Shown here in pieces: positions 1 to 64,000 of a stretch of 64,000 bases of DNA (positions are counted from its first letter, which is position 1; every line of letters begins with the position of its first letter). The DNA is taken from contig WHSY01000015.1 of NCBI GenBank assembly GCA_009379815.1, positions 330 through 64,329 on the forward strand, read 5' to 3'. The notes below the pieces were generated by a model, which was given only the letters and a program-made list of their open reading frames with translations, made no database searches and was not told the DNA's origin. The position numbers were made by a program, and so were the translations under genes. Source of the stretch: Pseudonocardiaceae bacterium (lineage in GTDB: Bacteria > Actinomycetota > Actinomycetes > Mycobacteriales > Pseudonocardiaceae).

Positions 1-2051
1 AGTGGCTCGCCTACGGCTCGGACACCAAGCGTGCGACCACCGCCTTCGTCGAGGGCATCAACACCTACGTCGCGCTGACTCGCGACGACCCGGCGCTGCT
101 TCCCGTGGAGTTCCGTGAGCTCGGGTACGAACCGGCCTTCTGGTCCCCTTCCGACGTCGCACGGATCCGCAGTCACGGCCTCTTCCACAACCTGCGCGAG
201 GAGGTAGCCAGAGCGCTGACGCTGCGCGACTACGGCGCGGAGGTGGAGGAGCTGCGCCGGCGGCGCGAACCGGAGCACACCCTCGAGATCCCCGATGGGC
301 TCGACCTGAGGCTGATCCCGGACGACGTCCTGCGCGTCTACGACCTCGCCACCACCCCGCCCGGGTTCGAAGCGCCCGCGGCCACGACGATCCGTCCGGA
401 GGGCAGCAACAACTGGGTCCTCTCCGGCGACCGCACCGCCACCGGCCGTCCCATGCTCGCCAACGACCCGCATCGCGCGCTGTCGCTTCCCTCGTTGCGA
501 TACCTGGCGCATCTGAGTGCGCCAGGCTTCGACGTCATCGGTGGCGGGGAACCGGCGCTGCCCGGCATCTCGATCGGACACAATGGACGAATCGCTTTCG
601 GCCTGACCATCTTCCCGATCGACCAGGAGGATCTCTACGTCTACCGGACCAACCCGGACGACCCACTCGAGTACCGCTACCGGGACCGTTGGGAACCGAT
701 GCGGGTGCAGCGGGAGACGATCCCCGTGCGGCATGGGCCGCCGGTCGAGGTCCGGCTGCGGTTCACCCGACACGGCCCGGTGATCTACACCGATCCCGCC
801 AGGCACACCGCCTTCGCGGTGCGGGCGGCATGGCTGCAGCCGGGAATGGCACCGTACCTGGGCAGCATGGACTACATGCGTGCCCGCGACTGGGACGAGT
901 TCCTCGCCGCGATGAACCGGTGGGGGGCGCCGCCCGAGAACCAGGTGTATGCCGACACCGAGGGCACCATCGGATGGAAGGCAGGCGGGCTGACGCCGAT
1001 CCGTCCGAACTGGGACGGGACGCTTCCGGTACCGGGCGACGGTCGCTACGAGTGGGGCGGCTTCTACGACGCCGACGAGCTGCCTGCAGCCGTCAACCCG
1101 GAGCGGGGCTGGCTGGCCACCGCCAACGAGATGAACCTACCGGACGGCTTCCCGGCCGACCGCACGATCACCCACGACTGGCACGCCCCGTTCCGCAAGC
1201 ACCGCATCGACGAGGTGCTCGGCGCGGCGACGGCGCCGTCCCTGCGCGAGATGGTCGCACTCCAGAACGACGTGATGAGCATGCCGGCACGGCGGATCCT
1301 CACCCGGCTGCGGCGCATGGAGCTCGACGGTGTCGTTGCCGAGCTGCGCATGTTGCTGGGCTGGGACGGGCAGCTGCGCGCCGACTCCGCGGCAGCCGCG
1401 CTCTTCGAGGTGTGGCGCCGCCGTCACCTGCGGCCCGCCCTGCTGTCCCGGGCCCTCGACCAGCTGGTGGGCCCACAGCTGCGTGCCGCTGCGCTGGCGC
1501 GGATCACCCCGGACGAGGACCAGCTCACCGACACCCGTGTCGATCTCGACCTGCTCGCCGAGCCCGGTGACCGGCTGGGTCTTCAGCCCGACCGGGTGAT
1601 GGCCGAGATCGTGAAGACGACGCTGCGCGACGCGGTCGCCGATGTCGAGCGGCTCCTCGGCGCGGACCGTGCGGGATGGAGCTGGGGCAGGCTGCACGTC
1701 GCGCGGCTGCGTCATCCCCTCGCAGCGTTGCTCACGGCGGTGCCCGAAGATCGGCTGACGGCCGGGCCGCTCCCCCGCGGGGGCAGTACGGACACCGTCG
1801 GCAACACCGCATACGGACCCGACTTCGTCCAGACCGCCGGGTCGACCTTCCGCGTCGCGGTCGACGTCGGCAGCTGGGACGACTCGGTGGCGATGAACGC
1901 ACCCGGCCAGTCCGGCCGTCCGGGTGACGCTCACTTCACCGACCTGTTCGAGCCCTGGGCGGCCGGTGATGCCTTTCCGCTGCTCTACTCCCGGGCGAGC
2001 GTCGAGGCCGCCGCGGAACAGATCATCACCGTCGCACCACCCGCCGCGTGA
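1..2051 (+). CDS. Penicillin acylase family protein, 5'-truncated by window edge
   Basis: This is an N-terminal-nucleophile amidase of the penicillin/cephalosporin/acylhomoserine lactone acylase family, which hydrolyses amide bonds after self-cleavage into two chains. The reading frame is open from base 3, and the residues before the first GTG (105) continue the family pattern (AFVEGIN, LPVEFRELGYEP), so the true start lies before the window. The nucleophile is the Ser of EGSNNW (codon 405-407), followed by the typical ANDPHR motif; everything after it is the beta chain. Family members normally carry a secretion signal, which would lie upstream. The substrate cannot be told from sequence. It is followed by a hairpin repeat pair and a convergent SDR gene. 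Confidence 0.93.
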   Translation, partial: WLAYGSDTKRATTAFVEGINTYVALTRDDPALLPVEFRELGYEPAFWSPSDVARIRSHGLFHNLREEVARALTLRDYGAEVEELRRRREPEHTLEIPDGLDLRLIPDDVLRVYDLATTPPGFEAPAATTIRPEGSNNWVLSGDRTATGRPMLANDPHRALSLPSLRYLAHLSAPGFDVIGGGEPALPGISIGHNGRIAFGLTIFPIDQEDLYVYRTNPDDPLEYRYRDRWEPMRVQRETIPVRHGPPVEVRLRFTRHGPVIYTDPARHTAFAVRAAWLQPGMAPYLGSMDYMRARDWDEFLAAMNRWGAPPENQVYADTEGTIGWKAGGLTPIRPNWDGTLPVPGDGRYEWGGFYDADELPAAVNPERGWLATANEMNLPDGFPADRTITHDWHAPFRKHRIDEVLGAATAPSLREMVALQNDVMSMPARRILTRLRRMELDGVVAELRMLLGWDGQLRADSAAAALFEVWRRRHLRPALLSRALDQLVGPQLRAAALARITPDEDQLTDTRVDLDLLAEPGDRLGLQPDRVMAEIVKTTLRDAVADVERLLGADRAGWSWGRLHVARLRHPLAALLTAVPEDRLTAGPLPRGGSTDTVGNTAYGPDFVQTAGSTFRVAVDVGSWDDSVAMNAPGQSGRPGDAHFTDLFEPWAAGDAFPLLYSRASVEAAAEQIITVAPPAA

Positions 2052-2061
2052 CGCGGTCTGA

Positions 2062-2130
2062 AACCCCGTTCCGGTTCCGAATCGGGGTCGAAGCGGGTCG
2101 CGAACCCTGTTCCGGTTCCGAATCGGGGTC
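2062..2130. repeat. Tandem pair of intergenic hairpin repeats (family R1)
   Basis: Two near-identical units (2062-2088 and 2102-2130) each have arms ACCCCGTT / AATCGGGGT around a conserved core CCGGTTCCG. They lie between convergent genes and could act as a bidirectional terminator. The same element occurs as pairs at 6562-6630 and 30838-30907, always intergenic. Confidence 0.75.
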
Positions 2131-2144
2131 GGCTCCGGAAACGG

Positions 2145-2993
2145 TCACTCGTGCGGGATCTTGAACGGGGCCATCGCTCCGGCGTCGATGACCTGCGTCG
2201 TTCCCGTGACGTAGCGGGACTCCTCGGATGCGAGGTAGAGCACCGCGTTGCTGATGTCGATCGGGTCCACCCACGGGATCGGGATGCCGTTCAACGCCTT
2301 CATCCCGACCTCCGCGTCGGCCCGGGTCGCGCCTTCCACTCCGCCCAGGAACAACGAGTAGATCTCGTCGTTGTTCACCATGTCGGTGTCCACTGTGGTC
2401 GGATGGACGGAGTTGACCCGGATGCGGTACGGCGCAAGCTCCACCGCGAGCGTGCGCATCAGGCCGGTCACCCCGTGCTTGGCTGCGGTGTAGTGCGCCA
2501 GGTTGGGAAACGCGATCAACCCGGCGATCGAGCTGGTCAGGATGATCGAACCGCCCTCGCCCTGCTCGAGCAGCCGGGGGACCGCCGCTTTGATCGTCTT
2601 CCAGACGCCGGTCAGGTTGACGTCGATCATCTCCTGCCACGACTCCTCGGACAGCTCCCACGTCGGCGCGAAGCTCGCGATCCCGGCGTTGGCGCAGACG
2701 ATGTCGAGGCGGCCGAACTCGGAGACGCCGTCGGAAACCGTGGACTGCAGCAGGCCGAGATCCCTGACATCGGCCTGCGCGGTGAGGATCCGGCGGTCCA
2801 GGTCTTCGACCTGCTGTGCCGTCTGCGCGAGATCCGCTTCGGTGGCCATGGCATACGGCACACTCTCGAGCTGGCCGCACAGGTCCACGGCGATGATGTC
2901 GGCGCCCTCCTCGGCCAGTCGCAGTGCATGCGCCCGGCCCTGACCACGCGCCGCTCCGGTGATGAGAGCAACCTTGCCTTCTACCCGTCCCAC
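2145..2993 (-). CDS. Mycofactocin-coupled SDR family oxidoreductase
   Basis: An NAD-dependent short-chain dehydrogenase of 282 residues. The nucleotide-binding motif TGAARGQG is at residues 13-20, NAG at 102-104, and the catalytic Ser (about 154), Tyr168 and Lys172 are present. After the second beta strand there is an extra segment (about 38-72) before DVRD; this insertion and the N-terminal MGRVEGKVA signature mark the mycofactocin-associated SDR family, whose NAD is tightly bound and recycled by the redox cofactor mycofactocin. Such enzymes oxidise alcohols or hydroxylated intermediates. The substrate is unknown. It is transcribed alone, divergent from the luciferase-like gene at 3526 across a 532-bp gap. 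Confidence 0.9.
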   Translation of the reverse strand: MGRVEGKVALITGAARGQGRAHALRLAEEGADIIAVDLCGQLESVPYAMATEADLAQTAQQVEDLDRRILTAQADVRDLGLLQSTVSDGVSEFGRLDIVCANAGIASFAPTWELSEESWQEMIDVNLTGVWKTIKAAVPRLLEQGEGGSIILTSSIAGLIAFPNLAHYTAAKHGVTGLMRTLAVELAPYRIRVNSVHPTTVDTDMVNNDEIYSLFLGGVEGATRADAEVGMKALNGIPIPWVDPIDISNAVLYLASEESRYVTGTTQVIDAGAMAPFKIPHE

Positions 2994-3525
2994 AGTGGTT
3001 CTCCTTCGCTCGGGCCGGGGAATGCATCCCCGGGCGTCATCGTGGGAGTGTTGATCGACGCGCAGCCAGTTACGGGCGGCACTTATCCTCGCCGCCGTAG
3101 CCGCTCACCGCGACTGTCCCATAAAACGAAGAGCCTTGTCACTGCGAATCCGGAGCTTTGACAAACACGACGAACACATCGAGCGGGAATGCCTGCTCGG
3201 CCGTACCTACCACCACTACGGGCAGCCAGGGGGATGGAGACCGGTCCGTCCTCGGCCTCCTGCCCACCGGCGATTCCGGCCGGGCCCGGACGACCGTCTC
3301 GGCGCTGTGGGGCCAGGTCACCGCCTGCGCAGGGACGTCGAGGTGCCCACGGCCGGCCGAGCATCGTCCCGCGCCGGGGAACCCTGCGCTGTCTCTTGAC
3401 AACCAATGTGACGTGCACTACTAAGAACCTTAGCGATCGTACGTTCGGGAATCGCTGATTGACTCGATCGTCGTGATTATGGGGCGCCGGGCGACTCCCA
3501 ACCGGAAGAGGAGTGAGAGAATCCC
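2994..3525. other. Divergent intergenic region, no gene seen
   Basis: All six frames were inspected; short open stretches here show no family resemblance or ribosome binding site. The only structure found is the promoter and dyad at 3396-3433 and a GAAGAGGAG ribosome binding site close to 3505 for the downstream gene. Confidence 0.6.
3396..3433 (+). promoter_or_regulatory. Candidate promoter with overlapping dyad
   Basis: TTGACA (3396-3401), a 17-bp spacer and TACTAA (3419-3424) form a sigma70-type promoter candidate for the gene at 3526. A perfect dyad CTAAG-AAC-CTTAG (3421-3433) overlaps the -10 and would suit a repressor. No obvious local regulator gene is adjacent. Confidence 0.5.
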
Positions 3526-4776
3526 ATGAAATCAATCATGTTCCACTTGATGCCGTATCGGGACCTGCCTGCGGACTTCGAGAACAAGCATGAGAGCATC
3601 TGGGTCACCCCGCCGAACAGCGAACTGTGCGATCCGCAGCGAGTCGCGCAGTACTACAAGTGGAACCTGGACGAGCTGGAGCTGGCGGACAGTCTCGGTT
3701 TCGACGCCGTCGGCGTCAACGAGCACCACCAGAACGGCTACGGGTTCATGGCCTCGCCGAACCTGATGGCATCCGCGCTGGCCCGGCGCACCCCCAACAA
3801 CAGCGCGATCATGGTGCTGGGAAACACTCTCGCGCTCTACTCGCCCGCCACCCGCGTCGCGGAGGAGTTCGCGATGCTCGACGTGCTCTCCGAGGGGCGG
3901 CTCGCCGCCGGCTTCCCGGTCGGCACCTCCATGGACGTGAACTTCTGCTACGGCGTTCCGCCCACGCAGACCCGGCCGCGATTCCGGGAGGCCGAGGAAC
4001 TCATCATCAAGGCGTGGACGCAGCCCGGGCCGTTCGCGTTCAACGGGCAGTACAACCAGCTGCGCTATGTGAACCCGTGGCCGCAGCCGCTGCAGCAGCC
4101 GCACCCGCCGGTGTGGCTGGCCGGTGGTGGATCGGTCGAGACCTGGGAGCTGGCGGCCAAGAAGGATTACACCTACAGCTACCTCAGCTTCTTCGGCGCC
4201 AAGTTCGGCAAGAAGCTCATGGACGGTTTCTGGGCCAAGATGGACGAGCTCGGGGTGGACCGCAACCCCTTCCGTGCCGGGTTCGCACAGCAGATCTGCG
4301 TCTCGGAGACCGACGAACGCGCGGAGCAGGAGTACCTCGAACACTGCTCGTACTTCTTCAACAAGTGCCTGCACATTCCGCCGTACTTCTTCGAGGCCCC
4401 CGGCTACCGCACCCGGCGCAGCACCGAGTTCGCCATCAAGACCAACCAACCCGGCGAAATCGCCGCCGCCGCGGCGCTGGAGAAGAACTGGAAGACCCTC
4501 AACGAGGAGGGCTTCATCATCGGCGGCAGCCCGTCGACGGTGGCCGACCGGCTCATCGAGGCCGCGAAAACGCTGCGGGTGGGTAACCTCCACGCGCTGC
4601 TGCAGATCGGCTCGATGCCGCACGAGCTCACCAAGAAGAACATCACGCTCTTCGCGGAAGAGGTCATTCCGAGGATCCGGCACATCTGGGACGACGAGGG
4701 ATGGACGCACCGTTGGTGGCCGCAGGGGGCAGCCGTCCGGGCGGTGACCGACGCTCCCGACCGCGCTCGGGTCTGA
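3526..4776 (+). CDS. LLM class flavin-dependent oxidoreductase
   Basis: A 416-residue luciferase-like monooxygenase (TIM barrel, FMN or F420). The signature strand FDAVGVNEHHQNGYG lies near residue 65, followed by the second-strand region with LGNTLALYSPATRVAEE and the VLSEGRLAAGFPVG segment. These enzymes insert oxygen into or oxidise organic substrates using reduced flavin supplied by a reductase; none is encoded nearby. The ATG follows a good GAGGAG site. It heads a tight run with two alpha/beta hydrolases (gaps of 13 bp and 1 bp), which suggests oxygenation followed by hydrolysis of an ester or lactone. The substrate is unknown; the C-terminus is slightly longer than in typical members. 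Confidence 0.9.
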   Translation: MKSIMFHLMPYRDLPADFENKHESIWVTPPNSELCDPQRVAQYYKWNLDELELADSLGFDAVGVNEHHQNGYGFMASPNLMASALARRTPNNSAIMVLGNTLALYSPATRVAEEFAMLDVLSEGRLAAGFPVGTSMDVNFCYGVPPTQTRPRFREAEELIIKAWTQPGPFAFNGQYNQLRYVNPWPQPLQQPHPPVWLAGGGSVETWELAAKKDYTYSYLSFFGAKFGKKLMDGFWAKMDELGVDRNPFRAGFAQQICVSETDERAEQEYLEHCSYFFNKCLHIPPYFFEAPGYRTRRSTEFAIKTNQPGEIAAAAALEKNWKTLNEEGFIIGGSPSTVADRLIEAAKTLRVGNLHALLQIGSMPHELTKKNITLFAEEVIPRIRHIWDDEGWTHRWWPQGAAVRAVTDAPDRARV

Positions 4777-4789
4777 GAGGAGAACGGAC

Positions 4790-5611
4790 ATGACTGCGAC
4801 GACACCGACCGCAACGTCGAACGTCACCGAGCGGCAGCTCCAGGTCGGGCAGATTCCGGCCCGGGTCCTGGTGGGTGGCACCGGTGAACCGGTGCTGTTC
4901 CTGCATGGCGCCGGCGGCCTGATGTGGGACCCGTTCCTGGACGCGCTGGCCGGCGACTACACGGTCTACGCCGTCGAGCACCCGGGCGCCGGCGAGGGGG
5001 ACGCGCTGGCCCACCTGCCCGGGATCTGGGAGCTCGTGCTGTTCTACGACGAGTTGCTCGATGCCCTGGAGCTCGACACGGTCCGGGTGGTGGGCCACTC
5101 GTTCGGCGGGATGGTGGCCGCGGAACTGGCCGCCAACAATCCACGCCGGGTATCCAGACTCGTGCTGCTGGCCCCGATCGGGTTGTGGCGGGATGACGCG
5201 CCGATCCCGGACATCGCCGCCATGCCGCCGGAGAGCCTGCCCGGGCTGGTGCTGGCCGACCCGAACAGCCCGCTGGCCGAGATGATGGTGCCGCCCGCCG
5301 ACGACCCGCAGGCGCTGTTCGAGGCTTCCACCCGGATGGCCAGCATCCTGCACTTCATCTGGCCGATTCCGGACAAGGGGCTCGACCGGCGCATCCACCG
5401 GATCTCCGCACCGACGCTGCTGGTGTGGGGGTCGAAGGACAAGCTGGTGTCGCCGGTCTACGCCGAGGATTTCGCCGCCCGGCTGCGCACCGCCGAGATC
5501 TCGATGATCGACGGCGCCGGTCACCTGCCTCACCTCGAACAACCCGACGCGGCCCGCAAGGCGGTGCTGGGCTTCCTCGACGACTCGGCCACTGCGGCCC
5601 GAGGACGCTGA
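4790..5611 (+). CDS. Alpha/beta fold hydrolase
   Basis: A 273-residue alpha/beta hydrolase. The oxyanion-hole motif HGAGG is near 39-43, the nucleophile elbow GHSFGG puts Ser at 104, the acid is the Asp in WGSKDKLVSP, and the catalytic His is in GAGHLPHLEQP. The layout resembles meta-cleavage-product hydrolases and small esterases, with a lid of about 60 residues between strands 6 and 7. It lies in an operon 13 bp after the luciferase-like gene and 1 bp before a second hydrolase. It could open a lactone or a C-C bond in the product of the oxygenase; this is inference from context. Confidence 0.9.
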   Translation: MTATTPTATSNVTERQLQVGQIPARVLVGGTGEPVLFLHGAGGLMWDPFLDALAGDYTVYAVEHPGAGEGDALAHLPGIWELVLFYDELLDALELDTVRVVGHSFGGMVAAELAANNPRRVSRLVLLAPIGLWRDDAPIPDIAAMPPESLPGLVLADPNSPLAEMMVPPADDPQALFEASTRMASILHFIWPIPDKGLDRRIHRISAPTLLVWGSKDKLVSPVYAEDFAARLRTAEISMIDGAGHLPHLEQPDAARKAVLGFLDDSATAARGR

Positions 5612-5612
5612 C

Positions 5613-6542
5613 ATGGCCGTGCACCCCCAGGTCGAGGGGCTACTCGCCCAGCTGGCCGAGTCCGGAACGCCCCCGCCGGAGACCCTGACCGTCGAGCAGA
5701 ACCGGGAACTGCTCACGCAGCTGGCTGACCTCGCCGGCCCTGCGGAGGACGTCGCGCAGGTCATCGACACCACCGCCCAGGGCCAACAGGGGCCGATCCC
5801 GGTACGGGTGTACGTGCCCGAGGGCGACGGCCCATTACCGGTGCTGGTGTATTACCACGGCGGTGGCTGGGTGATCGGCGACATCGAGACCGCGGATGCA
5901 CCATGCCGGGCGTTGGCCAACCGGTCGGGATGCATCGTTGCCTCGGTGGACTACCGGCTGGCACCCGAGCATCCGTTCCCGGCCGGCGTGGAGGACGCCT
6001 ACGCGGCTGCCGTGTGGGCCGCTGAGAAGATCGGCGATCTCGGCGGCGACGGCCGGCGGCTGGCCGTCGGCGGCGACAGCGCCGGGGGCAACCTCGCCGC
6101 CGTCGTGGCGCAGCTGGCCCGATCCCGGGGTGGCCCGCCGATCGCGTTCCAGCTGCTCGTCTACCCGGCCACCGATCGCCACGACGACAGCCCGTCGATG
6201 ACCGAGAACGGGGAAGGCTACCTGCTCAGCAAGGCCTGGATCGAATGGTTCTTCGGGCACTACCTCACCGGGCCGGACGACGAGCGTGACCCGCGCGTGT
6301 CGCCGGCGCTGGCCGGCGACCTCGCCGGTCTACCGCCCGCGCTGGTGATCACGGCCGAGTACGACCCGCTGCGGGACCAGGGTGCCGACTACGCCCGTCG
6401 GCTGCGTGCGGCCGGGGTCGCGGCCGAGCACCTCCCGTTCGACGGGATGATCCACGGCTTCTTCCAGATGGGCGGGGTGCTCGACGGCGGCAAGGAGGCG
6501 ATGGACCGGGCGGGCGCCGCAGTGCGTGCGGCGCTGCGCTGA
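5613..6542 (+). CDS. Alpha/beta hydrolase, hormone-sensitive-lipase type esterase
   Basis: A 309-residue carboxylesterase of the HSL (bacterial family IV) group. HGGGW (82-86) forms the oxyanion hole, GDSAGG gives nucleophile Ser156, the acid lies in AEYDPLRDQ and the His in IHGFFQ. Family members hydrolyse short and medium-chain esters in the cytoplasm. The start codon is one base after the preceding stop, so translation is probably coupled. An R1 repeat pair follows directly, and the acyl-CoA ligase beyond it may use the acid released here. Confidence 0.92.
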   Translation: MAVHPQVEGLLAQLAESGTPPPETLTVEQNRELLTQLADLAGPAEDVAQVIDTTAQGQQGPIPVRVYVPEGDGPLPVLVYYHGGGWVIGDIETADAPCRALANRSGCIVASVDYRLAPEHPFPAGVEDAYAAAVWAAEKIGDLGGDGRRLAVGGDSAGGNLAAVVAQLARSRGGPPIAFQLLVYPATDRHDDSPSMTENGEGYLLSKAWIEWFFGHYLTGPDDERDPRVSPALAGDLAGLPPALVITAEYDPLRDQGADYARRLRAAGVAAEHLPFDGMIHGFFQMGGVLDGGKEAMDRAGAAVRAALR

Positions 6543-6561
6543 GGTTCAATACCCTGCGGTG

Positions 6562-6630
6562 ACCCCGTTTCGGAACCAGAACGGGGTTTCGGCCGGGGGT
6601 CTGACCCCGTTTCGGAACCAGATTGGGGTT
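6562..6630. repeat. Tandem pair of R1 hairpin repeats
   Basis: Units 6562-6589 and 6604-6630 are R1 repeats in reverse orientation relative to those at 2062 and 30838 (core CGGAACCAG). The second unit ends 7 bp before the GTG of the CoA ligase, and its right arm contains the only purine-rich stretch that could serve as that gene's ribosome binding site. Confidence 0.75.
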
Positions 6631-6637
6631 GGCCGAC

Positions 6638-8176
6638 GTGACCGACGCTCCGACGCTGCGCTCGCTGTTCATCGGCCTGGACCGGTTCGGTGATCGGCCT
6701 GCCCTGGTGCACGACGGTGTCACCTGGACCTATGGGCAGCTCGTGCGGCAGGCGAACCGGCTGGCCCACGCGCTGCACGACCTCGGCGTCGGGCCGGGCT
6801 CGCCGGTGGCGCTGCTGATGTCCAACCGGGTCGAGTACCTCGTCGCCGACCAGGCCGTGATCCGGCTGGGGGCGGCCAAGGTCCCGCTCAACGACATGCT
6901 GTCCGCGTCGGAGATCGCGTTCATCCTGGCCGACAGCGGGGCCACGGTGGCCATCGCCGATCCCGGGCTGCTCGACGCCACACTGGACGCGGACGCACCC
7001 GCCCTGCGCCACGTGATCGCGATCGGGGCGGCCCCGGAGGGCACGCTGTCCTGGGACGAGGCGCTGGCGGCTGCGCCGGACGGCGCCGCTGCGCCGGACG
7101 TCGAGCCGGGCCCCGAGCATGTCGGGCTGATCGCCTACACCGGCGGCACCACCGGCCGGCAGAAGGGTGTCGTGCACACCCAGCGCGGGCTGGCGGTGAA
7201 CATGCTCGCGCACGTGATCGAGATGGGGCTGCTCGACGACGAGCGGCTACTGATCATGTCGCCGCTGCCGCACGCGGCCGGCTTCATCGCGCAGGCCGCG
7301 TTGCTCAAGGGTGCGGTGGCGTTCGTGGAGTCGCGCTTCGACCCCGACCTTGCGCTGGACCGCATCGACCGCGACCGGGTCACCTACACTTTCATGGTCC
7401 CCACGATGATCTACCGGCTGCTCGACCGAGCCGAGGAGCGCGAGGTGGACCTGACCTCGCTGCGCACCATCCTCTACGGTGCCGCTCCGATCACGCGCGA
7501 GCGTCTCGAGCAGGGCCTCAACCGGTTGGGTCCGGTGTTCATGCAGCTCTACGGTCAGTCGGAGGCGCCGGACTTCGTGACCCGGCTGCGCCGCGAGGAC
7601 CACGACCTTGCGCACCCGCACCGGCTGACCAGCTGCGGGCAGGCCACGCTGCTCATGCAGGTCGCCGTCCTCGACGACGACGACAACGAGCTACCGCCGG
7701 GCCAGCCGGGTGAGATCGCCACTCGCGGCCCGTACGTCATGACGGGCTACCACAACCTGCCGGAGAAATCCGCCGAGACGCTGCGGGGCGGCTGGCTGCA
7801 CACCGGCGACCTCGGGCAGATGGACGCCGACGGCTACGTCTACCTCATGGACCGTAAGAACGACATGATCATCAGCGGCGGGATGAACGTGTACTCGACC
7901 GAAGTCGAGAACGTGGTGCAGGTCTGCACGGGCGTCGGTCAGGTCGCCGTCGTCGGCGTCCCGCACCCCGACTGGGGCGAGGCGGTCGTCGCGTTCGTGG
8001 TGCCCGCCGGTGACGGCGAGTTGGACGAGACCACGGTGCTGGCGCACTGCCGTACCGAACTCGCCGCCTACAAGCGGCCGAAGGCGGTGCGTCGGATCGA
8101 CGCGCTCCCGGTCACCGCCTACGGCAAGATCGACAAGAAGGCGCTGCGAAAAGAGTGGGTAGGAGCCGACTGGTGA
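6638..8176 (+). CDS. Class I adenylate-forming enzyme, acyl-CoA ligase
   Basis: A 512-residue AMP-dependent synthetase that activates a carboxylic acid to its acyl-CoA. The P-loop YTGGTTGRQKG is at 167-177, A5 YGQSEAPD in the middle, A7 as HTGDLGQMD, A8 linker MDRKNDMIISGGMNVYSTEVE, and the C-terminal catalytic Lys in TAYGKIDKKAL. An in-frame TTG at 6623 lies inside the upstream repeat and is rejected; GTG 6638 gives the normal N-terminus. It probably continues the 3526-6542 run, separated only by the repeat pair, and may activate the acid released by the hydrolases. Medium-chain or aromatic acid specificity cannot be decided. Confidence 0.92.
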   Translation: MTDAPTLRSLFIGLDRFGDRPALVHDGVTWTYGQLVRQANRLAHALHDLGVGPGSPVALLMSNRVEYLVADQAVIRLGAAKVPLNDMLSASEIAFILADSGATVAIADPGLLDATLDADAPALRHVIAIGAAPEGTLSWDEALAAAPDGAAAPDVEPGPEHVGLIAYTGGTTGRQKGVVHTQRGLAVNMLAHVIEMGLLDDERLLIMSPLPHAAGFIAQAALLKGAVAFVESRFDPDLALDRIDRDRVTYTFMVPTMIYRLLDRAEEREVDLTSLRTILYGAAPITRERLEQGLNRLGPVFMQLYGQSEAPDFVTRLRREDHDLAHPHRLTSCGQATLLMQVAVLDDDDNELPPGQPGEIATRGPYVMTGYHNLPEKSAETLRGGWLHTGDLGQMDADGYVYLMDRKNDMIISGGMNVYSTEVENVVQVCTGVGQVAVVGVPHPDWGEAVVAFVVPAGDGELDETTVLAHCRTELAAYKRPKAVRRIDALPVTAYGKIDKKALRKEWVGADW

Positions 8177-8216
8177 GCGCAGCCGGCCCACCTGTCTGCT
8201 GCCCTGTCTGCCCTGG

Positions 8217-8741
8217 TCACCCTACTGAGACGAGCTCGACGGTCAGCGGAAGCGTGAACGACTGGCCAACGCAGTGTTCCCCCGCATCGGCCGCCATCGT
8301 CGCGTTGATCGAGTACGTGCGAACGCCGGTCGCTCCGATGTAGCCCGGCGGACCCGTGAGTTCCTCGCTGGTGACCGTGCCGGCCGGGCAGCCTCCGGCC
8401 GTCGGTTCCGACGCGCCCGCACCGATCGAGACGACCTGCACCCCGTAATCGTTCGGATTGTGAACGAGGACGATGAACCGGCCGGTCGCGCCGGGCTCCA
8501 AGGCCCTGCTTGCGCTCTGCGGTTCGATGACGAGGTCGACCGAGGTGGTCGTGCTGTCCTGACCCGTGCCGATCATGCCGACGAGGAACCCCAACGTCGA
8601 GACCACCAGGACGAGCAGGACGACACCCTGGGGCACGGTCATGCCGAGGATCTTGGCGGGCTCCCCCGACGTGTGGTCGTCCTCCGGTTCGTGGTCGTCC
8701 TCCGGTGTGTGGTCCTCGGCCGGCGTTCGGTCCTCCAACAC
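8217..8741 (-). CDS. Hypothetical membrane-anchored protein
   Basis: A 174-residue protein of unknown family. The first 30 residues are rich in Asp, Glu and His and contain a repeated PEDDHE-type motif; one hydrophobic segment follows (about 36-58, VVLLVLVVSTLGFLVGMIG), then an outside-type domain with two Cys (GGCPAG and EHCVGQ) that could form a disulphide. The expected topology is cytoplasmic acidic tail, one membrane helix and a beta-rich extracytoplasmic domain. The GTG start has an AAGGAG site. It is convergent with the CoA ligase and stands alone. No function is proposed. Confidence 0.7.
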   Translation of the reverse strand: MLEDRTPAEDHTPEDDHEPEDDHTSGEPAKILGMTVPQGVVLLVLVVSTLGFLVGMIGTGQDSTTTSVDLVIEPQSASRALEPGATGRFIVLVHNPNDYGVQVVSIGAGASEPTAGGCPAGTVTSEELTGPPGYIGATGVRTYSINATMAADAGEHCVGQSFTLPLTVELVSVG

Positions 8742-8867
8742 AGATCTCCTTCAAACGAGCTACCCGCGTGCGGCGACAACTGCGCCCCATCGTCGGCGGC
8801 GGCCGTGGAGATGTCTCTACCCACTCGCGGCTACGCCCGATTCGGGTGATCGTGCGGTGTCGAGTTG

Positions 8868-9659
8868 CTAGCCGGTGACCAGCCGGGCGAGGTCGTTCGC
8901 TGCGGCGTACAGCCGCGCGCCTGCGTCGTCGATGCGCGCAGCGCTGAGCCGGCTGACCGGGGCCGACAGGCTCAGGGCGCCGACGGAGGGCATGCGGGAG
9001 GTACTGGCCGCCGCAGCGATCGACAGCACGCCGTCCTCGCTCTCCTGGTTGTTCACGGCGAAGCCTCGTTCGCGGACGTGCTCCAACTCCGTGAGCAGGG
9101 TATGAAGGTCGGCGATGGAGCGGTGCGTGCCCGCCGGCAGGGCGGCCTCGTCATAGAGTTCGCGGACGGCGTCCGGGTGCAGTGCGGCGAGCATCGCCTT
9201 GCCCGACGCGGTTGTGCTCGCGGGGAGCGTGGTGCCGGTGCGCGCCGCGACCCGGAGGGCCTTCTCGCTCTCGACCGCGTCCAGGTACCGGACATGGGTG
9301 CCCTCGAGCCGGGTCAGATGGGTCGTCTCCCCGAAGTCCGCCGCCAGCTTCTCCAGTGCCGGCCGGGCATGGTGGCGCAGGTCCATCTTGCGCACCGCGG
9401 CGAGGCCGATCTCGACCAGCGCCGGGCCCGCGACATAGACGCGCTGGCCGCGCTCCTGCCGTACGAAGTCGTGGTGGACGAGCATCGCCAGCAGCCGGTG
9501 CGCGGTCGAGTGCGCCACCCCGAGCTGCGCGCTGGCGTCCGACAGCCGGATCTGCTGCCGCTCACGCAGCATGCACAGCAGGCGCAGCGCGTTGCCGACC
9601 GACGTGATCGGGTACGCCGGCTTGGTCGACTCGGCCGCCGCGAGACTATCTTTCTGCAT
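8868..9659 (-). CDS. IclR family transcriptional regulator
   Basis: A 263-residue IclR-type regulator. The N-terminal winged helix-turn-helix (about 15-75) includes ALRLLCMLRERQQIRLSDASAQLGVAHSTAHRLL, and the effector-binding domain (about 85-260) has the family segments LTRLEGTHVRYLDAVESEKALRV and ASGKAMLA. IclR proteins usually control a divergent catabolic operon and respond to its substrate. That is the case here: the Rieske dioxygenase starts 115 bp away, and the intervening DNA carries two copies of TTCTG-N5-CAGAA, one of them over this gene's own ATG, which predicts autoregulation. Confidence 0.93.
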   Translation of the reverse strand: MQKDSLAAAESTKPAYPITSVGNALRLLCMLRERQQIRLSDASAQLGVAHSTAHRLLAMLVHHDFVRQERGQRVYVAGPALVEIGLAAVRKMDLRHHARPALEKLAADFGETTHLTRLEGTHVRYLDAVESEKALRVAARTGTTLPASTTASGKAMLAALHPDAVRELYDEAALPAGTHRSIADLHTLLTELEHVRERGFAVNNQESEDGVLSIAAAASTSRMPSVGALSLSAPVSRLSAARIDDAGARLYAAANDLARLVTG

Positions 9660-9666
9660 AACAGAA
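9652..9666. promoter_or_regulatory. Candidate IclR operator 1
   Basis: A perfect dyad TTCTG-CATAA-CAGAA covers the start codon of the IclR gene. Its half-sites are identical to those at 9735-9749. A further palindrome CTCATATGAG lies at 9675-9684. Confidence 0.6.
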
Positions 9667-9694
9667 TCATACCTCTCATATGAGGAATTTTTGG

Positions 9695-9749
9695 TTGACC
9701 ACGGGGGTGCGGTGTCGTATTTTTCAGATAGTAGTTCTGTCTGACAGAA
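9695..9749 (+). promoter_or_regulatory. Dioxygenase promoter and IclR operator 2
   Basis: TTGACC (9695-9700), a 17-bp spacer and TATTTT (9718-9723) make a good promoter reading into the dioxygenase operon. The dyad TTCTG-TCTGA-CAGAA (9735-9749) sits just past the expected start point, where bound protein would block transcription. Confidence 0.65.
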
Positions 9750-9773
9750 GATCTCGCCAGGGTGGAGCCATCG

Positions 9774-11126
9774 ATGCCGGACCAGTCCGCGGTGCTCGAT
9801 GATGTGCGGCGGGGCATGATCCCGGCCCACATCTACAACGATGCGGAGGTCTTCGCGCTGGAGCGCGAGCGGCTGTTCAGCCGGAGCTGGCTGTTCGTGG
9901 CCCACGAGTCCGAGATACCCCAACCGGGTGACTACGCCGTCCGGCGCGTGCTCGACGACTCGTTCATCGTCGCCCGCGACGAGCAGGGCGAGGTGCGGGT
10001 GATGTTCAACATGTGCCTGCACCGCGGGATGCAGGTCTGCCGGGCGGAGCTGGGCAACGCCTCGCACTTCCGCTGCCCGTATCACGGCTGGTCGTACCGC
10101 AACGACGGGCGCCTCGTCGGCCTGCCGTTCCACCAGGACGCCTACGGGGGTGAGGCCGGTTTCCGGCGCAAGGGCCAGACGCTGCTGCCCGCGCCGGCGC
10201 TGGACAGCTACAACGGCCTGATCTTCATCAATCTGGATGCGCAGGCGCCACCGCTGCGGGACTACCTCGGCGACTTCACCTTCTACCTGGACTACTACAC
10301 CAAGCAGTCGGAAAGCGGGATCGAGCTGCGCGGGCCGCAGCGGTGGCGGATCAAGGCGAACTGGAAGATCGGCGCGGAGAACTTCGCCGGCGACATGTAC
10401 CACACCCCGCAGACCCACACCAGCGTCGTGGAGATCGGACTGTTCCGCGAGCCCAAGGCCGCCAAGCGCAAGGACGGGGCCACCTACTGGGCCGGTGCCG
10501 GCGGCGGCACGACCTACAAGCTGCCGCCCGGCACCGTGGACGAGCGGTTGGCCTACGTGGGTTATCCGTTCGAGATGGTCGAGCGGATGAAGCAGATGTG
10601 GTCGCCGGAGCAGCTGCGGGTGGTCGGCGAGGACGGCTTCATGATCTCGGCGGCGTCGGTGTTCCCGAACCTGAGCTTCGTGCACAACTGGCCCCGCGTC
10701 GCCGACTCCGACGACGTCCTGCCGTTCATCTCGATCCGGCAGTGGCAGCCGATCAGCGAGAACGAGACCGAGGTGCTGTCGTGGTTCGCCGTCGACGCCG
10801 AGGCACCCGAGCAGTTCAAGAAGCTGTCGTACAAGGCGTACCTGATGTGTTTCGGCAGCACCGGGATGTTCGAACAGGACGACGTCGAGAACTGGGTGTC
10901 GTTGACGAGCACCGCGGCCGGCTCGATGGCGCGACGGCTGCGGCTCAACAGCCGGATGGGCCTGCTCGACGACGACACCGAGGTGACCCCGGCGTTGCCC
11001 CCCGAGCAGTTCGCCGGTCCCGGCGTAGCCCGCACCGGCTACAGCGAGGCCAACCAGCGTGAGCTGCTGCGCAGGTGGGCCGACCACCTGGAGCAGCCGG
11101 CCGGCGACGGGGCGGTGGCCCGATGA
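9774..11126 (+). CDS. Aromatic ring-hydroxylating dioxygenase, alpha subunit
   Basis: The 450-residue large subunit of a Rieske non-haem iron dioxygenase, which adds both atoms of O2 to an aromatic ring to give a cis-dihydrodiol. The Rieske [2Fe-2S] ligands are Cys81, His83, Cys101 and His104 (CLH and CPYHGWSY); the mononuclear iron site includes His210 and His215 in NFAGDMYHTPQTH. ATG 9774 is preferred over the in-frame GTG 9762 because GGTGGAG lies 6 bp upstream. It overlaps the beta subunit gene by ATGA. No ferredoxin or reductase gene is in the cluster, so electrons must come from elsewhere. The substrate is unknown; benzoate, biphenyl or phenylpropionate-like acids are possible. Confidence 0.94.
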   Translation: MPDQSAVLDDVRRGMIPAHIYNDAEVFALERERLFSRSWLFVAHESEIPQPGDYAVRRVLDDSFIVARDEQGEVRVMFNMCLHRGMQVCRAELGNASHFRCPYHGWSYRNDGRLVGLPFHQDAYGGEAGFRRKGQTLLPAPALDSYNGLIFINLDAQAPPLRDYLGDFTFYLDYYTKQSESGIELRGPQRWRIKANWKIGAENFAGDMYHTPQTHTSVVEIGLFREPKAAKRKDGATYWAGAGGGTTYKLPPGTVDERLAYVGYPFEMVERMKQMWSPEQLRVVGEDGFMISAASVFPNLSFVHNWPRVADSDDVLPFISIRQWQPISENETEVLSWFAVDAEAPEQFKKLSYKAYLMCFGSTGMFEQDDVENWVSLTSTAAGSMARRLRLNSRMGLLDDDTEVTPALPPEQFAGPGVARTGYSEANQRELLRRWADHLEQPAGDGAVAR

Positions 11127-11707
11127 GTTCCACCGACACCTACTCGTCGCGCTCACCGCTGGGTGCCCACGCGCCCCGGCAGCAGCGCACCGGCAGCACC
11201 CTGCCGTTCTCCGACGAGCGCCACCTGCTCGCCTACCAGTGGCTCGTCGACGAGACCTACCTGCTCGATGCCCAGGACTACCAGGCGTGGCTGGGGCTGC
11301 TGTCCGACGACATCCACTACCTCATGCCGGTCCGGGTGACGACCGCGCTGGGTGCGGGCTTCGACGTCGCGCCCGGCATGGCGCACTTCGACGAGGACAA
11401 GTACTCGCTGTCGCGGCGGGTCGCCCGCTTCGCCACCGAGCACGCGTGGACCGAGGACCCGCCGTCGCGGATGCGACACCACCTGTCCAACGTCCGCACC
11501 TTCGCCACCGAGGATCCCGACCACCTGGTCGTGGATTCGGCCGTGCTGCTGTTCCGCAACCGCGGTGACGTCCGCGAGTCCGCCCTGATCTCCGCGGGTC
11601 GCGAGGACCTGCTGCGCCGCACCGCCGACGGCTGGCGGCTGGCCCGCCGGACGATCCTGGTCGACGAGTCCGTGCTGCGCATGCAGAACCTCGCGATCTT
11701 CCTGTGA
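11123..11707 (+). CDS. Aromatic ring-hydroxylating dioxygenase, beta subunit
   Basis: A 194-residue small subunit with the NTF2-like cone fold of ring-hydroxylating dioxygenases. Recognisable segments are the N-terminal LAYQWLVDETYLLDAQDYQAW helix, DIHYLMPVRVT and the C-terminal WRLARRTILVDESVL strand pair. It is structural in the alpha3beta3 hexamer and holds no metal. The ATG overlaps the alpha-subunit stop (ATGA), so the two subunits are translationally coupled; an upstream in-frame start at 11075 would overlap alpha and is rejected. The stop in turn overlaps the GTG of the next small gene. Confidence 0.92.
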   Translation: MSSTDTYSSRSPLGAHAPRQQRTGSTLPFSDERHLLAYQWLVDETYLLDAQDYQAWLGLLSDDIHYLMPVRVTTALGAGFDVAPGMAHFDEDKYSLSRRVARFATEHAWTEDPPSRMRHHLSNVRTFATEDPDHLVVDSAVLLFRNRGDVRESALISAGREDLLRRTADGWRLARRTILVDESVLRMQNLAIFL

Positions 11708-11958
11708 GCCCGCTCGGCTGGGAGGAGCACACGACGGGCGAGCCGATCGTGCTCGGCAACGAGTTCTCCGAGATCACCGTCAGCCGGGTGGAGACCCGCA
11801 ACGGGTCGCGCCTGCTGATCCAGTCCCCCAAGTCGGGTCAGTGGGTGGCGCTGTGCCCGCTGGAGCTCGAAGCGCTGACGTGGCAAGGGCCGCAGACCTT
11901 CTCCGCCATGATCGGCAATCCTTTCAGCCCGCTCGTCGACGAGGAGGACGACCAGTGA
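11704..11958 (+). CDS. Small conserved-looking protein of dioxygenase operon
   Basis: An 84-residue acidic protein starting at a GTG that overlaps the beta-subunit stop (GTGA). It has no membrane segment and no Cys pair beyond one Cys (ALCPLELE), and a compact beta-strand pattern (EITVSRVETRNGSRLLIQSPKSG, then QWVALCPLELEALTW). I do not recognise a defined domain. Its locked position between the dioxygenase subunits and the dihydrodiol dehydrogenase suggests an accessory role in the same pathway, such as assembly or substrate handling. Its stop codon overlaps the first micro-ORF of the 35-bp repeat array. Confidence 0.75.
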   Translation: MSPLGWEEHTTGEPIVLGNEFSEITVSRVETRNGSRLLIQSPKSGQWVALCPLELEALTWQGPQTFSAMIGNPFSPLVDEEDDQ

Positions 11959-12098
11959 GCGCGCGAGACCTGCTTGCCAGGGTCGAGCCATGAGCGCGCG
12001 AGACCTGCTTGCCAGGGTCGAGCCATGAGCGCGCGAGACCTGCTTGCCAGGGTCGAGCCATGAGCGCGCGAGACCTGCTTGCCAGGGTCGAGCCATGA
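11955..12098 (+). repeat. Four tandem 35-bp units forming coupled micro-ORFs
   Basis: Four identical 35-bp units (11956-12095) fill the gap between the 84-residue gene and the SDR. Each contains AGGG, then 7 bp, then ATGAGC, so each is a complete translation-start unit. Starting from GTG 11955 and ATG 11990, 12025 and 12060, four micro-ORFs encode the same peptide MSARDLLARVEP. Each stop overlaps the next start as ATGA, and the last stop overlaps ATG 12095 of the SDR. The peptide may be meaningless and the array a coupling device; a related single copy is at 26578-26649. Confidence 0.85.
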
Positions 12099-12880
12099 GC
12101 GGCTGGCTCGAGGGCAAGCGGGCGCTCGTGGTGGGCGCGGGCTCGGGCATCGGCCGCGCCGTGGTGGATGCGTTCCGCGCCGAAGGTGCCCGGGTGGCCG
12201 TCCTCGAACGCGACCCCGGCAAGTGCGAGGCACTGTCGGCCGCGCTGCCCGACGTGCCGGTCGTGGCGGGCGACGCGACGACGCGGGAGGCCAACGATCG
12301 GGCGGTCGCGGCCGCCGTCGAGGAGTTCGGCGGCCTGGACGTGCTGGTCAACTGCGTCGGGATCTTCGACTTCTACCAGGGGATCGGCGATCTCGACGTC
12401 GACCGCATCGACGACGCGTTCGACGAGATCTACCGCGTCAACGTCAAGAGCCAGCTGCACGCGGTCAAGGCCGCGTTGCCCGCCCTGCGCGAAGCCCGCG
12501 GGACGGTCCTGCTGACCGAGTCGACGTCAGCCTACTACTCGGGCCGCGGCGGCGTGCTGTACGTGTCGTCCAAGTTCGCCGTCCGCGGGCTGGTCACGGC
12601 GATGGCCCACGAACTCGCCCCCGACATCCGGGTCAACGGCGTGGCCCCCGGCGGCACCCGCGACACCGACCTGCGGGGGCCGGCCAGCCTGGGCCTCGAC
12701 ACCCGCCGCCTCGACGACACCCCCGGCCGCGACGCCGACCTCGCCGCCCGCACACCGCTGGGGGTCGCGCTGTCGGGTGCCGACCACGCCGACAGCTACG
12801 TCTTCCTCGCCTCCGACCGTTCCCGCGGCATCACCGGCGGCGTCGTCCACCCCGACGGGGGTATCGGCATCAAGGGCTGA
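12095..12880 (+). CDS. cis-Dihydrodiol dehydrogenase (BphB-like SDR)
   Basis: A 261-residue SDR that resembles the cis-dihydrodiol dehydrogenases of aromatic degradation (BphB/HcaB type), which oxidise the dioxygenase product to a catechol with NAD. The cofactor motif is VGAGSGIG (13-20), and Tyr156 and Lys160 are catalytic (GVLYVSSK). The family-specific stretches FDFYQGIGDLDVDRIDDAFDEIYRVNVK-type helix, NGVAPGGT, DLRGPASLGL and the C-terminal HPDGGIGIKG are all present. ATG 12095 is the last start of the 35-bp repeat array, so its translation probably depends on coupling through the micro-ORFs. No ring-cleavage extradiol enzyme follows directly. Confidence 0.9.
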   Translation: MSGWLEGKRALVVGAGSGIGRAVVDAFRAEGARVAVLERDPGKCEALSAALPDVPVVAGDATTREANDRAVAAAVEEFGGLDVLVNCVGIFDFYQGIGDLDVDRIDDAFDEIYRVNVKSQLHAVKAALPALREARGTVLLTESTSAYYSGRGGVLYVSSKFAVRGLVTAMAHELAPDIRVNGVAPGGTRDTDLRGPASLGLDTRRLDDTPGRDADLAARTPLGVALSGADHADSYVFLASDRSRGITGGVVHPDGGIGIKG

Positions 12881-12902
12881 CCGATCAGATCCGATGCCGG
12901 CG

Positions 12903-13451
12903 TCAGGCGGCGCGGCCGCAGAAGTTGAGCAGCTTCGTCTGCTCGTCCGCGTCGGCCGGTGGCTCGATCTTCGCGGTGAACCCGCCGGGGCGGCGCATCC
13001 CCTCGTCGATCGGAGCGAGGAACTCCATCGCCTTCGCCACGGCGTACGGGTCGAGCCGCTCGTCCTGGCCGGTCGCGCGGGCGAGATCCCAGGTGTGGAT
13101 GAGCGTGTCGGCGCACGCCAGGCGACCGACGAGTGACTCGAACGGTTGCTCGCCGAACATCCCGCTCACCACCGTGGCGGCTCGATGCTCGTCGGTGAGC
13201 GCGTCGGCGACCGCATCGCTGGCAGCACGCCACAGCCGCGGCAGGTCGTCGCCGGGGTCCACCTCGGCCGGCTCGGTGCCGTCGAGGGTCGCGATCATGC
13301 GCCGCTGCGTCCCGATCACGTGGGCGACCAGATCCCGGGCGGTCCACTCCGAACACGGGGTCGGGGCATGCCACCCGTCGGGCGCGATGCCCGAGATGCG
13401 CGCGCCGAACGCGTCGGCAACCGTCGCGTATCGCTGTGCCACCTCCGTCAT
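12903..13451 (-). CDS. TIGR03086-type DinB/mycothiol isomerase-like protein
   Basis: A 182-residue protein of the DinB-like four-helix superfamily, in the group that includes mycothiol-dependent maleylpyruvate isomerase. Typical segments are PTPCSEWTARDLVAHVIG, with the first metal-site His, and LACADTLIHTWDLARATGQDERLDP, with the second. In this superfamily a metal ion activates the thiol cofactor mycothiol or bacillithiol. Its position 500 bp from a ring-cleavage-type cupin gene fits a role in isomerising a ring-fission product, but many paralogues have unknown functions. The start is ATG 13451; a second in-frame ATG at 13484 would add 11 residues. Confidence 0.8.
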   Translation of the reverse strand: MTEVAQRYATVADAFGARISGIAPDGWHAPTPCSEWTARDLVAHVIGTQRRMIATLDGTEPAEVDPGDDLPRLWRAASDAVADALTDEHRAATVVSGMFGEQPFESLVGRLACADTLIHTWDLARATGQDERLDPYAVAKAMEFLAPIDEGMRRPGGFTAKIEPPADADEQTKLLNFCGRAA

Positions 13452-13480
13452 GCCGGGAGCGTACCGGGTCGGGGAAGCCC

Positions 13481-13804
13481 TCATCCGATCGCGCTCTCCC
13501 CGAGTCGGGCGAGCTCGTGGCGCCACGCGGTCTGCTCGTTGAGGCCGCTGCCGAGATCGGGCAGCTCGGCCAGGCCCTCGGCGGGCAGGTCGACGAGCGT
13601 GCCCCCGGCACGGACCACGTCCAGCGACATCCGTGCCAGGCCGTCCACCGCGAGCGCTCGGAGCACGGCCTGGGCCGGGGAGCCGCCGGTGCTCGTCAGG
13701 CCGTGGCCCCGCAGCATCACGACGGGTCCCTCGGCCAGGCCACGGGCCGCGAGCACCCGGCACGCAGCGGCGACGTCGTGGTGCAGCGCGTCGAGATCGG
13801 TCAC
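13481..13804 (-). pseudogene. Class II aldolase/adducin gene with internal deletion
   Basis: From GTG 13804, after a GGGAGAT ribosome site, the first 26 residues match the N-terminus of class II aldolase/adducin proteins (LDALHHDVAAACRVLAARGL). The next residues jump straight to the C-terminal third (PVVMLRGHGLTSTGGS, then a helix with DGLARMSLDVV and ELPDLGSGLNEQTAWRHELARL). The family is normally about 230-260 residues; here it is 107. The middle, with the catalytic Glu and the HxH zinc ligands, is missing while the frame is intact. It could be translated but not be an active aldolase. It seems to be a deletion remnant in the 13-17 kb catabolic module. Confidence 0.75.
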
Positions 13805-13961
13805 GGATCTCCCTTCTCTTATCTGCTGGTCAGAAATCCCTTCTCGGCACCTTGAAAGTTCGAACCTTCCGGTCTTCACTGCTGTGAACCCGGCCATACC
13901 AGGGCACGGCTTCCGTGTGACTCGTGGATCCCGGTGTACGAGACAGCGCTAGGAGGGTGTG
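13805..13961. promoter_or_regulatory. Divergent regulatory region with two dyads
   Basis: TCTG-CTGGT-CAGA (13822-13834) shares its half-sites and spacing with the IclR dyads at 9.7 kb. GAAAG-TTCGAA-CCTTC (13854-13869) is a second near-palindrome, and its TTCGAACCT half recurs at 16560-16568 upstream of the BKACE gene, so it may be a site for the GntR protein at 15815. Confidence 0.4.
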
Positions 13962-15017
13962 ATGAGCAGTCCGGTCGATGGTCCTCCCCCGCAGGGGCCT
14001 CCCAACATCGATCTGTACACGCGCAACGGGTTCGCCGGGCCGATGGCCACGATCGTGCGGGCCCAGTACTCGCCGCCCTACACCCGCGTGCGCGGCAACT
14101 ACGCGCCGCATCGGTTCGATATCCACGACGTGGCGGACGCCGCGTTCGCCGACCCTCGTGCGCTGCCGGTTGCGGTGCTCGACGGTGCCGGCGTCAGCGT
14201 CGAGGTGTCGCGCCGCACCGAGCCGGCCGGCTTCGCCGTGCGCAACGTGCTGGCCGACGAGCTGCACTACGTCCTCGAAGGCGAGGCCGCGCTGCACACC
14301 GATTTCGGCGTGCTCGACCTGCACCCCGGCGACTTCGTGCTGCTGCCGCGCGCGGTGACCTACCGGTACGCGTCGATCGGCGCGCCGCTACGAGAGATGA
14401 TCGTCGTGACCGAGAGCCAGCTGGCCGTCGACCCGGAGAACGCACCCGGCGTGCTCAACGTGGACCTGCACGTCGACGCCCCGGTCCCGGACCCGACGAC
14501 GAACCGCGGTCCCGGGGAGTACGAGGTGGTGATCCGGCACGGGCAGGAGTTCACGTCCTACTTCTATGACTACGACCCGATGCCGTGCCTGGCTACGGCC
14601 GGCGCGCCGATCGTGCGACGGTTCAACATCGAGAACGTGCATGGGCTCGGTGTCGAGCAGGGCGGCCTCATGCCACCGCGACTGATCAATGACGCGACCA
14701 CCCGGACGCTGTTCTACCACTTGGGCAACCGGCGCAGTGACCGGCCGCCCATCCACCACAACGCCGACTACGACGAGGTCATCTGCTACGTCGCCGGGCC
14801 GGGCCACTACGGCGCGGTCGACAAGCCGGGCACCGTGACCTGGACCCCGAAGGGGATCATTCACCAGGGCCCGGAGGAGGACGTCCCGGAGGGCTACGAG
14901 GCCTGGCTGCTGGAGACCCGCTCGCCGCTGTCGCTCACGCCGGCGGGACGGGAGATCGGCACGCTGATGGAGACCGGTCAGTTCGACATCCACCCGAGTG
15001 CGAGCCAGCCGGTCTGA
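13962..15017 (+). CDS. Homogentisate 1,2-dioxygenase-like cupin protein
   Basis: A 351-residue bicupin that resembles actinobacterial homogentisate 1,2-dioxygenases, Fe(II) enzymes that open an aromatic ring. The first cupin includes DELHYVLEGEAALHTDFGVLDLHPGDFVLLPR. The second contains the HHNADYDEV metal motif, with His and Glu ligands, followed by the WTPKGIIHQGPE strand and the family segment LETRSPLSLT. It is shorter than classical HmgA (about 430-445), so a related ring-cleaving or modified substrate is possible. ATG follows a perfect AGGAGG with a 5-bp spacer, implying strong translation. It leads a + strand set with the DUF-type protein, GntR and BKACE genes. Confidence 0.82.
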   Translation: MSSPVDGPPPQGPPNIDLYTRNGFAGPMATIVRAQYSPPYTRVRGNYAPHRFDIHDVADAAFADPRALPVAVLDGAGVSVEVSRRTEPAGFAVRNVLADELHYVLEGEAALHTDFGVLDLHPGDFVLLPRAVTYRYASIGAPLREMIVVTESQLAVDPENAPGVLNVDLHVDAPVPDPTTNRGPGEYEVVIRHGQEFTSYFYDYDPMPCLATAGAPIVRRFNIENVHGLGVEQGGLMPPRLINDATTRTLFYHLGNRRSDRPPIHHNADYDEVICYVAGPGHYGAVDKPGTVTWTPKGIIHQGPEEDVPEGYEAWLLETRSPLSLTPAGREIGTLMETGQFDIHPSASQPV

Positions 15018-15040
15018 AGGGGGGCGAGGAAGGATCCGTC

Positions 15041-15775
15041 ATGTCGCAAGCCGTCACCCAGGCCCGCACCTACGACGACTTCACCGGTCCGGAGCTCGAT
15101 ACCGGGCGATGGTTCTACCTGGAGTACCCACCCGGTCCGGACGGGGTGTCTTGGCGCTGCGAGGAGCCCAGCGCCCGCACCGAGGTCGGCGACGGCACGC
15201 TGAACGTGCACGTCGAGCGGTTCGAGCGGGGCCACGACCAGGTGCAGATCATGGACAATCCCAAGCACCTGCTGCTGTCCACCGAGTCGTTCCCCGTACC
15301 GGCGGGCGGCCGTGCGAGCTTCTCCCTGCAGCTGGCCGCGACCAGCCGCAACGCCGCGCCGCGCGACTACCGCGACGGCTTCGCCTCGTTCAACGTGCTC
15401 GACCTGTCCTCCGGAATGGTCTTCGACCTCTGTGCGACCAGCGACCAGGTGTTCGCGATCTACGAGCGACTGCCCGTGCCCGGGGTCGAGGCCCCGTTCA
15501 CCCATGTGATCGACAGCCCGCTGGCGGGGATCGAGACCGCGGCCGGACGGCCCCATCACTGCGAGGTCACACTCGACGCCGCGCAGCGCAGTGCCGAGTG
15601 GCGCGTCGACGGGGCGCTCGTGTTCGAGGTCCGCGACGTCCTCGTACCGGACGAGGTGAAGCTCGGCGTCGGGCTCATCACCCTGCACCCCATCGCCGAT
15701 GGCACGAGCCGGTCGGTGCGGGGGCAGGGCCTGTCGGCGTCGTTCGGCCCGATCCAGGTGACCGCGACACCGTGA
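15041..15775 (+). CDS. Uncharacterised protein, concanavalin-like (possibly DUF6081)
   Basis: A 244-residue soluble protein with an all-beta look. It opens with TYDDFTGPELDTGRWFYLEYPPGPDG, which resembles the start of concanavalin-like or glycosidase-associated folds, and later has YRDGFASFNVLDLSSGMVFD and HCEVTLDAAQRSAEWRVDGALVFEV, as in LamG-like sandwich domains. I believe it matches the uncharacterised DUF6081 group of actinobacteria, but this is from memory and uncertain. There is no signal peptide. It follows the cupin dioxygenase by 23 bp, so it probably belongs to the same operon; its role is unknown. Confidence 0.6.
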   Translation: MSQAVTQARTYDDFTGPELDTGRWFYLEYPPGPDGVSWRCEEPSARTEVGDGTLNVHVERFERGHDQVQIMDNPKHLLLSTESFPVPAGGRASFSLQLAATSRNAAPRDYRDGFASFNVLDLSSGMVFDLCATSDQVFAIYERLPVPGVEAPFTHVIDSPLAGIETAAGRPHHCEVTLDAAQRSAEWRVDGALVFEVRDVLVPDEVKLGVGLITLHPIADGTSRSVRGQGLSASFGPIQVTATP

Positions 15776-15814
15776 GTCCTGGCCGGCTTCCCGTGACACC
15801 AGAGGCGAGGTGAC

Positions 15815-16540
15815 GTGGCGATCTTCAAACCGACCCGGCAGACCCGGCTCTACGAGGACGTCGCGAGCCAGCTACGCGAAGCGATCCTGTCCGGCCGCTT
15901 CCTGCCCGGCGACCGGCTGCCCATCGAGCGCGGGCTCATGGCGGAGTTCAGGGTGAGCCGGGCGGTAGTGCGGCAGGCCACGATGAACCTGGAGCACGAG
16001 GGACTCGTCGACGTGCAGGTCGGGGCCGGGGGCGGCACGTTCGTGCGGGAGTCGGGGGTGGATGCGGTCACCCACGCGTTCGCGAACCTCTTCCGGCACC
16101 GCGGGGTCTCGCTGCACGACTACCTCGCCGCCAAGCGCGTGCTCGAGCCGGCCATGACCGCGGCGGTCTTCGCCGGGAGCGGACCGGATCACCACCGCAG
16201 GCTCGCGGACAACCTGCAGGAGTTCCGCGAGGCCATGAAGTCGGGCGCCGAGGACCGGGACCTGCTCCGCCTCAGCCTCGGGTTCCACGAGCTGCTGGCG
16301 GAGGCGACGAGCAATCCCGTGCTGGAGGCGGTCGTGGTCGCCGTGGTGCGGATGGGCGAGCGGGTCCCCGCCTTCACCACGACGACCCGGGCCGACTGGC
16401 CGCGCATCCTGGCCGAGCACGAGGAGCTGCTGGGCGCGCTGCGGCGCGGGGCCAAGCGCCGCTTCAGCGAGCTCATCCTGAGCCATCTCGACACGGTCGG
16501 CGACATCTACGACGACATCCCGCGCGCCCCCGCTTCCTGA
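15815..16540 (+). CDS. GntR family transcriptional regulator, FadR subgroup
   Basis: A 241-residue regulator. The N-terminal winged helix (about 10-75) has LYEDVASQLREAILSGRF, PGDRLPIERGLMAEFRVSRAVVRQA and a wing GAGGGTFV; the C-terminal FCD domain (about 90-225) is all-helical with the DLLRLSLGFHELLAEATSNPVLE segment carrying metal-site His. FCD proteins sense carboxylic acids. The gene starts at GTG, 39 bp after the preceding gene and in the same direction, and is followed by the BKACE gene, so it likely controls the 13.5-17.6 kb module. The TTCGAACCT motif at 13.86 and 16.56 kb is a candidate target. Confidence 0.9.
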   Translation: MAIFKPTRQTRLYEDVASQLREAILSGRFLPGDRLPIERGLMAEFRVSRAVVRQATMNLEHEGLVDVQVGAGGGTFVRESGVDAVTHAFANLFRHRGVSLHDYLAAKRVLEPAMTAAVFAGSGPDHHRRLADNLQEFREAMKSGAEDRDLLRLSLGFHELLAEATSNPVLEAVVVAVVRMGERVPAFTTTTRADWPRILAEHEELLGALRRGAKRRFSELILSHLDTVGDIYDDIPRAPAS

Positions 16541-16587
16541 GGCGCGCAGGACACACGATTTCGAACCTCGGCACGAAGGAGTCCACC

Positions 16588-17556
16588 GTGACCACGCCTC
16601 CGTCGTTGTGGGAAGCCGCCAGCCAGGAGACGGAGGGTTACGCGTTCGTCTCCGACGCCACCAGCCAACCCCGGTGGGACGTTCCGGAGAAGATCGCCAT
16701 CAACGTCGCCGTCGCCGGTCGGGCGGGTGCTGTGACCTCTCCGGACTACCCGGTCGACATCGAGGAGTACCTGGATGCCGCGTCACAGGTCATCGAGGCC
16801 GGTGCGTGCGGCGTCCACATCGACTTCACGTGGGTGACCGACTCCACGGGGCGTCGCCTGGACAAGGACCTCCCGCCCACCGAGGCCTACGGCCTGGTGC
16901 TCGAGCCGCTGCGGGAGCGCTTCGGCGACTCCTTCGTGGCGAACCTGAACGTGCTCAACGGCTCGACCTTCGATGAGTGCCTCAGCCCCGCCCGAGCCGG
17001 CCAGGCCGAGGTGGCGCCCTGCGCCGCGGGGCACCCGGAGGCGTTCGTCACCCCTGCGATCACGGCGCTGCGGGAGTTCGGCGTCAGCCCCGAGATCGTG
17101 ATCCACAGCTCCGGTGAGGTGGAGTTCGCCAAGCGGCGGCTCTTCGACACCGGCCTGCTCGGGCCCGGTCCCACCAACTGGATCGTCCTCTACGGGCTGC
17201 CCGTCGACGTCGGGCGCACGCTGATCTCCGGGGCCTGGGCCAACGACACCAAGTCGACGGCGACCCACCTGTTCCTCATGGTCGAGCAGATCCGGCAGCT
17301 GGACCCGCAGGCCGCGATCACGGTGTGCAACGCCGGGCGCGCCGGGCTCTACATCACGACGCTGGCCACGATGATGGGTCTGAACATCCGCGTCGGGCTC
17401 GAGGACAGCTGCTGGAAGCACCCCAACAGTGACGAGCTCACCAAGAGCAATCTCGAGCTGTTCTCCCGGGCACGCACGATCGCCGCAGAACTCGGCCGCC
17501 TCCCTGCAACCGCCGACGAGTACCGCGCGCAGGTCGGGCTACCGGTTCGCGGCTGA
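16588..17556 (+). CDS. 3-keto-5-aminohexanoate cleavage (BKACE) family enzyme
   Basis: A 322-residue zinc-dependent TIM-barrel enzyme of the beta-keto acid cleavage family (DUF849). These condense a beta-keto acid with acetyl-CoA and split it into acetoacetate and a new CoA ester. Family landmarks are KIAINVAVAG near residue 35, the metal-site strand CGVHIDFTWV, the Glu-containing strand EIVIHSSGEVEF and the C-terminal GLNIRVGLEDSCW. Substrate range varies widely across the family. Next to a ring-cleaving cupin it may process a beta-keto acid formed from the ring. The start is GTG with an AAGGAG site. Confidence 0.88.
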   Translation: MTTPPSLWEAASQETEGYAFVSDATSQPRWDVPEKIAINVAVAGRAGAVTSPDYPVDIEEYLDAASQVIEAGACGVHIDFTWVTDSTGRRLDKDLPPTEAYGLVLEPLRERFGDSFVANLNVLNGSTFDECLSPARAGQAEVAPCAAGHPEAFVTPAITALREFGVSPEIVIHSSGEVEFAKRRLFDTGLLGPGPTNWIVLYGLPVDVGRTLISGAWANDTKSTATHLFLMVEQIRQLDPQAAITVCNAGRAGLYITTLATMMGLNIRVGLEDSCWKHPNSDELTKSNLELFSRARTIAAELGRLPATADEYRAQVGLPVRG

Positions 17557-17574
17557 GTTTGGAGCCCCCCGTGG

Positions 17575-17643
17575 CGTCCGTGAACTCGACGCCGTGGGGC
17601 TCCGGAGGCCTCGAAAAGCCCCACGGTGTCGACTTCACGGACG
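17575..17643. repeat. 27-bp-arm inverted repeat (family R2)
   Basis: Arms at 17575-17601 and 17617-17643 match at 25 of 27 positions around a 15-bp loop, making a very stable hairpin directly after the BKACE gene. It could be its terminator. A related but degenerate copy lies at 56404-56473, where 22 of 27 right-arm bases agree. Confidence 0.8.
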
Positions 17644-17694
17644 TGCGGGCTCCGCCCGTTCACGGACGTTCGGCTCCGTGCGCCGAGGCTGAGT

Positions 17695-18745
17695 TCAGGC
17701 GAGGCCGCCGACGACCTCGCGGTGCAGCGTGATGAGCTGAGGCACCTTCCATGCGGCGCGCCTGCCCCACCCGCACTCGGTCGACACGCCGAAGTCGGGC
17801 AGGGCGCGCTCGGCAGCGGCCGCCCTGGCGAGGCTCCCGTCCAGCCCGTCCGTCTCGTGCACCAGTCCGAGGAAGATCCGGGGATGGCCGGCGTCGAGGT
17901 CGCGCAGCGGCGCGAAGTAGGCGTCGTCGGAGCGGTCGACCGGGACCGGCATGTGCGCGAAGTCGACCCGCCGACCGGAGTGCGCGGCGGCTGCGTTGCA
18001 CATCCGCACGCACAGTCCGAGATCGTCGGGCTCCTTCATGTGGACGTTGCCGAGGTCGGCGTAGCAGAAGTGGTAGCCGAGGACGACCTCCTCGGGAATG
18101 CGTGGCGGCACCCGCTCACAAGGTCGCGACGAACCGTTCGAACGGGTCCGAGTCGGGCAGTGACCACGGGAAGATCCCCTCCACGTCCAGGACCTCCCAG
18201 CACACGTCCCACTGCAGCACCAGGTCGTCGTGCGGGATGCGGGCCAGGATCTCGTCCACCTCGGCGAGGATGGCCTTCTCGTACGCCGGGATGATCCTGC
18301 TCAGGTCGTCGGCGTGGGGGAAGAACCAGCTGCACCCGCTCTCCGGGAGGGGGAGGCTGCACTGGAACTTCGCGCCAGCGTGGATCTTTCCCTGGTCTCG
18401 CATCTCCCGAAAGAGCCGGTACGACTCGGCGGCCGCATCGGCGTACTTGAGATTGTCGAAGGAAGGCTCGCCGACGCCCTCCCTCATGCGGAACTGCCAG
18501 ATGTCGTGCAGGCCGGCGGGCCGCCAGTTGTAGTCCGGCGCCGGCCGCTGGATGGTCTCGAGTTGCGGGTGTTCGTGGAAGATCCGGTACGCCTGGAAGA
18601 TCACCCACAGCGAGCGGTCGCCGACCTCGCCGTCGGGAACGCCGACGGCGAGGTCACCGAGGCCGTCGCCGCACGCGTGGAGGACCTCCTCGGTCGAGGT
18701 CAGCGGAACGCTGCCTACGAGCAGGACGGCTGCGCTGGTGGTCAT
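17695..18745 (-). pseudogene. MetE/UROD-like TIM-barrel gene split by frameshift
   Basis: Two adjacent frames together give one protein of about 350 residues. The upstream part (ATG 18745 to stop 18116) has the N-terminal barrel with LLVGSVPL and ends ERFVATL; the downstream part (17695-18111) resumes with a GTG and RIPEEVVLGYHFCYADLGNVH, then VDFAHMPVP and FGVSTECGWGR. It resembles uncharacterised relatives of cobalamin-independent methionine synthase with UROD-like folds. One extra or missing base near 18116-18120 restores a continuous frame. The fault could be a real mutation, a sequencing error or two interacting polypeptides. It is not visibly linked to an operon. Confidence 0.72.
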
Positions 18746-18980
18746 CGATGCTCTCCCGACGAGGACGCGGTTGCCTGACCCGGACATCTCAGCCAGCGGA
18801 AGCTGCACCTATATCAACTGAGATCAATGGACGTCAAGCCTCGCCTACCGGCGCCTCGGTGGACACCCCACGACCGTTCGTCGCAGGGTACCGGCCGCTT
18901 GGCGCATGGCCACGATTTTCTCGTCCGGTGGTATCGGGTGGGCCCGGAAATTGTCAGGGGTCGGGCCGACCATCGGTGGC

Positions 18981-20270
18981 ATGACCGCATTGCTGGCCGA
19001 GCCCCTGCAGACCGATCCGGTGCAGCTGGTGTCCGATGGCCTGCAGCGACTGCGCGAGTCCGTCCCCGGCTTGAGTGATACCGAAGTGCAGGAACGGGTG
19101 CGGGCGGTGGAGTCGTTGTCGCGGCAGGCGCATTCGGTGATGTTGGACCTGGTGGCCGAGATGCAGGCACGGAATCTGGCGGGGCATACGGGATTCGGGT
19201 CCACGGCGCGGTTGCTGGCGGATATGTTGTCGCTGTCGAAGGCCGAGGCCCGCACCCGGGTCGGCCATGCCGAGCAGGTCGGGACTCGCCGGGCGCTGAC
19301 GGGCGAGGCGTTGCCCGCGCGGTTGCCCGAGACCGCGGCTGCGCTGGCCGCTGGCGAGATCGGGCCGGCGCACCTGCGGATCATCAACGAAGCGATGGCC
19401 GCGATCTCGGATACTGCGACCCCAGCGGATCGGGAGTGGGCCGAGGCGCACCTGACGGGGTGGGCGCCGCGGCTGGATCCGGCGGCGCTGGGCAGGCTGG
19501 CCGCCCGGGTGCTGGTGTGGCTGGATCCGGACGGGCCCGAACCGGCCACGGAGGAGGCGCCGGCGCCGTCGGGGGCGTTGCGGCTGCGGGATCGCCGCAA
19601 TGGTGGTGTCGGATTCGAGGGCTGGCTGGGTAGTGAGCACGGGCCGGCGTTGCGGGAGCTGATCGAGCGGCTGGCCGCGCCGCGGCCGGCGAGCGAGGGC
19701 ATCCCGGACCCGCGCGGGGTCGAGGAGCGCCAGGCTGACGCGCTGGTCGAGGTGTGTGGGCTGGCCCGCGGCGCCGAGCACACCCCCAGCAGCGCGGGGG
19801 AGCCGCCGCATCTGACGATCACGCTGGACCTCAACACCCTCATCGACGGCATCGGCGCCGCCGCGTGCGACTACGGCAGCTACCTGTCGGCCGGCGAAAT
19901 CCGCCGCTGGGCCTGCGAGGCCAAGGTGATCCCGGTGGTACTGGGCGGGCGGTCCGAGCTGCTGGACGTGGGCCGGGCGATGCGTACCGTGCCGCTGGGC
20001 ATCCGCCGGGCGCTGGTGGTGCGCGACCGGGGTTGTGCGTTTCCCGGCTGCGGGCGCCCACCGAGCCAGTGCACGGCCCACCACGTCATCCACTGGATCG
20101 ACGGGGGCGAGACCTCGCTACAGAACTGCGTGTTGCTCTGCGAGCACCACCACCGGGTGGTGCACCACACCGGCTGGGGCATCCGGATCCACGCCGACCA
20201 CGCCGAGTTTGTCCCACCCACCGTCATCGATCCGCAACGAACACCGCTGCGCAACCCGCTCCGCTGCTAG
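18981..20270 (+). CDS. HNH endonuclease signature motif protein, DUF222 (13E12 family)
   Basis: A 429-residue protein of the mycobacterial 13E12 repeat family, abundant in actinomycetes. The N-terminal DUF222 domain is helical (VQERVRAVESLSRQAHSVMLDLVAEM), a variable acidic linker follows, and the C-terminal HNH nuclease fold has CAFPGCGRPPSQCTAHHVIHW and NCVLLCEHHHRVVHH, giving the Cys pairs and HH...N...H pattern. The function is unknown; the genes are often multicopy and spread as mobile-like units. I chose ATG 18981 because the DUF222 core starts just after it; ATG 18906 in the same frame would add 25 poorly ordered residues. It is convergent with the PaaK gene, 13 bp away. Confidence 0.88.
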   Translation: MTALLAEPLQTDPVQLVSDGLQRLRESVPGLSDTEVQERVRAVESLSRQAHSVMLDLVAEMQARNLAGHTGFGSTARLLADMLSLSKAEARTRVGHAEQVGTRRALTGEALPARLPETAAALAAGEIGPAHLRIINEAMAAISDTATPADREWAEAHLTGWAPRLDPAALGRLAARVLVWLDPDGPEPATEEAPAPSGALRLRDRRNGGVGFEGWLGSEHGPALRELIERLAAPRPASEGIPDPRGVEERQADALVEVCGLARGAEHTPSSAGEPPHLTITLDLNTLIDGIGAAACDYGSYLSAGEIRRWACEAKVIPVVLGGRSELLDVGRAMRTVPLGIRRALVVRDRGCAFPGCGRPPSQCTAHHVIHWIDGGETSLQNCVLLCEHHHRVVHHTGWGIRIHADHAEFVPPTVIDPQRTPLRNPLRC

Positions 20271-20283
20271 ACCGCGCGGGGGC

Positions 20284-21696
20284 TCAGTGTCGTGGTCGTT
20301 CGTCGACGACTCGACGGGCCTTGAAGGTCGTCTCCGGCAGCGTGCCCGGTTCGAGCAGCTGCACGGGCACGCGGATGCCGACCATCCGCTTCAGCGCCTC
20401 TTCCGCCCGGCTGACGAGCGTGTCGCGGTGCCGCTCTGCCTCCTCCGGCCCCGAGCCCTGCACCCTCGCGGCCGTGTCGCCGCTGTACTCCGCCTGCACC
20501 GTCAACTCGTCGAGGGCACCGACCTTGCGGACCAGGATGCGGAACTCCGGTCCGAACCCCTCGACGCTGCGCAACGCCGTCTCGATCCCGCTGGGGAAGA
20601 TGTTCGCGCCACGGATGACGAGCATGTCGTCGAGCCGGCCCAGCACGCCCTCGGGCAGCCGCGGATACGTCCGGCCGCACGGGCAGGGGGCTGTCGACAG
20701 GTAGGTCTCGTCGCCCGGCGCGAAACGGATCATCGGCTGCGACTCGCGCCACAGGTGCGTGTAGACGATGGCACCGCGCTCGCCGACCGGTGTCGGAGTG
20801 TTCGCGTCATCGGCGTCGACGACCTCGGTGAACACCTCGTCGGTGTAGAGGTGCGTTCCCGTCCCGGCCTCGCACCCGATGCTGGTCTGGAAGGGATACA
20901 TCTCCGACGTCGAGCCGGCGTCGGCCGAGATCGCACCCCAGCCCTCCTCGATGATCTGGCGCGTTCCCGGCAGGCTCCCGCCCGGCTCCCCTCCGACGAG
21001 CAGGTGACGCACCGTGCCGCGCGGCAGGTCGATGCCCATCCGCTGCGCCACCGACAGGAGGTGGATGCAGTAGGACGGGGTCGCGCTGAACACCGTCGAA
21101 CCCAGCCGCTCGATCAGTTCGAGGTGGCGCTCGGAGTCCGTCACGCCGAGCGGGAACAGCGTCGCGCCGATGCGCTCGGCGCCCTGCACGACTCCCCACC
21201 CGCCGAAGAACAGGCCGAACGGGAAGCCGACCTGCACGAGGTCGTCGGGGCGGATGCCCGCGCACCACTGTGCCATCGCGTGGGCCTCGCCAGCGCGCTC
21301 CCAGTCGTTCCTCGACACCGCGTACATCGTGGGGACGCCCGAGGTGCCCGAAGACCCGTGGATGCGGGCGATCTCGCCGTGCCGGAAGGTGCGCGTGTAA
21401 CTGCCGAAGACGGGATTCTCCCGCTGGTCGGCGACCAGCATCTGCTTCGTGATGACGGGGACCTTGGTCGTGAAGTCCTCGAGCGACCGCACCTGATCGG
21501 GGTGGAAGCCGTGCGCGTCGTAGTGTCGGCGGTAGAACGGCAGCTCCGCGTAGACGTACCGCAGCTGGTGCTGGATGCGTTCCAGGATGTGCTGATCACG
21601 CTTGGCGGGGTCGAGGGTCTCGCGCTCCTCGTCCCAGAACCGAGGGAAGCCGCGCTCGTCCCGTGCGGTCGAGCGGGGTCCGGCGCTGTTGCTCAT
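20284..21696 (-). CDS. Phenylacetate-CoA ligase family protein (PaaK-like)
   Basis: A 470-residue adenylate-forming ligase of the PaaK group, which activates aryl acids to CoA thioesters. The ATP-binding loop IHGSSGTSGVPT is at 112-122, the middle contains VGGEPGGSLPGTRQIIEEGWG and TSEMYP, and the C-terminal domain starts around LGRLDDMLVIRGANIFPSGIE. Cys residues in CPCGRTYPR may bind zinc. ATG 21696 is chosen; upstream in-frame codons lack family similarity. It is divergent from the TetR gene, and two sites of the CAAAC/GTTTG type lie between them, so it is likely under TetR control. PaaK-like ligases in this setting may act on ring fragments other than phenylacetate. Confidence 0.9.
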   Translation of the reverse strand: MSNSAGPRSTARDERGFPRFWDEERETLDPAKRDQHILERIQHQLRYVYAELPFYRRHYDAHGFHPDQVRSLEDFTTKVPVITKQMLVADQRENPVFGSYTRTFRHGEIARIHGSSGTSGVPTMYAVSRNDWERAGEAHAMAQWCAGIRPDDLVQVGFPFGLFFGGWGVVQGAERIGATLFPLGVTDSERHLELIERLGSTVFSATPSYCIHLLSVAQRMGIDLPRGTVRHLLVGGEPGGSLPGTRQIIEEGWGAISADAGSTSEMYPFQTSIGCEAGTGTHLYTDEVFTEVVDADDANTPTPVGERGAIVYTHLWRESQPMIRFAPGDETYLSTAPCPCGRTYPRLPEGVLGRLDDMLVIRGANIFPSGIETALRSVEGFGPEFRILVRKVGALDELTVQAEYSGDTAARVQGSGPEEAERHRDTLVSRAEEALKRMVGIRVPVQLLEPGTLPETTFKARRVVDERPRH

Positions 21697-21715
21697 GACG
21701 CTCCCGCCTGAGGTA

Positions 21716-21822
21716 TCCAAACGTTTGTCAGGTATCACACCACGTCGTGCCGCTACCCACGGCGCAAGGGCCGTCACACGCGGGATCCCGCGTGAACCGA
21801 TGTTTGGTTACGATACCGGACG
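21716..21822. promoter_or_regulatory. Candidate TetR operators (divergent promoter region)
   Basis: CAAACGTTTG (21718-21727) is a perfect palindrome next to the ligase start. On the minus strand at about 21796-21813, ACCAAACATCGGTTCACG lies near the TetR start. Both resemble ACCAAACTTCGGTTTG at 23391, AGCAAACNGTGGTT at 23487 and 28168, and the dyad at 28313. Confidence 0.55.
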
Positions 21823-21855
21823 TCATCGACCGTACGGGAGCCGAGGGAGGCGCTG

Positions 21856-22500
21856 ATGCCCCGACCCAGCCGTCGATCCGAGATCCTGCTCGCCGCGAGT
21901 GAACAGTTTCGCGAGCACGGCTACGACAACGCGACGCTCGAGGACATCGGCGCGCGGGTCGGCATCTTGAAAGGCAGCGTCTACAACTACGTGGGCAGCA
22001 AGGAGGAGCTGCTGCTCGCGGTCGTCGAAGAGCCCGCGCGTGCGCTGCTCGCCGAGCTGGAGCGGCTGGGTTCGGATCGCGACAGCAGCGTGACGGTCCG
22101 GCTGCGTGAGCTGATCCGAATGCAGGTGCGCATCTTCGCCGATTGCTACCCCGCGGCCTTCGTGTACCTGCAGCACCTCGGGCGCGCGGAGCAGTCGCCG
22201 CAGTTCGCGGAGTTCCGGGACATGGACGCGCAGTACATGGCCGCGGTCGAGGGGCTGCTGGCCGAAGGGGCGGCATCCGGCGAGTTCTCGTTGTCGGGCG
22301 AGCCGAGGACCATGGCGCGAGCCATCGTCGGCATGCTCGACTGGATGCAGCACTGGTTCACGCCACGGGGCCGCGCTGCGGACATGGAACTGGCCGATCA
22401 ACTGTTCGCCCTGGCGTTCGGCGGCCTGGTCGCCGGCGGCAGCATGCGGGTGTTGCTGCAGTCGATCCCGGCCGAAGAGCCCGAGGGCGACGGCCGATGA
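21856..22500 (+). CDS. TetR/AcrR family transcriptional regulator
   Basis: A 214-residue TetR-type repressor. The DNA-binding domain (about 5-55) reads RRSEILLAASEQFREHGYDNATLEDIGARVGILKGSVYNYV and is followed by the KEELLLAVVEEPARALL helix and a ligand-binding domain with a C-terminal segment like the TetR_C_33/KstR2-type fold. Regulators of this kind commonly respond to acyl-CoA intermediates. The stop overlaps the ATG of an SDR (ATGA), so the two are co-translated. CAAAC/GTTTG sites flank its promoter and recur before three other operons up to 28.3 kb, suggesting a local regulon. Confidence 0.92.
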   Translation: MPRPSRRSEILLAASEQFREHGYDNATLEDIGARVGILKGSVYNYVGSKEELLLAVVEEPARALLAELERLGSDRDSSVTVRLRELIRMQVRIFADCYPAAFVYLQHLGRAEQSPQFAEFRDMDAQYMAAVEGLLAEGAASGEFSLSGEPRTMARAIVGMLDWMQHWFTPRGRAADMELADQLFALAFGGLVAGGSMRVLLQSIPAEEPEGDGR

Positions 22501-23276
22501 CCGACGTGCTGCAGCGGTTCCGGCTCGACGGTCGGGTCGCCCTCGTCACCGGCGCGTCGTCGGGTCTCGGCGCGTACTTCGCGCAGGTCCTTGCCGCGGC
22601 CGGCGCCGACGTCGCGATCGGCGCGCGGCGCACCGAGGAACTGGCGGCCGTCGGCGACCTCGTCACCGCGGCCGGCGGGCGCTGCGTGGCCGTCCCCCCC
22701 GACGTCACCGACGGCGCCGACTGTGAGGCGCTGGTCAGCGCGACGGTCCGGGAACTCGGTGGCCTGCACGTGCTCGTCAACAACGCGGGCATCGGGTATG
22801 CCGCCCGGGCCGAGCGCGACGATCTGTCGAAGGCGGCCCGGCTGCTCGACGTCAACCTGCTCGGCGCCTACCAGATGGCCGTCGCGGCGGGCCGGGCGAT
22901 GATCGACGCCGGGGTGGCCGGCTCGATCGTCAACATCTCCTCGGGGCTCGGACTCGCCGCCGCCGCCATCCCGCAGGCCCCGTACTCGGCATCCAAGGCG
23001 GGGCTGCTGGGGATGACCCGGGATCTCGCGGGACAGTGGTCGGGTCGTCACGGCATCCGGGTCAACGCGCTGGCTCCCGGCTTCTTCGAGTCCGAGATGA
23101 CCGCCCCGCTGCTGTCGCGGGAGGCCGGGCTCGCCGCGGTGGTCGAGCGGACTCCGCTGGGACGGATCGGCCGTCTCGAGGAGCTTGCCGGGCCGCTGCT
23201 GTTGCTCGCCTCCGACGCGGGCTCCTACCTCACCGGGACGACGCTGTGCGTCGACGGCGGCTGGACCATGCACTGA
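22497..23276 (+). CDS. SDR family oxidoreductase
   Basis: A 259-residue classical SDR. The Rossmann motif TGASSGLG is near residues 18-25, NNAG follows beta strand 4, and the catalytic residues are the Ser in NISSG, Tyr in PYSASK and its Lys. It most resembles gluconate 5-dehydrogenase and 3-oxoacyl-ACP-reductase-like members that act on hydroxyacyl or cyclic alcohols. It is translationally coupled to the TetR gene by an ATGA overlap. The C-terminus CVDGGWTMH is complete. The substrate is unknown; it probably forms part of the TetR-controlled module. Confidence 0.92.
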   Translation: MTDVLQRFRLDGRVALVTGASSGLGAYFAQVLAAAGADVAIGARRTEELAAVGDLVTAAGGRCVAVPPDVTDGADCEALVSATVRELGGLHVLVNNAGIGYAARAERDDLSKAARLLDVNLLGAYQMAVAAGRAMIDAGVAGSIVNISSGLGLAAAAIPQAPYSASKAGLLGMTRDLAGQWSGRHGIRVNALAPGFFESEMTAPLLSREAGLAAVVERTPLGRIGRLEELAGPLLLLASDAGSYLTGTTLCVDGGWTMH

Positions 23277-23737
23277 CCTGTCGGCGTGCGTCCTCGGGGC
23301 CGGTCTGAGCTGCCGGTGTCGGTCCCTGGCCCAGCGTGGCGGCAGCGCGCAGACGGGGCGAGCAGCTGCGGCTGCATAGGCTGAAGAGATACCAAACTTC
23401 GGTTTGTCCATCAAGAGTCAAAGCTGGTCGCCAACAGCGGAATCCTAGTCCGTCCGATCTCTCCTGGGTGATCCTTGACACAGCTAAGCAAACTGTGGTT
23501 CGGTGAAGGTACCTCAGTGAGAGGTTGTAGGTGTTTCGCCACACGGCGCACGAGTAACCCTGACGTCAGTGGCGGGTGGACCACCGAAGTGCCACGCCGA
23601 CCCGGTGCTCGACCTCGATGTTGCGGACGGCATCGGTTCTTGCTCTTCCGCTGCGAAGTCCTCGGGCACCTCGTGCTGAGACCGACGGGCGAGATCCGTT
23701 GAAGTGACAGACAACCAACGACAAGGAGGAGATCTCA
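23277..23737. promoter_or_regulatory. 461-bp regulatory gap with TetR-type sites
   Basis: ACCAAACTTCGGTTTGTC (23391-23408) contains the perfect dyad CAAAC-TTCG-GTTTG (23393-23406). TTGACA (23475-23480) is followed by AGCAAACTGTGGTT (23487-23500), nearly the same as 23-bp-distant and 28168 sites. No convincing gene was found in the rest of the gap; the AAGGAGGAG ribosome site for the cupin gene ends it. Confidence 0.55.
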
Positions 23738-24205
23738 ATGACCGCGACAGAGCGTCCCGAGCTGGTGGCCGGTGTGAAGTGGCCTGAAATCCAAATGCCC
23801 GGCGACATCTTCCTGCACGACGAGGACCAACCGTGGGTGGACATGGAAGGTTTTCCCGGATCGCAGGTCAAGGTGCTCTATGCCGACCAAGAATCCAACA
23901 CCGTCGCGTTCCTGTACAAGCTGCAGCCGCACTCGTCATTCGCCATTCATGAGCACATCTGTCGTGCGTTCGCCTACACCCTCGAGGGCGAGTGGTGGTA
24001 CGGCGACACGTACCAGAAGAAGGGCTCTATGGCTATCGAGGTCCCTGGCTCGACTCACTTCCCGGTGACGAAGGAGACGGGGTTCACGGTCCTCGCTATT
24101 TTGGCGGGAGAGCCCGGCGGAACGGTGCTGCTCCGGAGCCAGGACCCGGAGACTCTCGAAGTCGCAGAACTTGGCGCCGAGTTCTTCGCGAGCCTGATGA
24201 AGTAG
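23738..24205 (+). CDS. Cupin domain protein, dihydroxyacetophenone-dioxygenase-like
   Basis: A 155-residue single-domain cupin. Metal ligand candidates are the His pair in SSFAIHEHICRAF, Glu in YTLEGEWWYGD and the later His in PGSTHFPV. The pattern resembles ChrR-type cupins and 2,4'-dihydroxyacetophenone dioxygenase-like proteins, non-haem iron enzymes that cleave a C-C bond. It has an excellent AAGGAGGAG ribosome site. GC content here and in the next gene is visibly lower than in neighbours (codons such as TTT, ATT and AAA appear), which suggests a different origin. A TetR-type site lies upstream. Confidence 0.72.
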   Translation: MTATERPELVAGVKWPEIQMPGDIFLHDEDQPWVDMEGFPGSQVKVLYADQESNTVAFLYKLQPHSSFAIHEHICRAFAYTLEGEWWYGDTYQKKGSMAIEVPGSTHFPVTKETGFTVLAILAGEPGGTVLLRSQDPETLEVAELGAEFFASLMK

Positions 24206-24293
24206 GGCTGGCAGATTGAACAGGAGGGGCCGAAACCACAGCTCGGTCCCTCCTGGCCTACTTGGACGTTATGACCTGAGGAGGTTGGTGAGG

Positions 24294-24776
24294 GTGACTG
24301 CGACGAGTATGTTCCACGTCGGTCTGTTGGTGTTGGACCTCGAAGAGGCCATACTAGATTTCTCCAAGGTGTTGAACCTCGACTTCAACGATCCTACGGT
24401 GGTTCATTTTAACAGACTGGAGGACCCCGACCCTCACGAGTTCGATGTCCGAGTGACCTACTCGCGGCAGGGGCCGCCACATCTGGAGCTGATCGAGGCA
24501 AAGGGAAGTGGAGTGTATTCTGCTGCACAAGGCGAGGGATTTCATCACATCGGGCTGTGGGAGCCGAATATGAGCAAGTCTGTCGAGAGGTCGTCGACGG
24601 CGACCGGTCTTCGGTCAGAGGCGAAGATCGTGATGCCAGACGGTCAGACATTTGTTTGGTTTTCTGACCCGGCGAGCGGACACGGAACGAGGCTCGAGTT
24701 CGTCGATGAGTCGACAAGGCCGGATATCGAGAAGTGGATTCGGACAGGCGAGATGGAGGGTGGCTTCTCCGTATGA
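24294..24776 (+). CDS. VOC superfamily (glyoxalase/dioxygenase-like) protein
   Basis: A 160-residue vicinal-oxygen-chelate fold protein, which uses a divalent metal for isomerase, epimerase or extradiol dioxygenase chemistry. MFHVGLLVLDLEEAILDFSKVLNL gives the first beta-alpha unit with a ligand His; GFHHIGLWEPNMSKSVE begins the second with HH; RLEFVDES supplies the last Glu. GTG 24294 is chosen because GAGGAGG (24278-24284) lies 9 bp upstream; ATG 24309 is the alternative. Base composition is close to 50-55% GC, unlike the region. It is probably co-transcribed with the cupin gene 88 bp upstream. Confidence 0.78.
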   Translation: MTATSMFHVGLLVLDLEEAILDFSKVLNLDFNDPTVVHFNRLEDPDPHEFDVRVTYSRQGPPHLELIEAKGSGVYSAAQGEGFHHIGLWEPNMSKSVERSSTATGLRSEAKIVMPDGQTFVWFSDPASGHGTRLEFVDESTRPDIEKWIRTGEMEGGFSV

Positions 24777-25324
24777 TGCTTCGTCCGGTGTCACGGTATT
24801 GACGTCGATCTCGACGTCACGTGCTCGCGAACTTTGAGTCGTCACCGGTCGGCTTCTCGCTGGCTTCCGCCGACGTGGCCGGATGCAGTCCAACCGTGCT
24901 CGGCGTAGCTGAGCAGCCTCCGTCGGCGAGGGCCGGGTCGGCCGCGGCGGCCGAGCAGTTCGCGGGCTGACCCGCTGCCGGACTTCGGTCACGGCCCTTT
25001 GTTGGCGAGCGTGATCAGGTGAACGTGGCTAGTGCGGGATCACGTCCACCTCGCTCGCGGAACACCTCGGCGCGCTGCGCCAGCAGGTGCGCACGGCGGG
25101 CGGTGCTCGTGCGGCCGTCGCCCTGCACTTGCAGGCCCTGGCTCCCTGCGAGGTCGACGATTTCGGGCTCGCAGGGTCGGTGCGTAGCCGGCGTTTCGCA
25201 GCCGCCGTACGGTGTAGCTGGTTTGTCCTGTTTGACCCTGCGGGCGCGAGTTGAGCTTGGGTTGGGCGCAACCGGCCGCCCGGGACGCCGGTGACTCGCC
25301 ACGGCGGCCCCGGCCCACTCGCTG
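24777..25324. other. Gene-free 548-bp stretch, possible decayed coding DNA
   Basis: No complete gene is supported. One + strand frame (roughly 25045-25254) is open for about 70 codons and looks protein-like (AEHLGALRQQVRTAGG, LHLQALAPCEVDDFG), but it has no start or ribosome site and I do not recognise it. It may be a remnant left by the event that brought in the low-GC cupin/VOC pair. Confidence 0.4.
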
Positions 25325-26581
25325 TCAGCGCGCGTCGAGCTGCACTGCGTCGTCGAACTGCACTGGCAGCGACAGCAGGCCGCGGGACAGCAGCACCGCA
25401 TGCCAGTGCAGCGGTTCTGCCGTCAGCCCGAGGCCGGGCAGTCGCTGCAGCGCTCGGGGGATCGCGATGGCGGCCTCGAGCCTGGCCAGTGGTGCGCCGA
25501 GACAGTAGTGCGGGCCGACGCCGAAGCCGAGCCGGTGGCCCTGCCGTCGGGTGAGGTCGAGCCGGCCGGGGTCGTCGAACACCGCCGGATCGCGGCTCGC
25601 GGCCGCGGGGCTGAGGAAGACGCGGTCGCCGCGGCCCAGCGTGCGCCCGCGCAGCTCCACGTCGGCGGCCATCAGGCGGACCACGGTCTTGGCGGGACCG
25701 TCGTAGCGCAGCACCTCCTCCACCGCCAAGGCCGCCGTAGCCGGGTCCGCCTCGAGTGCGGCCCGCTGGTCGGGGTGCTCCAGCAGCGCGAGCAGCCCGT
25801 TGCCGATCAGGTTGGTGGTGGTCTCGTGCCCGGCGAACAGCAGCAGCACGCCGGTGGAGATCACCTCGTCGTGGCTGAGCGCATCACCCTCGTCGCGGGC
25901 GCTGATCAGTGCGGAGAGCAGGTCGTCGGCCGGTTCCTGCTCGTGCGCGCGCACCAGGTCGGACAGGTACGCGGTGAGCTCGGCCATGCCGTTCGCCCCG
26001 CCCGCGTACCGGTCGGGGTCGCCCATCCCGCCGAACACCAGCCCGGTGATCTGGTCGGACCAGTCCTTGAACCGCTCCCGGTCTTCGCGCGGCACGCCCA
26101 GCATCTCGGCGATCACCGACGCAGTCAGCGGGTAGGCGAAGTCGGAGATGAGGTCGGCCCGGGTGGATCCCCGGGACGTCACCGCGTCGAGTAGCTCATC
26201 GGCGAGCTCGGCGACCCGGGGGCGGATCCGCTCGACGGCCCGCGGAGTGAACGCGCTGGTGAGCAGCTTGCGTAACCGGGTGTGGTCGGGCGGGTCCTTG
26301 AATACCATCCAGTTCTCGAGGACGCCGAAGGCGGAGCGGACGGCGGGGTCGGTGCCCGGGCCGTCGAGCTTGGCCCGCCGGTAGGGCGAGATGCGGTCGG
26401 AGGAGTAGCGCTCGTCGCGCATCGCGCCGGACACGTCGTCGAACCGGGTGATGAACCAGGAGCGGTACTTCTCGCTCCAGTGCACCGGGTCGTGCTCGCG
26501 CAGGGCGGCGAAGTGCGGGTACGGGTCGGCGACCGCGTCGTCGCCGAGCAGGTCGACGGAGGCGAGGTCAACGGTGCTCAT
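25325..26581 (-). CDS. Cytochrome P450
   Basis: A 418-residue soluble class I P450. The I-helix oxygen-activation motif is AGHETT, the K-helix ExxR is EEVLR, and the haem loop FGVGPHYCLG places the Cys ligand at 360. It uses electrons from ferredoxin and reductase that are not encoded here. It is the third gene of a minus-strand operon with a DUF35 protein and a thiolase, a set often seen in sterol or side-chain degradation in actinomycetes, so a steroid- or terpenoid-like substrate is plausible. Its ATG overlaps the stop of a 23-codon micro-ORF that links it to the thiolase. Confidence 0.95.
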   Translation of the reverse strand: MSTVDLASVDLLGDDAVADPYPHFAALREHDPVHWSEKYRSWFITRFDDVSGAMRDERYSSDRISPYRRAKLDGPGTDPAVRSAFGVLENWMVFKDPPDHTRLRKLLTSAFTPRAVERIRPRVAELADELLDAVTSRGSTRADLISDFAYPLTASVIAEMLGVPREDRERFKDWSDQITGLVFGGMGDPDRYAGGANGMAELTAYLSDLVRAHEQEPADDLLSALISARDEGDALSHDEVISTGVLLLFAGHETTTNLIGNGLLALLEHPDQRAALEADPATAALAVEEVLRYDGPAKTVVRLMAADVELRGRTLGRGDRVFLSPAAASRDPAVFDDPGRLDLTRRQGHRLGFGVGPHYCLGAPLARLEAAIAIPRALQRLPGLGLTAEPLHWHAVLLSRGLLSLPVQFDDAVQLDAR

Positions 26582-26649
26582 GGCTCGACCCTGGCGGCAT
26601 CCATGGTGCGACCCTGCAAGCAGGTCCCACGCAGGTCTCGCGTGTTCAC
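26578..26649 (-). CDS. Coupling micro-ORF related to the 35-bp repeat
   Basis: A 23-codon frame starts at a GTG that overlaps the thiolase stop (GTGA) and ends at a TGA that overlaps the P450 start (ATGA). The peptide begins MNTRDL and ends ARVEP, matching the MSARDLLARVEP peptide of the 35-bp repeats at 12 kb, and the DNA GCCAGGGTCGAGCCATGAGC is shared exactly. It looks like two decayed repeat units. It probably serves ribosome hand-over between genes; whether the peptide has a function is unknown. Confidence 0.65.
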   Translation of the reverse strand: MNTRDLRGTCLQGRTMDAARVEP

Positions 26650-27773
26650 GGCGCCTCCAGGACGGTGATGACGCAGGCGTTGCCGTCCAGGCCGGACACT
26701 CCGCCGCCCATGGTCTCGACCAATCCGAGCCGTGCCCGGTCGACCTGCCGGGCGCCGGCCTCGCCGCGCAGCTGCCAGACGATCTCGGCGAGCTGGGCCA
26801 GCCCGGTCGCGCCGAGCGGGTGTCCCCGGGAGAGCAGGCCGCCGGACGGGTTGACCGGGTGTGCCCCGCCGAGCGCGGTCACGCCCTCCGTGGCCGCCTT
26901 GCCGCCCTCGCCCGCGGGCACGAGCCCGAGCGCCTCGGTGGTGACGATCTCGCCGATGGTGAAGGCGTCGTGCACCTCCGCCACGTCGACGTCGGTGGCG
27001 GCCGCGAGGCCTGCGGCGGCCAACGCGTCGGCGGCGGTGTCGCGGACGATGTCGTGGCCCCAGACGTGGGGGCTGCGGTGATCCCAGGGCTGTCCGGAGC
27101 GCATCGCGACGCCGCGGACCGTGACGTGGCGGGCGTCGCGTGCCGCCGGGCCCAGCACCGCGGCGGCGGCCCCGTCCGAGGTGGGGCAGCACTGCAGCAG
27201 CGTGAGTGGGTCGGCGATCATCCGGGACGCCAGCACCTCCTCGACGGTGTAGCGGCCCGAGTACTGCGCCCGGTCGTTGTGCAGCGCGTGCGCGTGGTTC
27301 TTCACCGACACCGCCGCCAGCTGCTCCGGCGTCGCGGTGCCCAGGTGCAGGTAGCGGGCGGCCGCCATGGCATAGAGCGCGGGCAGCGCCAGCCCGGCGC
27401 GGCCTTCCGGGTCGGTGGGCTCGGGGTGGATGGCACCGTCGAACGCGGTGCTCAGCTGCTCCAGCCCGAGCGCGAGCACCCGCCCGTAGCGGCCGGTCCG
27501 CACCGCCTCGTGCGCCTCGGCGAACGCGGTGGTGCCGCTGGCGCAGGCGTTCTCCACCGTGACGACGGGTATCCCGGTGATGCCCATCGCCCGCAGCACG
27601 CGCTGGGCCACCCCGGGCGGGCCGAACACCGTGCCCACCCAGACGGCGTCCACGGCCGACACCGCGGCGTCGGCGAACGCCTCGCGCACCGCGTCCCAGG
27701 CCAGCGCGACCAGGTCGCGGTCCGGCTGGCGGCCGAAGTGCGAGGTCCCGACACCGTGCACGGCGACATCCAT
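26646..27773 (-). CDS. Thiolase family protein (acetyl-CoA acetyltransferase / lipid-transfer type)
   Basis: A 375-residue thiolase-fold enzyme. The nucleophilic Cys is in VENACASGTTAF, the catalytic His in SRGHPLGATG, and the C-terminal Cys in NACVITVLE. This subgroup includes SCP2-type thiolases and the Ltp-type aldolases that, with a DUF35 partner, cleave C-C bonds of steroid side chains by retro-aldol or thiolytic reaction. The DUF35 partner gene is immediately upstream with an ATGA overlap, which strongly supports a hetero-complex. All usual thiolase residues appear present, so thiolase activity is the simplest assumption. Confidence 0.92.
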   Translation of the reverse strand: MDVAVHGVGTSHFGRQPDRDLVALAWDAVREAFADAAVSAVDAVWVGTVFGPPGVAQRVLRAMGITGIPVVTVENACASGTTAFAEAHEAVRTGRYGRVLALGLEQLSTAFDGAIHPEPTDPEGRAGLALPALYAMAAARYLHLGTATPEQLAAVSVKNHAHALHNDRAQYSGRYTVEEVLASRMIADPLTLLQCCPTSDGAAAAVLGPAARDARHVTVRGVAMRSGQPWDHRSPHVWGHDIVRDTAADALAAAGLAAATDVDVAEVHDAFTIGEIVTTEALGLVPAGEGGKAATEGVTALGGAHPVNPSGGLLSRGHPLGATGLAQLAEIVWQLRGEAGARQVDRARLGLVETMGGGVSGLDGNACVITVLEAP

Positions 27774-28144
27774 CAGAGCACCTCCACCTGCACGTCGCGC
27801 TCCTCAGCCGACTCGAGCAGCGTCACCCGGCTGCCGATCGGCAGCGGTGCGTCCGCGTCACCCTTCACGCGCGCGAGCACTCGCGGGCCGTCGTCGAGGT
27901 CGACGTAGGCGAGCCCGTACGGCGCGGTGCGACCGGGGACCGGGACCCGCACGACGGTGGCGCTCCAGACCGTGCCGTGCGGGCCGAAGGACGCCGCAGC
28001 CGTCTCGGCGCGGCATACCGGGCACCGCGGCCACACGAAGGCGACGGGCTCACCGCAGGCGCGGCAGCGGCACCCGGCGACGCGCGCGGCGCCGTCCCGC
28101 ACCCGCACCAGGGGGCGGGGATCGGCCGTGGTCACGTCGGACAC
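27773..28144 (-). CDS. Zn-ribbon and OB-fold (DUF35) partner protein
   Basis: A 123-residue protein with an N-terminal rubredoxin-like zinc ribbon (CRCRACGEPVAFVWPRCPVC, four Cys in two pairs) and a C-terminal OB fold (GTVWSATVVRVPVPG, then PYGLAYVDLDDGPRVLARV). DUF35 proteins bind acyl-CoA and act as obligate partners of thiolase-like or hydratase-like enzymes. It is the first gene of the DUF35-thiolase-P450 operon and overlaps the thiolase by ATGA. The start is GTG 28144. An AGCAAACGGTGGTT motif lies 24 bp upstream. Confidence 0.93.
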   Translation of the reverse strand: MSDVTTADPRPLVRVRDGAARVAGCRCRACGEPVAFVWPRCPVCRAETAAASFGPHGTVWSATVVRVPVPGRTAPYGLAYVDLDDGPRVLARVKGDADAPLPIGSRVTLLESAEERDVQVEVL

Positions 28145-28167
28145 GGATGCGCTCCTGTCGGATCGTA

Positions 28168-28326
28168 AGCAAACGGTGGTTAGCTATTCAGCGTAGCTGT
28201 CGCGCATCGGCAGGTCGAGAGCGTAGCCCCATCGAGCCGGTGCCGGCAGGCTGCACGAGCCAGGCGCCTTGACACCGCGGGCGACTTCCGTCACATTTGG
28301 CACACCCTTGACCAAACTTATGTTTG
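28168..28326. promoter_or_regulatory. Divergent promoters with TetR-type sites
   Basis: AGCAAACGGTGGTT (28168-28181) is next to the DUF35 operon start, and TTGACC (28308-28313) merges into CAAAC-TTAT-GTTTG (28313-28326) upstream of the luciferase-like gene. Both match sites near the TetR gene at 21.7 and 23.4 kb. Confidence 0.55.
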
Positions 28327-28383
28327 CTGTGGGAATGGCCATCGCTGCGCCTCTCACAGCGCCGACCCCCCGAGAGGATGATC

Positions 28384-29493
28384 ATGCGATTCGGCTTGTT
28401 CGCGATGCCGGAGCACCCCCCGATCGAGAACTGGACGCTTTCCTACGACCGGGACATCGCGGAGATCGCCGAGGCCGAGCGCCTGGGCTTCTCGGAGTAC
28501 TGGATCGGTGAGCACCACACCGGCGGGTTCGAGAACGTCCCCATGGCTGAGCTCATGATCGCCAAGGCGTCGGCGGTTACGAGCCGGATCCGGCTGGGTA
28601 CCGGGGTGATCAACCTGCCCTACCAGGACCCGTTCATGGTCGCCGAGCGGATGGCGTTTCTCGACCATCTGACCCACGGTCGGCTGGAGTACGGCTTCGG
28701 CGGGGGCGGGCTGCCCACCGACCAGGCCCTGTTCGGGCTGGAGAAGTCCGAGGCTGCGCCGCGGACCACCGAGGCGCTGGAGATCATCTGGGAGCTGTTG
28801 ACCTCCGAGGAGCCGGTCAGCTACGAGGGCCTGTACTGGAAGTACGAGGACCGCCAGCTGCAGGTCGGGCCCTACCAGGACGTGCCGCCGTTCGGCATCG
28901 CCGGGCTGACCGGGACGCACAACTACGCGCGCTGCGGAGAGAAGGGCTGGAAGGCGCTGTCGGTCTACTTCACCCCGATCCACAACGGCGACTACCCCAA
29001 CGCTCCGGACCTGGTCGGGCACGGCAACGCGATCGTCGGCGCGGCGGAGCAGGCGGGTCTGGACCCTGCTGTCGCGCGCGAGAACTGGCGGATCTCCCGC
29101 GAGGTCTACGTGGCCGACAGCAAGGACCAGGCGATGGCCGACATCCGGGAGGGCGTGCAGCGGTCCTACGAGTACCTGATCGGGCTGGGGCTCGGCGCGC
29201 TGATGAAGAAGGACGAGGCGATGCCCGACGCGGAGCTGACCTTCGAGTGGATGGCCGAGGAGATCCCGTGGATCATCGGCAGCCCGGAGGACTGCGTGCG
29301 CGAGATCAACGAGCTGCACGAGGAGGTCGGCGGGTTCGGCACGCTGCTGATCAACTCCCGGGACTGGGTCACCACCGACAAGTGGAACCGCTCGATGGAG
29401 TTGTTCGCCCGCTACGTCACCCCGCAGTTCACCAAGCGCGAGAACATGGCCCGCCGCCAGAAGCTGGCCGACGTCGCGCTCGGCCGCAGCTGA
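28384..29493 (+). CDS. LLM class flavin-dependent oxidoreductase
   Basis: A 369-residue luciferase-like monooxygenase of the group that includes limonene 1,2-monooxygenase and alkanal monooxygenase-like enzymes. MRFGLFAMPEHPP opens the first strand; FSEYWIGEHHTGGFENVP, LGTGVINLPYQDP and FLDHLTHGRLEYGFGGGGLPTDQ are typical. ATG 28384 has GAGAGG 9 bp upstream; the longer frame from 28324 has no family similarity. It is divergent from the DUF35-thiolase-P450 operon and shares its operator motif, so the P450 and this flavin enzyme probably act on the same compound. The nearest paralogue in the window is at 48926. Confidence 0.92.
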   Translation: MRFGLFAMPEHPPIENWTLSYDRDIAEIAEAERLGFSEYWIGEHHTGGFENVPMAELMIAKASAVTSRIRLGTGVINLPYQDPFMVAERMAFLDHLTHGRLEYGFGGGGLPTDQALFGLEKSEAAPRTTEALEIIWELLTSEEPVSYEGLYWKYEDRQLQVGPYQDVPPFGIAGLTGTHNYARCGEKGWKALSVYFTPIHNGDYPNAPDLVGHGNAIVGAAEQAGLDPAVARENWRISREVYVADSKDQAMADIREGVQRSYEYLIGLGLGALMKKDEAMPDAELTFEWMAEEIPWIIGSPEDCVREINELHEEVGGFGTLLINSRDWVTTDKWNRSMELFARYVTPQFTKRENMARRQKLADVALGRS

Positions 29494-29619
29494 GTTTCAG
29501 CGCTCATCGCCCCTCCTTGCACCGGTATCGCTGTCGGAGTACCACCATGCGCGGCTCTGTCGTCGGGCTCGCCACCGAGATGCTCGGTGGCCGGCCGCCC
29601 ACGACCTGAAGGGGACGCA

Positions 29620-30759
29620 GTGGAGATCACCGAGGTGAGGGGCTACCCGACGTCGTTTCCGGTGCCACCGGGTTCGGCGGTGAGCCTGGGCATCGGCCGG
29701 ACCGTCAAGCGTGACGCGGTGGTCGTGAAGGTGACCACCGACGAGGGGCTGGTCGGATACGGCGAGGCCCACCACGGCCGCGCCCCGGGGCCGATCGCGC
29801 ACCTGGTCAACACCACGCTGCGAGGGCTCGTCCTCGGCCTCGACCCGACCGACACCGTCGGCGTCTGGGACCGTGTCTACCGAAGCCAGCTCGCCAGCCA
29901 CGGGATGGGCGCGGCGGCCTCGATGGCGCTGTCCGGTATCGACATGGCGTTGTGGGACATCCGCGGCAAGGCCGTGGGGTGGCCGCTCTACAAGCTCCTC
30001 GGCGGCAGCGCGCGGCCGGTACCGGCCTACGCGGGTGGCGTCGCGCTGGGCTACCAACCGCCCGAGGCCCTGGTCGACGAGGCCCGCGCGCTCGTCGAGC
30101 AGGGCTACGCCGCGGTCAAGCTGCGAGTGGGCGACACCCCGGTCGACGATCTCGCGCGGGTCGGTGCGGTCCGGAACGGCATCGCGGACGGCACCGAGAT
30201 CCTCGTCGACGCCAACACCGGCTACACCCTGGCCGATGCGCGCCGGGTCATGCCCGAGCTGGACAGGCTCGGGGTCGGCTGGCTGGAGGAGCCGTTCCCC
30301 GCCCACGACCACCGCAGCTACGCCACGGCGGTCGGGTTCGGCACCGTGCCGCTCGCTGCGGGGGAGAACCACTACACGCGGTTCGAGTTCCACCGGCTCG
30401 TCGCCGACGGGGTGGTCGGGATCCTGCAGCCCGACCTGTCGAAGGCCGGTGGGGTCACCGAGGTGTCGCGCATCGCGGCACTCGCGTCGGCCTGGAAGCT
30501 GCCGATCCACCCGCACACCTCGATGACCGGGATCAACATGGCGGCCACCATCCACCTGCTCGCGTCGATCGACAACGGCGGTTACTTCGAAGGCGACGTG
30601 TCGCACAACAACCTGTTCCGCGACGAGCTGACCTCCACGCCGTTCGAGCTGGGGCCGGACGGCTGTGTCCGCCCGCTACCCGGCCCGGGGATCGGGGTCG
30701 AGGTCGACGAGGACTTCCTCGCCGCGCACCCGGTCATCGAGGGCCCCGGTTACGTGTGA
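29620..30759 (+). CDS. Mandelate racemase/muconate lactonizing enzyme family protein
   Basis: A 379-residue enolase-superfamily enzyme that abstracts a proton alpha to a carboxylate. The N-terminal capping domain ends near residue 120; the barrel shows YAAVKLRVG (catalytic-strand Lys), then metal ligands in VDANTGY, LEEPF and AAGENHY, and the C-terminal IHPHTSMTG with His. The residue set fits racemase, dehydratase or cycloisomerase members; the exact reaction is open. GTG 29620 follows AAGGGGA. It is 126 bp after the luciferase-like gene and may be co-transcribed with it. A strong 19-bp hairpin follows. Confidence 0.9.
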   Translation: MEITEVRGYPTSFPVPPGSAVSLGIGRTVKRDAVVVKVTTDEGLVGYGEAHHGRAPGPIAHLVNTTLRGLVLGLDPTDTVGVWDRVYRSQLASHGMGAAASMALSGIDMALWDIRGKAVGWPLYKLLGGSARPVPAYAGGVALGYQPPEALVDEARALVEQGYAAVKLRVGDTPVDDLARVGAVRNGIADGTEILVDANTGYTLADARRVMPELDRLGVGWLEEPFPAHDHRSYATAVGFGTVPLAAGENHYTRFEFHRLVADGVVGILQPDLSKAGGVTEVSRIAALASAWKLPIHPHTSMTGINMAATIHLLASIDNGGYFEGDVSHNNLFRDELTSTPFELGPDGCVRPLPGPGIGVEVDEDFLAAHPVIEGPGYV

Positions 30760-30827
30760 GCCCGAGTCGGTGTGAGCCGGAGTCGCCCGCCCGCGGCGCG
30801 TGGCTTCATCGGCCTTGCTCACACCTC

Positions 30828-30907
30828 CAGCGGCCCGAACCCCGTTCTGGTTCCGAAACGGGGTTCGGGCCGCTGCAAAACCCCGTTCCGGTTCCGAATC
30901 GGGGTTC
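30828..30907. repeat. R1 hairpin pair with 19-bp perfect stem (probable terminator)
   Basis: The first unit sits inside a perfect 19-bp inverted repeat (30828-30846 with 30857-30875; loop CTGGTTCCGA). The second R1 unit is 30879-30907. The pair closes the transcription unit ending at 30759 and repeats the elements at 2062 and 6562. Confidence 0.8.
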
Positions 30908-30921
30908 GGCCGCTCTTCCGC

Positions 30922-30937
30922 TTGACATCTGATATAC
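30922..30937 (+). promoter_or_regulatory. GntR-type operator within promoter
   Basis: TTGACA (30922-30927) overlaps ATCTGATATAC (30927-30937). The same 11-mer occurs at 36676 and 40899, with close variants at 32345 and 36607. It lies 210 bp before the luciferase-like gene. Confidence 0.6.
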
Positions 30938-31147
30938 AGCATGTGAGCATCGTCACGAGGGCCACCGAAGGCGGACCGGGCCTGCAGCGAGCCGGTACCG
31001 GGAGAGGGCGGCGATCTGCTGGCGAGCGCCGGCGTCGGGGTTTCCCGGCCCCGAACCGGGCACGAGGTCAGTCCCGTCCGAGCCAACCAGTACGTGCTGA
31101 TCGAGCCGACCATCAGATGATCCGACAGCAGTCGGAGGAGGCGTGTC

Positions 31148-32293
31148 ATGAAGTTCAGCGTCCTGTTCCTGCCGTCCATCGGCCGCACCGGCGAGAAGAA
31201 CACCGGTGAGGCGTACAACAGGATGATCGACGAGATGCGGGAGTACGCCGTCCTCGTCGAAGAACTCGGTTTCGACACCATGTTCCTGACGGAGCATCAC
31301 TTCGAGATCGAGGGCTACGAGGTGAACCCGAACGCCCTGCTCTGGGCAGTTGACCTCGCGGCACACACGAAGCGGCTCAACTTCGGCTGCTTGGGCATGC
31401 AGGTCGCAAGCTGGAACCCGGTGCGGCTGGCAGAGGACATCGCCCTCGTCGATCAGCTGACGAAGGGCCGGTTCATCACGGGGCTTGCACGCGGCTACCA
31501 GGCCAGGGAGAACCAGGTGCTCGGTACGCACTGGAAGGCCGACATCGCCACTTCGGATGCCGGCTCCGGTGATCAACGCAACTGGCGGTACTTCGAGGAA
31601 TCCCTCGATATCATGCGGAAGGCCTGGACGCAGGAGACTTTCTCGCACGAGGGCGAGTTCTTCCAGATTCCTCCCAAGGGCACCGTGTGGGAGCACTCGG
31701 CCACGACCCAGGGTGTGGCAGACGGCAAGCTGACCGAGATCGGGATCACGCCGCGCCCGTACACCAAGCCCCACCCCCCGCTGTGGCAGGTCGTGTCGTT
31801 CAGTGAACCCACCGTACGGCTGGCTGCCCGGCATGAGGAGACTCCGCTGCTCATGCTGCAGCAGATCGAGCCCGCCAAGCATTTGTTCAACGCCTACCGG
31901 GAGGAGTCGGCGAAGTCGGGACGTGACGTCGCATTCGGCGAGCAGACTGCCCTGGTGCGCGACACCTATGTTGCCGACACCGTCGAAGAGGCGCGCGGCG
32001 ACTTCCAGTCGTATGCCGGTGACCTGTGGTTGAACTGGCTGGCGCCGTTCGGTTTCATCAATGCCATGGCCAAGCCCGGTGAACAGTCGGTGCCGCATAC
32101 CATGGATACCGTGATGGACCGCCTGAGCATCGTGGGTGACCCCGCATACGTGAGCGGACGGATCCAGGAGTTCAAGGACGAACTGAACCTACCGCACTAC
32201 GTCGTCTTCGCCTACAACATGATGCCGCCGGACAAGATCAAGCGGAGCTTGACGATGTTCGCCGAGCAGGTCATGCCCAAGTTCAAGGATTGA
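31148..32293 (+). CDS. LLM class flavin-dependent oxidoreductase
   Basis: A 381-residue luciferase-like monooxygenase. Typical elements are FDTMFLTEHHFEIEGYE near residue 38, LNFGCLGMQVASWNPVRLAED, VDQLTKGRFITGLARGYQ and the C-terminal IVGDPAYVSGRIQEF. The start ATG follows GGAGGAG. It is the first gene downstream of an ATCTGATATAC site and directly precedes the GntR regulator, so it is part of the GntR module at 31-41.5 kb. It resembles the gene at 3526 more than the limonene-type ones. Substrate and flavin partner are unknown. Confidence 0.92.
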   Translation: MKFSVLFLPSIGRTGEKNTGEAYNRMIDEMREYAVLVEELGFDTMFLTEHHFEIEGYEVNPNALLWAVDLAAHTKRLNFGCLGMQVASWNPVRLAEDIALVDQLTKGRFITGLARGYQARENQVLGTHWKADIATSDAGSGDQRNWRYFEESLDIMRKAWTQETFSHEGEFFQIPPKGTVWEHSATTQGVADGKLTEIGITPRPYTKPHPPLWQVVSFSEPTVRLAARHEETPLLMLQQIEPAKHLFNAYREESAKSGRDVAFGEQTALVRDTYVADTVEEARGDFQSYAGDLWLNWLAPFGFINAMAKPGEQSVPHTMDTVMDRLSIVGDPAYVSGRIQEFKDELNLPHYVVFAYNMMPPDKIKRSLTMFAEQVMPKFKD

Positions 32294-32344
32294 GCCGCGA
32301 TGAGTTTCGGTACCGCCGGAATGCCGTGCAAGCGGCGGGTGTGC

Positions 32345-32362
32345 TGATGATATATTAGACGC
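32345..32362 (+). promoter_or_regulatory. Autoregulatory site and probable leaderless start of GntR gene
   Basis: TGATGATATATTAGACGC ends exactly before ATG 32363. TATATT (32351-32356) is a strong -10 hexamer whose expected start point is the A of the ATG, which would give a leaderless mRNA; no ribosome site is present. The sequence is also a variant of the GntR-type operator. Confidence 0.55.
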
Positions 32363-33115
32363 ATGGATGCAGGTGATGAGACGTCCGATCATGAGTGGAA
32401 GCCCGCGATGGATGTGGGTGAGGAGAACCCGTGGCCGGTAGGAACGTCGAAGGGGTGGGCGCATCTCGGCGCCACAGTGCGCGACAGGGTCGCCCATGAG
32501 CTTCGTGACCGCATTCTGACGGGTCAGCTCACCGCGGGGATGCGCATCGACCTCGATGAGCTGGCCAGGGATTTCGGCACCAGCCGGACACCGGTGCGCG
32601 AGGCGTGCCTGACCTTGATGCACGAGGGTCTGGTACGGATGGCGCCCCGCAGCGGCGTCACGGTGCTGGGCGTGACGGCGCGGGACACCCTCGACAACTT
32701 CGCGCTGATGGCGGTGCTCTCCGGAGTGGCGGCGTCCTGGGCGGCTGACCGTATCAGCGAGGAGCAGTTGACCAGGGTGCGCGAGCTGAAGGACGAGATC
32801 GTGCGGGCAGCGGCCGGCGACGGTGACATCGCCAAGGCCAACTGGCTGTTCCATCGGGAGATCAACAAGGCGAGCCGCTCGGAGCGGTTGATGGCGGTGA
32901 TCGGACAGACCGGGCGCATCATCCCGCCCACGTTCTTCGACGTCATACCGGAGCAGATCCCGTGCAGCCTCAGCGAGCACGACGAGCTCGTCGAGGCGCT
33001 GTCCAATCATGACGCCGAGCGAGCACGTCAGGTCACCGAGCGCCATTTCGCCAGCGCGGGACAGCTGCTGTCGCGTCACCTGCTGGGCTCGAAGGAACGG
33101 CGCGCCGGAGCCTGA
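32363..33115 (+). CDS. GntR family transcriptional regulator (FCD domain)
   Basis: A 250-residue regulator with an unusual hydrophilic N-terminal tail of about 30 residues, then a winged helix (about 35-105; VRDRVAHELRDRILTGQL, LARDFGTSRTPVREACLTLMHEGLV) and an FCD effector domain with the WLFHREINKASRSERLMAVI and ARQVTERHF helices carrying metal-site His. FCD regulators bind carboxylates or acyl-CoA-related compounds. It is central in a module of CoA ligases and beta-oxidation-type enzymes. Sites of the form ATCTGATATAC upstream of its own and four other units make it the likely regulator of the 30.9-41.5 kb set. Confidence 0.92.
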   Translation: MDAGDETSDHEWKPAMDVGEENPWPVGTSKGWAHLGATVRDRVAHELRDRILTGQLTAGMRIDLDELARDFGTSRTPVREACLTLMHEGLVRMAPRSGVTVLGVTARDTLDNFALMAVLSGVAASWAADRISEEQLTRVRELKDEIVRAAAGDGDIAKANWLFHREINKASRSERLMAVIGQTGRIIPPTFFDVIPEQIPCSLSEHDELVEALSNHDAERARQVTERHFASAGQLLSRHLLGSKERRAGA

Positions 33116-33158
33116 CGATGGTGATCCACTGGTACCGGCGGCTGAAGCGCGAGCAGCG

Positions 33159-35288
33159 GTGACGGATCTCGCCGGGTTGCTCGCGCCGTCGTCCATCGCG
33201 ATCATCGGAGCCTCCGCCACGGCGGGCGCACCGGGCCGTGATGTGTACGAGAACATCGCCCACCACTCGAAGTTCGACGGCGAGCTGTTCCTGGTGAACC
33301 CCGCTCGCGCGGAGATCGATGGCCGGCGTTGCTACCGCGCGATCTCCGAGCTGCCGGCGAACTCCATCGACGTGGCCGTGGTCGTGGTCGGTGTGCAGGA
33401 TGTGGTGAGCTCGGTCGAGCAGTGCGCGGAGCGCGGGGTCAGGTTCGCGATCATCCCGACCGGTGGGATGGGGGAGCTGGGTTCGGCTGGCAAGCTGGCC
33501 GAAGCGCGGCTGCGCGAGGTCGTCGCCGAGTCCGGGATCAGGCTCTACGGCCCCAACTGCCCGGGTCTGTCGAATGTCAACGACGGCATCTTCATGAGCG
33601 TGTCGCCCTCGGCGCGCTCCGACACGCTGGGCGGATCGATCGGTCTGGTCACCCAGGGCGGCGCGCTGGGCAGAAACGCCATGCAGTACATGGACCAGGG
33701 ACTGGGGATCGGCTGCTGGTTGTCGGCCGGCAACGAGGTGGACCTGGAACTGTCGGAGTTCGTGGCGCACCTGGTCGCGGATCCGCGGATCGCGGTGATC
33801 GCGTGCGTCATCGAGGGCTTCCAGGACGGGAGCGGTTTCCTCCGTGCGGTCCTCGAGGCCGGCGCGGTGGGCAAGCCGGTCGTCGCCGTCGTGTTGGGTC
33901 AGTCGGACGTGGGAGCTCGCGCCGCGGAGAGCCACACCGCGCACCTGGCCGGCTCGGGCCGGGTGGCGGAGGCCGTGCTGCGCCAGCACGGCGTGGTGGT
34001 GGTGCCCGACGTGACGGAGCTGATGGAACAGTCGGCGTTGCTGGCCCGCCGGACCGGCGGGCAGATCCGGCCGTGTGTGGTCAGCTTCTCGGGTGGGGCG
34101 GCGGTCGGTGCAGTGGACGCGCTGGCCGGCGAGGGTCTCGAACTGGCCGAGCTGGGGCCGCGGACGCTGTCGCAGCTGACTGCCGTGCTGCCGTCGTTCG
34201 CCACGGCCGCGAACCCGCTCGATCTGACCATGGAGGTCTTCCGCCGGACCGAGATCGCCCGCGACTCGGCCGCCATCCTCGGCAGGGACCCGGGCGTCAA
34301 CACCCTCGTGGTCCCGGTGCCCGCCGACTACGGCGAGATCACCAGAACCTTCGCCCGAGAGGTGATGGGCTTCGAGTCCGAGGCGGCGGGGAACCGGGTC
34401 GTGCCGGTCTGGACGAGCCCACGCCGAGGCGGCGGCAACGAGGAGTTCGAGCGGCACGGTGCGATGCCGTTCTCGCGGATGTCCGGGCTGGCCAGGGCGC
34501 TGCGGCGGTGCCAGGAGTACGAGCGGTGGCGGGCCCGGCCCGCCACTCGCCGCAGCCGGACGGACAGTGCGGAGCCGCCATCCGAGCGGGGGCGCGCAGC
34601 TCCCCGGCGCGATATCGGTGAGCTGACCGAGGTCGCGGCGAAGGCTCTGCTCGCCGAGTACCAGGTCCCGGTCCCGGCCGGCGAGCTCGCCGAGTCCCCC
34701 CGAGCGGCCGCGCAGGTCGCGGAACGGATCGGCTTCCCGGTGGTGATGAAGGTCGCGTCCGCGGCGATCGCGCACAAGACCGACGTGGGCGCCGTGGCGA
34801 CCGATGTGGGCTCGGTGGCGGCCGTGCACGACCAGTGGACAGCCCTGATGGCGGCGTCCGGGGACGCCGGCATCCGGACCGGCGACATCGCAGGGCTCCT
34901 CGTCGAGCAGCAGGCAGCCGTGGGAGTCGACCTGCTGGTAGCGGTGCGGCGCGACCCGACTTTCGGGCGCATCGTGGCACTGGGTCTCGGCGGCGTCTTC
35001 ACGGAGGTCCTCAACGACGTCACGTTCGCGGTCCCGCCGATGGCGGCCGACGAGCTGCGGGCGCTGCTCGCGGACCTGGCCGGATGGCCGTTGCTGGAAG
35101 GTGCCCGCGGCCGGCCACCCGCGGACCTCGACGCGCTGGCCGAGGTCGTCACCAGGCTCGACGAGCTGATCTCGCAACACCCGGACATCACCGAAGTGGA
35201 GATCAACCCGCTGCGTCTCTACCCGGTCGGCGAGGGTGCTGTCGCGCTGGATGCCCTCATCACTGCCCGGGATCCGGTCGCCGGTTGA
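33159..35288 (+). CDS. Acetate-CoA ligase family protein (ADP-forming type)
   Basis: A 709-residue fusion of the alpha and beta parts of NDP-forming acyl-CoA synthetases. Order: CoA-binding Rossmann domain (SSIAIIGASATAG, about 8-130, ending LYGPNCPGLSN), succinyl-CoA-ligase-like domains with GLVTQGGALG and the phospho-His region AESHTAHLAGS, a linker rich in Arg, and an ATP-grasp domain (about 490-709; VPVPAGELAESPRAAAQVAERIGFPVVMKVAS). It activates or deactivates an organic acid with ATP and CoA. GTG 33159 was chosen because the family starts at TDLAGLLAPSSIA. It is convergent with the acyl-CoA dehydrogenase and follows the GntR gene by 43 bp. Confidence 0.9.
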   Translation: MTDLAGLLAPSSIAIIGASATAGAPGRDVYENIAHHSKFDGELFLVNPARAEIDGRRCYRAISELPANSIDVAVVVVGVQDVVSSVEQCAERGVRFAIIPTGGMGELGSAGKLAEARLREVVAESGIRLYGPNCPGLSNVNDGIFMSVSPSARSDTLGGSIGLVTQGGALGRNAMQYMDQGLGIGCWLSAGNEVDLELSEFVAHLVADPRIAVIACVIEGFQDGSGFLRAVLEAGAVGKPVVAVVLGQSDVGARAAESHTAHLAGSGRVAEAVLRQHGVVVVPDVTELMEQSALLARRTGGQIRPCVVSFSGGAAVGAVDALAGEGLELAELGPRTLSQLTAVLPSFATAANPLDLTMEVFRRTEIARDSAAILGRDPGVNTLVVPVPADYGEITRTFAREVMGFESEAAGNRVVPVWTSPRRGGGNEEFERHGAMPFSRMSGLARALRRCQEYERWRARPATRRSRTDSAEPPSERGRAAPRRDIGELTEVAAKALLAEYQVPVPAGELAESPRAAAQVAERIGFPVVMKVASAAIAHKTDVGAVATDVGSVAAVHDQWTALMAASGDAGIRTGDIAGLLVEQQAAVGVDLLVAVRRDPTFGRIVALGLGGVFTEVLNDVTFAVPPMAADELRALLADLAGWPLLEGARGRPPADLDALAEVVTRLDELISQHPDITEVEINPLRLYPVGEGAVALDALITARDPVAG

Positions 35289-35311
35289 GGCGCGCGGACG
35301 GGCTTGCGAGG

Positions 35312-36511
35312 TCACACGAAGGCGGAGATGCCGAGCTGCTCACGGGCGATGACCAGTCGCTGCACCTGAGACGTGCCCTCGACGATCATGCCGCCCCGCG
35401 CGTCCCGGAAGACCCGCTCCAGGCCGTACTCCTTACTGGTGCCCATCGCCCCGTGGACCTGCAGCGCGTTGTTCGCCACCTCGAATGCCGTTTCCGTGGC
35501 GAACAGCTTCGCGATCGCGCATTCCTCTCGCGCGATGACGCCGCTGGTGTCGAGCACCCGGGCAGCGGCGTAGCCCAGGGAGCGCGCGGCGGCCGTCTTG
35601 ACCCGCATGTCGGCCACCAACTGCTGGACGAGTTGGAACTCGGCGATCCGCTTGCCGAACTGTGTCCGGTCCGTGGCGTAGCGGATCGAGGTGTCCAGTG
35701 CCCGTTGGGCCGCACCGACGGCACCCATCGCGACGTTGAGCCGGCCGAGGTCCAGACCTGTCAGGAACAAGGCGCCGCCCTCGCCGACCTTCCCGAGGAG
35801 GGCATCAGCGCTCACCCGCGTGCCGGCGAAGGACAGCTCCGAGGTGGTGGTGGCCTTGAGGAACATCGTCTCGACACGCTGTGCCTCGAACTCGCATGAA
35901 CGCGGGTCGATGAGAAACGCGGTGAGGCCCTCGTCGCCGGTGCCGTCGGGGGGCTTGACCTTCGCCAGCAGGACGCCGAAGTCGCCGATGGCACCGTTGG
36001 TGATCCACAGCTTCGTGCCGTTGATGACGTAGCCGTCCCCGTCCGGCACTGCGGTGGTCTCGATACCTCGCACGTCCGAACCGTGGTCTGGTTCGGTGAT
36101 ACCGAACCAGCACAGCCGCTGTCCGCGCAGCAGCGGCGCCAGATACTCCGCTCGCTGCTGGTCCGTGGCTGCCCTGTCGAGTATCAGCGCCACCATGGTG
36201 ATGACACTGAGGGTGGACCGCAGTGACATCCAGTGGTAGCCGGTCTCCTCCATGAGGACGGCCATGTCCGTGTAGCTGAGTCCCTGACCGCCGGACGTCT
36301 CGGGCAGGATCCCGCCGACCGGGCCGAACGGAACCAGGCCGGGCAGGACCTGCCGGGGGAAGATGCCGGTGTCCTCGCAGCCGGCGACGAGCGGTTCCAC
36401 CTCCCGGTTCATGAACTGCCGCAGCGACTCTTGCAGGCTCTGCTGCTCCGGCGTCAGCGTGGCGCGCTGGACCGCGTCGAGCTTGCGCTGGTAGCCGGCG
36501 TCGGATGACAT
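35312..36511 (-). CDS. Acyl-CoA dehydrogenase family protein
   Basis: A 399-residue FAD enzyme that introduces an alpha,beta double bond into an acyl-CoA. The FAD- and substrate-binding segments CWFGITEPDHGSDVRGIETTA and GTKLWITNGAIGDFGVLLAKV are present, the helical C-domain contains AAQRALDTSIRYATDRTQFGKRI, and the catalytic Glu is in VEGTSQVQRLVIARE. The start at 36511 has a GGAGGG ribosome site; the frame upstream to 36550 is not conserved. It is transcribed divergently from the AMP-forming CoA ligase across a 181-bp region with two GntR-type sites, which predicts coordinated control with the ligase. Confidence 0.94.
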   Translation of the reverse strand: MSSDAGYQRKLDAVQRATLTPEQQSLQESLRQFMNREVEPLVAGCEDTGIFPRQVLPGLVPFGPVGGILPETSGGQGLSYTDMAVLMEETGYHWMSLRSTLSVITMVALILDRAATDQQRAEYLAPLLRGQRLCWFGITEPDHGSDVRGIETTAVPDGDGYVINGTKLWITNGAIGDFGVLLAKVKPPDGTGDEGLTAFLIDPRSCEFEAQRVETMFLKATTTSELSFAGTRVSADALLGKVGEGGALFLTGLDLGRLNVAMGAVGAAQRALDTSIRYATDRTQFGKRIAEFQLVQQLVADMRVKTAAARSLGYAAARVLDTSGVIAREECAIAKLFATETAFEVANNALQVHGAMGTSKEYGLERVFRDARGGMIVEGTSQVQRLVIAREQLGISAFV

Positions 36512-36606
36512 AGGCCCTCCTGTCTCAGTGGTTGCGGAGTTCGTCCCCAACGGCCACCCATGTCCATCGTTCTCGCCGCAGGCGGGTACCGGAAGATCAT
36601 GGTACC

Positions 36607-36692
36607 TTATATATCAGATGTCGGATGGACGATGCCTGTTCTGTATGCGCCGAGGACTGCCTCCGACAGTTGATATCTGATATACTCTGATC
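36607..36692. promoter_or_regulatory. Two GntR-type operators in divergent promoter; leaderless ligase start
   Basis: On the minus strand GACATCTGATATATAA (36607-36622) lies upstream of the acyl-CoA dehydrogenase. On the plus strand TTGATATCTGATATACTC (36670-36687) precedes the CoA ligase; its TATACT (36681-36686) is a -10 only 6 bp before ATG 36693, so the ligase mRNA is probably leaderless. Confidence 0.6.
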
Positions 36693-38327
36693 ATGAACGC
36701 GGCCGGCGATGCCAGCGCAGCAGGGCCGTCAGCCGCAACCGGCACACTGTCGCGCTTCCTGCACACGGTGGCACAGCGGGCACCGTCCGGTTCAGGTCTG
36801 TTCATGAGCACCGAGCCGGAGCACGGGCTGGGCTACCAGGAGCTCGAGCATCAGGTGCAACGGGTGGCGAAGTCGCTCGACGCGATGGGGCTGCGACCGG
36901 GGGATGCCTTCGCGCTGTGGCTTCCGAACTGCGTGGAGTGGTTCGTCCTGCACTTCGCTGCGGCGCGGCTCGGCCTGGTCACCGTGCCGCTGAACACGCG
37001 CTATCTCGTGACCGAGGTGCGGCACCTGCTCACGACCAGCCGCGCGCGGCTGCTCGCGATCGACCCGGGTTTTCACGGGCTGGACTTCGCCGGGGCGGTC
37101 GAGGAGCTCGTCGCCGACGGCTCCGTGCCCCTGGAGCACGTCGTGACCGTCGGGGCGGGGCGGTGCGACGTCCCGCACGTGCCCTTCGCGGCGCTGCTCG
37201 AGCCGACCGCGGCAGCACACGGTGGCGAACCGGGCGATCAGATCACCGAGCAGACACCGCTCGTCGTCTTCGGCACCTCCGGCACGACTTCTGCCCCGAA
37301 GCTCGCGCTGCACCCGCACAGCAACGTGGTCCGCCACTCCGAGGCGGTCCGTGAGGGCTTCGGACTGACCGCCGACGACGTCGTGCTCGGCATGCTGCCG
37401 CCCTGCGGCGCCTACGGGTACACGGTCGCGCTCGCGGCGATGGCCGCCGGCGCCAGGCTCGTCCTGCTCCCCACGTTCGACCCGGTGCAACTGCCCGAGC
37501 TGGTCGCCGAGCATGGAGTGACCTTCCTGGCCGCGACCGAGCCCATCCTTCGCACGGCGCTGGCCGAACCCGCAGCCACGGCGAAGCTCGGTAGCTGGCG
37601 GATCGGCGCCACCGCAGGCGGCAGCGTCGCAGAGATCGTGGGGCTACTGGACAGTGGCGGCACCGTCCTGGTCAACGTGTACGGGGCCTCGGAGGCGCTG
37701 GCGCTGACCGCGTTCCGTGATCCGGTGGGCGACGTGGCGACCAGGAGCGTTCCCGGCGGCAGGGTGGCCGACCCGGGTCTCGAGGTCAAGGCGGTGCACG
37801 TGGATTCGGGCGCCCCGCTACCGGAGGGCGGGTCCGGCGAGCTGCTGTTCCGGGGTTACTGCATCTTCACCGAGTACCTCGGCAACCCGGCGGCCACGGC
37901 CGCTGCGTTCACGGAGGACGGCTGGTACCGCAGCGGCGATCGCGGCCGGGTTTCCGACGGCGGGACGGTGTTCGAGTACCAGGGCCGGTTGGACGACACG
38001 TTGCGGCTCAAGGGTTTCCTCGTGGACCCCGCTCAGATCGAGGAGACCCTGCTGACCCACCCCGCGGTCGGCGAGACCCAGGTGGTCGGGGTGCCCGACG
38101 TCGCCACCGGGGAGGACATCGCCGTGGGGTTCGTCGTCCCGGTGCCGGGCCAGACGGTCACGGGTGAGGAGCTGCGCTCCTGGTGCCGTCAGCGGGTCGC
38201 GGGCTACAAGATCCCCGGGCACGTCGAGATCGTCGCGGAGATCCCGACCACGCCCAGCGCGAACGGCGACAAGGCGCTCAAGCGCGGGCTCCGCGAGGCA
38301 GCGGCCGGCCTGCTGGGCGCGAACTGA
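36693..38327 (+). CDS. Class I adenylate-forming acyl-CoA ligase
   Basis: A 544-residue AMP-dependent synthetase. The P-loop VFGTSGTTSAPK is in the first third, YGASEALAL replaces the common YGxTE A5 motif, RSGDRGRV is A7, YQGRLDDTLRLKGFLVDPAQIEE is the hinge, and the C-terminal Lys lies in PSANGDKALKRGL. It converts a carboxylic acid, ATP and CoA to acyl-CoA, AMP and PPi. No ribosome site precedes ATG 36693, in line with a leaderless transcript. It leads a + strand operon with an SDR, a MaoC hydratase and a CapA-like protein, so it would feed a beta-oxidation-like route. Confidence 0.92.
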   Translation: MNAAGDASAAGPSAATGTLSRFLHTVAQRAPSGSGLFMSTEPEHGLGYQELEHQVQRVAKSLDAMGLRPGDAFALWLPNCVEWFVLHFAAARLGLVTVPLNTRYLVTEVRHLLTTSRARLLAIDPGFHGLDFAGAVEELVADGSVPLEHVVTVGAGRCDVPHVPFAALLEPTAAAHGGEPGDQITEQTPLVVFGTSGTTSAPKLALHPHSNVVRHSEAVREGFGLTADDVVLGMLPPCGAYGYTVALAAMAAGARLVLLPTFDPVQLPELVAEHGVTFLAATEPILRTALAEPAATAKLGSWRIGATAGGSVAEIVGLLDSGGTVLVNVYGASEALALTAFRDPVGDVATRSVPGGRVADPGLEVKAVHVDSGAPLPEGGSGELLFRGYCIFTEYLGNPAATAAAFTEDGWYRSGDRGRVSDGGTVFEYQGRLDDTLRLKGFLVDPAQIEETLLTHPAVGETQVVGVPDVATGEDIAVGFVVPVPGQTVTGEELRSWCRQRVAGYKIPGHVEIVAEIPTTPSANGDKALKRGLREAAAGLLGAN

Positions 38328-38374
38328 CCGGCCCCGGTCGGCGCCCGGTCTGCCCGTCCGGTGAGAGGAGAACG

Positions 38375-39124
38375 ATGAGTGGCGAGCTCGAGGGGCGGGT
38401 GGCCCTGGTCACCGGGGCCGCCCAGGGCATCGGCCTGGCATGCGCCGAGCTGTTGCTCGAACGGGGAGCGCGGACGGCGCTGCTCGACATGGATCCGGCG
38501 GCAGTGGTCGCTGCGGCGCAGCGTCTCGACCCGTCGGGCGAGCGCGTGCTCGCCGTCGAGGCCGACGTCACCGACCTGCCCGCGGTGCAGGCCGCCGTGG
38601 ATACGGTGTGTCACCGGTTCGATGACGTGGGGATCCTGGTCAACAACGCCGGATTCCCCCGTGACGCGTACCTGTCGAAGATGGCGCCCGAGGACTGGCA
38701 CCGGGTGATCGACGTCGTGCTGACCGGCACCTTCAACTGCTGCCAGGCCGTCATCGAGTCGATGATGGGCCAGCAATGGGGGCGCATCATCAACATGTCC
38801 TCACGCAGCCATCTGGGCAATCCCGGACAGACGAACTACTCCGCGGCCAAGGCCGGGCTCATCGGCTTCACGCGGGCACTGGCGCTGGAGTCCGGCGCGT
38901 TCGGCATCACCGTCAACGCGGTGGCCCCCGGCTTCGTCGAGACCGAGGGGATGACGCGGCTCGAGAACTACGACGTGCTCAAGCAGCGATCGGTGGACAA
39001 GTCGCCGCTGAAACGGGTGGGCCAGCCGGAGGAGATCGCGACCACGGTCGCCTTCCTCGCAGGACCGGGCGCGGCCTACATCACCGGCGAGACCGTCCAC
39101 GTGACCGGAGGGCGCTACGCATGA
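38375..39124 (+). CDS. SDR family oxidoreductase, FabG-like
   Basis: A 249-residue SDR close to 3-oxoacyl-[ACP/CoA] reductases. TGAAQGIG is near residues 13-20, NNAGFPRD at about 87-94, the Ser in NMSSRS, Tyr in TNYSAAKAG with its Lys, and the C-terminal ITGETVHVTGGRYA. In this operon it probably oxidises a 3-hydroxyacyl-CoA made by the adjacent MaoC hydratase. ATG 38375 has GAGAGGAG 6 bp upstream; upstream frame codons overlap the ligase and are rejected. It overlaps the MaoC gene by ATGA. Confidence 0.93.
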   Translation: MSGELEGRVALVTGAAQGIGLACAELLLERGARTALLDMDPAAVVAAAQRLDPSGERVLAVEADVTDLPAVQAAVDTVCHRFDDVGILVNNAGFPRDAYLSKMAPEDWHRVIDVVLTGTFNCCQAVIESMMGQQWGRIINMSSRSHLGNPGQTNYSAAKAGLIGFTRALALESGAFGITVNAVAPGFVETEGMTRLENYDVLKQRSVDKSPLKRVGQPEEIATTVAFLAGPGAAYITGETVHVTGGRYA

Positions 39125-39654
39125 CCCGCACTTCGAAGCGAGTCACATCGCGGGACGCTGCCTCGCAGCCCGCGGAGGACGCCCTGTTCTTCGACGACCT
39201 GGTGCCCGGCGAGCAGCACGTGACCGCCGGGCGGACCGTCACCGAAGCGGACGTGGTGGGCTTCGCCGGCCTGTCCGGCGACTACAACAGGCTGCATGTC
39301 GACGCCGAATTCGCGGCGCACACGCCGTTCGGGGAGCGGGTCGCGCACGGGCTGCTGGTGCTGTCGATCGCCTCGGGCCTGGCGACGCGGCTGCGGGTCA
39401 GCGAGGCACTGCAGGCGAACATCCTCGGCCTGCTGGACCTGCAGTGCCAGTGGCCGGCTCCGACCCGGATCGGCGACACGGTGCGGGTCGTGCTGACCAT
39501 CAACGAGTGCTCGCCGACGAGCCGGCCCGATCGCGGGGTCGTGGTGATGTCGCGCGAGGTCGTCAACCAGCGGGAGGAGACGGTCATGTCGAGCGGGTGG
39601 AAGCTGCTGGTGCGCCGCAGGCCGGCTGCCGACGGTTCGGATGCCGGCGGATGA
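39121..39654 (+). CDS. MaoC family dehydratase
   Basis: A 177-residue hot-dog-fold enoyl-CoA hydratase. The catalytic motif is GLSGDYNRLHVDAEFA, with the Asp and His of the R-specific hydratase signature, followed by FGERVAHGLLVLSIASGL. The C-terminal half (NQREETVMSSGWKLLVRR) is typical of MaoC_dehydratas domains. It adds water to an enoyl-CoA that the acyl-CoA dehydrogenase at 35312 could supply. Start and stop overlap the neighbouring genes (ATGA on both sides), so the ligase-SDR-MaoC-CapA set is tightly coupled. Confidence 0.92.
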   Translation: MTRTSKRVTSRDAASQPAEDALFFDDLVPGEQHVTAGRTVTEADVVGFAGLSGDYNRLHVDAEFAAHTPFGERVAHGLLVLSIASGLATRLRVSEALQANILGLLDLQCQWPAPTRIGDTVRVVLTINECSPTSRPDRGVVVMSREVVNQREETVMSSGWKLLVRRRPAADGSDAGG

Positions 39655-40847
39655 GCGCCGGTAGGCGCCGGCTGCTCGGCTTCGTCGGCGACGTCATGGT
39701 CGACCGGGACGAGCCGGACACCGCCTTCGACCTCGCACGTGGCGCGCTCACCACGCCCGACCTGCTCTTCGGCAACTGCGAGTGCGTCTTCACCGACGAC
39801 CGGCGTCACCTGGCGCCCAGCGCCGCGGTCGTCGCCATCGCGCCCTCGGCCGCCGCCGCTGCGCTGGGACCGGCTGGGTTCGACGTCATGTCGCTGGCCA
39901 ACAACCACATCGTCGACGCGGGGCACGAGGGCATCGACACCACCGCCGGCCTGCTGGGTGGCCAGGGCATCCAGACGGTCGGAGCGGGCAGGAACCTGAC
40001 CGAGGCCCGGCGGCCCGCCACCCTGCGGACGGGTGATGTGACGGTCGCCTACCTCGCCTACGCGTCCTTCTTCCCTTCCGGGTACGAGGCCCGCGACGAC
40101 TGGCCCGGACTCGCTCCGGTGCGAAGCCGCAACCACTACGTGGAGAGGTTCCCCAACCTCTGGGCACCCGGCACGCCTCCGGTCTGCTCGACGGTTCCGG
40201 TCCCAGAGGACATGGAGCGCCTCGAGGCGGATCTGGTGGCCGCCCGGCAGGCTGCCGACATCGTCGTGGCCAGTTTCCACTGGGGTGACTACCAGCGCCC
40301 CTACGACCTGACCGACCACGAGGTCCGGACGGCACACTTCGCCGTCGGCTGCGGCGCCGACGTCGTCGTGGGCCACCACCACCACATGCTGCGCGGGGTC
40401 GAGTGGTATCGCGACCGCCCCATCTTCTACGGGCTGGGTCACTTCGTCTTCGACTTCGCGCTGCCCGAAAGCGGCCCGGCGGCCATGGTGGACAGGCAGG
40501 TCACCATCGATCCCGGCAACGACACCTACTACGGCCTCGCACCCCGGCAGGGGTGGCCGCTGCACCCGTGGCACCCCGATGCGCGCATGACCGCGCTGGC
40601 CTGGGTAGGCCTGGACGGAACGACGATCGACGGTGCCGGGTTCCTGCCGTGCCGGCTGAATCCGGCAGGCCAGGTCGAGCCGCTCGACCCGAGCAGCCCG
40701 GCCGGCGCCGCGGTCGTGGAGTACGTCCGGACGGGATGCGACACCCAGGACCTCGGCGTCGAGCTGGTGAACTCGCCCGATGTCGTGCTCGGCGGCCTGC
40801 CCACCGTCGAGGTGGTCGCCGAATCGCACCGGCAGGGCGCTGGCTGA
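39651..40847 (+). CDS. CapA-like (PGA_cap) metallophosphoesterase family protein
   Basis: A 398-residue protein of the CapA/poly-gamma-glutamate synthesis family, a calcineurin-like metallophosphoesterase fold. Motifs are FVGDVMVDR (first metal Asp), NCECVF, MSLANNHIVDAGHEG, VASFHWGDYQRPYD and VVGHHHHMLRGVEWY, then YGLGHFVFDF. CapA proteins are normally envelope-associated, but this one has no signal peptide or membrane anchor. Its ATG overlaps the MaoC stop, so it is translated with acyl-CoA enzymes. A hydrolase acting on a phosphorylated or amide-type intermediate is possible but unproven; the domain call is firm, the role is not. Confidence 0.85.
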   Translation: MSAGRRRLLGFVGDVMVDRDEPDTAFDLARGALTTPDLLFGNCECVFTDDRRHLAPSAAVVAIAPSAAAAALGPAGFDVMSLANNHIVDAGHEGIDTTAGLLGGQGIQTVGAGRNLTEARRPATLRTGDVTVAYLAYASFFPSGYEARDDWPGLAPVRSRNHYVERFPNLWAPGTPPVCSTVPVPEDMERLEADLVAARQAADIVVASFHWGDYQRPYDLTDHEVRTAHFAVGCGADVVVGHHHHMLRGVEWYRDRPIFYGLGHFVFDFALPESGPAAMVDRQVTIDPGNDTYYGLAPRQGWPLHPWHPDARMTALAWVGLDGTTIDGAGFLPCRLNPAGQVEPLDPSSPAGAAVVEYVRTGCDTQDLGVELVNSPDVVLGGLPTVEVVAESHRQGAG

Positions 40848-40887
40848 GTTCGTCGATCGGCACACTCGGGGCCGCGAAAGGGAGGGA

Positions 40888-40916
40888 TTGACATCAGCAT
40901 CTGATATACCGAGTAT
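40888..40916 (+). promoter_or_regulatory. Promoter with GntR-type operator in the spacer
   Basis: TTGACA (40888-40893), a 17-bp spacer and GAGTAT (40911-40916) form a promoter for the gene at 40956. ATCTGATATAC (40899-40909) lies wholly inside the spacer, an ideal repression site. Confidence 0.65.
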
Positions 40917-40955
40917 TTGTGCCAGTGCGTCCCTTCTCGCACCGATGGGAGAACC

Positions 40956-41519
40956 ATGAGCAAGCACCTTGATGCGTTCGCGGACTACATGCAGAACTCC
41001 TGGTCCAGAGCGGAAACGGAGACCGACACCCGCCGGCGAGCGATCCTGTTCAACTACAACCGTCACGCGGCCCTGGAGTTCTCGGACCGGTGGCAGGAGA
41101 TCTTCACTCCGGAGATGACGAATCCGCATCCGAAGTACAAGGTGCGGCTGGGATCCGACGAGGTCCAGGTGTTCGACGGCGTCGGGGAGGTCAAGGGGTT
41201 CTACGGCGCTCTGAACGAGTCGGTCGTGTGGCTGGAGGACGAGCAACTGTTCGTCAACGACTACGGCCTCGCCTCGTTCTCGACCTTCGGCCAGTTCATC
41301 GCCGGCAAGGACGCCGCAGCCGCCGGCTACGAGGTCGACGACCCCGAGGCGACCTACATGCTGTCGTGCCCGCTGGCCATGATCTGGCCCTACGACGAGA
41401 ACGCCAAGCTGATCGGCGAGGAGGTCTACGAGCTCGCCCCGCTGCAGCTGTCCAAGCCTGCTCCCGAGGACGTGTTCTCCTTCGAGGAGCGCGCCGAGGT
41501 GCTCGCGAAGTACCTGTAG
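40956..41519 (+). CDS. SnoaL/NTF2-like protein
   Basis: A 187-residue protein with an NTF2-like cone fold: an N-terminal helix pair (FADYMQNSWSRAE, RRAILFNYNRHAALEFSDRWQEIF), GVGEVKGFYGALNES in the middle and C-terminal sheets up to AKLIGEEVYE. Such proteins act as cyclases, isomerases, dehydratases or binding proteins. There is no signal peptide. It has its own promoter with an ATCTGATATAC site and is followed by a strong hairpin, so it is a monocistronic member of the GntR module. The reaction is unknown. Confidence 0.75.
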   Translation: MSKHLDAFADYMQNSWSRAETETDTRRRAILFNYNRHAALEFSDRWQEIFTPEMTNPHPKYKVRLGSDEVQVFDGVGEVKGFYGALNESVVWLEDEQLFVNDYGLASFSTFGQFIAGKDAAAAGYEVDDPEATYMLSCPLAMIWPYDENAKLIGEEVYELAPLQLSKPAPEDVFSFEERAEVLAKYL

Positions 41520-41533
41520 CCCGATGCCCGGGC

Positions 41534-41566
41534 GCGGCCACCGGTCGGGAGCCGGCCGGTGGCCGC
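41534..41566. terminator. Hairpin terminator between convergent genes
   Basis: GCGGCCACCGG (41534-41544) and CCGGTGGCCGC (41556-41566) form a perfect 11-bp stem with an 11-base loop. It lies between convergent units and can act in both directions; there is no T-tract. Confidence 0.7.
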
Positions 41567-41583
41567 GAACTACCGGGCGGTGT

Positions 41584-42636
41584 TCATGCCGTGGTGACGC
41601 GCAGCGGCAGGCTCCGCATGCCGTGCATGATGTAACTCGGGTCGAAGTCCGGGACGAACCCGTCGTCGGCCAACCGGATGTCGTCGAGCCGCCCGAGCAG
41701 CACCTCGAACCCGATCCGGGACACCGCCCTGGCCAGCGGTGCTCCGATGCACGAGTGCGGGCCGTGGCCGAAGGCCAGGTGTGAGCGCAGCCGCTCGCGG
41801 TCGACGTCCAGCTCGTCGGGCCGGTCGAAGACCGACTCGTCGCGGTTGCCGGACGCGTAGACGACCCAGACGTGCGCCCCGGCAGGGATGGTCACGCCGC
41901 CGACCTCGACCTCGCAGGTGGCGACCCGGAACAGGCCCTGCACCGGTGACTCGAGCCGCAGCGACTCCTCCAGGAAACGGGGCAGCAGCTCGAAGTCGGA
42001 CCGGACCCGGGTCATCAGCTCGTCGTCGCGGCACAGCATGAGCATGGCCGAGGAGATCTGCTTGGTGGTGGTGTCCGCCCCGGCGCCGATCAGCTGGCTG
42101 CAGAAGCCGACCATCTCGTTGAGGGTGAGCGGTTCGTCGCCCTCGCTGCGGGCGTGGGCCACCGCGGAGAGCAGGTCGTCGGTCGGCTCCCCTGGTCCGC
42201 GCGGCGATCTCGTTCTCGAAGAACGACCAGAAGTCCATCTGGTCCTCGAGGCTGGCCAGCAGCTCCTCGTCGGTCATGTGGGTGCCGATCGTGGCGTTGA
42301 TCGAGTCGGCCCAGCGAGCGAAGTCGTGCGAGCACTCGACCGGGACTCCGAGCAGGGTTGCCAGCGCGTGGATCGGGGCCGGGGAGCTGAACGCCGGCAC
42401 CAGGTCGACGTGGCCGTCGTCGGCGAAGGCGTCGACCAGCGCGTGGCAGGACGCCCTGATCTGGTGCTCGATCTGCGCCACGGCTCGCGGAGTGAGCGCC
42501 TTGTTGAGAATCCTACGTAGATGTCGGTCTCCTCGTCGTGGAACACGGGCGCTTGGTCCCGGACGTTCGCATAATGCGGGTACGGGCAGCGCACCGCTGG
42601 CTGCTCGCAGTCGAAGACGGGCTTCATCGCGGTCAT
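41584..42636 (-). pseudogene. Cytochrome P450 broken by deletion and frameshift
   Basis: Three pieces in different frames make up a P450. The N-terminal piece (from ATG 42636) ends around FHDEETDIYV; the next frame resumes with RILNKALTPRAVAQIEHQ, so about 55 residues of the B-C region are gone near 42515. A second break lies in a run of four C at 42189-42192, after which the frame continues PTDDLLSAV with the I-helix AGADTTTK, ExxR EESLR and haem loop FGHGPHSCIG intact to the stop. The deletion makes sequencing error an insufficient explanation. A CTAACGTCG motif upstream shows that it once belonged to the TrmB-type regulon. Confidence 0.85.
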
Positions 42637-42665
42637 GGATCTACTCCCCGGAGACGGGTAACGGC

Positions 42666-42683
42666 GTTAGCAGGCTAACGTCG
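42666..42683. promoter_or_regulatory. TrmB-regulon motif upstream of P450 pseudogene
   Basis: GTTAG (42666-42670) and CTAACGTCG (42675-42683) are halves of the CTAACGACGTTAG dyad seen at 54758, here in everted order. It is about 30 bp upstream of the P450 start. Confidence 0.5.
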
Positions 42684-42740
42684 ATGTGATCCATACCGCA
42701 ACGGTTCGTCACCGAGCAGGCACAGCGCGTTCATGCCCGC

Positions 42741-44102
42741 TCAGACCTGTGCCAGCTGGGCCAGCTGGTCGTCCGACAGCGCGTAGGCGCGGGTCAGCGG
42801 GCAGGCGGCGAGGAACCGCACCTGCTCGCCCGGGTAGACCTTGCGCTGCGGGATCGGCGAGGTCAGGTCGACCCGCGCGCCGCGCTGGATCACCTCGTGG
42901 ATCCGCTCCCTGTCCTGCAGCACGCGGATATCGCGCAGCGGGTCGCCGTCGACGACGAGCACGTCGGCACGCTTGCCGACCTCGAGGGTTCCGACCTCGC
43001 CCTCGGCCCGCATCGCCTTGGCGCCGTGGGCGGTGGCCGCCGTGATGGCTTCCATCGGGCTCAGCCCGGCGTACTCCACCAGGAGTTCGAGCTCGCGGGC
43101 GTGCCACTCGCCGACCGGGGTGACCGCGAACCCGGTCTCGGAGCCGGCGAGGATCGGAACCCCCGCCTGGTGCGCCTTGTGGATCATCTTGCCGGTGGTG
43201 TCGATCTCCGCACGGAAGATGTCGAGCAGCTCGGGGGCCGTTCCGACCTTCTCGCCGTAGTCGGCGAGGTTGCCCAGCAGCGTGAACGTGGGGCACAGCG
43301 CGGATCCCGACTCGACGACGGCCTCGAGCGCGGCCTCGTCCATGTAGGAGGCGTGGTAGATCAGGTCCATGCCGGCCTGGGCGCACTCCAGCGTGCTCTG
43401 CGAGTTCCGGCAGTGCCCGACCACGGGCGTGTGCAGCTCGTGGGCGGCGTCGCAGACGGTCTTGAGCTCGTCGAAGGACCACACCTTGACCTCGGGGCCC
43501 TTCAGTGACGGGATCAGCCCGGTGACGTGCACCTTGATCCAGTCCACGCCGTGCTTGATCTGCCGGCGGATCTCGCGGACCATGCCGTCGCGGTTGTGCA
43601 CGACCGTGGCGTATCCGGTCCGGCCCTCGTCGTTGATCAGCCGCCCGGCGGTGCCGCCCACGGAGGTCATCAGCGCGTTGCCGCCGGCCTTCATGCTCGG
43701 GCCCTCGACGATCCCCGCCTCGATGGCGTCACGCAGCTCCACGGCGATGTTCCACAGGCAGTCGGCGTCGAGCACGCTCGTCACCCCGGCGCGGAGCACC
43801 TTGCGGGAGTTGTAGGCCGACAGCATCGAGCTGTAGGCCTCGGTCCGGTGATAGAACAGCTCGTCGTTGCCGGTGGGCTCGCCGAAGGTGAGGTGTGTGT
43901 GCGCGTCGATCAGGCCGGGCATCACGGTCTTGCCGCGGGCGTCGATGCGCTCGACGTCGGCGCGATCGGCCGCGGTCGCGGTGGCCTGGGCGCCGACGGC
44001 GGCGATCCGGCCTTCCGACAGGAGTACCGCTTCGTCGGGACGGGGAGCCGCGCCGGTGCCGTCGAGGACGGTCCCGCCGGTGATGAGGGCGTCAGCTGCC
44101 AT
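42741..44102 (-). CDS. Amidohydrolase family protein
   Basis: A 453-residue metal-dependent hydrolase of the imidazolonepropionase/prolidase-like amidohydrolase group. The beta1 metal motif is LIDAHTHLTF (about 64-70), the carbamylated-Lys strand is WIKVHVTG, later ligands are PVVGHCRN and IYHAS, and the last Asp follows ILAGSETG. N-terminal and C-terminal strands form the usual composite sandwich domain (TGGTVLDGTG; GKRADVLVVDGDPLRDI). It hydrolyses a C-N or ester bond in a cyclic or linear substrate. It is a separate minus-strand unit with a CTAACGACT motif 40 bp upstream, so it joins the TrmB-type regulon. Confidence 0.9.
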   Translation of the reverse strand: MAADALITGGTVLDGTGAAPRPDEAVLLSEGRIAAVGAQATATAADRADVERIDARGKTVMPGLIDAHTHLTFGEPTGNDELFYHRTEAYSSMLSAYNSRKVLRAGVTSVLDADCLWNIAVELRDAIEAGIVEGPSMKAGGNALMTSVGGTAGRLINDEGRTGYATVVHNRDGMVREIRRQIKHGVDWIKVHVTGLIPSLKGPEVKVWSFDELKTVCDAAHELHTPVVGHCRNSQSTLECAQAGMDLIYHASYMDEAALEAVVESGSALCPTFTLLGNLADYGEKVGTAPELLDIFRAEIDTTGKMIHKAHQAGVPILAGSETGFAVTPVGEWHARELELLVEYAGLSPMEAITAATAHGAKAMRAEGEVGTLEVGKRADVLVVDGDPLRDIRVLQDRERIHEVIQRGARVDLTSPIPQRKVYPGEQVRFLAACPLTRAYALSDDQLAQLAQV

Positions 44103-44141
44103 CGTTCCGGTCTCCCTTCTGGGATGCTCGGAGTTTAGAGT

Positions 44142-44150
44142 CTAACGACT
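44142..44150. promoter_or_regulatory. TrmB-regulon motif upstream of amidohydrolase
   Basis: CTAACGACT within AGTCTAACGACTAT, 40 bp before the amidohydrolase start on the minus strand. Confidence 0.5.
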
Positions 44151-44202
44151 ATCGGTTGCAGCGTCGAGACGGGATACGCGGTCTGTACCCGCGCTGACGT
44201 TC

Positions 44203-44246
44203 TCGTGAGTGGCGATGCGAGTCATGACTCGCATCGCCACTCACGA
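44203..44246. terminator. Perfect 44-bp palindrome at operon end
   Basis: Bases 44203-44246 are an uninterrupted perfect palindrome (left arm begins TCGTGAGTGGCGATGCGAGT). It includes the stop codon of the upstream gene at its centre. It lies where the long minus-strand operon (48688 to 44222) should end, so it is probably a terminator or RNA-stability hairpin; a cruciform or protein site is possible too. Confidence 0.75.
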
Positions 44247-44983
44247 CCGCGATGCGCGCGGTGGCGCAGCAGCGCTGCGCGGTCGACCGGCGAGTGGGTG
44301 CGCAGCAGCTCGTCGCTCTGCACCTCGACGCTGACGGGGCACTCCGGTGGCAGGGCGCGGGCGAAGTCGGCCAGTGCGAGCTCGCCGTCGCCCGGGGGCA
44401 GCCGGTGATGCCGGGCCTCGGTGGCCAGCCGGTCGGCGAGGTCGCCGTCTCCGGGCGGAGGCGCAGCCGGGGCGTCGCAGAGCTGCGCGTAGCACCACCG
44501 CCAGTCCTCGATGCTCGCCAGCTGCGCCGCGTCACCGCCGCTGCGGTGCAGGTGCAGCGCGTCGACGACGACGCCCACTCCCGGCACCGGGCCTGCGACC
44601 CGTAGCGCGGTAGCCAGATCGGGCACGCAGGAAAACCCCATGAACTCCAGCGCAGGGTGGGTCGGGCTGCCCTCCAGCACGGCGGTGAGTTGGGCCAGCT
44701 TGTCCGCTGTCGCGGCGAGGTCGGGATCCTGGCTGACGGTCAGCAGCTGCCGCGCCCCGAGCTCGACGGCCAGCTCGGCCAGCGCGCGGTGCTCGTCGCG
44801 TAGCGGCCCCGGGCGCAGCGCCACGACCTCGACGTCGAGCAGCTCGACACCCTCGGACTGCAGCACGCGGGACATCTCGGCCCGGTCGCGCCGCGACACC
44901 GGAAGCGTCGGGCGCAACCCCGTCCAGCGGTACCCGGCCGCGGCGGCGCACCGGATCACCGCGGCCCCGGCCAGGTCGAGCAC
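44222..44983 (-). CDS. Sugar phosphate isomerase/epimerase-like TIM-barrel protein
   Basis: A protein of about 253 residues of the xylose-isomerase-like TIM-barrel (AP endonuclease 2) superfamily. Features are AAGYRWTGLRPTL, EGVELLDVEVVAL (metal-site Glu), GARQLLTVSQDPDL, GVGVVVDALHLHRSGG and the C-terminal CPVSVEVQSDELLRTHS. These enzymes isomerise or epimerise sugars and other polyols, but several act in aromatic or cyclitol catabolism. The conserved first strand (LSLAAGSVLDLAG) begins upstream of GTG 44983 without an ATG, GTG or TTG, so the real start may be a CTG near 45012, overlapping the SDR stop. The C-terminus runs into the 44-bp palindrome. Confidence 0.7.
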   Translation of the reverse strand: MLDLAGAAVIRCAAAAGYRWTGLRPTLPVSRRDRAEMSRVLQSEGVELLDVEVVALRPGPLRDEHRALAELAVELGARQLLTVSQDPDLAATADKLAQLTAVLEGSPTHPALEFMGFSCVPDLATALRVAGPVPGVGVVVDALHLHRSGGDAAQLASIEDWRWCYAQLCDAPAAPPPGDGDLADRLATEARHHRLPPGDGELALADFARALPPECPVSVEVQSDELLRTHSPVDRAALLRHRAHRGREWRCES

Positions 44984-45009
44984 GGAGCCGGCGGCCAGCG
45001 ACAGCGGTC

Positions 45010-45849
45010 TCAGCGGGTGGCCTGCCCGGCATCGACCGACAGCACGTGCCCGGTCATCTGGTCGGCGTTGTCGGAGGCCAGGAACAGCACCGCGTCGGTG
45101 ATGTGGTGCATCTCGGTGCGCCACTTGTCGCCGGGCATGTTGCCGACGGCGGAGAACTGCTCGTAGGCGTCCTCGGCGCTGATCCCCAGGCTCTCGGCCA
45201 GGCCCGACACCATCCCCGAGCCCTGCCCCGCGCCGGGGCGGATCGTTGCGGGTGCCACCGCGTTGACGTTGATCCCGAACTCGGCGAGCTCGAACGCCCA
45301 CGCCTCGGTCAGCCCGTTGATCGCGTGCTTGGCCGCCACGTAGTGCGACAGCATCGCCACGCCCGCTCCCGTCACGCCGGATGAGATGTTGATGATCTTG
45401 CCGGCGTGCCTGCCGATCATGTTCGGCACCGCGTACTTCGCCACGTACATGTGGCCCTTGACGATGGTGTCGATGACCGCGTCCATGATGTGGCTGCGCA
45501 TCTCGTGGATCGGGTCGAGCGCGGCGACCCCGGCGTTGTTGACCAGCACGTCGATGCGGCCGTCGAAGAACTCCAGCGCCTTGGACACCGACGCCTGCAC
45601 CTGCGACTCGTCGCGGATGTCGCACGGCAGCCCGATGCAGCGCCGACCGCGGCGCTCGATGTCGGCGACGGTGGCGTCGAGCATCTCTGCGGTGGCCAGC
45701 GGGTAGGCGTCGGGGATCGGCTCGGTGATGTCGAGCGCGGCGATGTCGGCGCCGGCATCGGCGAACGCCTTGGCGTGGCTGAAGCCCTGCCCCTTCGCCG
45801 CTCCGGTGATCAGTACGTGCTTGCCCTGCAGGCCGCGAAGTTCCGCCAT
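45010..45849 (-). CDS. Mycofactocin-coupled SDR family oxidoreductase
   Basis: A 279-residue SDR with TGAAKGQG near residues 15-22, NNAGVA, the Ser in NISSGV, Tyr in SHYVAAKHA with Lys, and an extra segment after DI ([28 protein letters not shown]) before DIRD. That insertion is the mark of mycofactocin-dependent SDRs, as in the gene at 2145. It is co-transcribed with a two-subunit molybdenum hydroxylase (overlap ATGA) and a TIM-barrel protein, so it may oxidise a hydroxylated product, with electrons going to mycofactocin. No mycofactocin biosynthesis genes are in the window. Confidence 0.88.
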
Positions 45850-46352
45850 CAGCGCCCCCTGGTGCCGGTGGCCACGGCACCGGCACCACCGTGCTCGGCC
45901 GCCCAGCGCACCGAGTCCACGATCATCTCGTAGCCGGTGCAGCGGCAGAGGTTGCCCTCGATCCCCTCGCGGATGGCGGTGTCGCCGGGGTCGGGGTTCT
46001 CCAGCAGCAGGCCGGTCGCCGAGATCACCATGCCGGGCGTGCAGTAGCCGCACTGCAGCCCGTGGCATTCCTGGAAGCCCTGCTGCACCGGGGAGAGCTG
46101 TCCGTCGACGGCCAGACCCTCGACGGTGAGCACCTCGCAGCCGTCGGCGGCCACGGCGAACACCGAGCACGACTTCACGGTCTGCCCGTCGAGCATCACC
46201 GTGCAGGCGCCGCAGTTCGAGGTGTCGCACCCGACGTGGGTGCCGGTCAGCCCCCGCACCTCGCGCAGGTAGTGCACGAGGAGCAGCCGGGCCTCGACCT
46301 CGTCCTCGCGGGCGACGCCGTTGACGGTGATCCGGACGTGATGGCGGCTCAC
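45849..46352 (-). CDS. (2Fe-2S)-binding subunit of molybdenum hydroxylase
   Basis: A 167-residue small subunit of the xanthine oxidase/CO dehydrogenase family. The plant-type cluster ligands are in [22 protein letters not shown]; the second cluster in the four-helix domain uses CGYCTPG and CRCTGY. It passes electrons from the molybdenum subunit. No FAD-binding medium subunit gene is present in the operon, so the electron acceptor is unclear. GTG 46352 overlaps the stop of the large subunit gene (GTGA) and the stop overlaps the SDR start (ATGA). Confidence 0.94.
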
Positions 46353-48688
46353 GTGCTCACCTCCGAGGGCCGTGCGGACCCGGCGTCGCGCATCGCGCGC
46401 CAGACGCGCTGCGGGCTGCAGGGCATGTCGATGTTGCGCACGCCGAGGTGGCTCAGCGCGTCGACCACCGCGTTGACCACCGCCTGCGGCGCCGCGGTCG
46501 CACCGGACTCCCCGAGACCCTTGGCGCCGAGCGGGTTGAAGCTGGTCAGGGTCTCCTGGTGGTCCGTCTCGTAGGACGGCAGGTCCAGTGCCGAGGGCAC
46601 CAGGTAGTCGGCCACCGACGCGGTCGTCAGCTGACCGTCCTCGTCGTAGGTGACCTCCTCGAGCAGCGCCTGCGCGATGCCCTGCGCGACACCGCCGTGG
46701 ATCTGGCCACGGGCCATCAGCGGGTTGATCACCTTGCCGCAGTCGTCGACGGCGACGTAGCGCACCACGTCGACCCGGCCGGTGTCGCGATCGACCTCCA
46801 CGACACAGCAGTGCGCGCCACTCGGGTAAGACAGGTTGGTCGGCTCGTGGTGGGCGGTGTCGGCCAGCCCGAGATCGGAATCGGGGGGCAACAGGTGCGG
46901 CTTGAGCGACTTGACCGCGACTTCGGTGAGGTCGATCCCGGAGTCCGGGCTGCCCCGCACCTGGAAGCGGCCGTCCACGAGCTCGAGGTCGTCGGGGTCG
47001 GCCTCCAGCAGGTGCGCGGCGATGCGCATCGCCCGGTCGCGGACCTTGCCTGCCGCCTTGAAGACCGCGGGCCCCCCGACCGGCATGGCACGGCTGCCCA
47101 TGGTCCCGACACCTTCCTGCACAGTCTCGGTGTCGCCGTGCAGCACGGTGATCTTGTCGAACGGGATCGACAGCACGTCTGAGACGACCTGCGAGAACGC
47201 CGTCTCGTGGCCCTGTCCGTGCGGGCTGGTGCCCACCGAGACCACGGCCGAGCCGTCGGTGTTGAGCCGGACGTTGGCCGACTCCCAGCCCCCGATGAAA
47301 CCGAACTGCTCGAACAGCGGGGTCGGGCCGAACCCACCCATCTCGACGAACGTGGAGAACCCGATGCCCAGCAGCTTCGCGTTCGGGTCCGTGCGACGGC
47401 GGTCGGCCTCGGCGCGCAGCGCCTGGTAATCGATCTTCTCCAGCAGCCGGTCCAGCAACGCGGGGTAGTTCGCCTCGTCGTAGACGATCCCCTCGAACTG
47501 CGTGGCGTAGGGCATCTCGCCGGGTTGGATGTAGTTGCGGCGGCGGACGTCGAGCGGGTCGATGCCCAGCTCGTCGGCGACCCGGTCCATCACCCGCTCG
47601 ATGAGGAACGCGGCCTCCGGACGCCCGGCGCCGCGATAGGACCCGACCGGCGTGGTGTTGGTGACCACCGAGCGGAACGACGGGGAGATCTTCGGGATCT
47701 TGTAGCAACCGCCGGACATGAAGGAGGTGAGCATGGGCAGCCCGACACCGGTGGTGTCCGGCCAGGCCCCGCAGTCCTGTGTGATGCGCACCCGCAGCGC
47801 GGCGATGTGGCCCTCGTCGTCGAACCCGACGTCGATGTCCTGGGCCTGGGCCCGGCCGTGGACCATCGACATCATGTTCTCGCTGCGGGTCTCGATGTAC
47901 TTCACCGGCCGGCCCAGCCGGCGTGACAGCTCCGAGACGAGCAGGAACTCGGGGTAGAAGCTCGCCTTCGCCCCGAATCCGCCGCCCACGTCCGGCGCCA
48001 CCAGCCGCACCTGCTGCTGCGGCAGGCCGAACATCGTGGCGATCTCGTTGCGCATGTGGTGCGGGGCCTGGGTGGTCAGGTAGAGCGTCAGCCCGCGGGC
48101 GGTCCAGTCGGCCAGGCACGCCGTCGGCTCGATCGGCACCGGCGCGCAGCGCTGGTTGACCAGCTGCAGCTGCAGCCGGTGCGCCGCGGCCGACAGCTCG
48201 GCCTCCGCGTCGTCGGCGGCCAGCGCCTGCTCCATGGCGACGTTGCCGGGCAGCCCGTCCAGGATCGGAGCCGCCCCCGGTGCGAGCGCGGCGTCGGTGG
48301 TGCTGCACGCCGGCAGCGGCTCGTAGTCGACGTCCACGTCGCCCGCGGCGTCGGCCGCGAGGTAGCGGTCGCTGGCGACCACGACCGCGACCGGTTCGCC
48401 GACGAACCGGACCTTGCCGGTTGCCAGGCAGGGGCGCTCCATGCCCGGAACCGAGCGCGAGTTGGGCAGGCCGGCCAGGTCGGCGGCGGTCCACACCCCG
48501 AGCACACCGGTGCGCTCCAGCGCCGCCTTGGTGTCGATGTTGCCGATCCCGGCGTGGGCGAGCGGGCTGCGCACGAAGGCCATGTGCACCGTGCCCGGCG
48601 GCGAGATGTCGTCGACGTAGCTCCCGCGCCCGGTGAGGAGACTGGGATCCTCCTTGCGGGTTACCGAAGCACCGATCATCGAGCCCAT
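46349..48688 (-). CDS. Xanthine dehydrogenase family protein, molybdopterin-binding subunit
   Basis: The 779-residue large subunit of a cytoplasmic molybdenum hydroxylase (aldehyde oxidase/CoxL-like) that hydroxylates a C-H bond with water-derived oxygen. The N-terminal ald_Xan_dh_C domain starts [18 protein letters not shown]; molybdopterin-binding segments include [14 protein letters not shown] and YRGAGRPEA; the catalytic Glu lies in [13 protein letters not shown]. The third Met (48688) is preferred because AGGAGG lies 8 bp upstream of it. It heads the operon MoCo subunit, Fe-S subunit, SDR and TIM-barrel gene. A CTAACGTCG motif lies 42 bp upstream. N-heterocycles, aldehydes or aromatic acids are possible substrates. 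Confidence 0.93.
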
Positions 48689-48729
48689 GATCATTGCCTC
48701 CTGTCTCCCGGCGGCACGACGCTAGGAAA

Positions 48730-48738
48730 CTAACGTCG
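48730..48738. promoter_or_regulatory. TrmB-regulon motif upstream of molybdenum hydroxylase operon
   Basis: CTAACGTCG within GAAACTAACGTCGCGG, about 40 bp before the operon start. A 13-bp GC-rich tandem repeat (GTGCTGCGCCGCG, 2.6 copies, 48798-48831) lies further upstream. Confidence 0.5.
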
Positions 48739-48925
48739 CGGACCCCTGCACGCAAGGTTGCCACAGCCTAGCGGCGGGAGCGGCGCCGCGGGGCCGGGTG
48801 CTGCGCCGCGGTGCTGCGCCGCGGTGCTGCGTACCAGGGGCAGGGTGCGCGCGGGCACCGACCTCGCCGGGCGCATCCTGCAGGCGCGTCCGCGTCCGAT
48901 GCATCAGGAGCGCTGCCCGCGCCTG

Positions 48926-50104
48926 TCAGGCCTGCTGCCGGGCGGCGCGCTCCTCGGCGTGCTTCTCGGTCCAGGCTGCCAGCGCCTCGCCCTGCTTGGT
49001 GTTGAGCTCTTCCCAGCGCTGCTGCGCGTAGCGCTCAGCGCTGAGCAGACGGTCCGCCGACCCTTGGAACCGCGGCATGACGTGCTGGGCGAACAGCTCG
49101 TAGTGCCGCCGGATCGCCTCCGGTCGGGCCCACTCGTGGGCCATCATGAGATAGCTCCCGAAACCGCCGTTGGACTGCTTGTACAGCTCCTCGAGCTTGG
49201 CGACCGCATCGTCCGGGGTGCCGATCACGCCGATACCGCTCTCGTTGACCCAGGTGACGCGCTCCCGCAGGGTGTCGCCCTCGGGGTGGAACTGTGGGGC
49301 GGCGGCGGTGTGCTGCAGGTAGTCGAACCAGTCCTCGATGCCGTACTCGACGTCGCGCAGCGCCTGCTCCTTGGTCTCGGCGATGTGCATCGGCCCGACC
49401 AGCCGCCAGCCGCGGCGGTCGACGGAGGTGCCGAACTGCTCGGCACGCTCCTCCATGACGTCCCAGTGCATGGCGAGCAGGTCGAGGTCTCCGACCATCG
49501 TCGCGCCGATGGACAGCAGCGAGATGCCGTGCTTGCCGGCGATCCGGGGGCCGGACGGCGAGGCGATCGCAGCGATGCCGACGTCGAAGCAGGGGTAGGT
49601 GAACGGCCGCAGCTGGCAGCGCGCATCCACCAGGTTGTAGCGGTCGGTCTTCTTGGTGACCGGCTCGTCGGACAGCAACAGCTGCATGAGGACGTCGGTG
49701 TCCTCCTCGAGCGCGGGTCGCTGTTCGGCGGGGTCGATGCCGATCATCGCGGCGTCGGTGGGCAGCGCACCGGGGCCGAGGCCGAGCATGAACCGGCCGC
49801 GGGTGAGGTGGTCGAGCAGGATCGCGCGGTCGGCCACCCACAGCGGGTTGTGGTACGGCAGCGACAGCACGCCGGTACCCAGCTTGATGTGCCGGGTCTG
49901 TGCCGCCGCGTGGGCGATGTAGATCTCCGGCGAGGCGATGATCTCGCTGCCACAGGAGTGGTGCTCGCCGATCCACGCCTCGTCGTAACCGAGACGATCC
50001 ATCAGCTGGATGATCTCGAGGTCGCGGTCGTAGGCGGCAGTCGGGTTCTGGCCTGCGGGTGGGTGGAACGGCGCCATGAAGATGCCGAAGCGCATCCGGT
50101 CCAT
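48926..50104 (-). CDS. LLM class flavin-dependent oxidoreductase (limonene-monooxygenase-like)
   Basis: A 392-residue luciferase-like monooxygenase. MRFGIFMAPFHPPAGQNPT, YDEAWIGEHHSCGSEIIASPE, LGTGVLSLPYHNPLWVADRA and LDHLTRGRFMLGLGPGALPTD are characteristic of the limonene 1,2-monooxygenase and alkanal-monooxygenase-like branch. The C-terminus is a long charged helix. It is paralogous to the gene at 28384. It has a single-gene unit, GGAAGG before ATG, and the AACGTCGTTA motif 40 bp upstream. It probably oxygenates the compound handled by the 42-64 kb regulon. Confidence 0.92.
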   Translation of the reverse strand: MDRMRFGIFMAPFHPPAGQNPTAAYDRDLEIIQLMDRLGYDEAWIGEHHSCGSEIIASPEIYIAHAAAQTRHIKLGTGVLSLPYHNPLWVADRAILLDHLTRGRFMLGLGPGALPTDAAMIGIDPAEQRPALEEDTDVLMQLLLSDEPVTKKTDRYNLVDARCQLRPFTYPCFDVGIAAIASPSGPRIAGKHGISLLSIGATMVGDLDLLAMHWDVMEERAEQFGTSVDRRGWRLVGPMHIAETKEQALRDVEYGIEDWFDYLQHTAAAPQFHPEGDTLRERVTWVNESGIGVIGTPDDAVAKLEELYKQSNGGFGSYLMMAHEWARPEAIRRHYELFAQHVMPRFQGSADRLLSAERYAQQRWEELNTKQGEALAAWTEKHAEERAARQQA

Positions 50105-50142
50105 GTCGAGGATCCTTCCGAGCGCTGAGGAGGCTGCCCAAC

Positions 50143-50152
50143 AACGTCGTTA
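50143..50152. promoter_or_regulatory. TrmB-regulon motif upstream of luciferase-like gene
   Basis: On the minus strand the site reads TAACGACGTT, the core of the CTAACGACGTTAG dyad, 39 bp before the start of the gene ending at 48926. Confidence 0.55.
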
Positions 50153-50217
50153 AAAGAATCACAACGCGACATACCTGTGTCAAGGGTCACAGCCGTCGTC
50201 GCGGATCGAGCCGGTGA

Positions 50218-51622
50218 TCAGCGCCTGCGTCCCAGCATGTGCCGCAGCGCGTCCTCCAGTTCGGGATGGCGGAAGCGGTAGCCGCTGTCCAGGGTGCGGT
50301 CGGGCAGCACGTGCTGGTCGGCCAGCGCGGTCTCGCGGGCCCCGTCCGGCCCGAGCAGCACCCTCGGGGCGGCCGTCGGCACGGGCAACGGCGTGGACCG
50401 GTGCAGCACCCGCCCCAGCACCCGCCCCAGCAGCCGCGTGTAGTCGGCGTTGGTCACCGGAGTCGGGGCGGTCCCGTTCACCACACCGTGCAGCTCGGGG
50501 CTGGTCAGCGCGTGATGGAAGACCCCCACGATGTCGTCGAGACTGACCCAGCTCAGACACTGCTCTCCGGAGCCGAGCCGGCCACCCAGCCCGGGGGCGA
50601 ACAGCGGCAGCTGCAGGGCCAGCACCCCGCTGCGGGGCGACTGCACGACCCCGGTGCGGACGTGCACCACCCGCAGCCCCGCGGCCCGGGCGGGGGGTCG
50701 GCTGCTGCTTCCCAGTCCCGGGTGACCTCGGCCAGGAAGCCCGCGCCCGACCTGGATTCCTCGGTGTGCGCCTGCCCGCCGTGGTCCGCGCCGTAGTACC
50801 CGATCGCCGACCCGCACACCAGCGCGGCCGGTCCGTCGTCCATCCCCGCGAGCGCCCGCGCGATCACCCCGGTGCCGGCTACCCGGCTGTCCCGGATCCG
50901 GCGTTTGTGCTGCTCGGTCCACGGGCGGCCGATGCCGGCACCGGCCAGATGCACCACCGCGTCGACACCTGCCAGGCCATCGGTGTCGACGCTTCGGTCC
51001 TGCAGCGACCAGCGCACCTCATCGGGGCCGTTCGGTTCCCGACGGACCAGGTGGGTCACTCGATGTCCGCCGGTGGTCAGAAACGCCGACAGCGCCGACC
51101 CGATCAAGCCCGACGCGCCGGTGATGGCCACGTGCATGGCTTCCACGCCCCTGTCCCGGGCCCTGCCGTGAGCGGCCAGGTCGCCGGCGAGCACCCCGTG
51201 GCGGTAGTCGAGCATCCGCGCCAGCCGCCCGCGCACCGGTGGACCGGCCACCGGGCTGGTCAGCGTGTGTCGAGCGGCAGCCGGTAGCTGATCTCATCAC
51301 TGATCAGCGTGCGGTCGGGCGCTGTCTCCTCGAAGCCGTGCCGATGCTCGAAGTCAGCGAACGGCCCGGAGACCTGGACATCCCGGAACTCCCGCGGCGG
51401 GTCGTAGCCGGTGTGCTCGGCAACCCACCGACTTACCAGCGGGCCCGGTACCGAGGTCCGCAACACGGCCCTGTTCCCAGGTTCCAGGCTTGGTGCCGAC
51501 TGCTCCACACGCACCGGCTCCCACGGAGGCAACAGCCGCTGGATCGCACCCGGCCGCTCGTGCCAGGCGAAGACCTCCTCGACCGGTGCGGCCACCTCGC
51601 TGTGCTTGCTGACCGTCGCCAT
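50218..51622 (-). pseudogene. SRPBCC-TIGR01777 fusion gene with two frameshifts
   Basis: From ATG 51622 an SRPBCC ligand-binding domain runs to YRLPLDT, then a 2-base duplication-type shift at about 51243-51250 introduces a stop. The next frame continues the domain end (PVAGPPVRGRLARMLDYRHG) into the NAD-binding TIGR01777/YfcH epimerase-like domain (HVAITGASGLIGSALSAFL). A second break lies in a run of six G at 50692-50697; the last frame resumes ARAAGLRVVHVRTGVVQS and ends normally. The family often joins these two domains. Intact, it would be about 465 residues with unknown physiological substrate. Two separate lesions suggest genuine decay. Confidence 0.8.
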
Positions 51623-51675
51623 CGGTGCATTGTCGGGCCGGAGCAGTTGCGGCGCGCGACGGTACTGTGCCCCGC

Positions 51676-51986
51676 GTGGCTATCGATCCCCGGTCGCTGT
51701 CCACCGCGGCGCTGGAGTTCCTCACCGAGCGTCACCTCGCCTCGCTGACGACCACACGACCCGATGGCAGCCCACATGTGGTGCCCGTCGGGTTTACCTG
51801 GGACAGCGGGGCCGGCCTCGCGCGGGTGATCACCCGCGGATTCTCAGAAGGCTCGCAACGCCGCGGCGCGCGGGAGTGCTGTGTCAGGTCGACGGTCGGC
51901 GCTGGCTGACCCTGGAGGGGGCGCTGACCGTGCTCACCGACCCGGTGTCGGTAGCCGACGCCGAGCATCGCTACTCCCGCCGGTAG
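51676..51986 (+). pseudogene. F420-dependent PPOX-class oxidoreductase, decayed and truncated
   Basis: GTG 51676 begins a TIGR03618-type split-barrel protein ([33 protein letters not shown]). After GFS near 51845 the frame shifts, apparently twice before about 51880 (fragments [11 protein letters not shown] and then [18 protein letters not shown]), and the product ends early at HRYSRR, lacking the usual C-terminal strand. It is adjacent to the broken SRPBCC-TIGR01777 gene, so this 2-kb strip is a decaying island inside the regulon. Confidence 0.7.
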
Positions 51987-52016
51987 GCCGAGGAAGTGAG
52001 CCCGCGCCGGACCGTG

Positions 52017-53099
52017 TCATCGGTGCTGCCTCCCGACGGTGTCGTCGCGCAACCGCGGCAGCACCCGTTCGCCGAACGCGGCCAGCCGTGCGAGCTGCAC
52101 GTCGAGATCCGGCTCCGGGAACAGCAGCCGCAGCACCAGGTGCACGTTCGCCCAGCCCCGCAGCCCGTCGAGCACACCGCGCAGCCGCGCCACCACCTGG
52201 TCGGTGTCGCCACTGACCTGGATGTCACTGTCGATGCTGCCGCCGGCCAGGCCCTGCGCCCCGGACGGGTCAGCCACGAGCCCGCCGTAGACGTCGCGGC
52301 CTGCCTGGATGCGCTCGTAGATCTGCTGCTGCCGGGCGAAGGCCCGCCGTGCGCTACCGGCGCCGCCGTCCGGCTCGTCGAGCACGGACGCGAGGTTCAC
52401 CGCGCGCACGAAGCCGGGATCGTCGGGCGAGCGCACGGTTCGCAGCACGTCGGATGCGGCGGCGATGACGTCGGGCGCGCCCTTGCCGACCAGGTGCGCG
52501 TCGGCGAGCTGACCGGCTCGGCGGACCGCGCGCTGTGCGTACCCGCCGAGCCAGATCGGGATGCCTTCCTCGCGCCACGGCTTCGGGGTGACCCGGGCAC
52601 GGTCGAACTCGATGGTCGGCCCGCGGCAGGAGAACGGCTCGCCGGTCCAGGCCTGCCGCAGCATCGAGACGAGCTCGTCGAGCCGCGCCCCGCGCGTCGA
52701 CGGGTCGACCCCGAAGGTGCGGTACTCCTCGGCGGCATAGCCGAGACCCAGACCCAGGACGAGCCTGCCGGCCGAGAGCTGGTCGACCACGACGGCGTCC
52801 TCGGCCAGCCGTAGCGGGTGGTGCAGCGGTGCGAGCGCCAGCCCGGTGCCCAGCTGGATCGACCGGGTCGCCGTGGCGACCGCGGCGAGTGCGGTCAGCG
52901 GCGAGGGCAGGTAGCCGTCGGGCAGCCCGTGGTGCTCGGTGACCCAGAAGGAGTCGAATCCGGCCTGCTCCGCGGCGGCGGCGAGTGCGGTCAGGTCCTG
53001 ATAGGACCGCCGGGACCGGTCGCCGTCGGGGTGCTGGCCGGTGTAGAGGCCGACCCCGAAGCGCCGGACCTGCACCGGGTCAGCGGCGTCAGCGGGCAC
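52017..53099 (-). CDS. LLM class F420/flavin-dependent oxidoreductase
   Basis: A 360-residue luciferase-like oxidoreductase. Landmarks are FGVGLYTGQHP, FDSFWVTEHHGLPDGYLPSP, LGTGLALAPLHHPLRLAED, VVDQLSAGRLVLGLGLGYAAEEYRTFG and IPIWLGGYAQRAVRRAG. The pattern fits the F420-dependent branch as well as FMN ones. GTG 53099 overlaps the end of the epoxide-hydrolase-like gene by 11 bp. It is the last gene of the operon P450, epoxide-hydrolase-like protein and LLM enzyme, under the CTAACGACGTTAG site at 54758. Confidence 0.88.
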   Translation of the reverse strand: MPADAADPVQVRRFGVGLYTGQHPDGDRSRRSYQDLTALAAAAEQAGFDSFWVTEHHGLPDGYLPSPLTALAAVATATRSIQLGTGLALAPLHHPLRLAEDAVVVDQLSAGRLVLGLGLGYAAEEYRTFGVDPSTRGARLDELVSMLRQAWTGEPFSCRGPTIEFDRARVTPKPWREEGIPIWLGGYAQRAVRRAGQLADAHLVGKGAPDVIAAASDVLRTVRSPDDPGFVRAVNLASVLDEPDGGAGSARRAFARQQQIYERIQAGRDVYGGLVADPSGAQGLAGGSIDSDIQVSGDTDQVVARLRGVLDGLRGWANVHLVLRLLFPEPDLDVQLARLAAFGERVLPRLRDDTVGRQHR

Positions 53100-53493
53100 G
53101 ATCCGGCGTCGCGGCCAGCACGTCACCCAGCCGGGCGCGCCAGACGCCCACGTCGACGTAGTCGCGCACCTCGGTGATCAGTCCACGGTCCCGGTCGAGC
53201 TCGTAGACGCCGTTGCACTCGATGGCGTACTCCTGCCCGTCGATCCAGAACCGATCCACCCGCTCGAGCCATGCCCGGTGGGTGCCGTAGCACTCCGAGA
53301 CGATGTCCCAGCGGACCCGCTCGGAGCGGTCGAGGATCGGCGCGAACATCGCACGGACACCCTCCGGGCCCGACGCCGGCGGATGCGGGACGTTGGCATA
53401 CGAGGCATCCGAGGTGAAGCACGCCGCGACCCGCGCAGGATCGCGCGAGTGCACCGCGTCGAGGAACCGCCGCACGATCTCCTCGCTCGTCAT
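53089..53493 (-). CDS. Limonene-1,2-epoxide hydrolase-like NTF2-fold protein
   Basis: A 134-residue NTF2-like protein. The stretch ERVDRFWIDGQEYAIECNGVYEL with a later VRDYVDV matches the sheet that carries the Asp-Arg-Asp catalytic set in limonene-1,2-epoxide hydrolases (the Arg and both Asp can be seen, though the exact alignment needs confirmation). Such enzymes open an epoxide to a diol in one step. It is next to a P450, which could make the epoxide, and a luciferase-like enzyme. Overlap with the LLM gene and a 20-bp gap to the P450 confirm a single operon. Confidence 0.78.
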   Translation of the reverse strand: MTSEEIVRRFLDAVHSRDPARVAACFTSDASYANVPHPPASGPEGVRAMFAPILDRSERVRWDIVSECYGTHRAWLERVDRFWIDGQEYAIECNGVYELDRDRGLITEVRDYVDVGVWRARLGDVLAATPDRAR

Positions 53494-53513
53494 CGGTGCC
53501 CCTTTCCGTGTCT

Positions 53514-54719
53514 TCAGGCGGCGCCGAAGACCACCGGGTAGCCCGAGAAGTGCTCGCGCCGGGTGCTGCTGTCCACTGTGGGCGAACGATTGGGGTCCGG
53601 GCGGCCGCCACCGTCGAGCAGCGCCTGCAGCATCAGGGTCACGGTGCCCAGCACCTGGTCGTGCGGGTCACCGTCGGCCTGCGGTGCCACCCCACCCGCC
53701 AGCTCGGTCCCGATGCAGGCGTGCGTCCCGCCGCCGAAGGCATGACCCCAGCGCGGCACGTCGGCCGGGGTCTCCCGCAGCGGATCGTAGGTGTCCGGGC
53801 GGTCGAAGACCGCGGGATCACGGTTGGCCGCCGCCAGGTCCATCACCACGAAGGCGCCCTCCGGGATCTCCACCCCGCTGCGCAGCGTGATCGGCGCCAG
53901 CGCCCGCCGGTGCGCGACCGGGCTGGCCGGGTGAAGCCGCAGCGTCTCGTAGACGCACCGCTGCAGCAGCACCGGGTCGCGGCGGGCGGCCTCGGCCTGC
54001 CGCGGCGACGACCCGGCCCAGCTGAAGAAGTCGTCGGCGGCATGGGTGAAGGCATCGGCCGTGCTGTGCGAGCCCGCCTGCAGGTAGAACGCGGTCTCCC
54101 GCCGGAGCACATCGCCGGTCAGCTCCAGCTCGTCCCAGTAGCGCAGCAGTGCGGTGAGCACGTCGCGGGGCAGGTCGTCCTCCTCGACCTCCCCGGCGGC
54201 GAACTGGTCGAGCAGCGTGCGCCGCCGCTGCACCGAGGGCTGCAGGAACAGCTCGTCGAACTCCTCGAGTGCGGCCGAGACCTCCGCCCGCACCTGGTCG
54301 GGGTCGCGGGTGCTGTGCACCAGGATCGCGCCCTCGCTGAACTTCTTGGCGAACCGGTACAGGTCATCGGTCTCCTCGACCGTCCCGCGCGGCTGATCCA
54401 CACCTGCCACCATCGCGGTCAGGTTCATGATCGTGCGGTAGCCGAGTTCGAGCAGGTCCGCCCGTCCTGCGGCCAGGAACGGCTTGAGAGTGTCGGCGAC
54501 CACGTCACGAAGGAAGCTGCGCTCCCAGTAACGGAACGTTCCCCGGCGGAACAGCCGGTTCTCCACCCGGCGGCGAACCCGGTGCCGCTGGCCGTGCAAC
54601 ACCAGCAGGCAGTCGGCCATCACCACACCGCCGGCGTCGTAGAGCGCTTGCTCCAGATCGTGTTGCCGGAACGCGTCTCGGACGTCGGCGAAACCGTCCA
54701 GTGTCATCGTCTCGGTCAT
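53514..54719 (-). CDS. Cytochrome P450 (atypical I-helix)
   Basis: A 401-residue P450. The haem loop AFGGGTHACIG puts the ligand Cys at 335, ExxR is ETLR, and the C-terminus is complete. The I-helix motif is AGSHST (215-220), where most P450s have an acid before Thr (AGxDT or AGxET); a His replaces it. The region before the I-helix (RRRVENRLFRRGTF, EEVEEDDLPRDVLTALL) closely matches the P450 at 55103, so the two are paralogues. It is the first gene of a three-gene operon, divergent from its paralogue. Substrate unknown; the epoxide-hydrolase-like neighbour suggests an alkene. Confidence 0.93.
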   Translation of the reverse strand: MTETMTLDGFADVRDAFRQHDLEQALYDAGGVVMADCLLVLHGQRHRVRRRVENRLFRRGTFRYWERSFLRDVVADTLKPFLAAGRADLLELGYRTIMNLTAMVAGVDQPRGTVEETDDLYRFAKKFSEGAILVHSTRDPDQVRAEVSAALEEFDELFLQPSVQRRRTLLDQFAAGEVEEDDLPRDVLTALLRYWDELELTGDVLRRETAFYLQAGSHSTADAFTHAADDFFSWAGSSPRQAEAARRDPVLLQRCVYETLRLHPASPVAHRRALAPITLRSGVEIPEGAFVVMDLAAANRDPAVFDRPDTYDPLRETPADVPRWGHAFGGGTHACIGTELAGGVAPQADGDPHDQVLGTVTLMLQALLDGGGRPDPNRSPTVDSSTRREHFSGYPVVFGAA

Positions 54720-54757
54720 GGCTGCTGATCCGCTCCGGAATTATGGGCGTGATGTGA

Positions 54758-54770
54758 CTAACGACGTTAG
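54758..54770. promoter_or_regulatory. Best CTAACGACGTTAG operator
   Basis: The 13-bp site is a perfect dyad CTAAC-GAC-GTTAG, 39 bp before the P450 at 53514. It is the best match to the motif found at twelve other places between 42.6 and 63.7 kb. Confidence 0.65.
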
Positions 54771-55044
54771 CAGTGGCCGGAGAGGGAGTCCAGGCCCACC
54801 CGGAGCGGCGCCCCGGCGCATCACGTTCCCGGGTGTCGTGTGCCACGGGAGGGTGTGTCCATGGCGGCGGCCGCGGATGTCGTGGTGCTCGGCATACATC
54901 GCCGGCGGCTTCACCTTCGGTCGTCTCGCGGGCCGCGCCGCTGCCCGCGGGGCATGCGACCGCACCCGCCGGGACAGTGTCCAGGGCGAGGCCCTGCCGA
55001 GCGTGTTTCGACCCGAAGGTGGCGCTGGTGCACGGGACCGACTC

Positions 55045-55073
55045 TTGACGTGAGTTGTCTAACGACTAATAGT
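55045..55073 (+). promoter_or_regulatory. P450 promoter with operator in the spacer
   Basis: TTGACG (55045-55050), 17 bp, AATAGT (55068-55073). CTAACGACT (55059-55067) lies inside the spacer, so a bound repressor would exclude RNA polymerase. Confidence 0.65.
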
Positions 55074-55102
55074 CACGGCAGTCGCCGGCACGAGGAGGAG
55101 CG

Positions 55103-56320
55103 ATGACCACCACCGAGACCTCGGCTATCGTCCTGAGCAGCTTCGCGGACGCCAAGGACGCCTACCGGCAGAAGGAGCTGCGCCAGTCCCTCTACGACGA
55201 GGGTGAGGTCGTGATGGCCGACGTGCTGGTGAACCTGCACGGAGCCGAGCACCGCTCCCGCCGCCGGGCGGAGAACCGCATGTTCCGGCGGGAGACCTTC
55301 GACCGCTACGAGCGCGACCTGTTCCCCGGCGTGATCGAGCAGACGCTCGCGCCGCATCTCGAGGCCGGCCGGGCGGACCTGGTGCATCTCGGCCACGAGC
55401 TGATGCTCAACCTGGCGGCGCTGACCGCCGGTGTCGACCGGCCGGAGGGTACTGCGGAGGAGAACCGCAGGCTCTACGACTACATGATGCTGTTCATCCA
55501 GGGCGCCACGCTGGCGCACTCCACACAGGACAAGGACGAGCAGCGGGCCCTGATCCTGCAGGCGCTGGTCGACTGGGACACCGAGTTCCTGACCCCCTCG
55601 GCACAGCACCGCCGCGCGCTGCTGAACCAGCACACGGCGGGCGAACTCGACGACGAGGACCTGCCGAAGGACGTGCTGACCACGCTGCTGCGCCACGAGG
55701 AGGAGCTCGAGCTGAGCTGGGAGGTGATCCGGCGCGAGGTCGCCTTCTTCCTGCTCGCCGGCGCGCACACCAGCGCCACGGCGTTCGTCCGGTCGATCGA
55801 TCACATCCTGAGCTGGGTCCAGGAACACCCGGACGACGCCAGCCGCGTCACCGGCGACGAGATGTTCGTGCAGCGCTGCATCCACGAGACCGTGCGGCTC
55901 AACCCGTCGAGTCCGGTCGGCCGGCGCCGCGCGCTGGCCCCGATCAGCCTCAAGTCCGGGGTCGAGATTCCCGAGGGCGCCACGGTCGTGATAGATCTGC
56001 AGGCGGTCAACCGCGACCCCGCGGTGTTCGGCGAGGACGCCGAGGCGTTCAACCCCTACCGGGAGCTGCCGGCAGGGGTCGCGCCGTTCGGGCTGAGCTT
56101 CGCCGCCGGGATGCACGTCTGCATCGGCCAGGACCTCGCCGCCGGGGTGGTCCCGGCCGCCGACGCCGACCCGGACAGCCACCTGTTCGGGCTGGTGACC
56201 GTGGCCGTGCAGCACATGTTCAACGCCGGCGTGGCCACCGACCCCGACCACCCGCCGCAGCGCGATTCCAACACGGCCAGGCCCTACTGGGGCACCTATC
56301 CCGTACTGCTCGGCGGATAG
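55103..56320 (+). CDS. Cytochrome P450 (atypical I-helix)
   Basis: A 405-residue P450 paralogous to the one at 53514. The haem loop is SFAAGMHVCIG with Cys340, somewhat unusual because the common FGxGxH pattern reads FAAGMH. ExxR is ETVR, and the I-helix motif is AGAHTS (219-224), again with His in place of the acidic residue. It has a GAGGAGCG ribosome site 6 bp before the ATG and its own promoter with the regulon operator. The two P450s diverge from a shared control region, as duplicated genes with complementary steps might. A truncated Dabb gene fragment follows the stop by 2 bp. Confidence 0.93.
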   Translation: MTTTETSAIVLSSFADAKDAYRQKELRQSLYDEGEVVMADVLVNLHGAEHRSRRRAENRMFRRETFDRYERDLFPGVIEQTLAPHLEAGRADLVHLGHELMLNLAALTAGVDRPEGTAEENRRLYDYMMLFIQGATLAHSTQDKDEQRALILQALVDWDTEFLTPSAQHRRALLNQHTAGELDDEDLPKDVLTTLLRHEEELELSWEVIRREVAFFLLAGAHTSATAFVRSIDHILSWVQEHPDDASRVTGDEMFVQRCIHETVRLNPSSPVGRRRALAPISLKSGVEIPEGATVVIDLQAVNRDPAVFGEDAEAFNPYRELPAGVAPFGLSFAAGMHVCIGQDLAAGVVPAADADPDSHLFGLVTVAVQHMFNAGVATDPDHPPQRDSNTARPYWGTYPVLLGG

Positions 56321-56322
56321 CG

Positions 56323-56403
56323 GTGTTCCGGCACGTGGTGCTGTTCCGCTGGGCGCAGGACGCCGCACCCGATCGCCGCGCGGCAGCCGTCGAGGCCCTC
56401 CGG
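56323..56403 (+). pseudogene. Truncated Dabb (stress-responsive A/B barrel) domain
   Basis: GTG 56323, 2 bp after the P450 stop, starts a frame whose first 27 residues match Dabb proteins (FRHVVLFRWAQDAAPDRRAA). At codon 27 the similarity ends exactly where the R2-type inverted repeat begins. Normal Dabb proteins are about 95-105 residues. The gene was probably part of the P450 operon before a rearrangement. Confidence 0.7.
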
Positions 56404-56473
56404 GTCTCCGTGAACTCGACAGTGATGAGGGCTGACGGCTGCAGTGAGCCCGATGGTGTCGCGTTCACCGACG
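56404..56473. repeat. Degenerate R2 inverted repeat
   Basis: CCGTGAACTCGAC (56408-56420) and its imperfect complement up to 56473 form a hairpin related to 17575-17643; the right arms agree at 22 of 27 bases. It replaces the 3' part of the Dabb gene and lies between convergent genes. Confidence 0.6.
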
Positions 56474-56510
56474 CGAAGCGGTGCCCTGCCCGGCACAGCG
56501 CGCCCGGGCG

Positions 56511-56969
56511 CTATCCCAGCTTGCCGGCCGCGCTCTTGATCGCCTCGCGAATGCGGACGTAGGTCCCGCAGCGGCACACGTTCTCGATCTCGTCGATCTC
56601 GGCGTCGGTGGGATTCGTGGTCCGCTGCAGCAGTGCCACCGCGGCCATGATCTGGCCGGGCTGGCAGTAGCCGCACTGGGCGACGTCGCGCTCCAGCCAT
56701 GCCTGCTGCACCGGGTGCAGGGTGTCACCGTCGGCGAGCCCCTCTATCGTGGTGACCTCCCTGCCCTGCACGGTCGACACCTTGACCGAGCACGGGTTGA
56801 CCGCTTCTCCGTCGAGCAGGCTGGTGCACGCCTTGCACACATTGATGCCGCAGCCGTACTTGGGGCCCGTGATGCCGAGCATGTCGCGCAGCACCCACAG
56901 CAGCGGCTCGTCGTCGGCCGCGTCGACGGTGACGTTCTCGCCATTCGCCGTGAACGTGTAGCTGGGCAC
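56511..56969 (-). CDS. (2Fe-2S)-binding subunit, isoquinoline 1-oxidoreductase-like
   Basis: A 152-residue Fe-S subunit of an IorAB-type molybdenum hydroxylase. Cluster ligands are in [16 protein letters not shown] with the later NPC, and in CGYCQPG and CRCGTY. The sequence differs from the subunit at 45849, with which it is only distantly related. It has no export signal and would travel with its Tat-exported partner. It follows the large subunit gene by 9 bp on the minus strand and is the last gene before the convergent P450/Dabb remnant. Confidence 0.92.
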
Positions 56970-56978
56970 GGAAACCTC

Positions 56979-59324
56979 CTACGGGAAGGCCGGCTCGGGG
57001 AGCTTGCCGGGCGGGATCGGTTCGAAATCGACCGGGAAGTGGAGCGGGAAGCGGCGCGGCTTGTTGCCGGTCGCCTTCGCGTAGGCGTTCGCGATCGCAC
57101 CGGTGGGCGCGGCCATGCCCACCTCACCCGAGCCGCCCATCCGACCGTCGTTGGGCGGCATCACGATGTTGTGGACCTCGAGCGGCGAGTCGTCCTGCCG
57201 GGCGAAGTGGTACTGCGAGTAGCTGCCCTCCAGCGGGAGCCCGTCGACGATGTGCAGCCCTGCGGTGAGGGTCAGCGAGAGCGCATCGATGAGGCAGCCG
57301 AGCATCTGTGCCTGCAACCCCAGCGGGTTGATCGGCTTGCCGACGTCGAGCACGCTCGTCGCCCTGGTCACCCTCGGCCGCTCGGTATCGCGGGCGTCGA
57401 GCTCGACGATGCAGGCGTGGTGACTCCTGCTCTCCAGGTGGTATCCCACGCCCTGGGCGAAACCCGCGGGCATGCGCTTGCCCCACCCGGCAACCTCGGC
57501 GGCCTTGTCCAGCACCGCACGCGCACGATCGTCCTTGACGTGGGCGCGCCGGAAATCCACCGGGTCCATGCCCAGCAGCGCGGCGAGCTCGTCGGCCACG
57601 ATCTCCTCGCAGCCACGAGCGGTCTGGCACGGCACCGACCGGTAGCTGGTGGTGTTCATCCCGAAGCTGGTCGAGCCGTCGCCCACCTTGACCGGGATCA
57701 TCTCCTTGGTGTACGCGCCGAAGTTGTAGGGCGAGGACACCATCAGCGTGAAAACCGCCTCCTCGAAGAGGTCGTTGCCGACCGCCTTGCGGGGACCGAC
57801 CGTCGGGAAGGCGTCGGCCGAGTAGGTCAGGATCTCGCCCAGCCCCTGCCGGAAGTCGGTGGCGGCACCGGCAACCCGCTGCTCGTAGCTGACCACCTGA
57901 CCGCCGAGGACCGACGCCCGGATCTTGTTGTAGGTGGGCGGGCGCACCCGCGCGTGCCGCATGTCGTCGGTGCGGTGCCACATGACCCGCGCCGGGCGCC
58001 CCAGCGCCTGCGAGACCAGCGCGGCCTCCATCGCCGCGTCCCAGAACACGCGCCGGCCGAACCCGCCCCCGGCGGGCATGACGTGGGTCGTGACCTGGTC
58101 CTGCGTCAGCCCGAGCTCCTGGGCGATCCGTTGCTGGGCGACGATGGGCGACTGGAACCCGCTCCAGATCTCGGCGCGGTCGGAGCCTACGTCGGCGACC
58201 GCGCACTCGGGTTCGAGTGCCGCGTTGTTGGCCGCGGGCCACTCGAACTCCGCGTCGACGGTCTGGGCGCCCACTTCCGGCACCGCCAGCGGGACGATCG
58301 ACCGCCGCAGCTGCTGCATGATGGACTCGTTGGACTCGCCGTCGATCGGCCCGGGGCCGAACGTGACGTCGAGCGCGTTGACGCCGCGCCGTGCCCGCTC
58401 GAACGTCTCGGCCATCACCGCGACGCCGGTCGGAACGGTCGTCACGCCGATCACCCCGGGCAGCTGCTCGACCTCGGCCGCATTGTGGACCGCCTCGACC
58501 GTGCCCTGGATGGTCGGCGGCCGCCGCAGCATGGTCGGCATCGCGCCGGGGACGGCCACGTCGGTGGTGAACTGCTTGCGACCGGTCACGATGTCGTGCC
58601 CGTCGATGCGCGGGGTCGACGTCCCGACGATCTTGTGCTCGGACTCGGGTTTCGGGCTGACCTTCAGGTCGGGCAGCGACAGCTTCGCCGCTGCCGCCGA
58701 CAGCGAGCCGTAAGAGGCATTGCGCCCGTCGGGCGCGTGCACCACGCCGTCGCGGACCGAGAGCCGATCGGGAGCCACTCCCCACTGCCGGCCTGCGGTG
58801 GCGATCATCCGTGCGCGCGCGGTCGCGGCGAGCACCCGCAGCGGATCGTAGAAGGTCCGTAGCGTGCAGGAACCCGCGGTCATCTGGTTGAACATCAGCT
58901 CCGGGCGGCCATCGGCGAGCGGGACGTCCACGTGGTCCAGCGGCACCTCCATCTCCTCGGCGATGAGCATCGCCATGGCGGTCGTGATGCCCTGGCCCAT
59001 CTCCTGCCGCGGCAGCTCGAGCCGGACCTGGCCGTCCTCGCCGACCTCGAGCACGACCAGCCCCATCGTCGGCTTGCTCGCGTAGACGATCGCGTCGGCG
59101 ATGTCGAACACTTCCGACGGGTCGGGAGGCGACGGGACCACCGCCGCAGCCGTCGCCGGTGCCGCCGAGTCCAGTCCCAGCCGGATGGCTACCGTCAGGA
59201 CCGGTGTGGCAGCGGCGTAGGCAAGGAACCGTCGGCGGTTCATCGACCCCGACGAGCCGCTCGGTCCGGACTCCGAGAAGGACACGGTGTGATCGCGGCT
59301 GTCGCTCGTGGGGAACTTCGTCAT
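56979..59324 (-). CDS. Molybdopterin-binding large subunit, IorB-like, Tat-exported
   Basis: A 781-residue large subunit of an isoquinoline 1-oxidoreductase/IorB-type hydroxylase. A twin-arginine signal lies after about 20 polar residues (NRRRFLAYAAATPVLTVAI and a hydrophobic stretch ending in Ala), so the enzyme is probably exported as a folded complex. Later segments are RLELPRQEMGQGITTAMAMLIAEE-type N-domain, PAGGGFGRRVFWDAA molybdopterin binding and the catalytic Glu in GGSGEVGMAAPTGA. ATG 59324 was chosen with GAGGAG upstream. CTAACGTCG (59428) and CTAACGACGTAA (59607) lie upstream. It would hydroxylate a compound outside the cytoplasm. Confidence 0.93.
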   Translation of the reverse strand: MTKFPTSDSRDHTVSFSESGPSGSSGSMNRRRFLAYAAATPVLTVAIRLGLDSAAPATAAAVVPSPPDPSEVFDIADAIVYASKPTMGLVVLEVGEDGQVRLELPRQEMGQGITTAMAMLIAEEMEVPLDHVDVPLADGRPELMFNQMTAGSCTLRTFYDPLRVLAATARARMIATAGRQWGVAPDRLSVRDGVVHAPDGRNASYGSLSAAAAKLSLPDLKVSPKPESEHKIVGTSTPRIDGHDIVTGRKQFTTDVAVPGAMPTMLRRPPTIQGTVEAVHNAAEVEQLPGVIGVTTVPTGVAVMAETFERARRGVNALDVTFGPGPIDGESNESIMQQLRRSIVPLAVPEVGAQTVDAEFEWPAANNAALEPECAVADVGSDRAEIWSGFQSPIVAQQRIAQELGLTQDQVTTHVMPAGGGFGRRVFWDAAMEAALVSQALGRPARVMWHRTDDMRHARVRPPTYNKIRASVLGGQVVSYEQRVAGAATDFRQGLGEILTYSADAFPTVGPRKAVGNDLFEEAVFTLMVSSPYNFGAYTKEMIPVKVGDGSTSFGMNTTSYRSVPCQTARGCEEIVADELAALLGMDPVDFRRAHVKDDRARAVLDKAAEVAGWGKRMPAGFAQGVGYHLESRSHHACIVELDARDTERPRVTRATSVLDVGKPINPLGLQAQMLGCLIDALSLTLTAGLHIVDGLPLEGSYSQYHFARQDDSPLEVHNIVMPPNDGRMGGSGEVGMAAPTGAIANAYAKATGNKPRRFPLHFPVDFEPIPPGKLPEPAFP

Positions 59325-59646
59325 CGGCTCACGACTCCTCTGTGCTGCCCTCACCCATGCCTGTGCGGATCGGCGGCAGGGGCGCAGGATCCCGACGCGG
59401 CGAGCCGCACATCACGACGTCACTGGCCTAACGTCGTCCGCTGTACTCCGCGGCCTGCTGTGCAGCGACGGCCGTCGAGCCGGGGTGGTACGCACCATCC
59501 CGCTGCTCCCACCGGTTGCCCGCGTCGCGGTGCTACCAGCGACGCGGGCGTGATCCGCCTCACCAGGGCGACAACAGTGGCGCGCCCGAGTAGCGGCGTC
59601 AAGCTTCTAACGACGTAAACCGTCGCGAGTTCACCCGATGTAGTGA
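59325..59646. promoter_or_regulatory. 322-bp gap with two TrmB-regulon motifs
   Basis: CTAACGTCG (59428-59436) and CTAACGACGTAA (59607-59618) are the only signals seen; both are upstream of the molybdenum hydroxylase operon, and no gene is supported here. Confidence 0.55.
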
Positions 59647-60651
59647 TCAGCGGTGGCCGTCGAGCCGCAGCAGCCGCTGGGCGTTGCGGCTGAGCACGTC
59701 GGACAGCTCTGCTGACCGGTCGGGCTCGCCGGCGTCCCACCCGGCGAAGTTGGTGCCGAACACCAGCCGGTCGGTTCCCGCGGCCGTGGTCAGCAGCCGC
59801 AGCGCGTCCTCACCGTGGACATGGGTGTCGAACCACAGCCTCCGGTAGAAGTGCGCGAAGCCGTGCTCGCGCAGCTGTTCGGACGCCCACGGCCGCCGCG
59901 TAACGGCCCGCTCGAAGCGCCCCGCCAGGAAGGCCGCCGCGCCACCACCGTGCGACACGCAGACGTCGAGGCGCGGGTGGCGCTCCAGCACACCGCCGAA
60001 GACCAGCGCGGCCACTGCCAGGGTCTCGTCGTAGGCGAAGCCGAGCAGCAGGTCGAGGTCGAACCGGCGCAGCCGCTCGTCGTCGGGCGGGCCCTGGGCA
60101 CCGAGCGGGGAGGGGTGGACGAACAGCGGGACGTCGAGGTCGACGAGCGCGCTGTAGAGCCGGTCGAGCGCGGGGTCGTCGAGGGTGCATCCGGGGTCGG
60201 TGTCGATGTAGGCAGCGACCATGCCGAGCTCGCGCACCGCCCGCTGCAACTCGGCGATCGACGCATCCACGTCCTGCACCGGCAGTTGCGCCGCGCCCAG
60301 CAACCGCCGCGGGTGCGACCGCACCGTCTCGGCCAGCGCGTCGTTGTGGGTGCGTGCGAAGGCCGCGGCGCTGGCCCCGTCGAGGCGGCCGAAGTAGGTC
60401 AGCGGGTTCGGGGACAGCAGTTGCACGTCGATTCCCGCGCGGTCCATCGCCTCGATTCGCAGCTCGACGTCGGTGAACGGGCTGTCCCGGTAGCGGACGC
60501 CGTGCAGCACATAGTCGCCGACCCGGTACCAGGGCCTGCCGTCGGCGTCGGCACCCAGCTCGGGGCCCGCGGCGCCGGCCGCGCCCTGACTCACCTCGAG
60601 AACCGCGTGGGCGTGCACGTCGATGACAGGGGCGGCGCTGGGTCCCGACAT
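59647..60651 (-). CDS. Amidohydrolase family protein, ACMSD-like
   Basis: A 334-residue TIM-barrel metal-dependent hydrolase or decarboxylase of the amidohydrolase_2/ACMSD group. The first-strand metal motif is VIDVHAHAV (residues 9-17), the middle has QLLSPNPLTYFG, then VPLFVHPSP (metal His), VSHGGGAAAFLAGRFERA, and the C-terminal LVFGTNFAGWD (last ligand Asp). Members decarboxylate or hydrolyse ring-cleavage products and dihydroxybenzoates. It is a single-gene unit whose upstream region contains CTAGCGACG (60687-60695), a degenerate copy of the regulon motif. Confidence 0.9.
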   Translation of the reverse strand: MSGPSAAPVIDVHAHAVLEVSQGAAGAAGPELGADADGRPWYRVGDYVLHGVRYRDSPFTDVELRIEAMDRAGIDVQLLSPNPLTYFGRLDGASAAAFARTHNDALAETVRSHPRRLLGAAQLPVQDVDASIAELQRAVRELGMVAAYIDTDPGCTLDDPALDRLYSALVDLDVPLFVHPSPLGAQGPPDDERLRRFDLDLLLGFAYDETLAVAALVFGGVLERHPRLDVCVSHGGGAAAFLAGRFERAVTRRPWASEQLREHGFAHFYRRLWFDTHVHGEDALRLLTTAAGTDRLVFGTNFAGWDAGEPDRSAELSDVLSRNAQRLLRLDGHR

Positions 60652-60686
60652 GGTGCTCCTCGAGCTCGACAGACGTGGTGAGCATG

Positions 60687-60805
60687 CTAGCGACGCGAGG
60701 CACGGATGGGCGAGGCGGGCTGTCGCGCTGTCCGATCGGGGCGGATGCCCGCACCGCGACGACGGGTGTAGACGGTGTGGTGCCTCTGGCAGTAGCGTCG
60801 TTAAG
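60687..60805. promoter_or_regulatory. Divergent region with two regulon motifs
   Basis: CTAGCGACG (60687-60695) faces the amidohydrolase and GCGTCGTTAAG (60795-60805) faces the SDR at 60849. Confidence 0.45.
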
Positions 60806-60848
60806 AAGATGACGCCGTCGCTGTCGGCGTGGGACGTGTTCGGAGCGG

Positions 60849-61634
60849 ATGGGGAGCGACGTGACGAAGTGGGCTGTGGTCACCGGTGCGGGTAACGGGA
60901 TCGGAGCCGTGATCGCGCGGCATGCGGTCAAGGAGGGCTACACCGTTGCCGCCTGGGACGTCGACGCCGAGGGCGTCAAGGCCGTCGCCGCCGACCTCGG
61001 TGAGGCCTGCGTGCCCGCCGTCGTCGATGTGACCGACGAGGCGGCTGTCGAGTCCGGGCTCGACGCGCTGCCGCAGGCCCCTGAGCTGCTGGTGAACAAC
61101 GCCGGCATCGTGCGGTTCGGGCCGCTGCTGGACCTGCCGCTCGAGGACTGGGAGCAGGCGCTGCGGGTCAACCTCACCGGGACCTTCCTGGTCTCGCGGA
61201 CGGCGGCGCGCCGGATGGCGGCCGCCGACGGCGGCTGCATCGTCAACCTGGCCTCGGTCAACGGTCTCGCGGCCGCGCCGCGCGCCGGTGCCTACAGCTC
61301 CGGCAAGGCCGGCATCGTCATGCTCACCGAGCAGATGGCCATGGAGTGGGCTTCCCACGGCATCAGGGTCAACGCGGTGGCACCCGGCCTGATCCACGCG
61401 GGCATGTCGGATGCGATCTACGCCGACGAGGAGGTCCGGCGCGTCCGGCAGGGTCGTGTCCCGCTCGGCCGGCTCGGTTCCGCGGACGACATCGCCAACG
61501 CCGTGCTGTTCCTCGGCTCGGACAAGGCAGGCTACGTCACCGGTCAGACCCTGGCCGTCGACGGCGGACTGATCAAGAGCACGCTGGCCTCGCTGCCGCG
61601 ACCCAAGTCCGTCGACTCGGTCGGCACCGACTGA
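60849..61634 (+). CDS. SDR family oxidoreductase
   Basis: A 261-residue classical SDR. TGAGNGIG is near residues 12-19, NNAGIVRFGP near 84-93, catalytic Ser in NLASVN, Tyr and Lys in AYSSGKAG, and C-terminal VDGGLIKSTLA. The 12 C-terminal residues extend past the usual end. It is divergent from the ACMSD-like gene and convergent with the next SDR (21 bp between stops). The GCGTCGTTAAG motif is 44 bp upstream. It probably oxidises an alcohol made by the oxygenases of the region. Confidence 0.92.
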   Translation: MGSDVTKWAVVTGAGNGIGAVIARHAVKEGYTVAAWDVDAEGVKAVAADLGEACVPAVVDVTDEAAVESGLDALPQAPELLVNNAGIVRFGPLLDLPLEDWEQALRVNLTGTFLVSRTAARRMAAADGGCIVNLASVNGLAAAPRAGAYSSGKAGIVMLTEQMAMEWASHGIRVNAVAPGLIHAGMSDAIYADEEVRRVRQGRVPLGRLGSADDIANAVLFLGSDKAGYVTGQTLAVDGGLIKSTLASLPRPKSVDSVGTD

Positions 61635-61655
61635 TCGCTGCCCTTCGACCGCACG

Positions 61656-62420
61656 CTAGGCGTGGGTGACGCCGAGGCCCAGGCCACCGTCGACCGTGAG
61701 CACGCTGCCGGTGGTCCACTCGGCGACCGCGAGATAGGCCACCGCCTCGGCCACCTCGTCGGCGGTCCCGATCCGCCCGAGCGCGTGCGCGGCGGCCAGG
61801 CCCTGCAGCCGCTGCTCGGCGGCTGCGTCGTCGACCAGTCCGGCGCGCTGGTTGATCTCGGTGAGCACCCCGCCCGGACGCACGCAGTTGACCCGGATCC
61901 CGTCCGGCCCCAGCTCCGCGGCGAGCACGCCGGTCAGCGCCTCGAGGGCACCCTTGGTCGCCGCGTAGGGCGCTACCCCGGGGAAGGCGCGGACGGTGTG
62001 CACCGAGCCGAAGAACACCACCGATCCCTTGCTGCGCCGCAGGTGGGGCAGCGCCAGTCCGGTCAGCGCTACCGGGCCGACCGTGTTGGAGTGGAACAGT
62101 CCCAGCATCTGCTGCTCGTCGAGCTCGGCGAGCGGGTCGCGGTACATGTTGCCCGCGGCGTGCACCAGGACGTCGATGCCCCCGCCGTGGTCGACCGCGG
62201 CCTCGACCAGTCGCTCGCGGTCGGAGGCGACGGTGATGTCGGCCGGCACGGCCCGGCACGTCTGGCCGGCTTGCTGCGCCGCAGCGGCGATCTTGTCCGT
62301 CCGCCGGCCGCACACCGTCACCCGGGCGCCGCGCCGGCTGAAGTGGAGCACCACGCCCTCGCCGATGCCGGACCCACCGCCGGTGACCACGACCGACATC
62401 CCTTCGAGCGACCGCGCCAT
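61656..62420 (-). CDS. SDR family oxidoreductase
   Basis: A 254-residue SDR with TGGGSGIG near residue 14, a divergent HAAGNMYRDP in place of NNAG, the Ser in FFGSVHTV, Tyr and Lys in APYAATKGA, and C-terminal TVDGGLGLGVTHA. The second Met (62420) is preferred because GAGGAGG ends 5 bp before it. It is divergent from the TrmB-type regulator, with TTACGACGTAGG (62461-62472) between them. The replacement of the NNAG motif by HAAG is seen in some sub-families and does not prevent activity. Confidence 0.9.
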   Translation of the reverse strand: MARSLEGMSVVVTGGGSGIGEGVVLHFSRRGARVTVCGRRTDKIAAAAQQAGQTCRAVPADITVASDRERLVEAAVDHGGGIDVLVHAAGNMYRDPLAELDEQQMLGLFHSNTVGPVALTGLALPHLRRSKGSVVFFGSVHTVRAFPGVAPYAATKGALEALTGVLAAELGPDGIRVNCVRPGGVLTEINQRAGLVDDAAAEQRLQGLAAAHALGRIGTADEVAEAVAYLAVAEWTTGSVLTVDGGLGLGVTHA

Positions 62421-62460
62421 CACAGCCTCCTCCGGCTCATCCCGTTCGTCGTGAGGGATC

Positions 62461-62560
62461 TTACGACGTAGGATCGGCGGTGACTTCCCGTCGGTCCGCC
62501 GGGCGCCGGGTCGCTGGCTGCCGGTCCGGCTACCATCCGCGGCAGCCCACGTCGTACGTT
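62461..62560. promoter_or_regulatory. Regulon motifs in regulator promoter
   Basis: TTACGACGTAGG (62461-62472) lies near the SDR start; ACGTCGTACGTT (62549-62560) is 12 bp before the regulator ATG and suggests autoregulation. Both are variants of CTAACGACGTTAG. Confidence 0.5.
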
Positions 62561-62572
62561 GCTGGAGGCCAC

Positions 62573-63475
62573 ATGACTTCGCAGAACGTCATCGATGAGC
62601 TGCAGCGGCTCGGCATGTCCGGATACGAGGCGAAGGCCTACCTCGCGCTCGTGGCCGCGGGCACACCGCTGAACGGCTACGAGGTGGCCAAGCGGTCGGG
62701 GGTGCCGCGCAGCACCGTCTACGAGACCCTCGGCAAGCTCGTCGGCCGGGGTGCTGCCTACGAGGTGCGCGCCGGTGAGGACAGCGTCGGGTACCTCTCG
62801 CTGCCGCCGCAGGCACTGCTGGACCGGCTCCGCCGCGAGTTCGACCAGTCCCTCGACGTGCTGCGTTCGGCGCTGCCGGAGATCGCCTCACCGCCGCAGG
62901 TGCGCCTGGTGCACAGTCTCGACGACCGGGATTCGTTGCTGGCCCGCGCGGAGGACCTCGTGACGGGCGCGCGCAACGATCTGTTCCTGTCCGGCTGGCC
63001 GGCCGAGCTCGACGCGCTCAAGCCGCTGGTCCGCGGCGCCGAGGCGGAGTCGGTGGACGTGTCGGTGGTCGCGTTCGGGGAGGATCCCGACCCGGTGGGG
63101 CGGACGACGACGCACCGGTTCTCGGCGCCCGAGGTGGTACTGGAGAACCTGGGCTGCCGCCTGCTCGTCGTCGCCGCCGACCGCGAACAGGCGGTGATCG
63201 GCGGCATCACCGACTCCGGCGCATGGGGCGTCTACACCGACGACCCGGCCGTGGTGCTGGTCGCTGTCGAGTACGTCCGCCACGACATCGCCATGCACCT
63301 GATCGCGGACCGGTTCGATGCGGAGGAGTTCTCCTCCTTCTGGACCTCCGATCCCGAGCTGCGGCGGCTGCGCGCCGACCACGGCGCGCCCGCCGCCGTG
63401 CTGCGGCAGGGCCACCAGCCGTCCTCCGGTCGCAGCCGGTCTCCGCGCCGCACCCAGCGCCGGCACTCCTCCTGA
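62573..63475 (+). CDS. TrmB-type HTH transcriptional regulator
   Basis: A 300-residue regulator with an N-terminal TrmB winged helix (about 5-75; ELQRLGMSGYEAKAYLALVAAG, GYEVAKRSGVPRSTVYETLGKLVGRG), a coiled linker (LLDRLRREFDQSLDVLRSALPEI) and a C-terminal sensor region similar to the phospholipase-D-like domain of TrmB relatives (ARNDLFLSGWPAELDALKPL). TrmB proteins are best known in archaeal sugar control; the bacterial relatives are little studied. It is the only regulator gene in the last 20 kb, in the middle of units that share the CTAACGACGTTAG motif, so it is the natural candidate for their repressor. Its Arg-rich C-terminal tail is odd. Confidence 0.85.
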   Translation: MTSQNVIDELQRLGMSGYEAKAYLALVAAGTPLNGYEVAKRSGVPRSTVYETLGKLVGRGAAYEVRAGEDSVGYLSLPPQALLDRLRREFDQSLDVLRSALPEIASPPQVRLVHSLDDRDSLLARAEDLVTGARNDLFLSGWPAELDALKPLVRGAEAESVDVSVVAFGEDPDPVGRTTTHRFSAPEVVLENLGCRLLVVAADREQAVIGGITDSGAWGVYTDDPAVVLVAVEYVRHDIAMHLIADRFDAEEFSSFWTSDPELRRLRADHGAPAAVLRQGHQPSSGRSRSPRRTQRRHSS

Positions 63476-63487
63476 CCCACCCGGCCC

Positions 63488-63547
63488 CGGTCGCCGCGAG
63501 GGGTCCCTTCGCGACGTCCAACGCCGCGCAGGCGCCTTTCGCGGCGC
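63488..63547. terminator. Pair of GC hairpins after the regulator
   Basis: CGCGAGGG and CCCTTCGCG (63496-63514) form one imperfect stem, and CGCCGCG with CGCGGCG (63522-63546) a second. They lie just downstream of the regulator stop and may end its transcript. Confidence 0.45.
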
Positions 63548-63657
63548 AGGCGTAGCCGGGGTGTGGCGCACGCTGACTGCACCCGACGTGCTCACGGCTG
63601 TCATTCCATACGGTGACAACGCGGTCACAGATGTGGGTCTAGGCAGTGCGCCGTGAT

Positions 63658-63666
63658 CGTCGTTAG
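63658..63666. promoter_or_regulatory. Regulon motif upstream of LivH-like gene
   Basis: CGTCGTTAG, the right half of the CTAACGACGTTAG dyad, is 39 bp before GTG 63705. Confidence 0.5.
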
Positions 63667-63704
63667 CCTCCTCACCACCAACGAGGAGCGACCGAGGAGC
63701 ACGG

Positions 63705-64000
63705 GTGAGCCAGCAGATCATCAGCGGGCTGCAGGCGGGGAGCTGGTATGCCCTGATGGCGCTCGCGATCGTGCTGGTGCTCAAGGCCACCGACGTGCCC
63801 AACTTCGCGATGGCCGAGATGGGGCTGTTCCCGGCGTTCTGCATCTGGACTCTGGTGGGCCCGCTGGAGCAGTCCTACTGGCTGGCGGTCCCGGCCGGGC
63901 TGATCATCGGCGCCGCGCTGGCGCTACTGGTGGAGCGGGTGGCCATCCGGCCGGTGCTGGCTGAGAGCCACTTCACCACTGTCCTGATGACGATCGCGAT
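63705..64000 (+). CDS. Branched-chain amino acid-type ABC transporter permease (LivH-like), 3'-truncated
   Basis: An open frame from GTG 63705 continues to the end of the window (98 codons). GAGGAG lies 5 bp before the start. The residues are hydrophobic and match the N-terminus of LivH permeases: QQIISGLQAGSWYALMALAI, VLKATDVPNFAMAEMGLF (the conserved N-F-A-x-G/E-x region), then a second helix pair and LVERVAIRPVL. LivH with LivM forms the membrane pore of ABC importers that take up amino acids, aromatic acids and amides. Placement behind a regulon motif suggests it imports the regulon's substrate. The other transporter genes should follow outside the window. Confidence 0.88.
   Translation, partial: MSQQIISGLQAGSWYALMALAIVLVLKATDVPNFAMAEMGLFPAFCIWTLVGPLEQSYWLAVPAGLIIGAALALLVERVAIRPVLAESHFTTVLMTIA

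Follow-up and report, generated by a model that had tools for sequence, protein, structure and literature searches.

MIRU are described, in the review PMC12548453, as dispersed repeats that occur in tandem at some loci and sit at start codons, that carry an ORF of their own coupled at a spacing of -4 nt to the gene that follows, and that appear mobile with minimal impact; the same review describes how a short upstream ORF can hand a ribosome to the next gene. Units of 40–100 bp are given for M. tuberculosis in PMC2734929, and MIRU are also described in PMC4128351. REP sequences, as portrayed in PMC3733652, are palindromic repeats of 20–40 bp, present in many copies and often downstream of genes, that sometimes supply a stop codon and sometimes lie inside genes. 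That paper also reports in-frame insertion of RPE into genes of likely functional proteins, and the CGTC families, including RPE-4 and RPE-6, are said there to lack a dedicated transposase. The element described below works like a non-autonomous mobile repeat of these types, resembling MIRU at gene junctions and RPE or REP within genes and at stop codons. As its unit length and host differ from those of MIRU, and the tags of REP and the Y1 transposase are missing, we file it under none of them.

In the window, by which we mean the whole 64,000-nucleotide stretch of DNA analysed, an array of 35 bp units lies between an 84-aa ORF and an SDR dehydrogenase gene (Table 1). An earlier note on this DNA had described four identical micro-ORFs made by a 35 bp tandem repeat, and this is borne out both by Tandem Repeats Finder, which reports 4.2 copies at period 35 with 100% matches and, at 292, the top score of 51 rows for the window, and by reading the sequence, which also confirms that each unit holds AGGG, a 7 nt spacer and ATGAGC and that its stop overlaps the next ATG. 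All four micro-ORFs read (V or M)SARDLLARVEP*, and the AGGG that precedes each ATG lies within the 3′ arm of the hairpin described below. The ends of the chain are as the note gave them, with the GTG at 11955–11957 overlapping the TGA at 11956–11958 that closes the 84-aa ORF, the TGA of the last micro-ORF overlapping the SDR ATG at 12095, and 4 nt overlaps along the whole chain. The 39-mer made of one unit and the next ATGAGC occurs four times, and is present in 0 of 100 dinucleotide shuffles. Because 35 is -1 modulo 3, any number of units keeps the chain and its 4 nt overlap, and the claim that self-contained units can change in copy number without breaking the chain is thus supported by the sequence, as it is by 9 of the 12 junctions with an RTGA directly after the element (see below). 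The chain may keep translational coupling in vivo. The window's own genome (G000) is a 5.4 Mb draft of 733 contigs, so the number of units in the array may be wrong.

Table 1. Coordinates of the array, its predicted ORFs and hairpins, the neighbouring genes and the window's other junction with elements of this family
Feature	Position	Strand	Basis or remark
Rieske dioxygenase alpha subunit gene	9762..11126	+	Pfam PF00355, PF00848
Dioxygenase beta subunit gene	11123..11707	+	Pfam PF00866
84-aa operon gene upstream of array, stop within GTGA	11704..11958	+	no Pfam match
35 bp tandem array, 4.2 perfect units	11956..12101	+	Tandem Repeats Finder
Predicted micro-ORF 1, GTG start, 12 codons + stop	11955..11993	+	read from sequence
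Predicted micro-ORF 2	11990..12028	+	read from sequence
Predicted micro-ORF 3	12025..12063	+	read from sequence
Predicted micro-ORF 4, stop overlapping SDR start	12060..12098	+	read from sequence
Hairpin core 1 of dispersed repeat	11963..11989	+	model R1, 46 bits; single-strand fold -10.3 kcal/mol
Hairpin core 2	11998..12024	+	model R1 window search
Hairpin core 3	12033..12059	+	model R1 window search
Hairpin core 4	12068..12094	+	model R1 window search
SDR dehydrogenase gene, hcaB-like	12095..12880	+	Pfam adh_short families; Rhodococcus counterpart annotated hcaB
Second family junction: 23-codon ORF, element nested in another's loop	26578..26649	-	GTGA...ATGA chain

The flanks of the array junction have no match in the five other genomes of the family that were searched. 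A plasmid search with the locus matched 45 records, 0 of them covering more than 80% of the query, and we read the junction in four plasmids, those of Rhodococcus DK17, R. opacus S8, R. jostii RHA1 and strain JS3073. In all four the same two genes share an ATGA directly, with no array between them; the upstream gene closes with GAA TGA and its neighbour opens with ATG ACT GGC TGG CTC, while the window has GAC CAG TGA and ATG AGC GGC TGG CTC with 140 bp (4 x 35) between the two RTGA. This comparison is based on junctions and translations read directly, the alignment program having misplaced the upstream part; the ATGA overlap is annotated in the DK17, S8 and RHA1 plasmids, and the JS3073 record carries no annotation. 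By eye, the translation of the 84-aa ORF resembles that of the 'hypothetical protein' before hcaB in Rhodococcus. The neighbourhood differs in the Pseudarthrobacter defluvii plasmid, where a ferredoxin gene follows the hypothetical protein, and in the Microbacterium sediminis plasmid hcaB has a different upstream gene. Relative to the Rhodococcus junction the array looks like a 140 bp insertion, Rhodococcus belonging to another family, so that the array-free state is that of an outgroup and not of a sister strain.

The direct overlap in Rhodococcus means that coupling by overlap needs no array, and this bears on the proposal that the array is an adaptive and adjustable coupling device, selected as such, with the number of units setting the ratio of dehydrogenase to dioxygenase. 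We regard this as quite unlikely, notwithstanding the perfect chain with AGGG at 7 nt in every unit and the presence of a second 35 bp ATGA array at G000:C722:72334, as the genes overlap without an array in the four plasmids, copies of this element are also found across unrelated genes, at stop codons and in the interior of proteins, and the identity of the units suggests recent amplification. The adjustable hand-over device of the earlier note is supported in so far as its units keep frame and are self-contained. An origin as a device of this operon is not supported, given the array-free overlap in the four Rhodococcus plasmids and the dozens of other places, stop codons, starts and in-frame sites without relation to this operon, where the same hairpin occurs.

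Searches of the same genome and of its relatives reveal this dispersal. The 30 nt core has one further occurrence in G000, a single copy with 1 mismatch at C410 that has ATGA on both sides and lies between genes we take to be an SDR gene and an mftF-like gene, and a looser pattern search turned up an in-frame form with two copies where a gene that is presumably tsaD begins. The cleanest count comes from the main 26 nt variant, GAGACCTGCTTGCAGGGTCGA, which is found with up to 3 mismatches in 21 positions 40 times in G000 and 30 times in its congener G001 (reversed control 0 and 0), and the covariance model R1 gives 56 and 50 matches respectively at E up to 10. Family-wide, a pattern allowing up to 3 mismatches in 23 matches 57 of 297 genomes (14 with the reversed control), the multi-copy genomes of this search falling in genera g1, g3, g17 and g19; tandem pairs of exact core halves occur in 14 of 390 (reversed control 2), some of which (G317, G224) are probably chance; and the covariance model search finds the element in 13 of 390, with copy numbers that are at least those seen among the best 16 candidates per genome. 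Among 394 genomes of the class, a set that by manual count includes only 3 of this family, G000 alone has the main core at up to 2 mismatches. Exact core matches are present in the Pseudonocardiaceae MAG Dino_bin31 and in Pseudonocardia bannensis DSM 45300, the latter with a tandem array of the element. Viral contigs hold no exact match to either core form. The four core strings are absent from the open-licence literature searched, where no title among the matches listed names such a family, and a comparison of seven loci, including the window array, with Rfam gave no match at the gathering score and four weak ones irrelevant to the element.

A plain local tandem duplication of the linker, involving no dispersed element, would account for the perfect identity of the four units, but it is already contradicted by the core at C410 with its 1 mismatch and by the numerous sites where variants of it occur, in two species as well as in other genera, and we consider it hardly credible. 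We think it very likely instead that the array arose by tandem amplification from one copy of a small hairpin element, which is dispersed and found at TGA-containing sites. The window itself contains the second junction listed in Table 1, which lies between a thiolase-like gene (26646–27773) and a P450 gene (25325–26581) and whose inner core alone has an E of 0.011 in an unfiltered window search; six further matches in that search, with E from 0.31 to 0.96, are taken as chance.

In the folded core a short lower helix is followed by an internal loop of 2 x 2 (GA/GA), a 5 bp stem and a loop of 7–8 nt; the stem may have either a bulged G or a U-G pair at its top. In a set of 45 distinct cores, taken from the 8 genomes with at least 3 hits, all 11 pair cells changed on both sides stay paired (mean 0.83 and maximum 4 in 2000 shuffles), and of 5 cells changed on one side only, 4 break the pair; related sequences enter these counts more than once. 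As alignment A1 was picked by hand its pair counts are biased, and the count on 45 cores is the fairer one. In 56 other distinct cores, many of which are probably chance matches, two-sided changes are paired in 6 of 8 cells and one-sided changes break the pair in 35 of 49. Single hairpins fold slightly better than shuffles (z -0.9 to -1.4) and the RNA fold of the whole array is not better than shuffles (z -0.26), so that the case for the structure is made by the covariation.

Merging array members and dropping matches with E of about 0.2 or more reduced the 106 covariance model matches in G000 and G001 to 63 places, around which ORFs were called by codon usage. The element's own TGA serves as the called upstream stop at 16 places; 14 have it within a sense ORF (the weakest of these may be chance); it lies at 6 inside an antisense ORF and at 2 at an ORF start, and at 7 the next called gene begins directly after it. 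One place falls in two of these bins and 19 fall in no strict bin, among them the window array, since there the next gene comes only after the last unit. Two antisense matches, at G000:C44 and G001:C23:6087, fall within long ORFs whose flanks are similar, and both may be due to chance. Two loci, L073 and L086, carry the element in frame in what is apparently the same gene, which we take to be uvrC, in both species of the genus; the similarity of their flanks suggests that this insertion probably predates the split of the species. At L012 and L113, the start of the tsaD-like gene (a name we assume), each species has a different form of the element.

These distributions bear on whether the hairpin is a functional dispersed RNA element, that is a selected protein-binding or stability signal of the mRNA at gene ends and junctions rather than a selfish repeat. 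The compensatory changes in the stem (in the 45 cores, and in the hand-picked A1 as well) count in favour of such a signal, as do the use of its own TGA as a stop and the majority of places with a sense ORF touching or near (54 of 63, against 8 with an antisense ORF only). Insertions in frame inside ORFs, antisense copies, and presence in one species with absence from another of the same genus all argue the other way, and a TGA target could by itself produce the sense bias. On balance this explanation seems to us unlikely.

An RTGA follows the element directly at 12 places, and in 11 of these the frame is open through the core, with an in-frame start within 40 nt upstream at 9. The predicted ORFs at these junctions include (V/M)SARDLLARVEP, MSARDLLVRVEP, (V)SARDLRVRVEP and MSARSLLVRGEQ, and the frame is still open where elements are nested (G001:C10, G001:C119:27720 and window 26578–26649). 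Since open frames are common at 70% G+C, we take these micro-ORF frames as weak, supporting evidence. At one of the 9 (G001:C81:58466) the called upstream ORF runs through the element, and in the 34 bp copy at G001:C120 the core is not open in the frame that ends in ATGA; both results go against our reading. The element is like MIRU in occupying many loci, at some of them in tandem, and in a putative internal ORF that overlaps the downstream gene by 4 nt at 9 of 12 junctions. It differs from MIRU in that its units are of 33, 34 or 35 bp (a few of 32) and not 40–100 bp, and in having a covarying hairpin core and further sites at stop codons and, in frame, within ORFs, a distinction drawn from the published description of MIRU. 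Compared with coupling by a single short upstream ORF, here the ORF is made by a dispersed repeat, and several stand in a row.

Comparison with relatives provides further insights into how the element came to occupy its sites. The flanks of 28 sites served as queries against six genomes, and 15 sites were aligned with 20 stretches from relatives, where the element is seen in one species and absent from another of the same genus. There is a single gap of 33 bp at G001:C113 (in frame, against three empty relatives) and at G000:C722:32102 (two relatives), a single gap of 66 bp at G000:C199 (two relatives), and a single gap of 34 bp at the start codon at G001:C120 (one relative), with ATGAGTAGCG flanking the core on either side. 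At G000:C13 and C299 the gaps, each against one relative, measure 90 and 87, both multiples of 3, and G001:C49 has a gap of 36. The alignment is partial or unclear at 8 of the 15 sites (G001:C54, C12, C96, C119:10289, C38, C103, C10 and C119:27720), of which C103 nonetheless shows a 33 bp gap. Direct repeats flanking the element are clear only at a small number of sites and are not constant in length, which counts against the explanation favoured here. The element is like RPE in its in-frame insertion relative to empty relatives (single gaps of 33, 33 and 66 bp), but unlike RPE, which are found in Rickettsia, it occurs also at RTGA junctions and stop codons, with units of 33–35 bp, in Pseudonocardiaceae.

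With REP the element shares a short imperfect palindrome in many copies. Unlike REP it has no conserved tag, GTAG being present on the element strand within 8 bases of a core end at 1 of 63 places and CGTC at 6 of 63, and the arrays observed are direct tandems. A Y1 transposase (RAYT-type, IS200/IS605-type) is found in 0 of the 2 genomes of the genus (G000, G001) and is absent from 11 of 12 carrier genomes, although drafts may miss a gene; the sole carrier with matches is G124 (L251–L253). Membership of the REP/RAYT system was considered, and is ruled against by the lack of a conserved GTAG or CGTC tag and of Y1 in 11 of 12 carriers.

The element consists of a core of 26–27 nt and a spacer of 6–8 nt, giving units of 33–35 bp and a few of 32. 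Arrays of the 26 nt core in G000 and G001 mostly have a period of 33, with one of 32 at C210. For the 27 nt core the period is 33 in the in-frame array of the tsaD-like gene, 35 in the two ATGA-coupled arrays (the window and G000:C722:72334, which has two units of another core variant), and 34 at G079:C73 and G101:C182, where the arrays follow a TAA and so are probably outside coding sequence. Length by context fits selection on reading frame, on the evidence of these few arrays, but against this a period of 35 is found downstream of a called stop at G001:C43:46385–46446, where there is no frame reason for it, and 27-nt-type cores have a period of 33 at G079:C16. The G079:C73 and G101:C182 arrays (L056 and L059, genus g3) have 5 and 4 units and similar upstream flanks, and the letters of their spacers vary from one genome to the other while being nearly uniform inside an array, a pattern like that of concerted evolution.

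A plausible history for the window locus is that one copy of the hairpin element entered a 4 nt RTGA overlap that the 84-aa and SDR genes already shared, by a single insertion that was later amplified. The TGA would have been its target. RTGAGCG now stands on either side, with a stop/start overlap at each end, as if the site had come to flank the element on both sides and the old stop/start pair had been copied. Given a length of -1 modulo 3 and an open frame, the inserted stretch could then have become a 12-codon ORF able to keep coupling, and amplification would have multiplied the stop/start pair, each duplication of a unit again keeping coupling. In this model a ribosome from the 84-aa gene would restart at each micro-ORF, opening the hairpin whose AGGG precedes the following ATG. 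Some ribosomes may be lost at each relay, and more units may therefore lower SDR output, some effect of unit number being predicted.

It is possible, although we hold this only tentatively, that these features together define a new 'translation-transparent' mobile element, with a hairpin of about 27 nt, no known transposase, a TGA target, and length classes suited to where a copy lies, 33 bp for copies in frame and 35 bp for those at ATGA junctions, that leaves operon translation intact and acts as a coupling dial. If so, both insertion and tandem growth would spare the translation of the operon and offer such a dial. The case shows, for one genus, that a tiny repeat can spread through gene-dense operons with stop/start overlaps and frames kept, and the question posed is how a hairpin of 33–35 bp moves in genomes in which a RAYT-type transposase was not found. 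With filled and empty sites at hand, translational coupling could be tested directly over 0 to 4 relays.

The window also holds a 41 bp tandem repeat at 30838–30914 (1.9 copies, 91% matches), the unit of which contains AACCCCGTT and AACGGGGTT. It adjoins a 16 bp tandem repeat at 30754–30785 and by eye is unlike the 35 bp unit.
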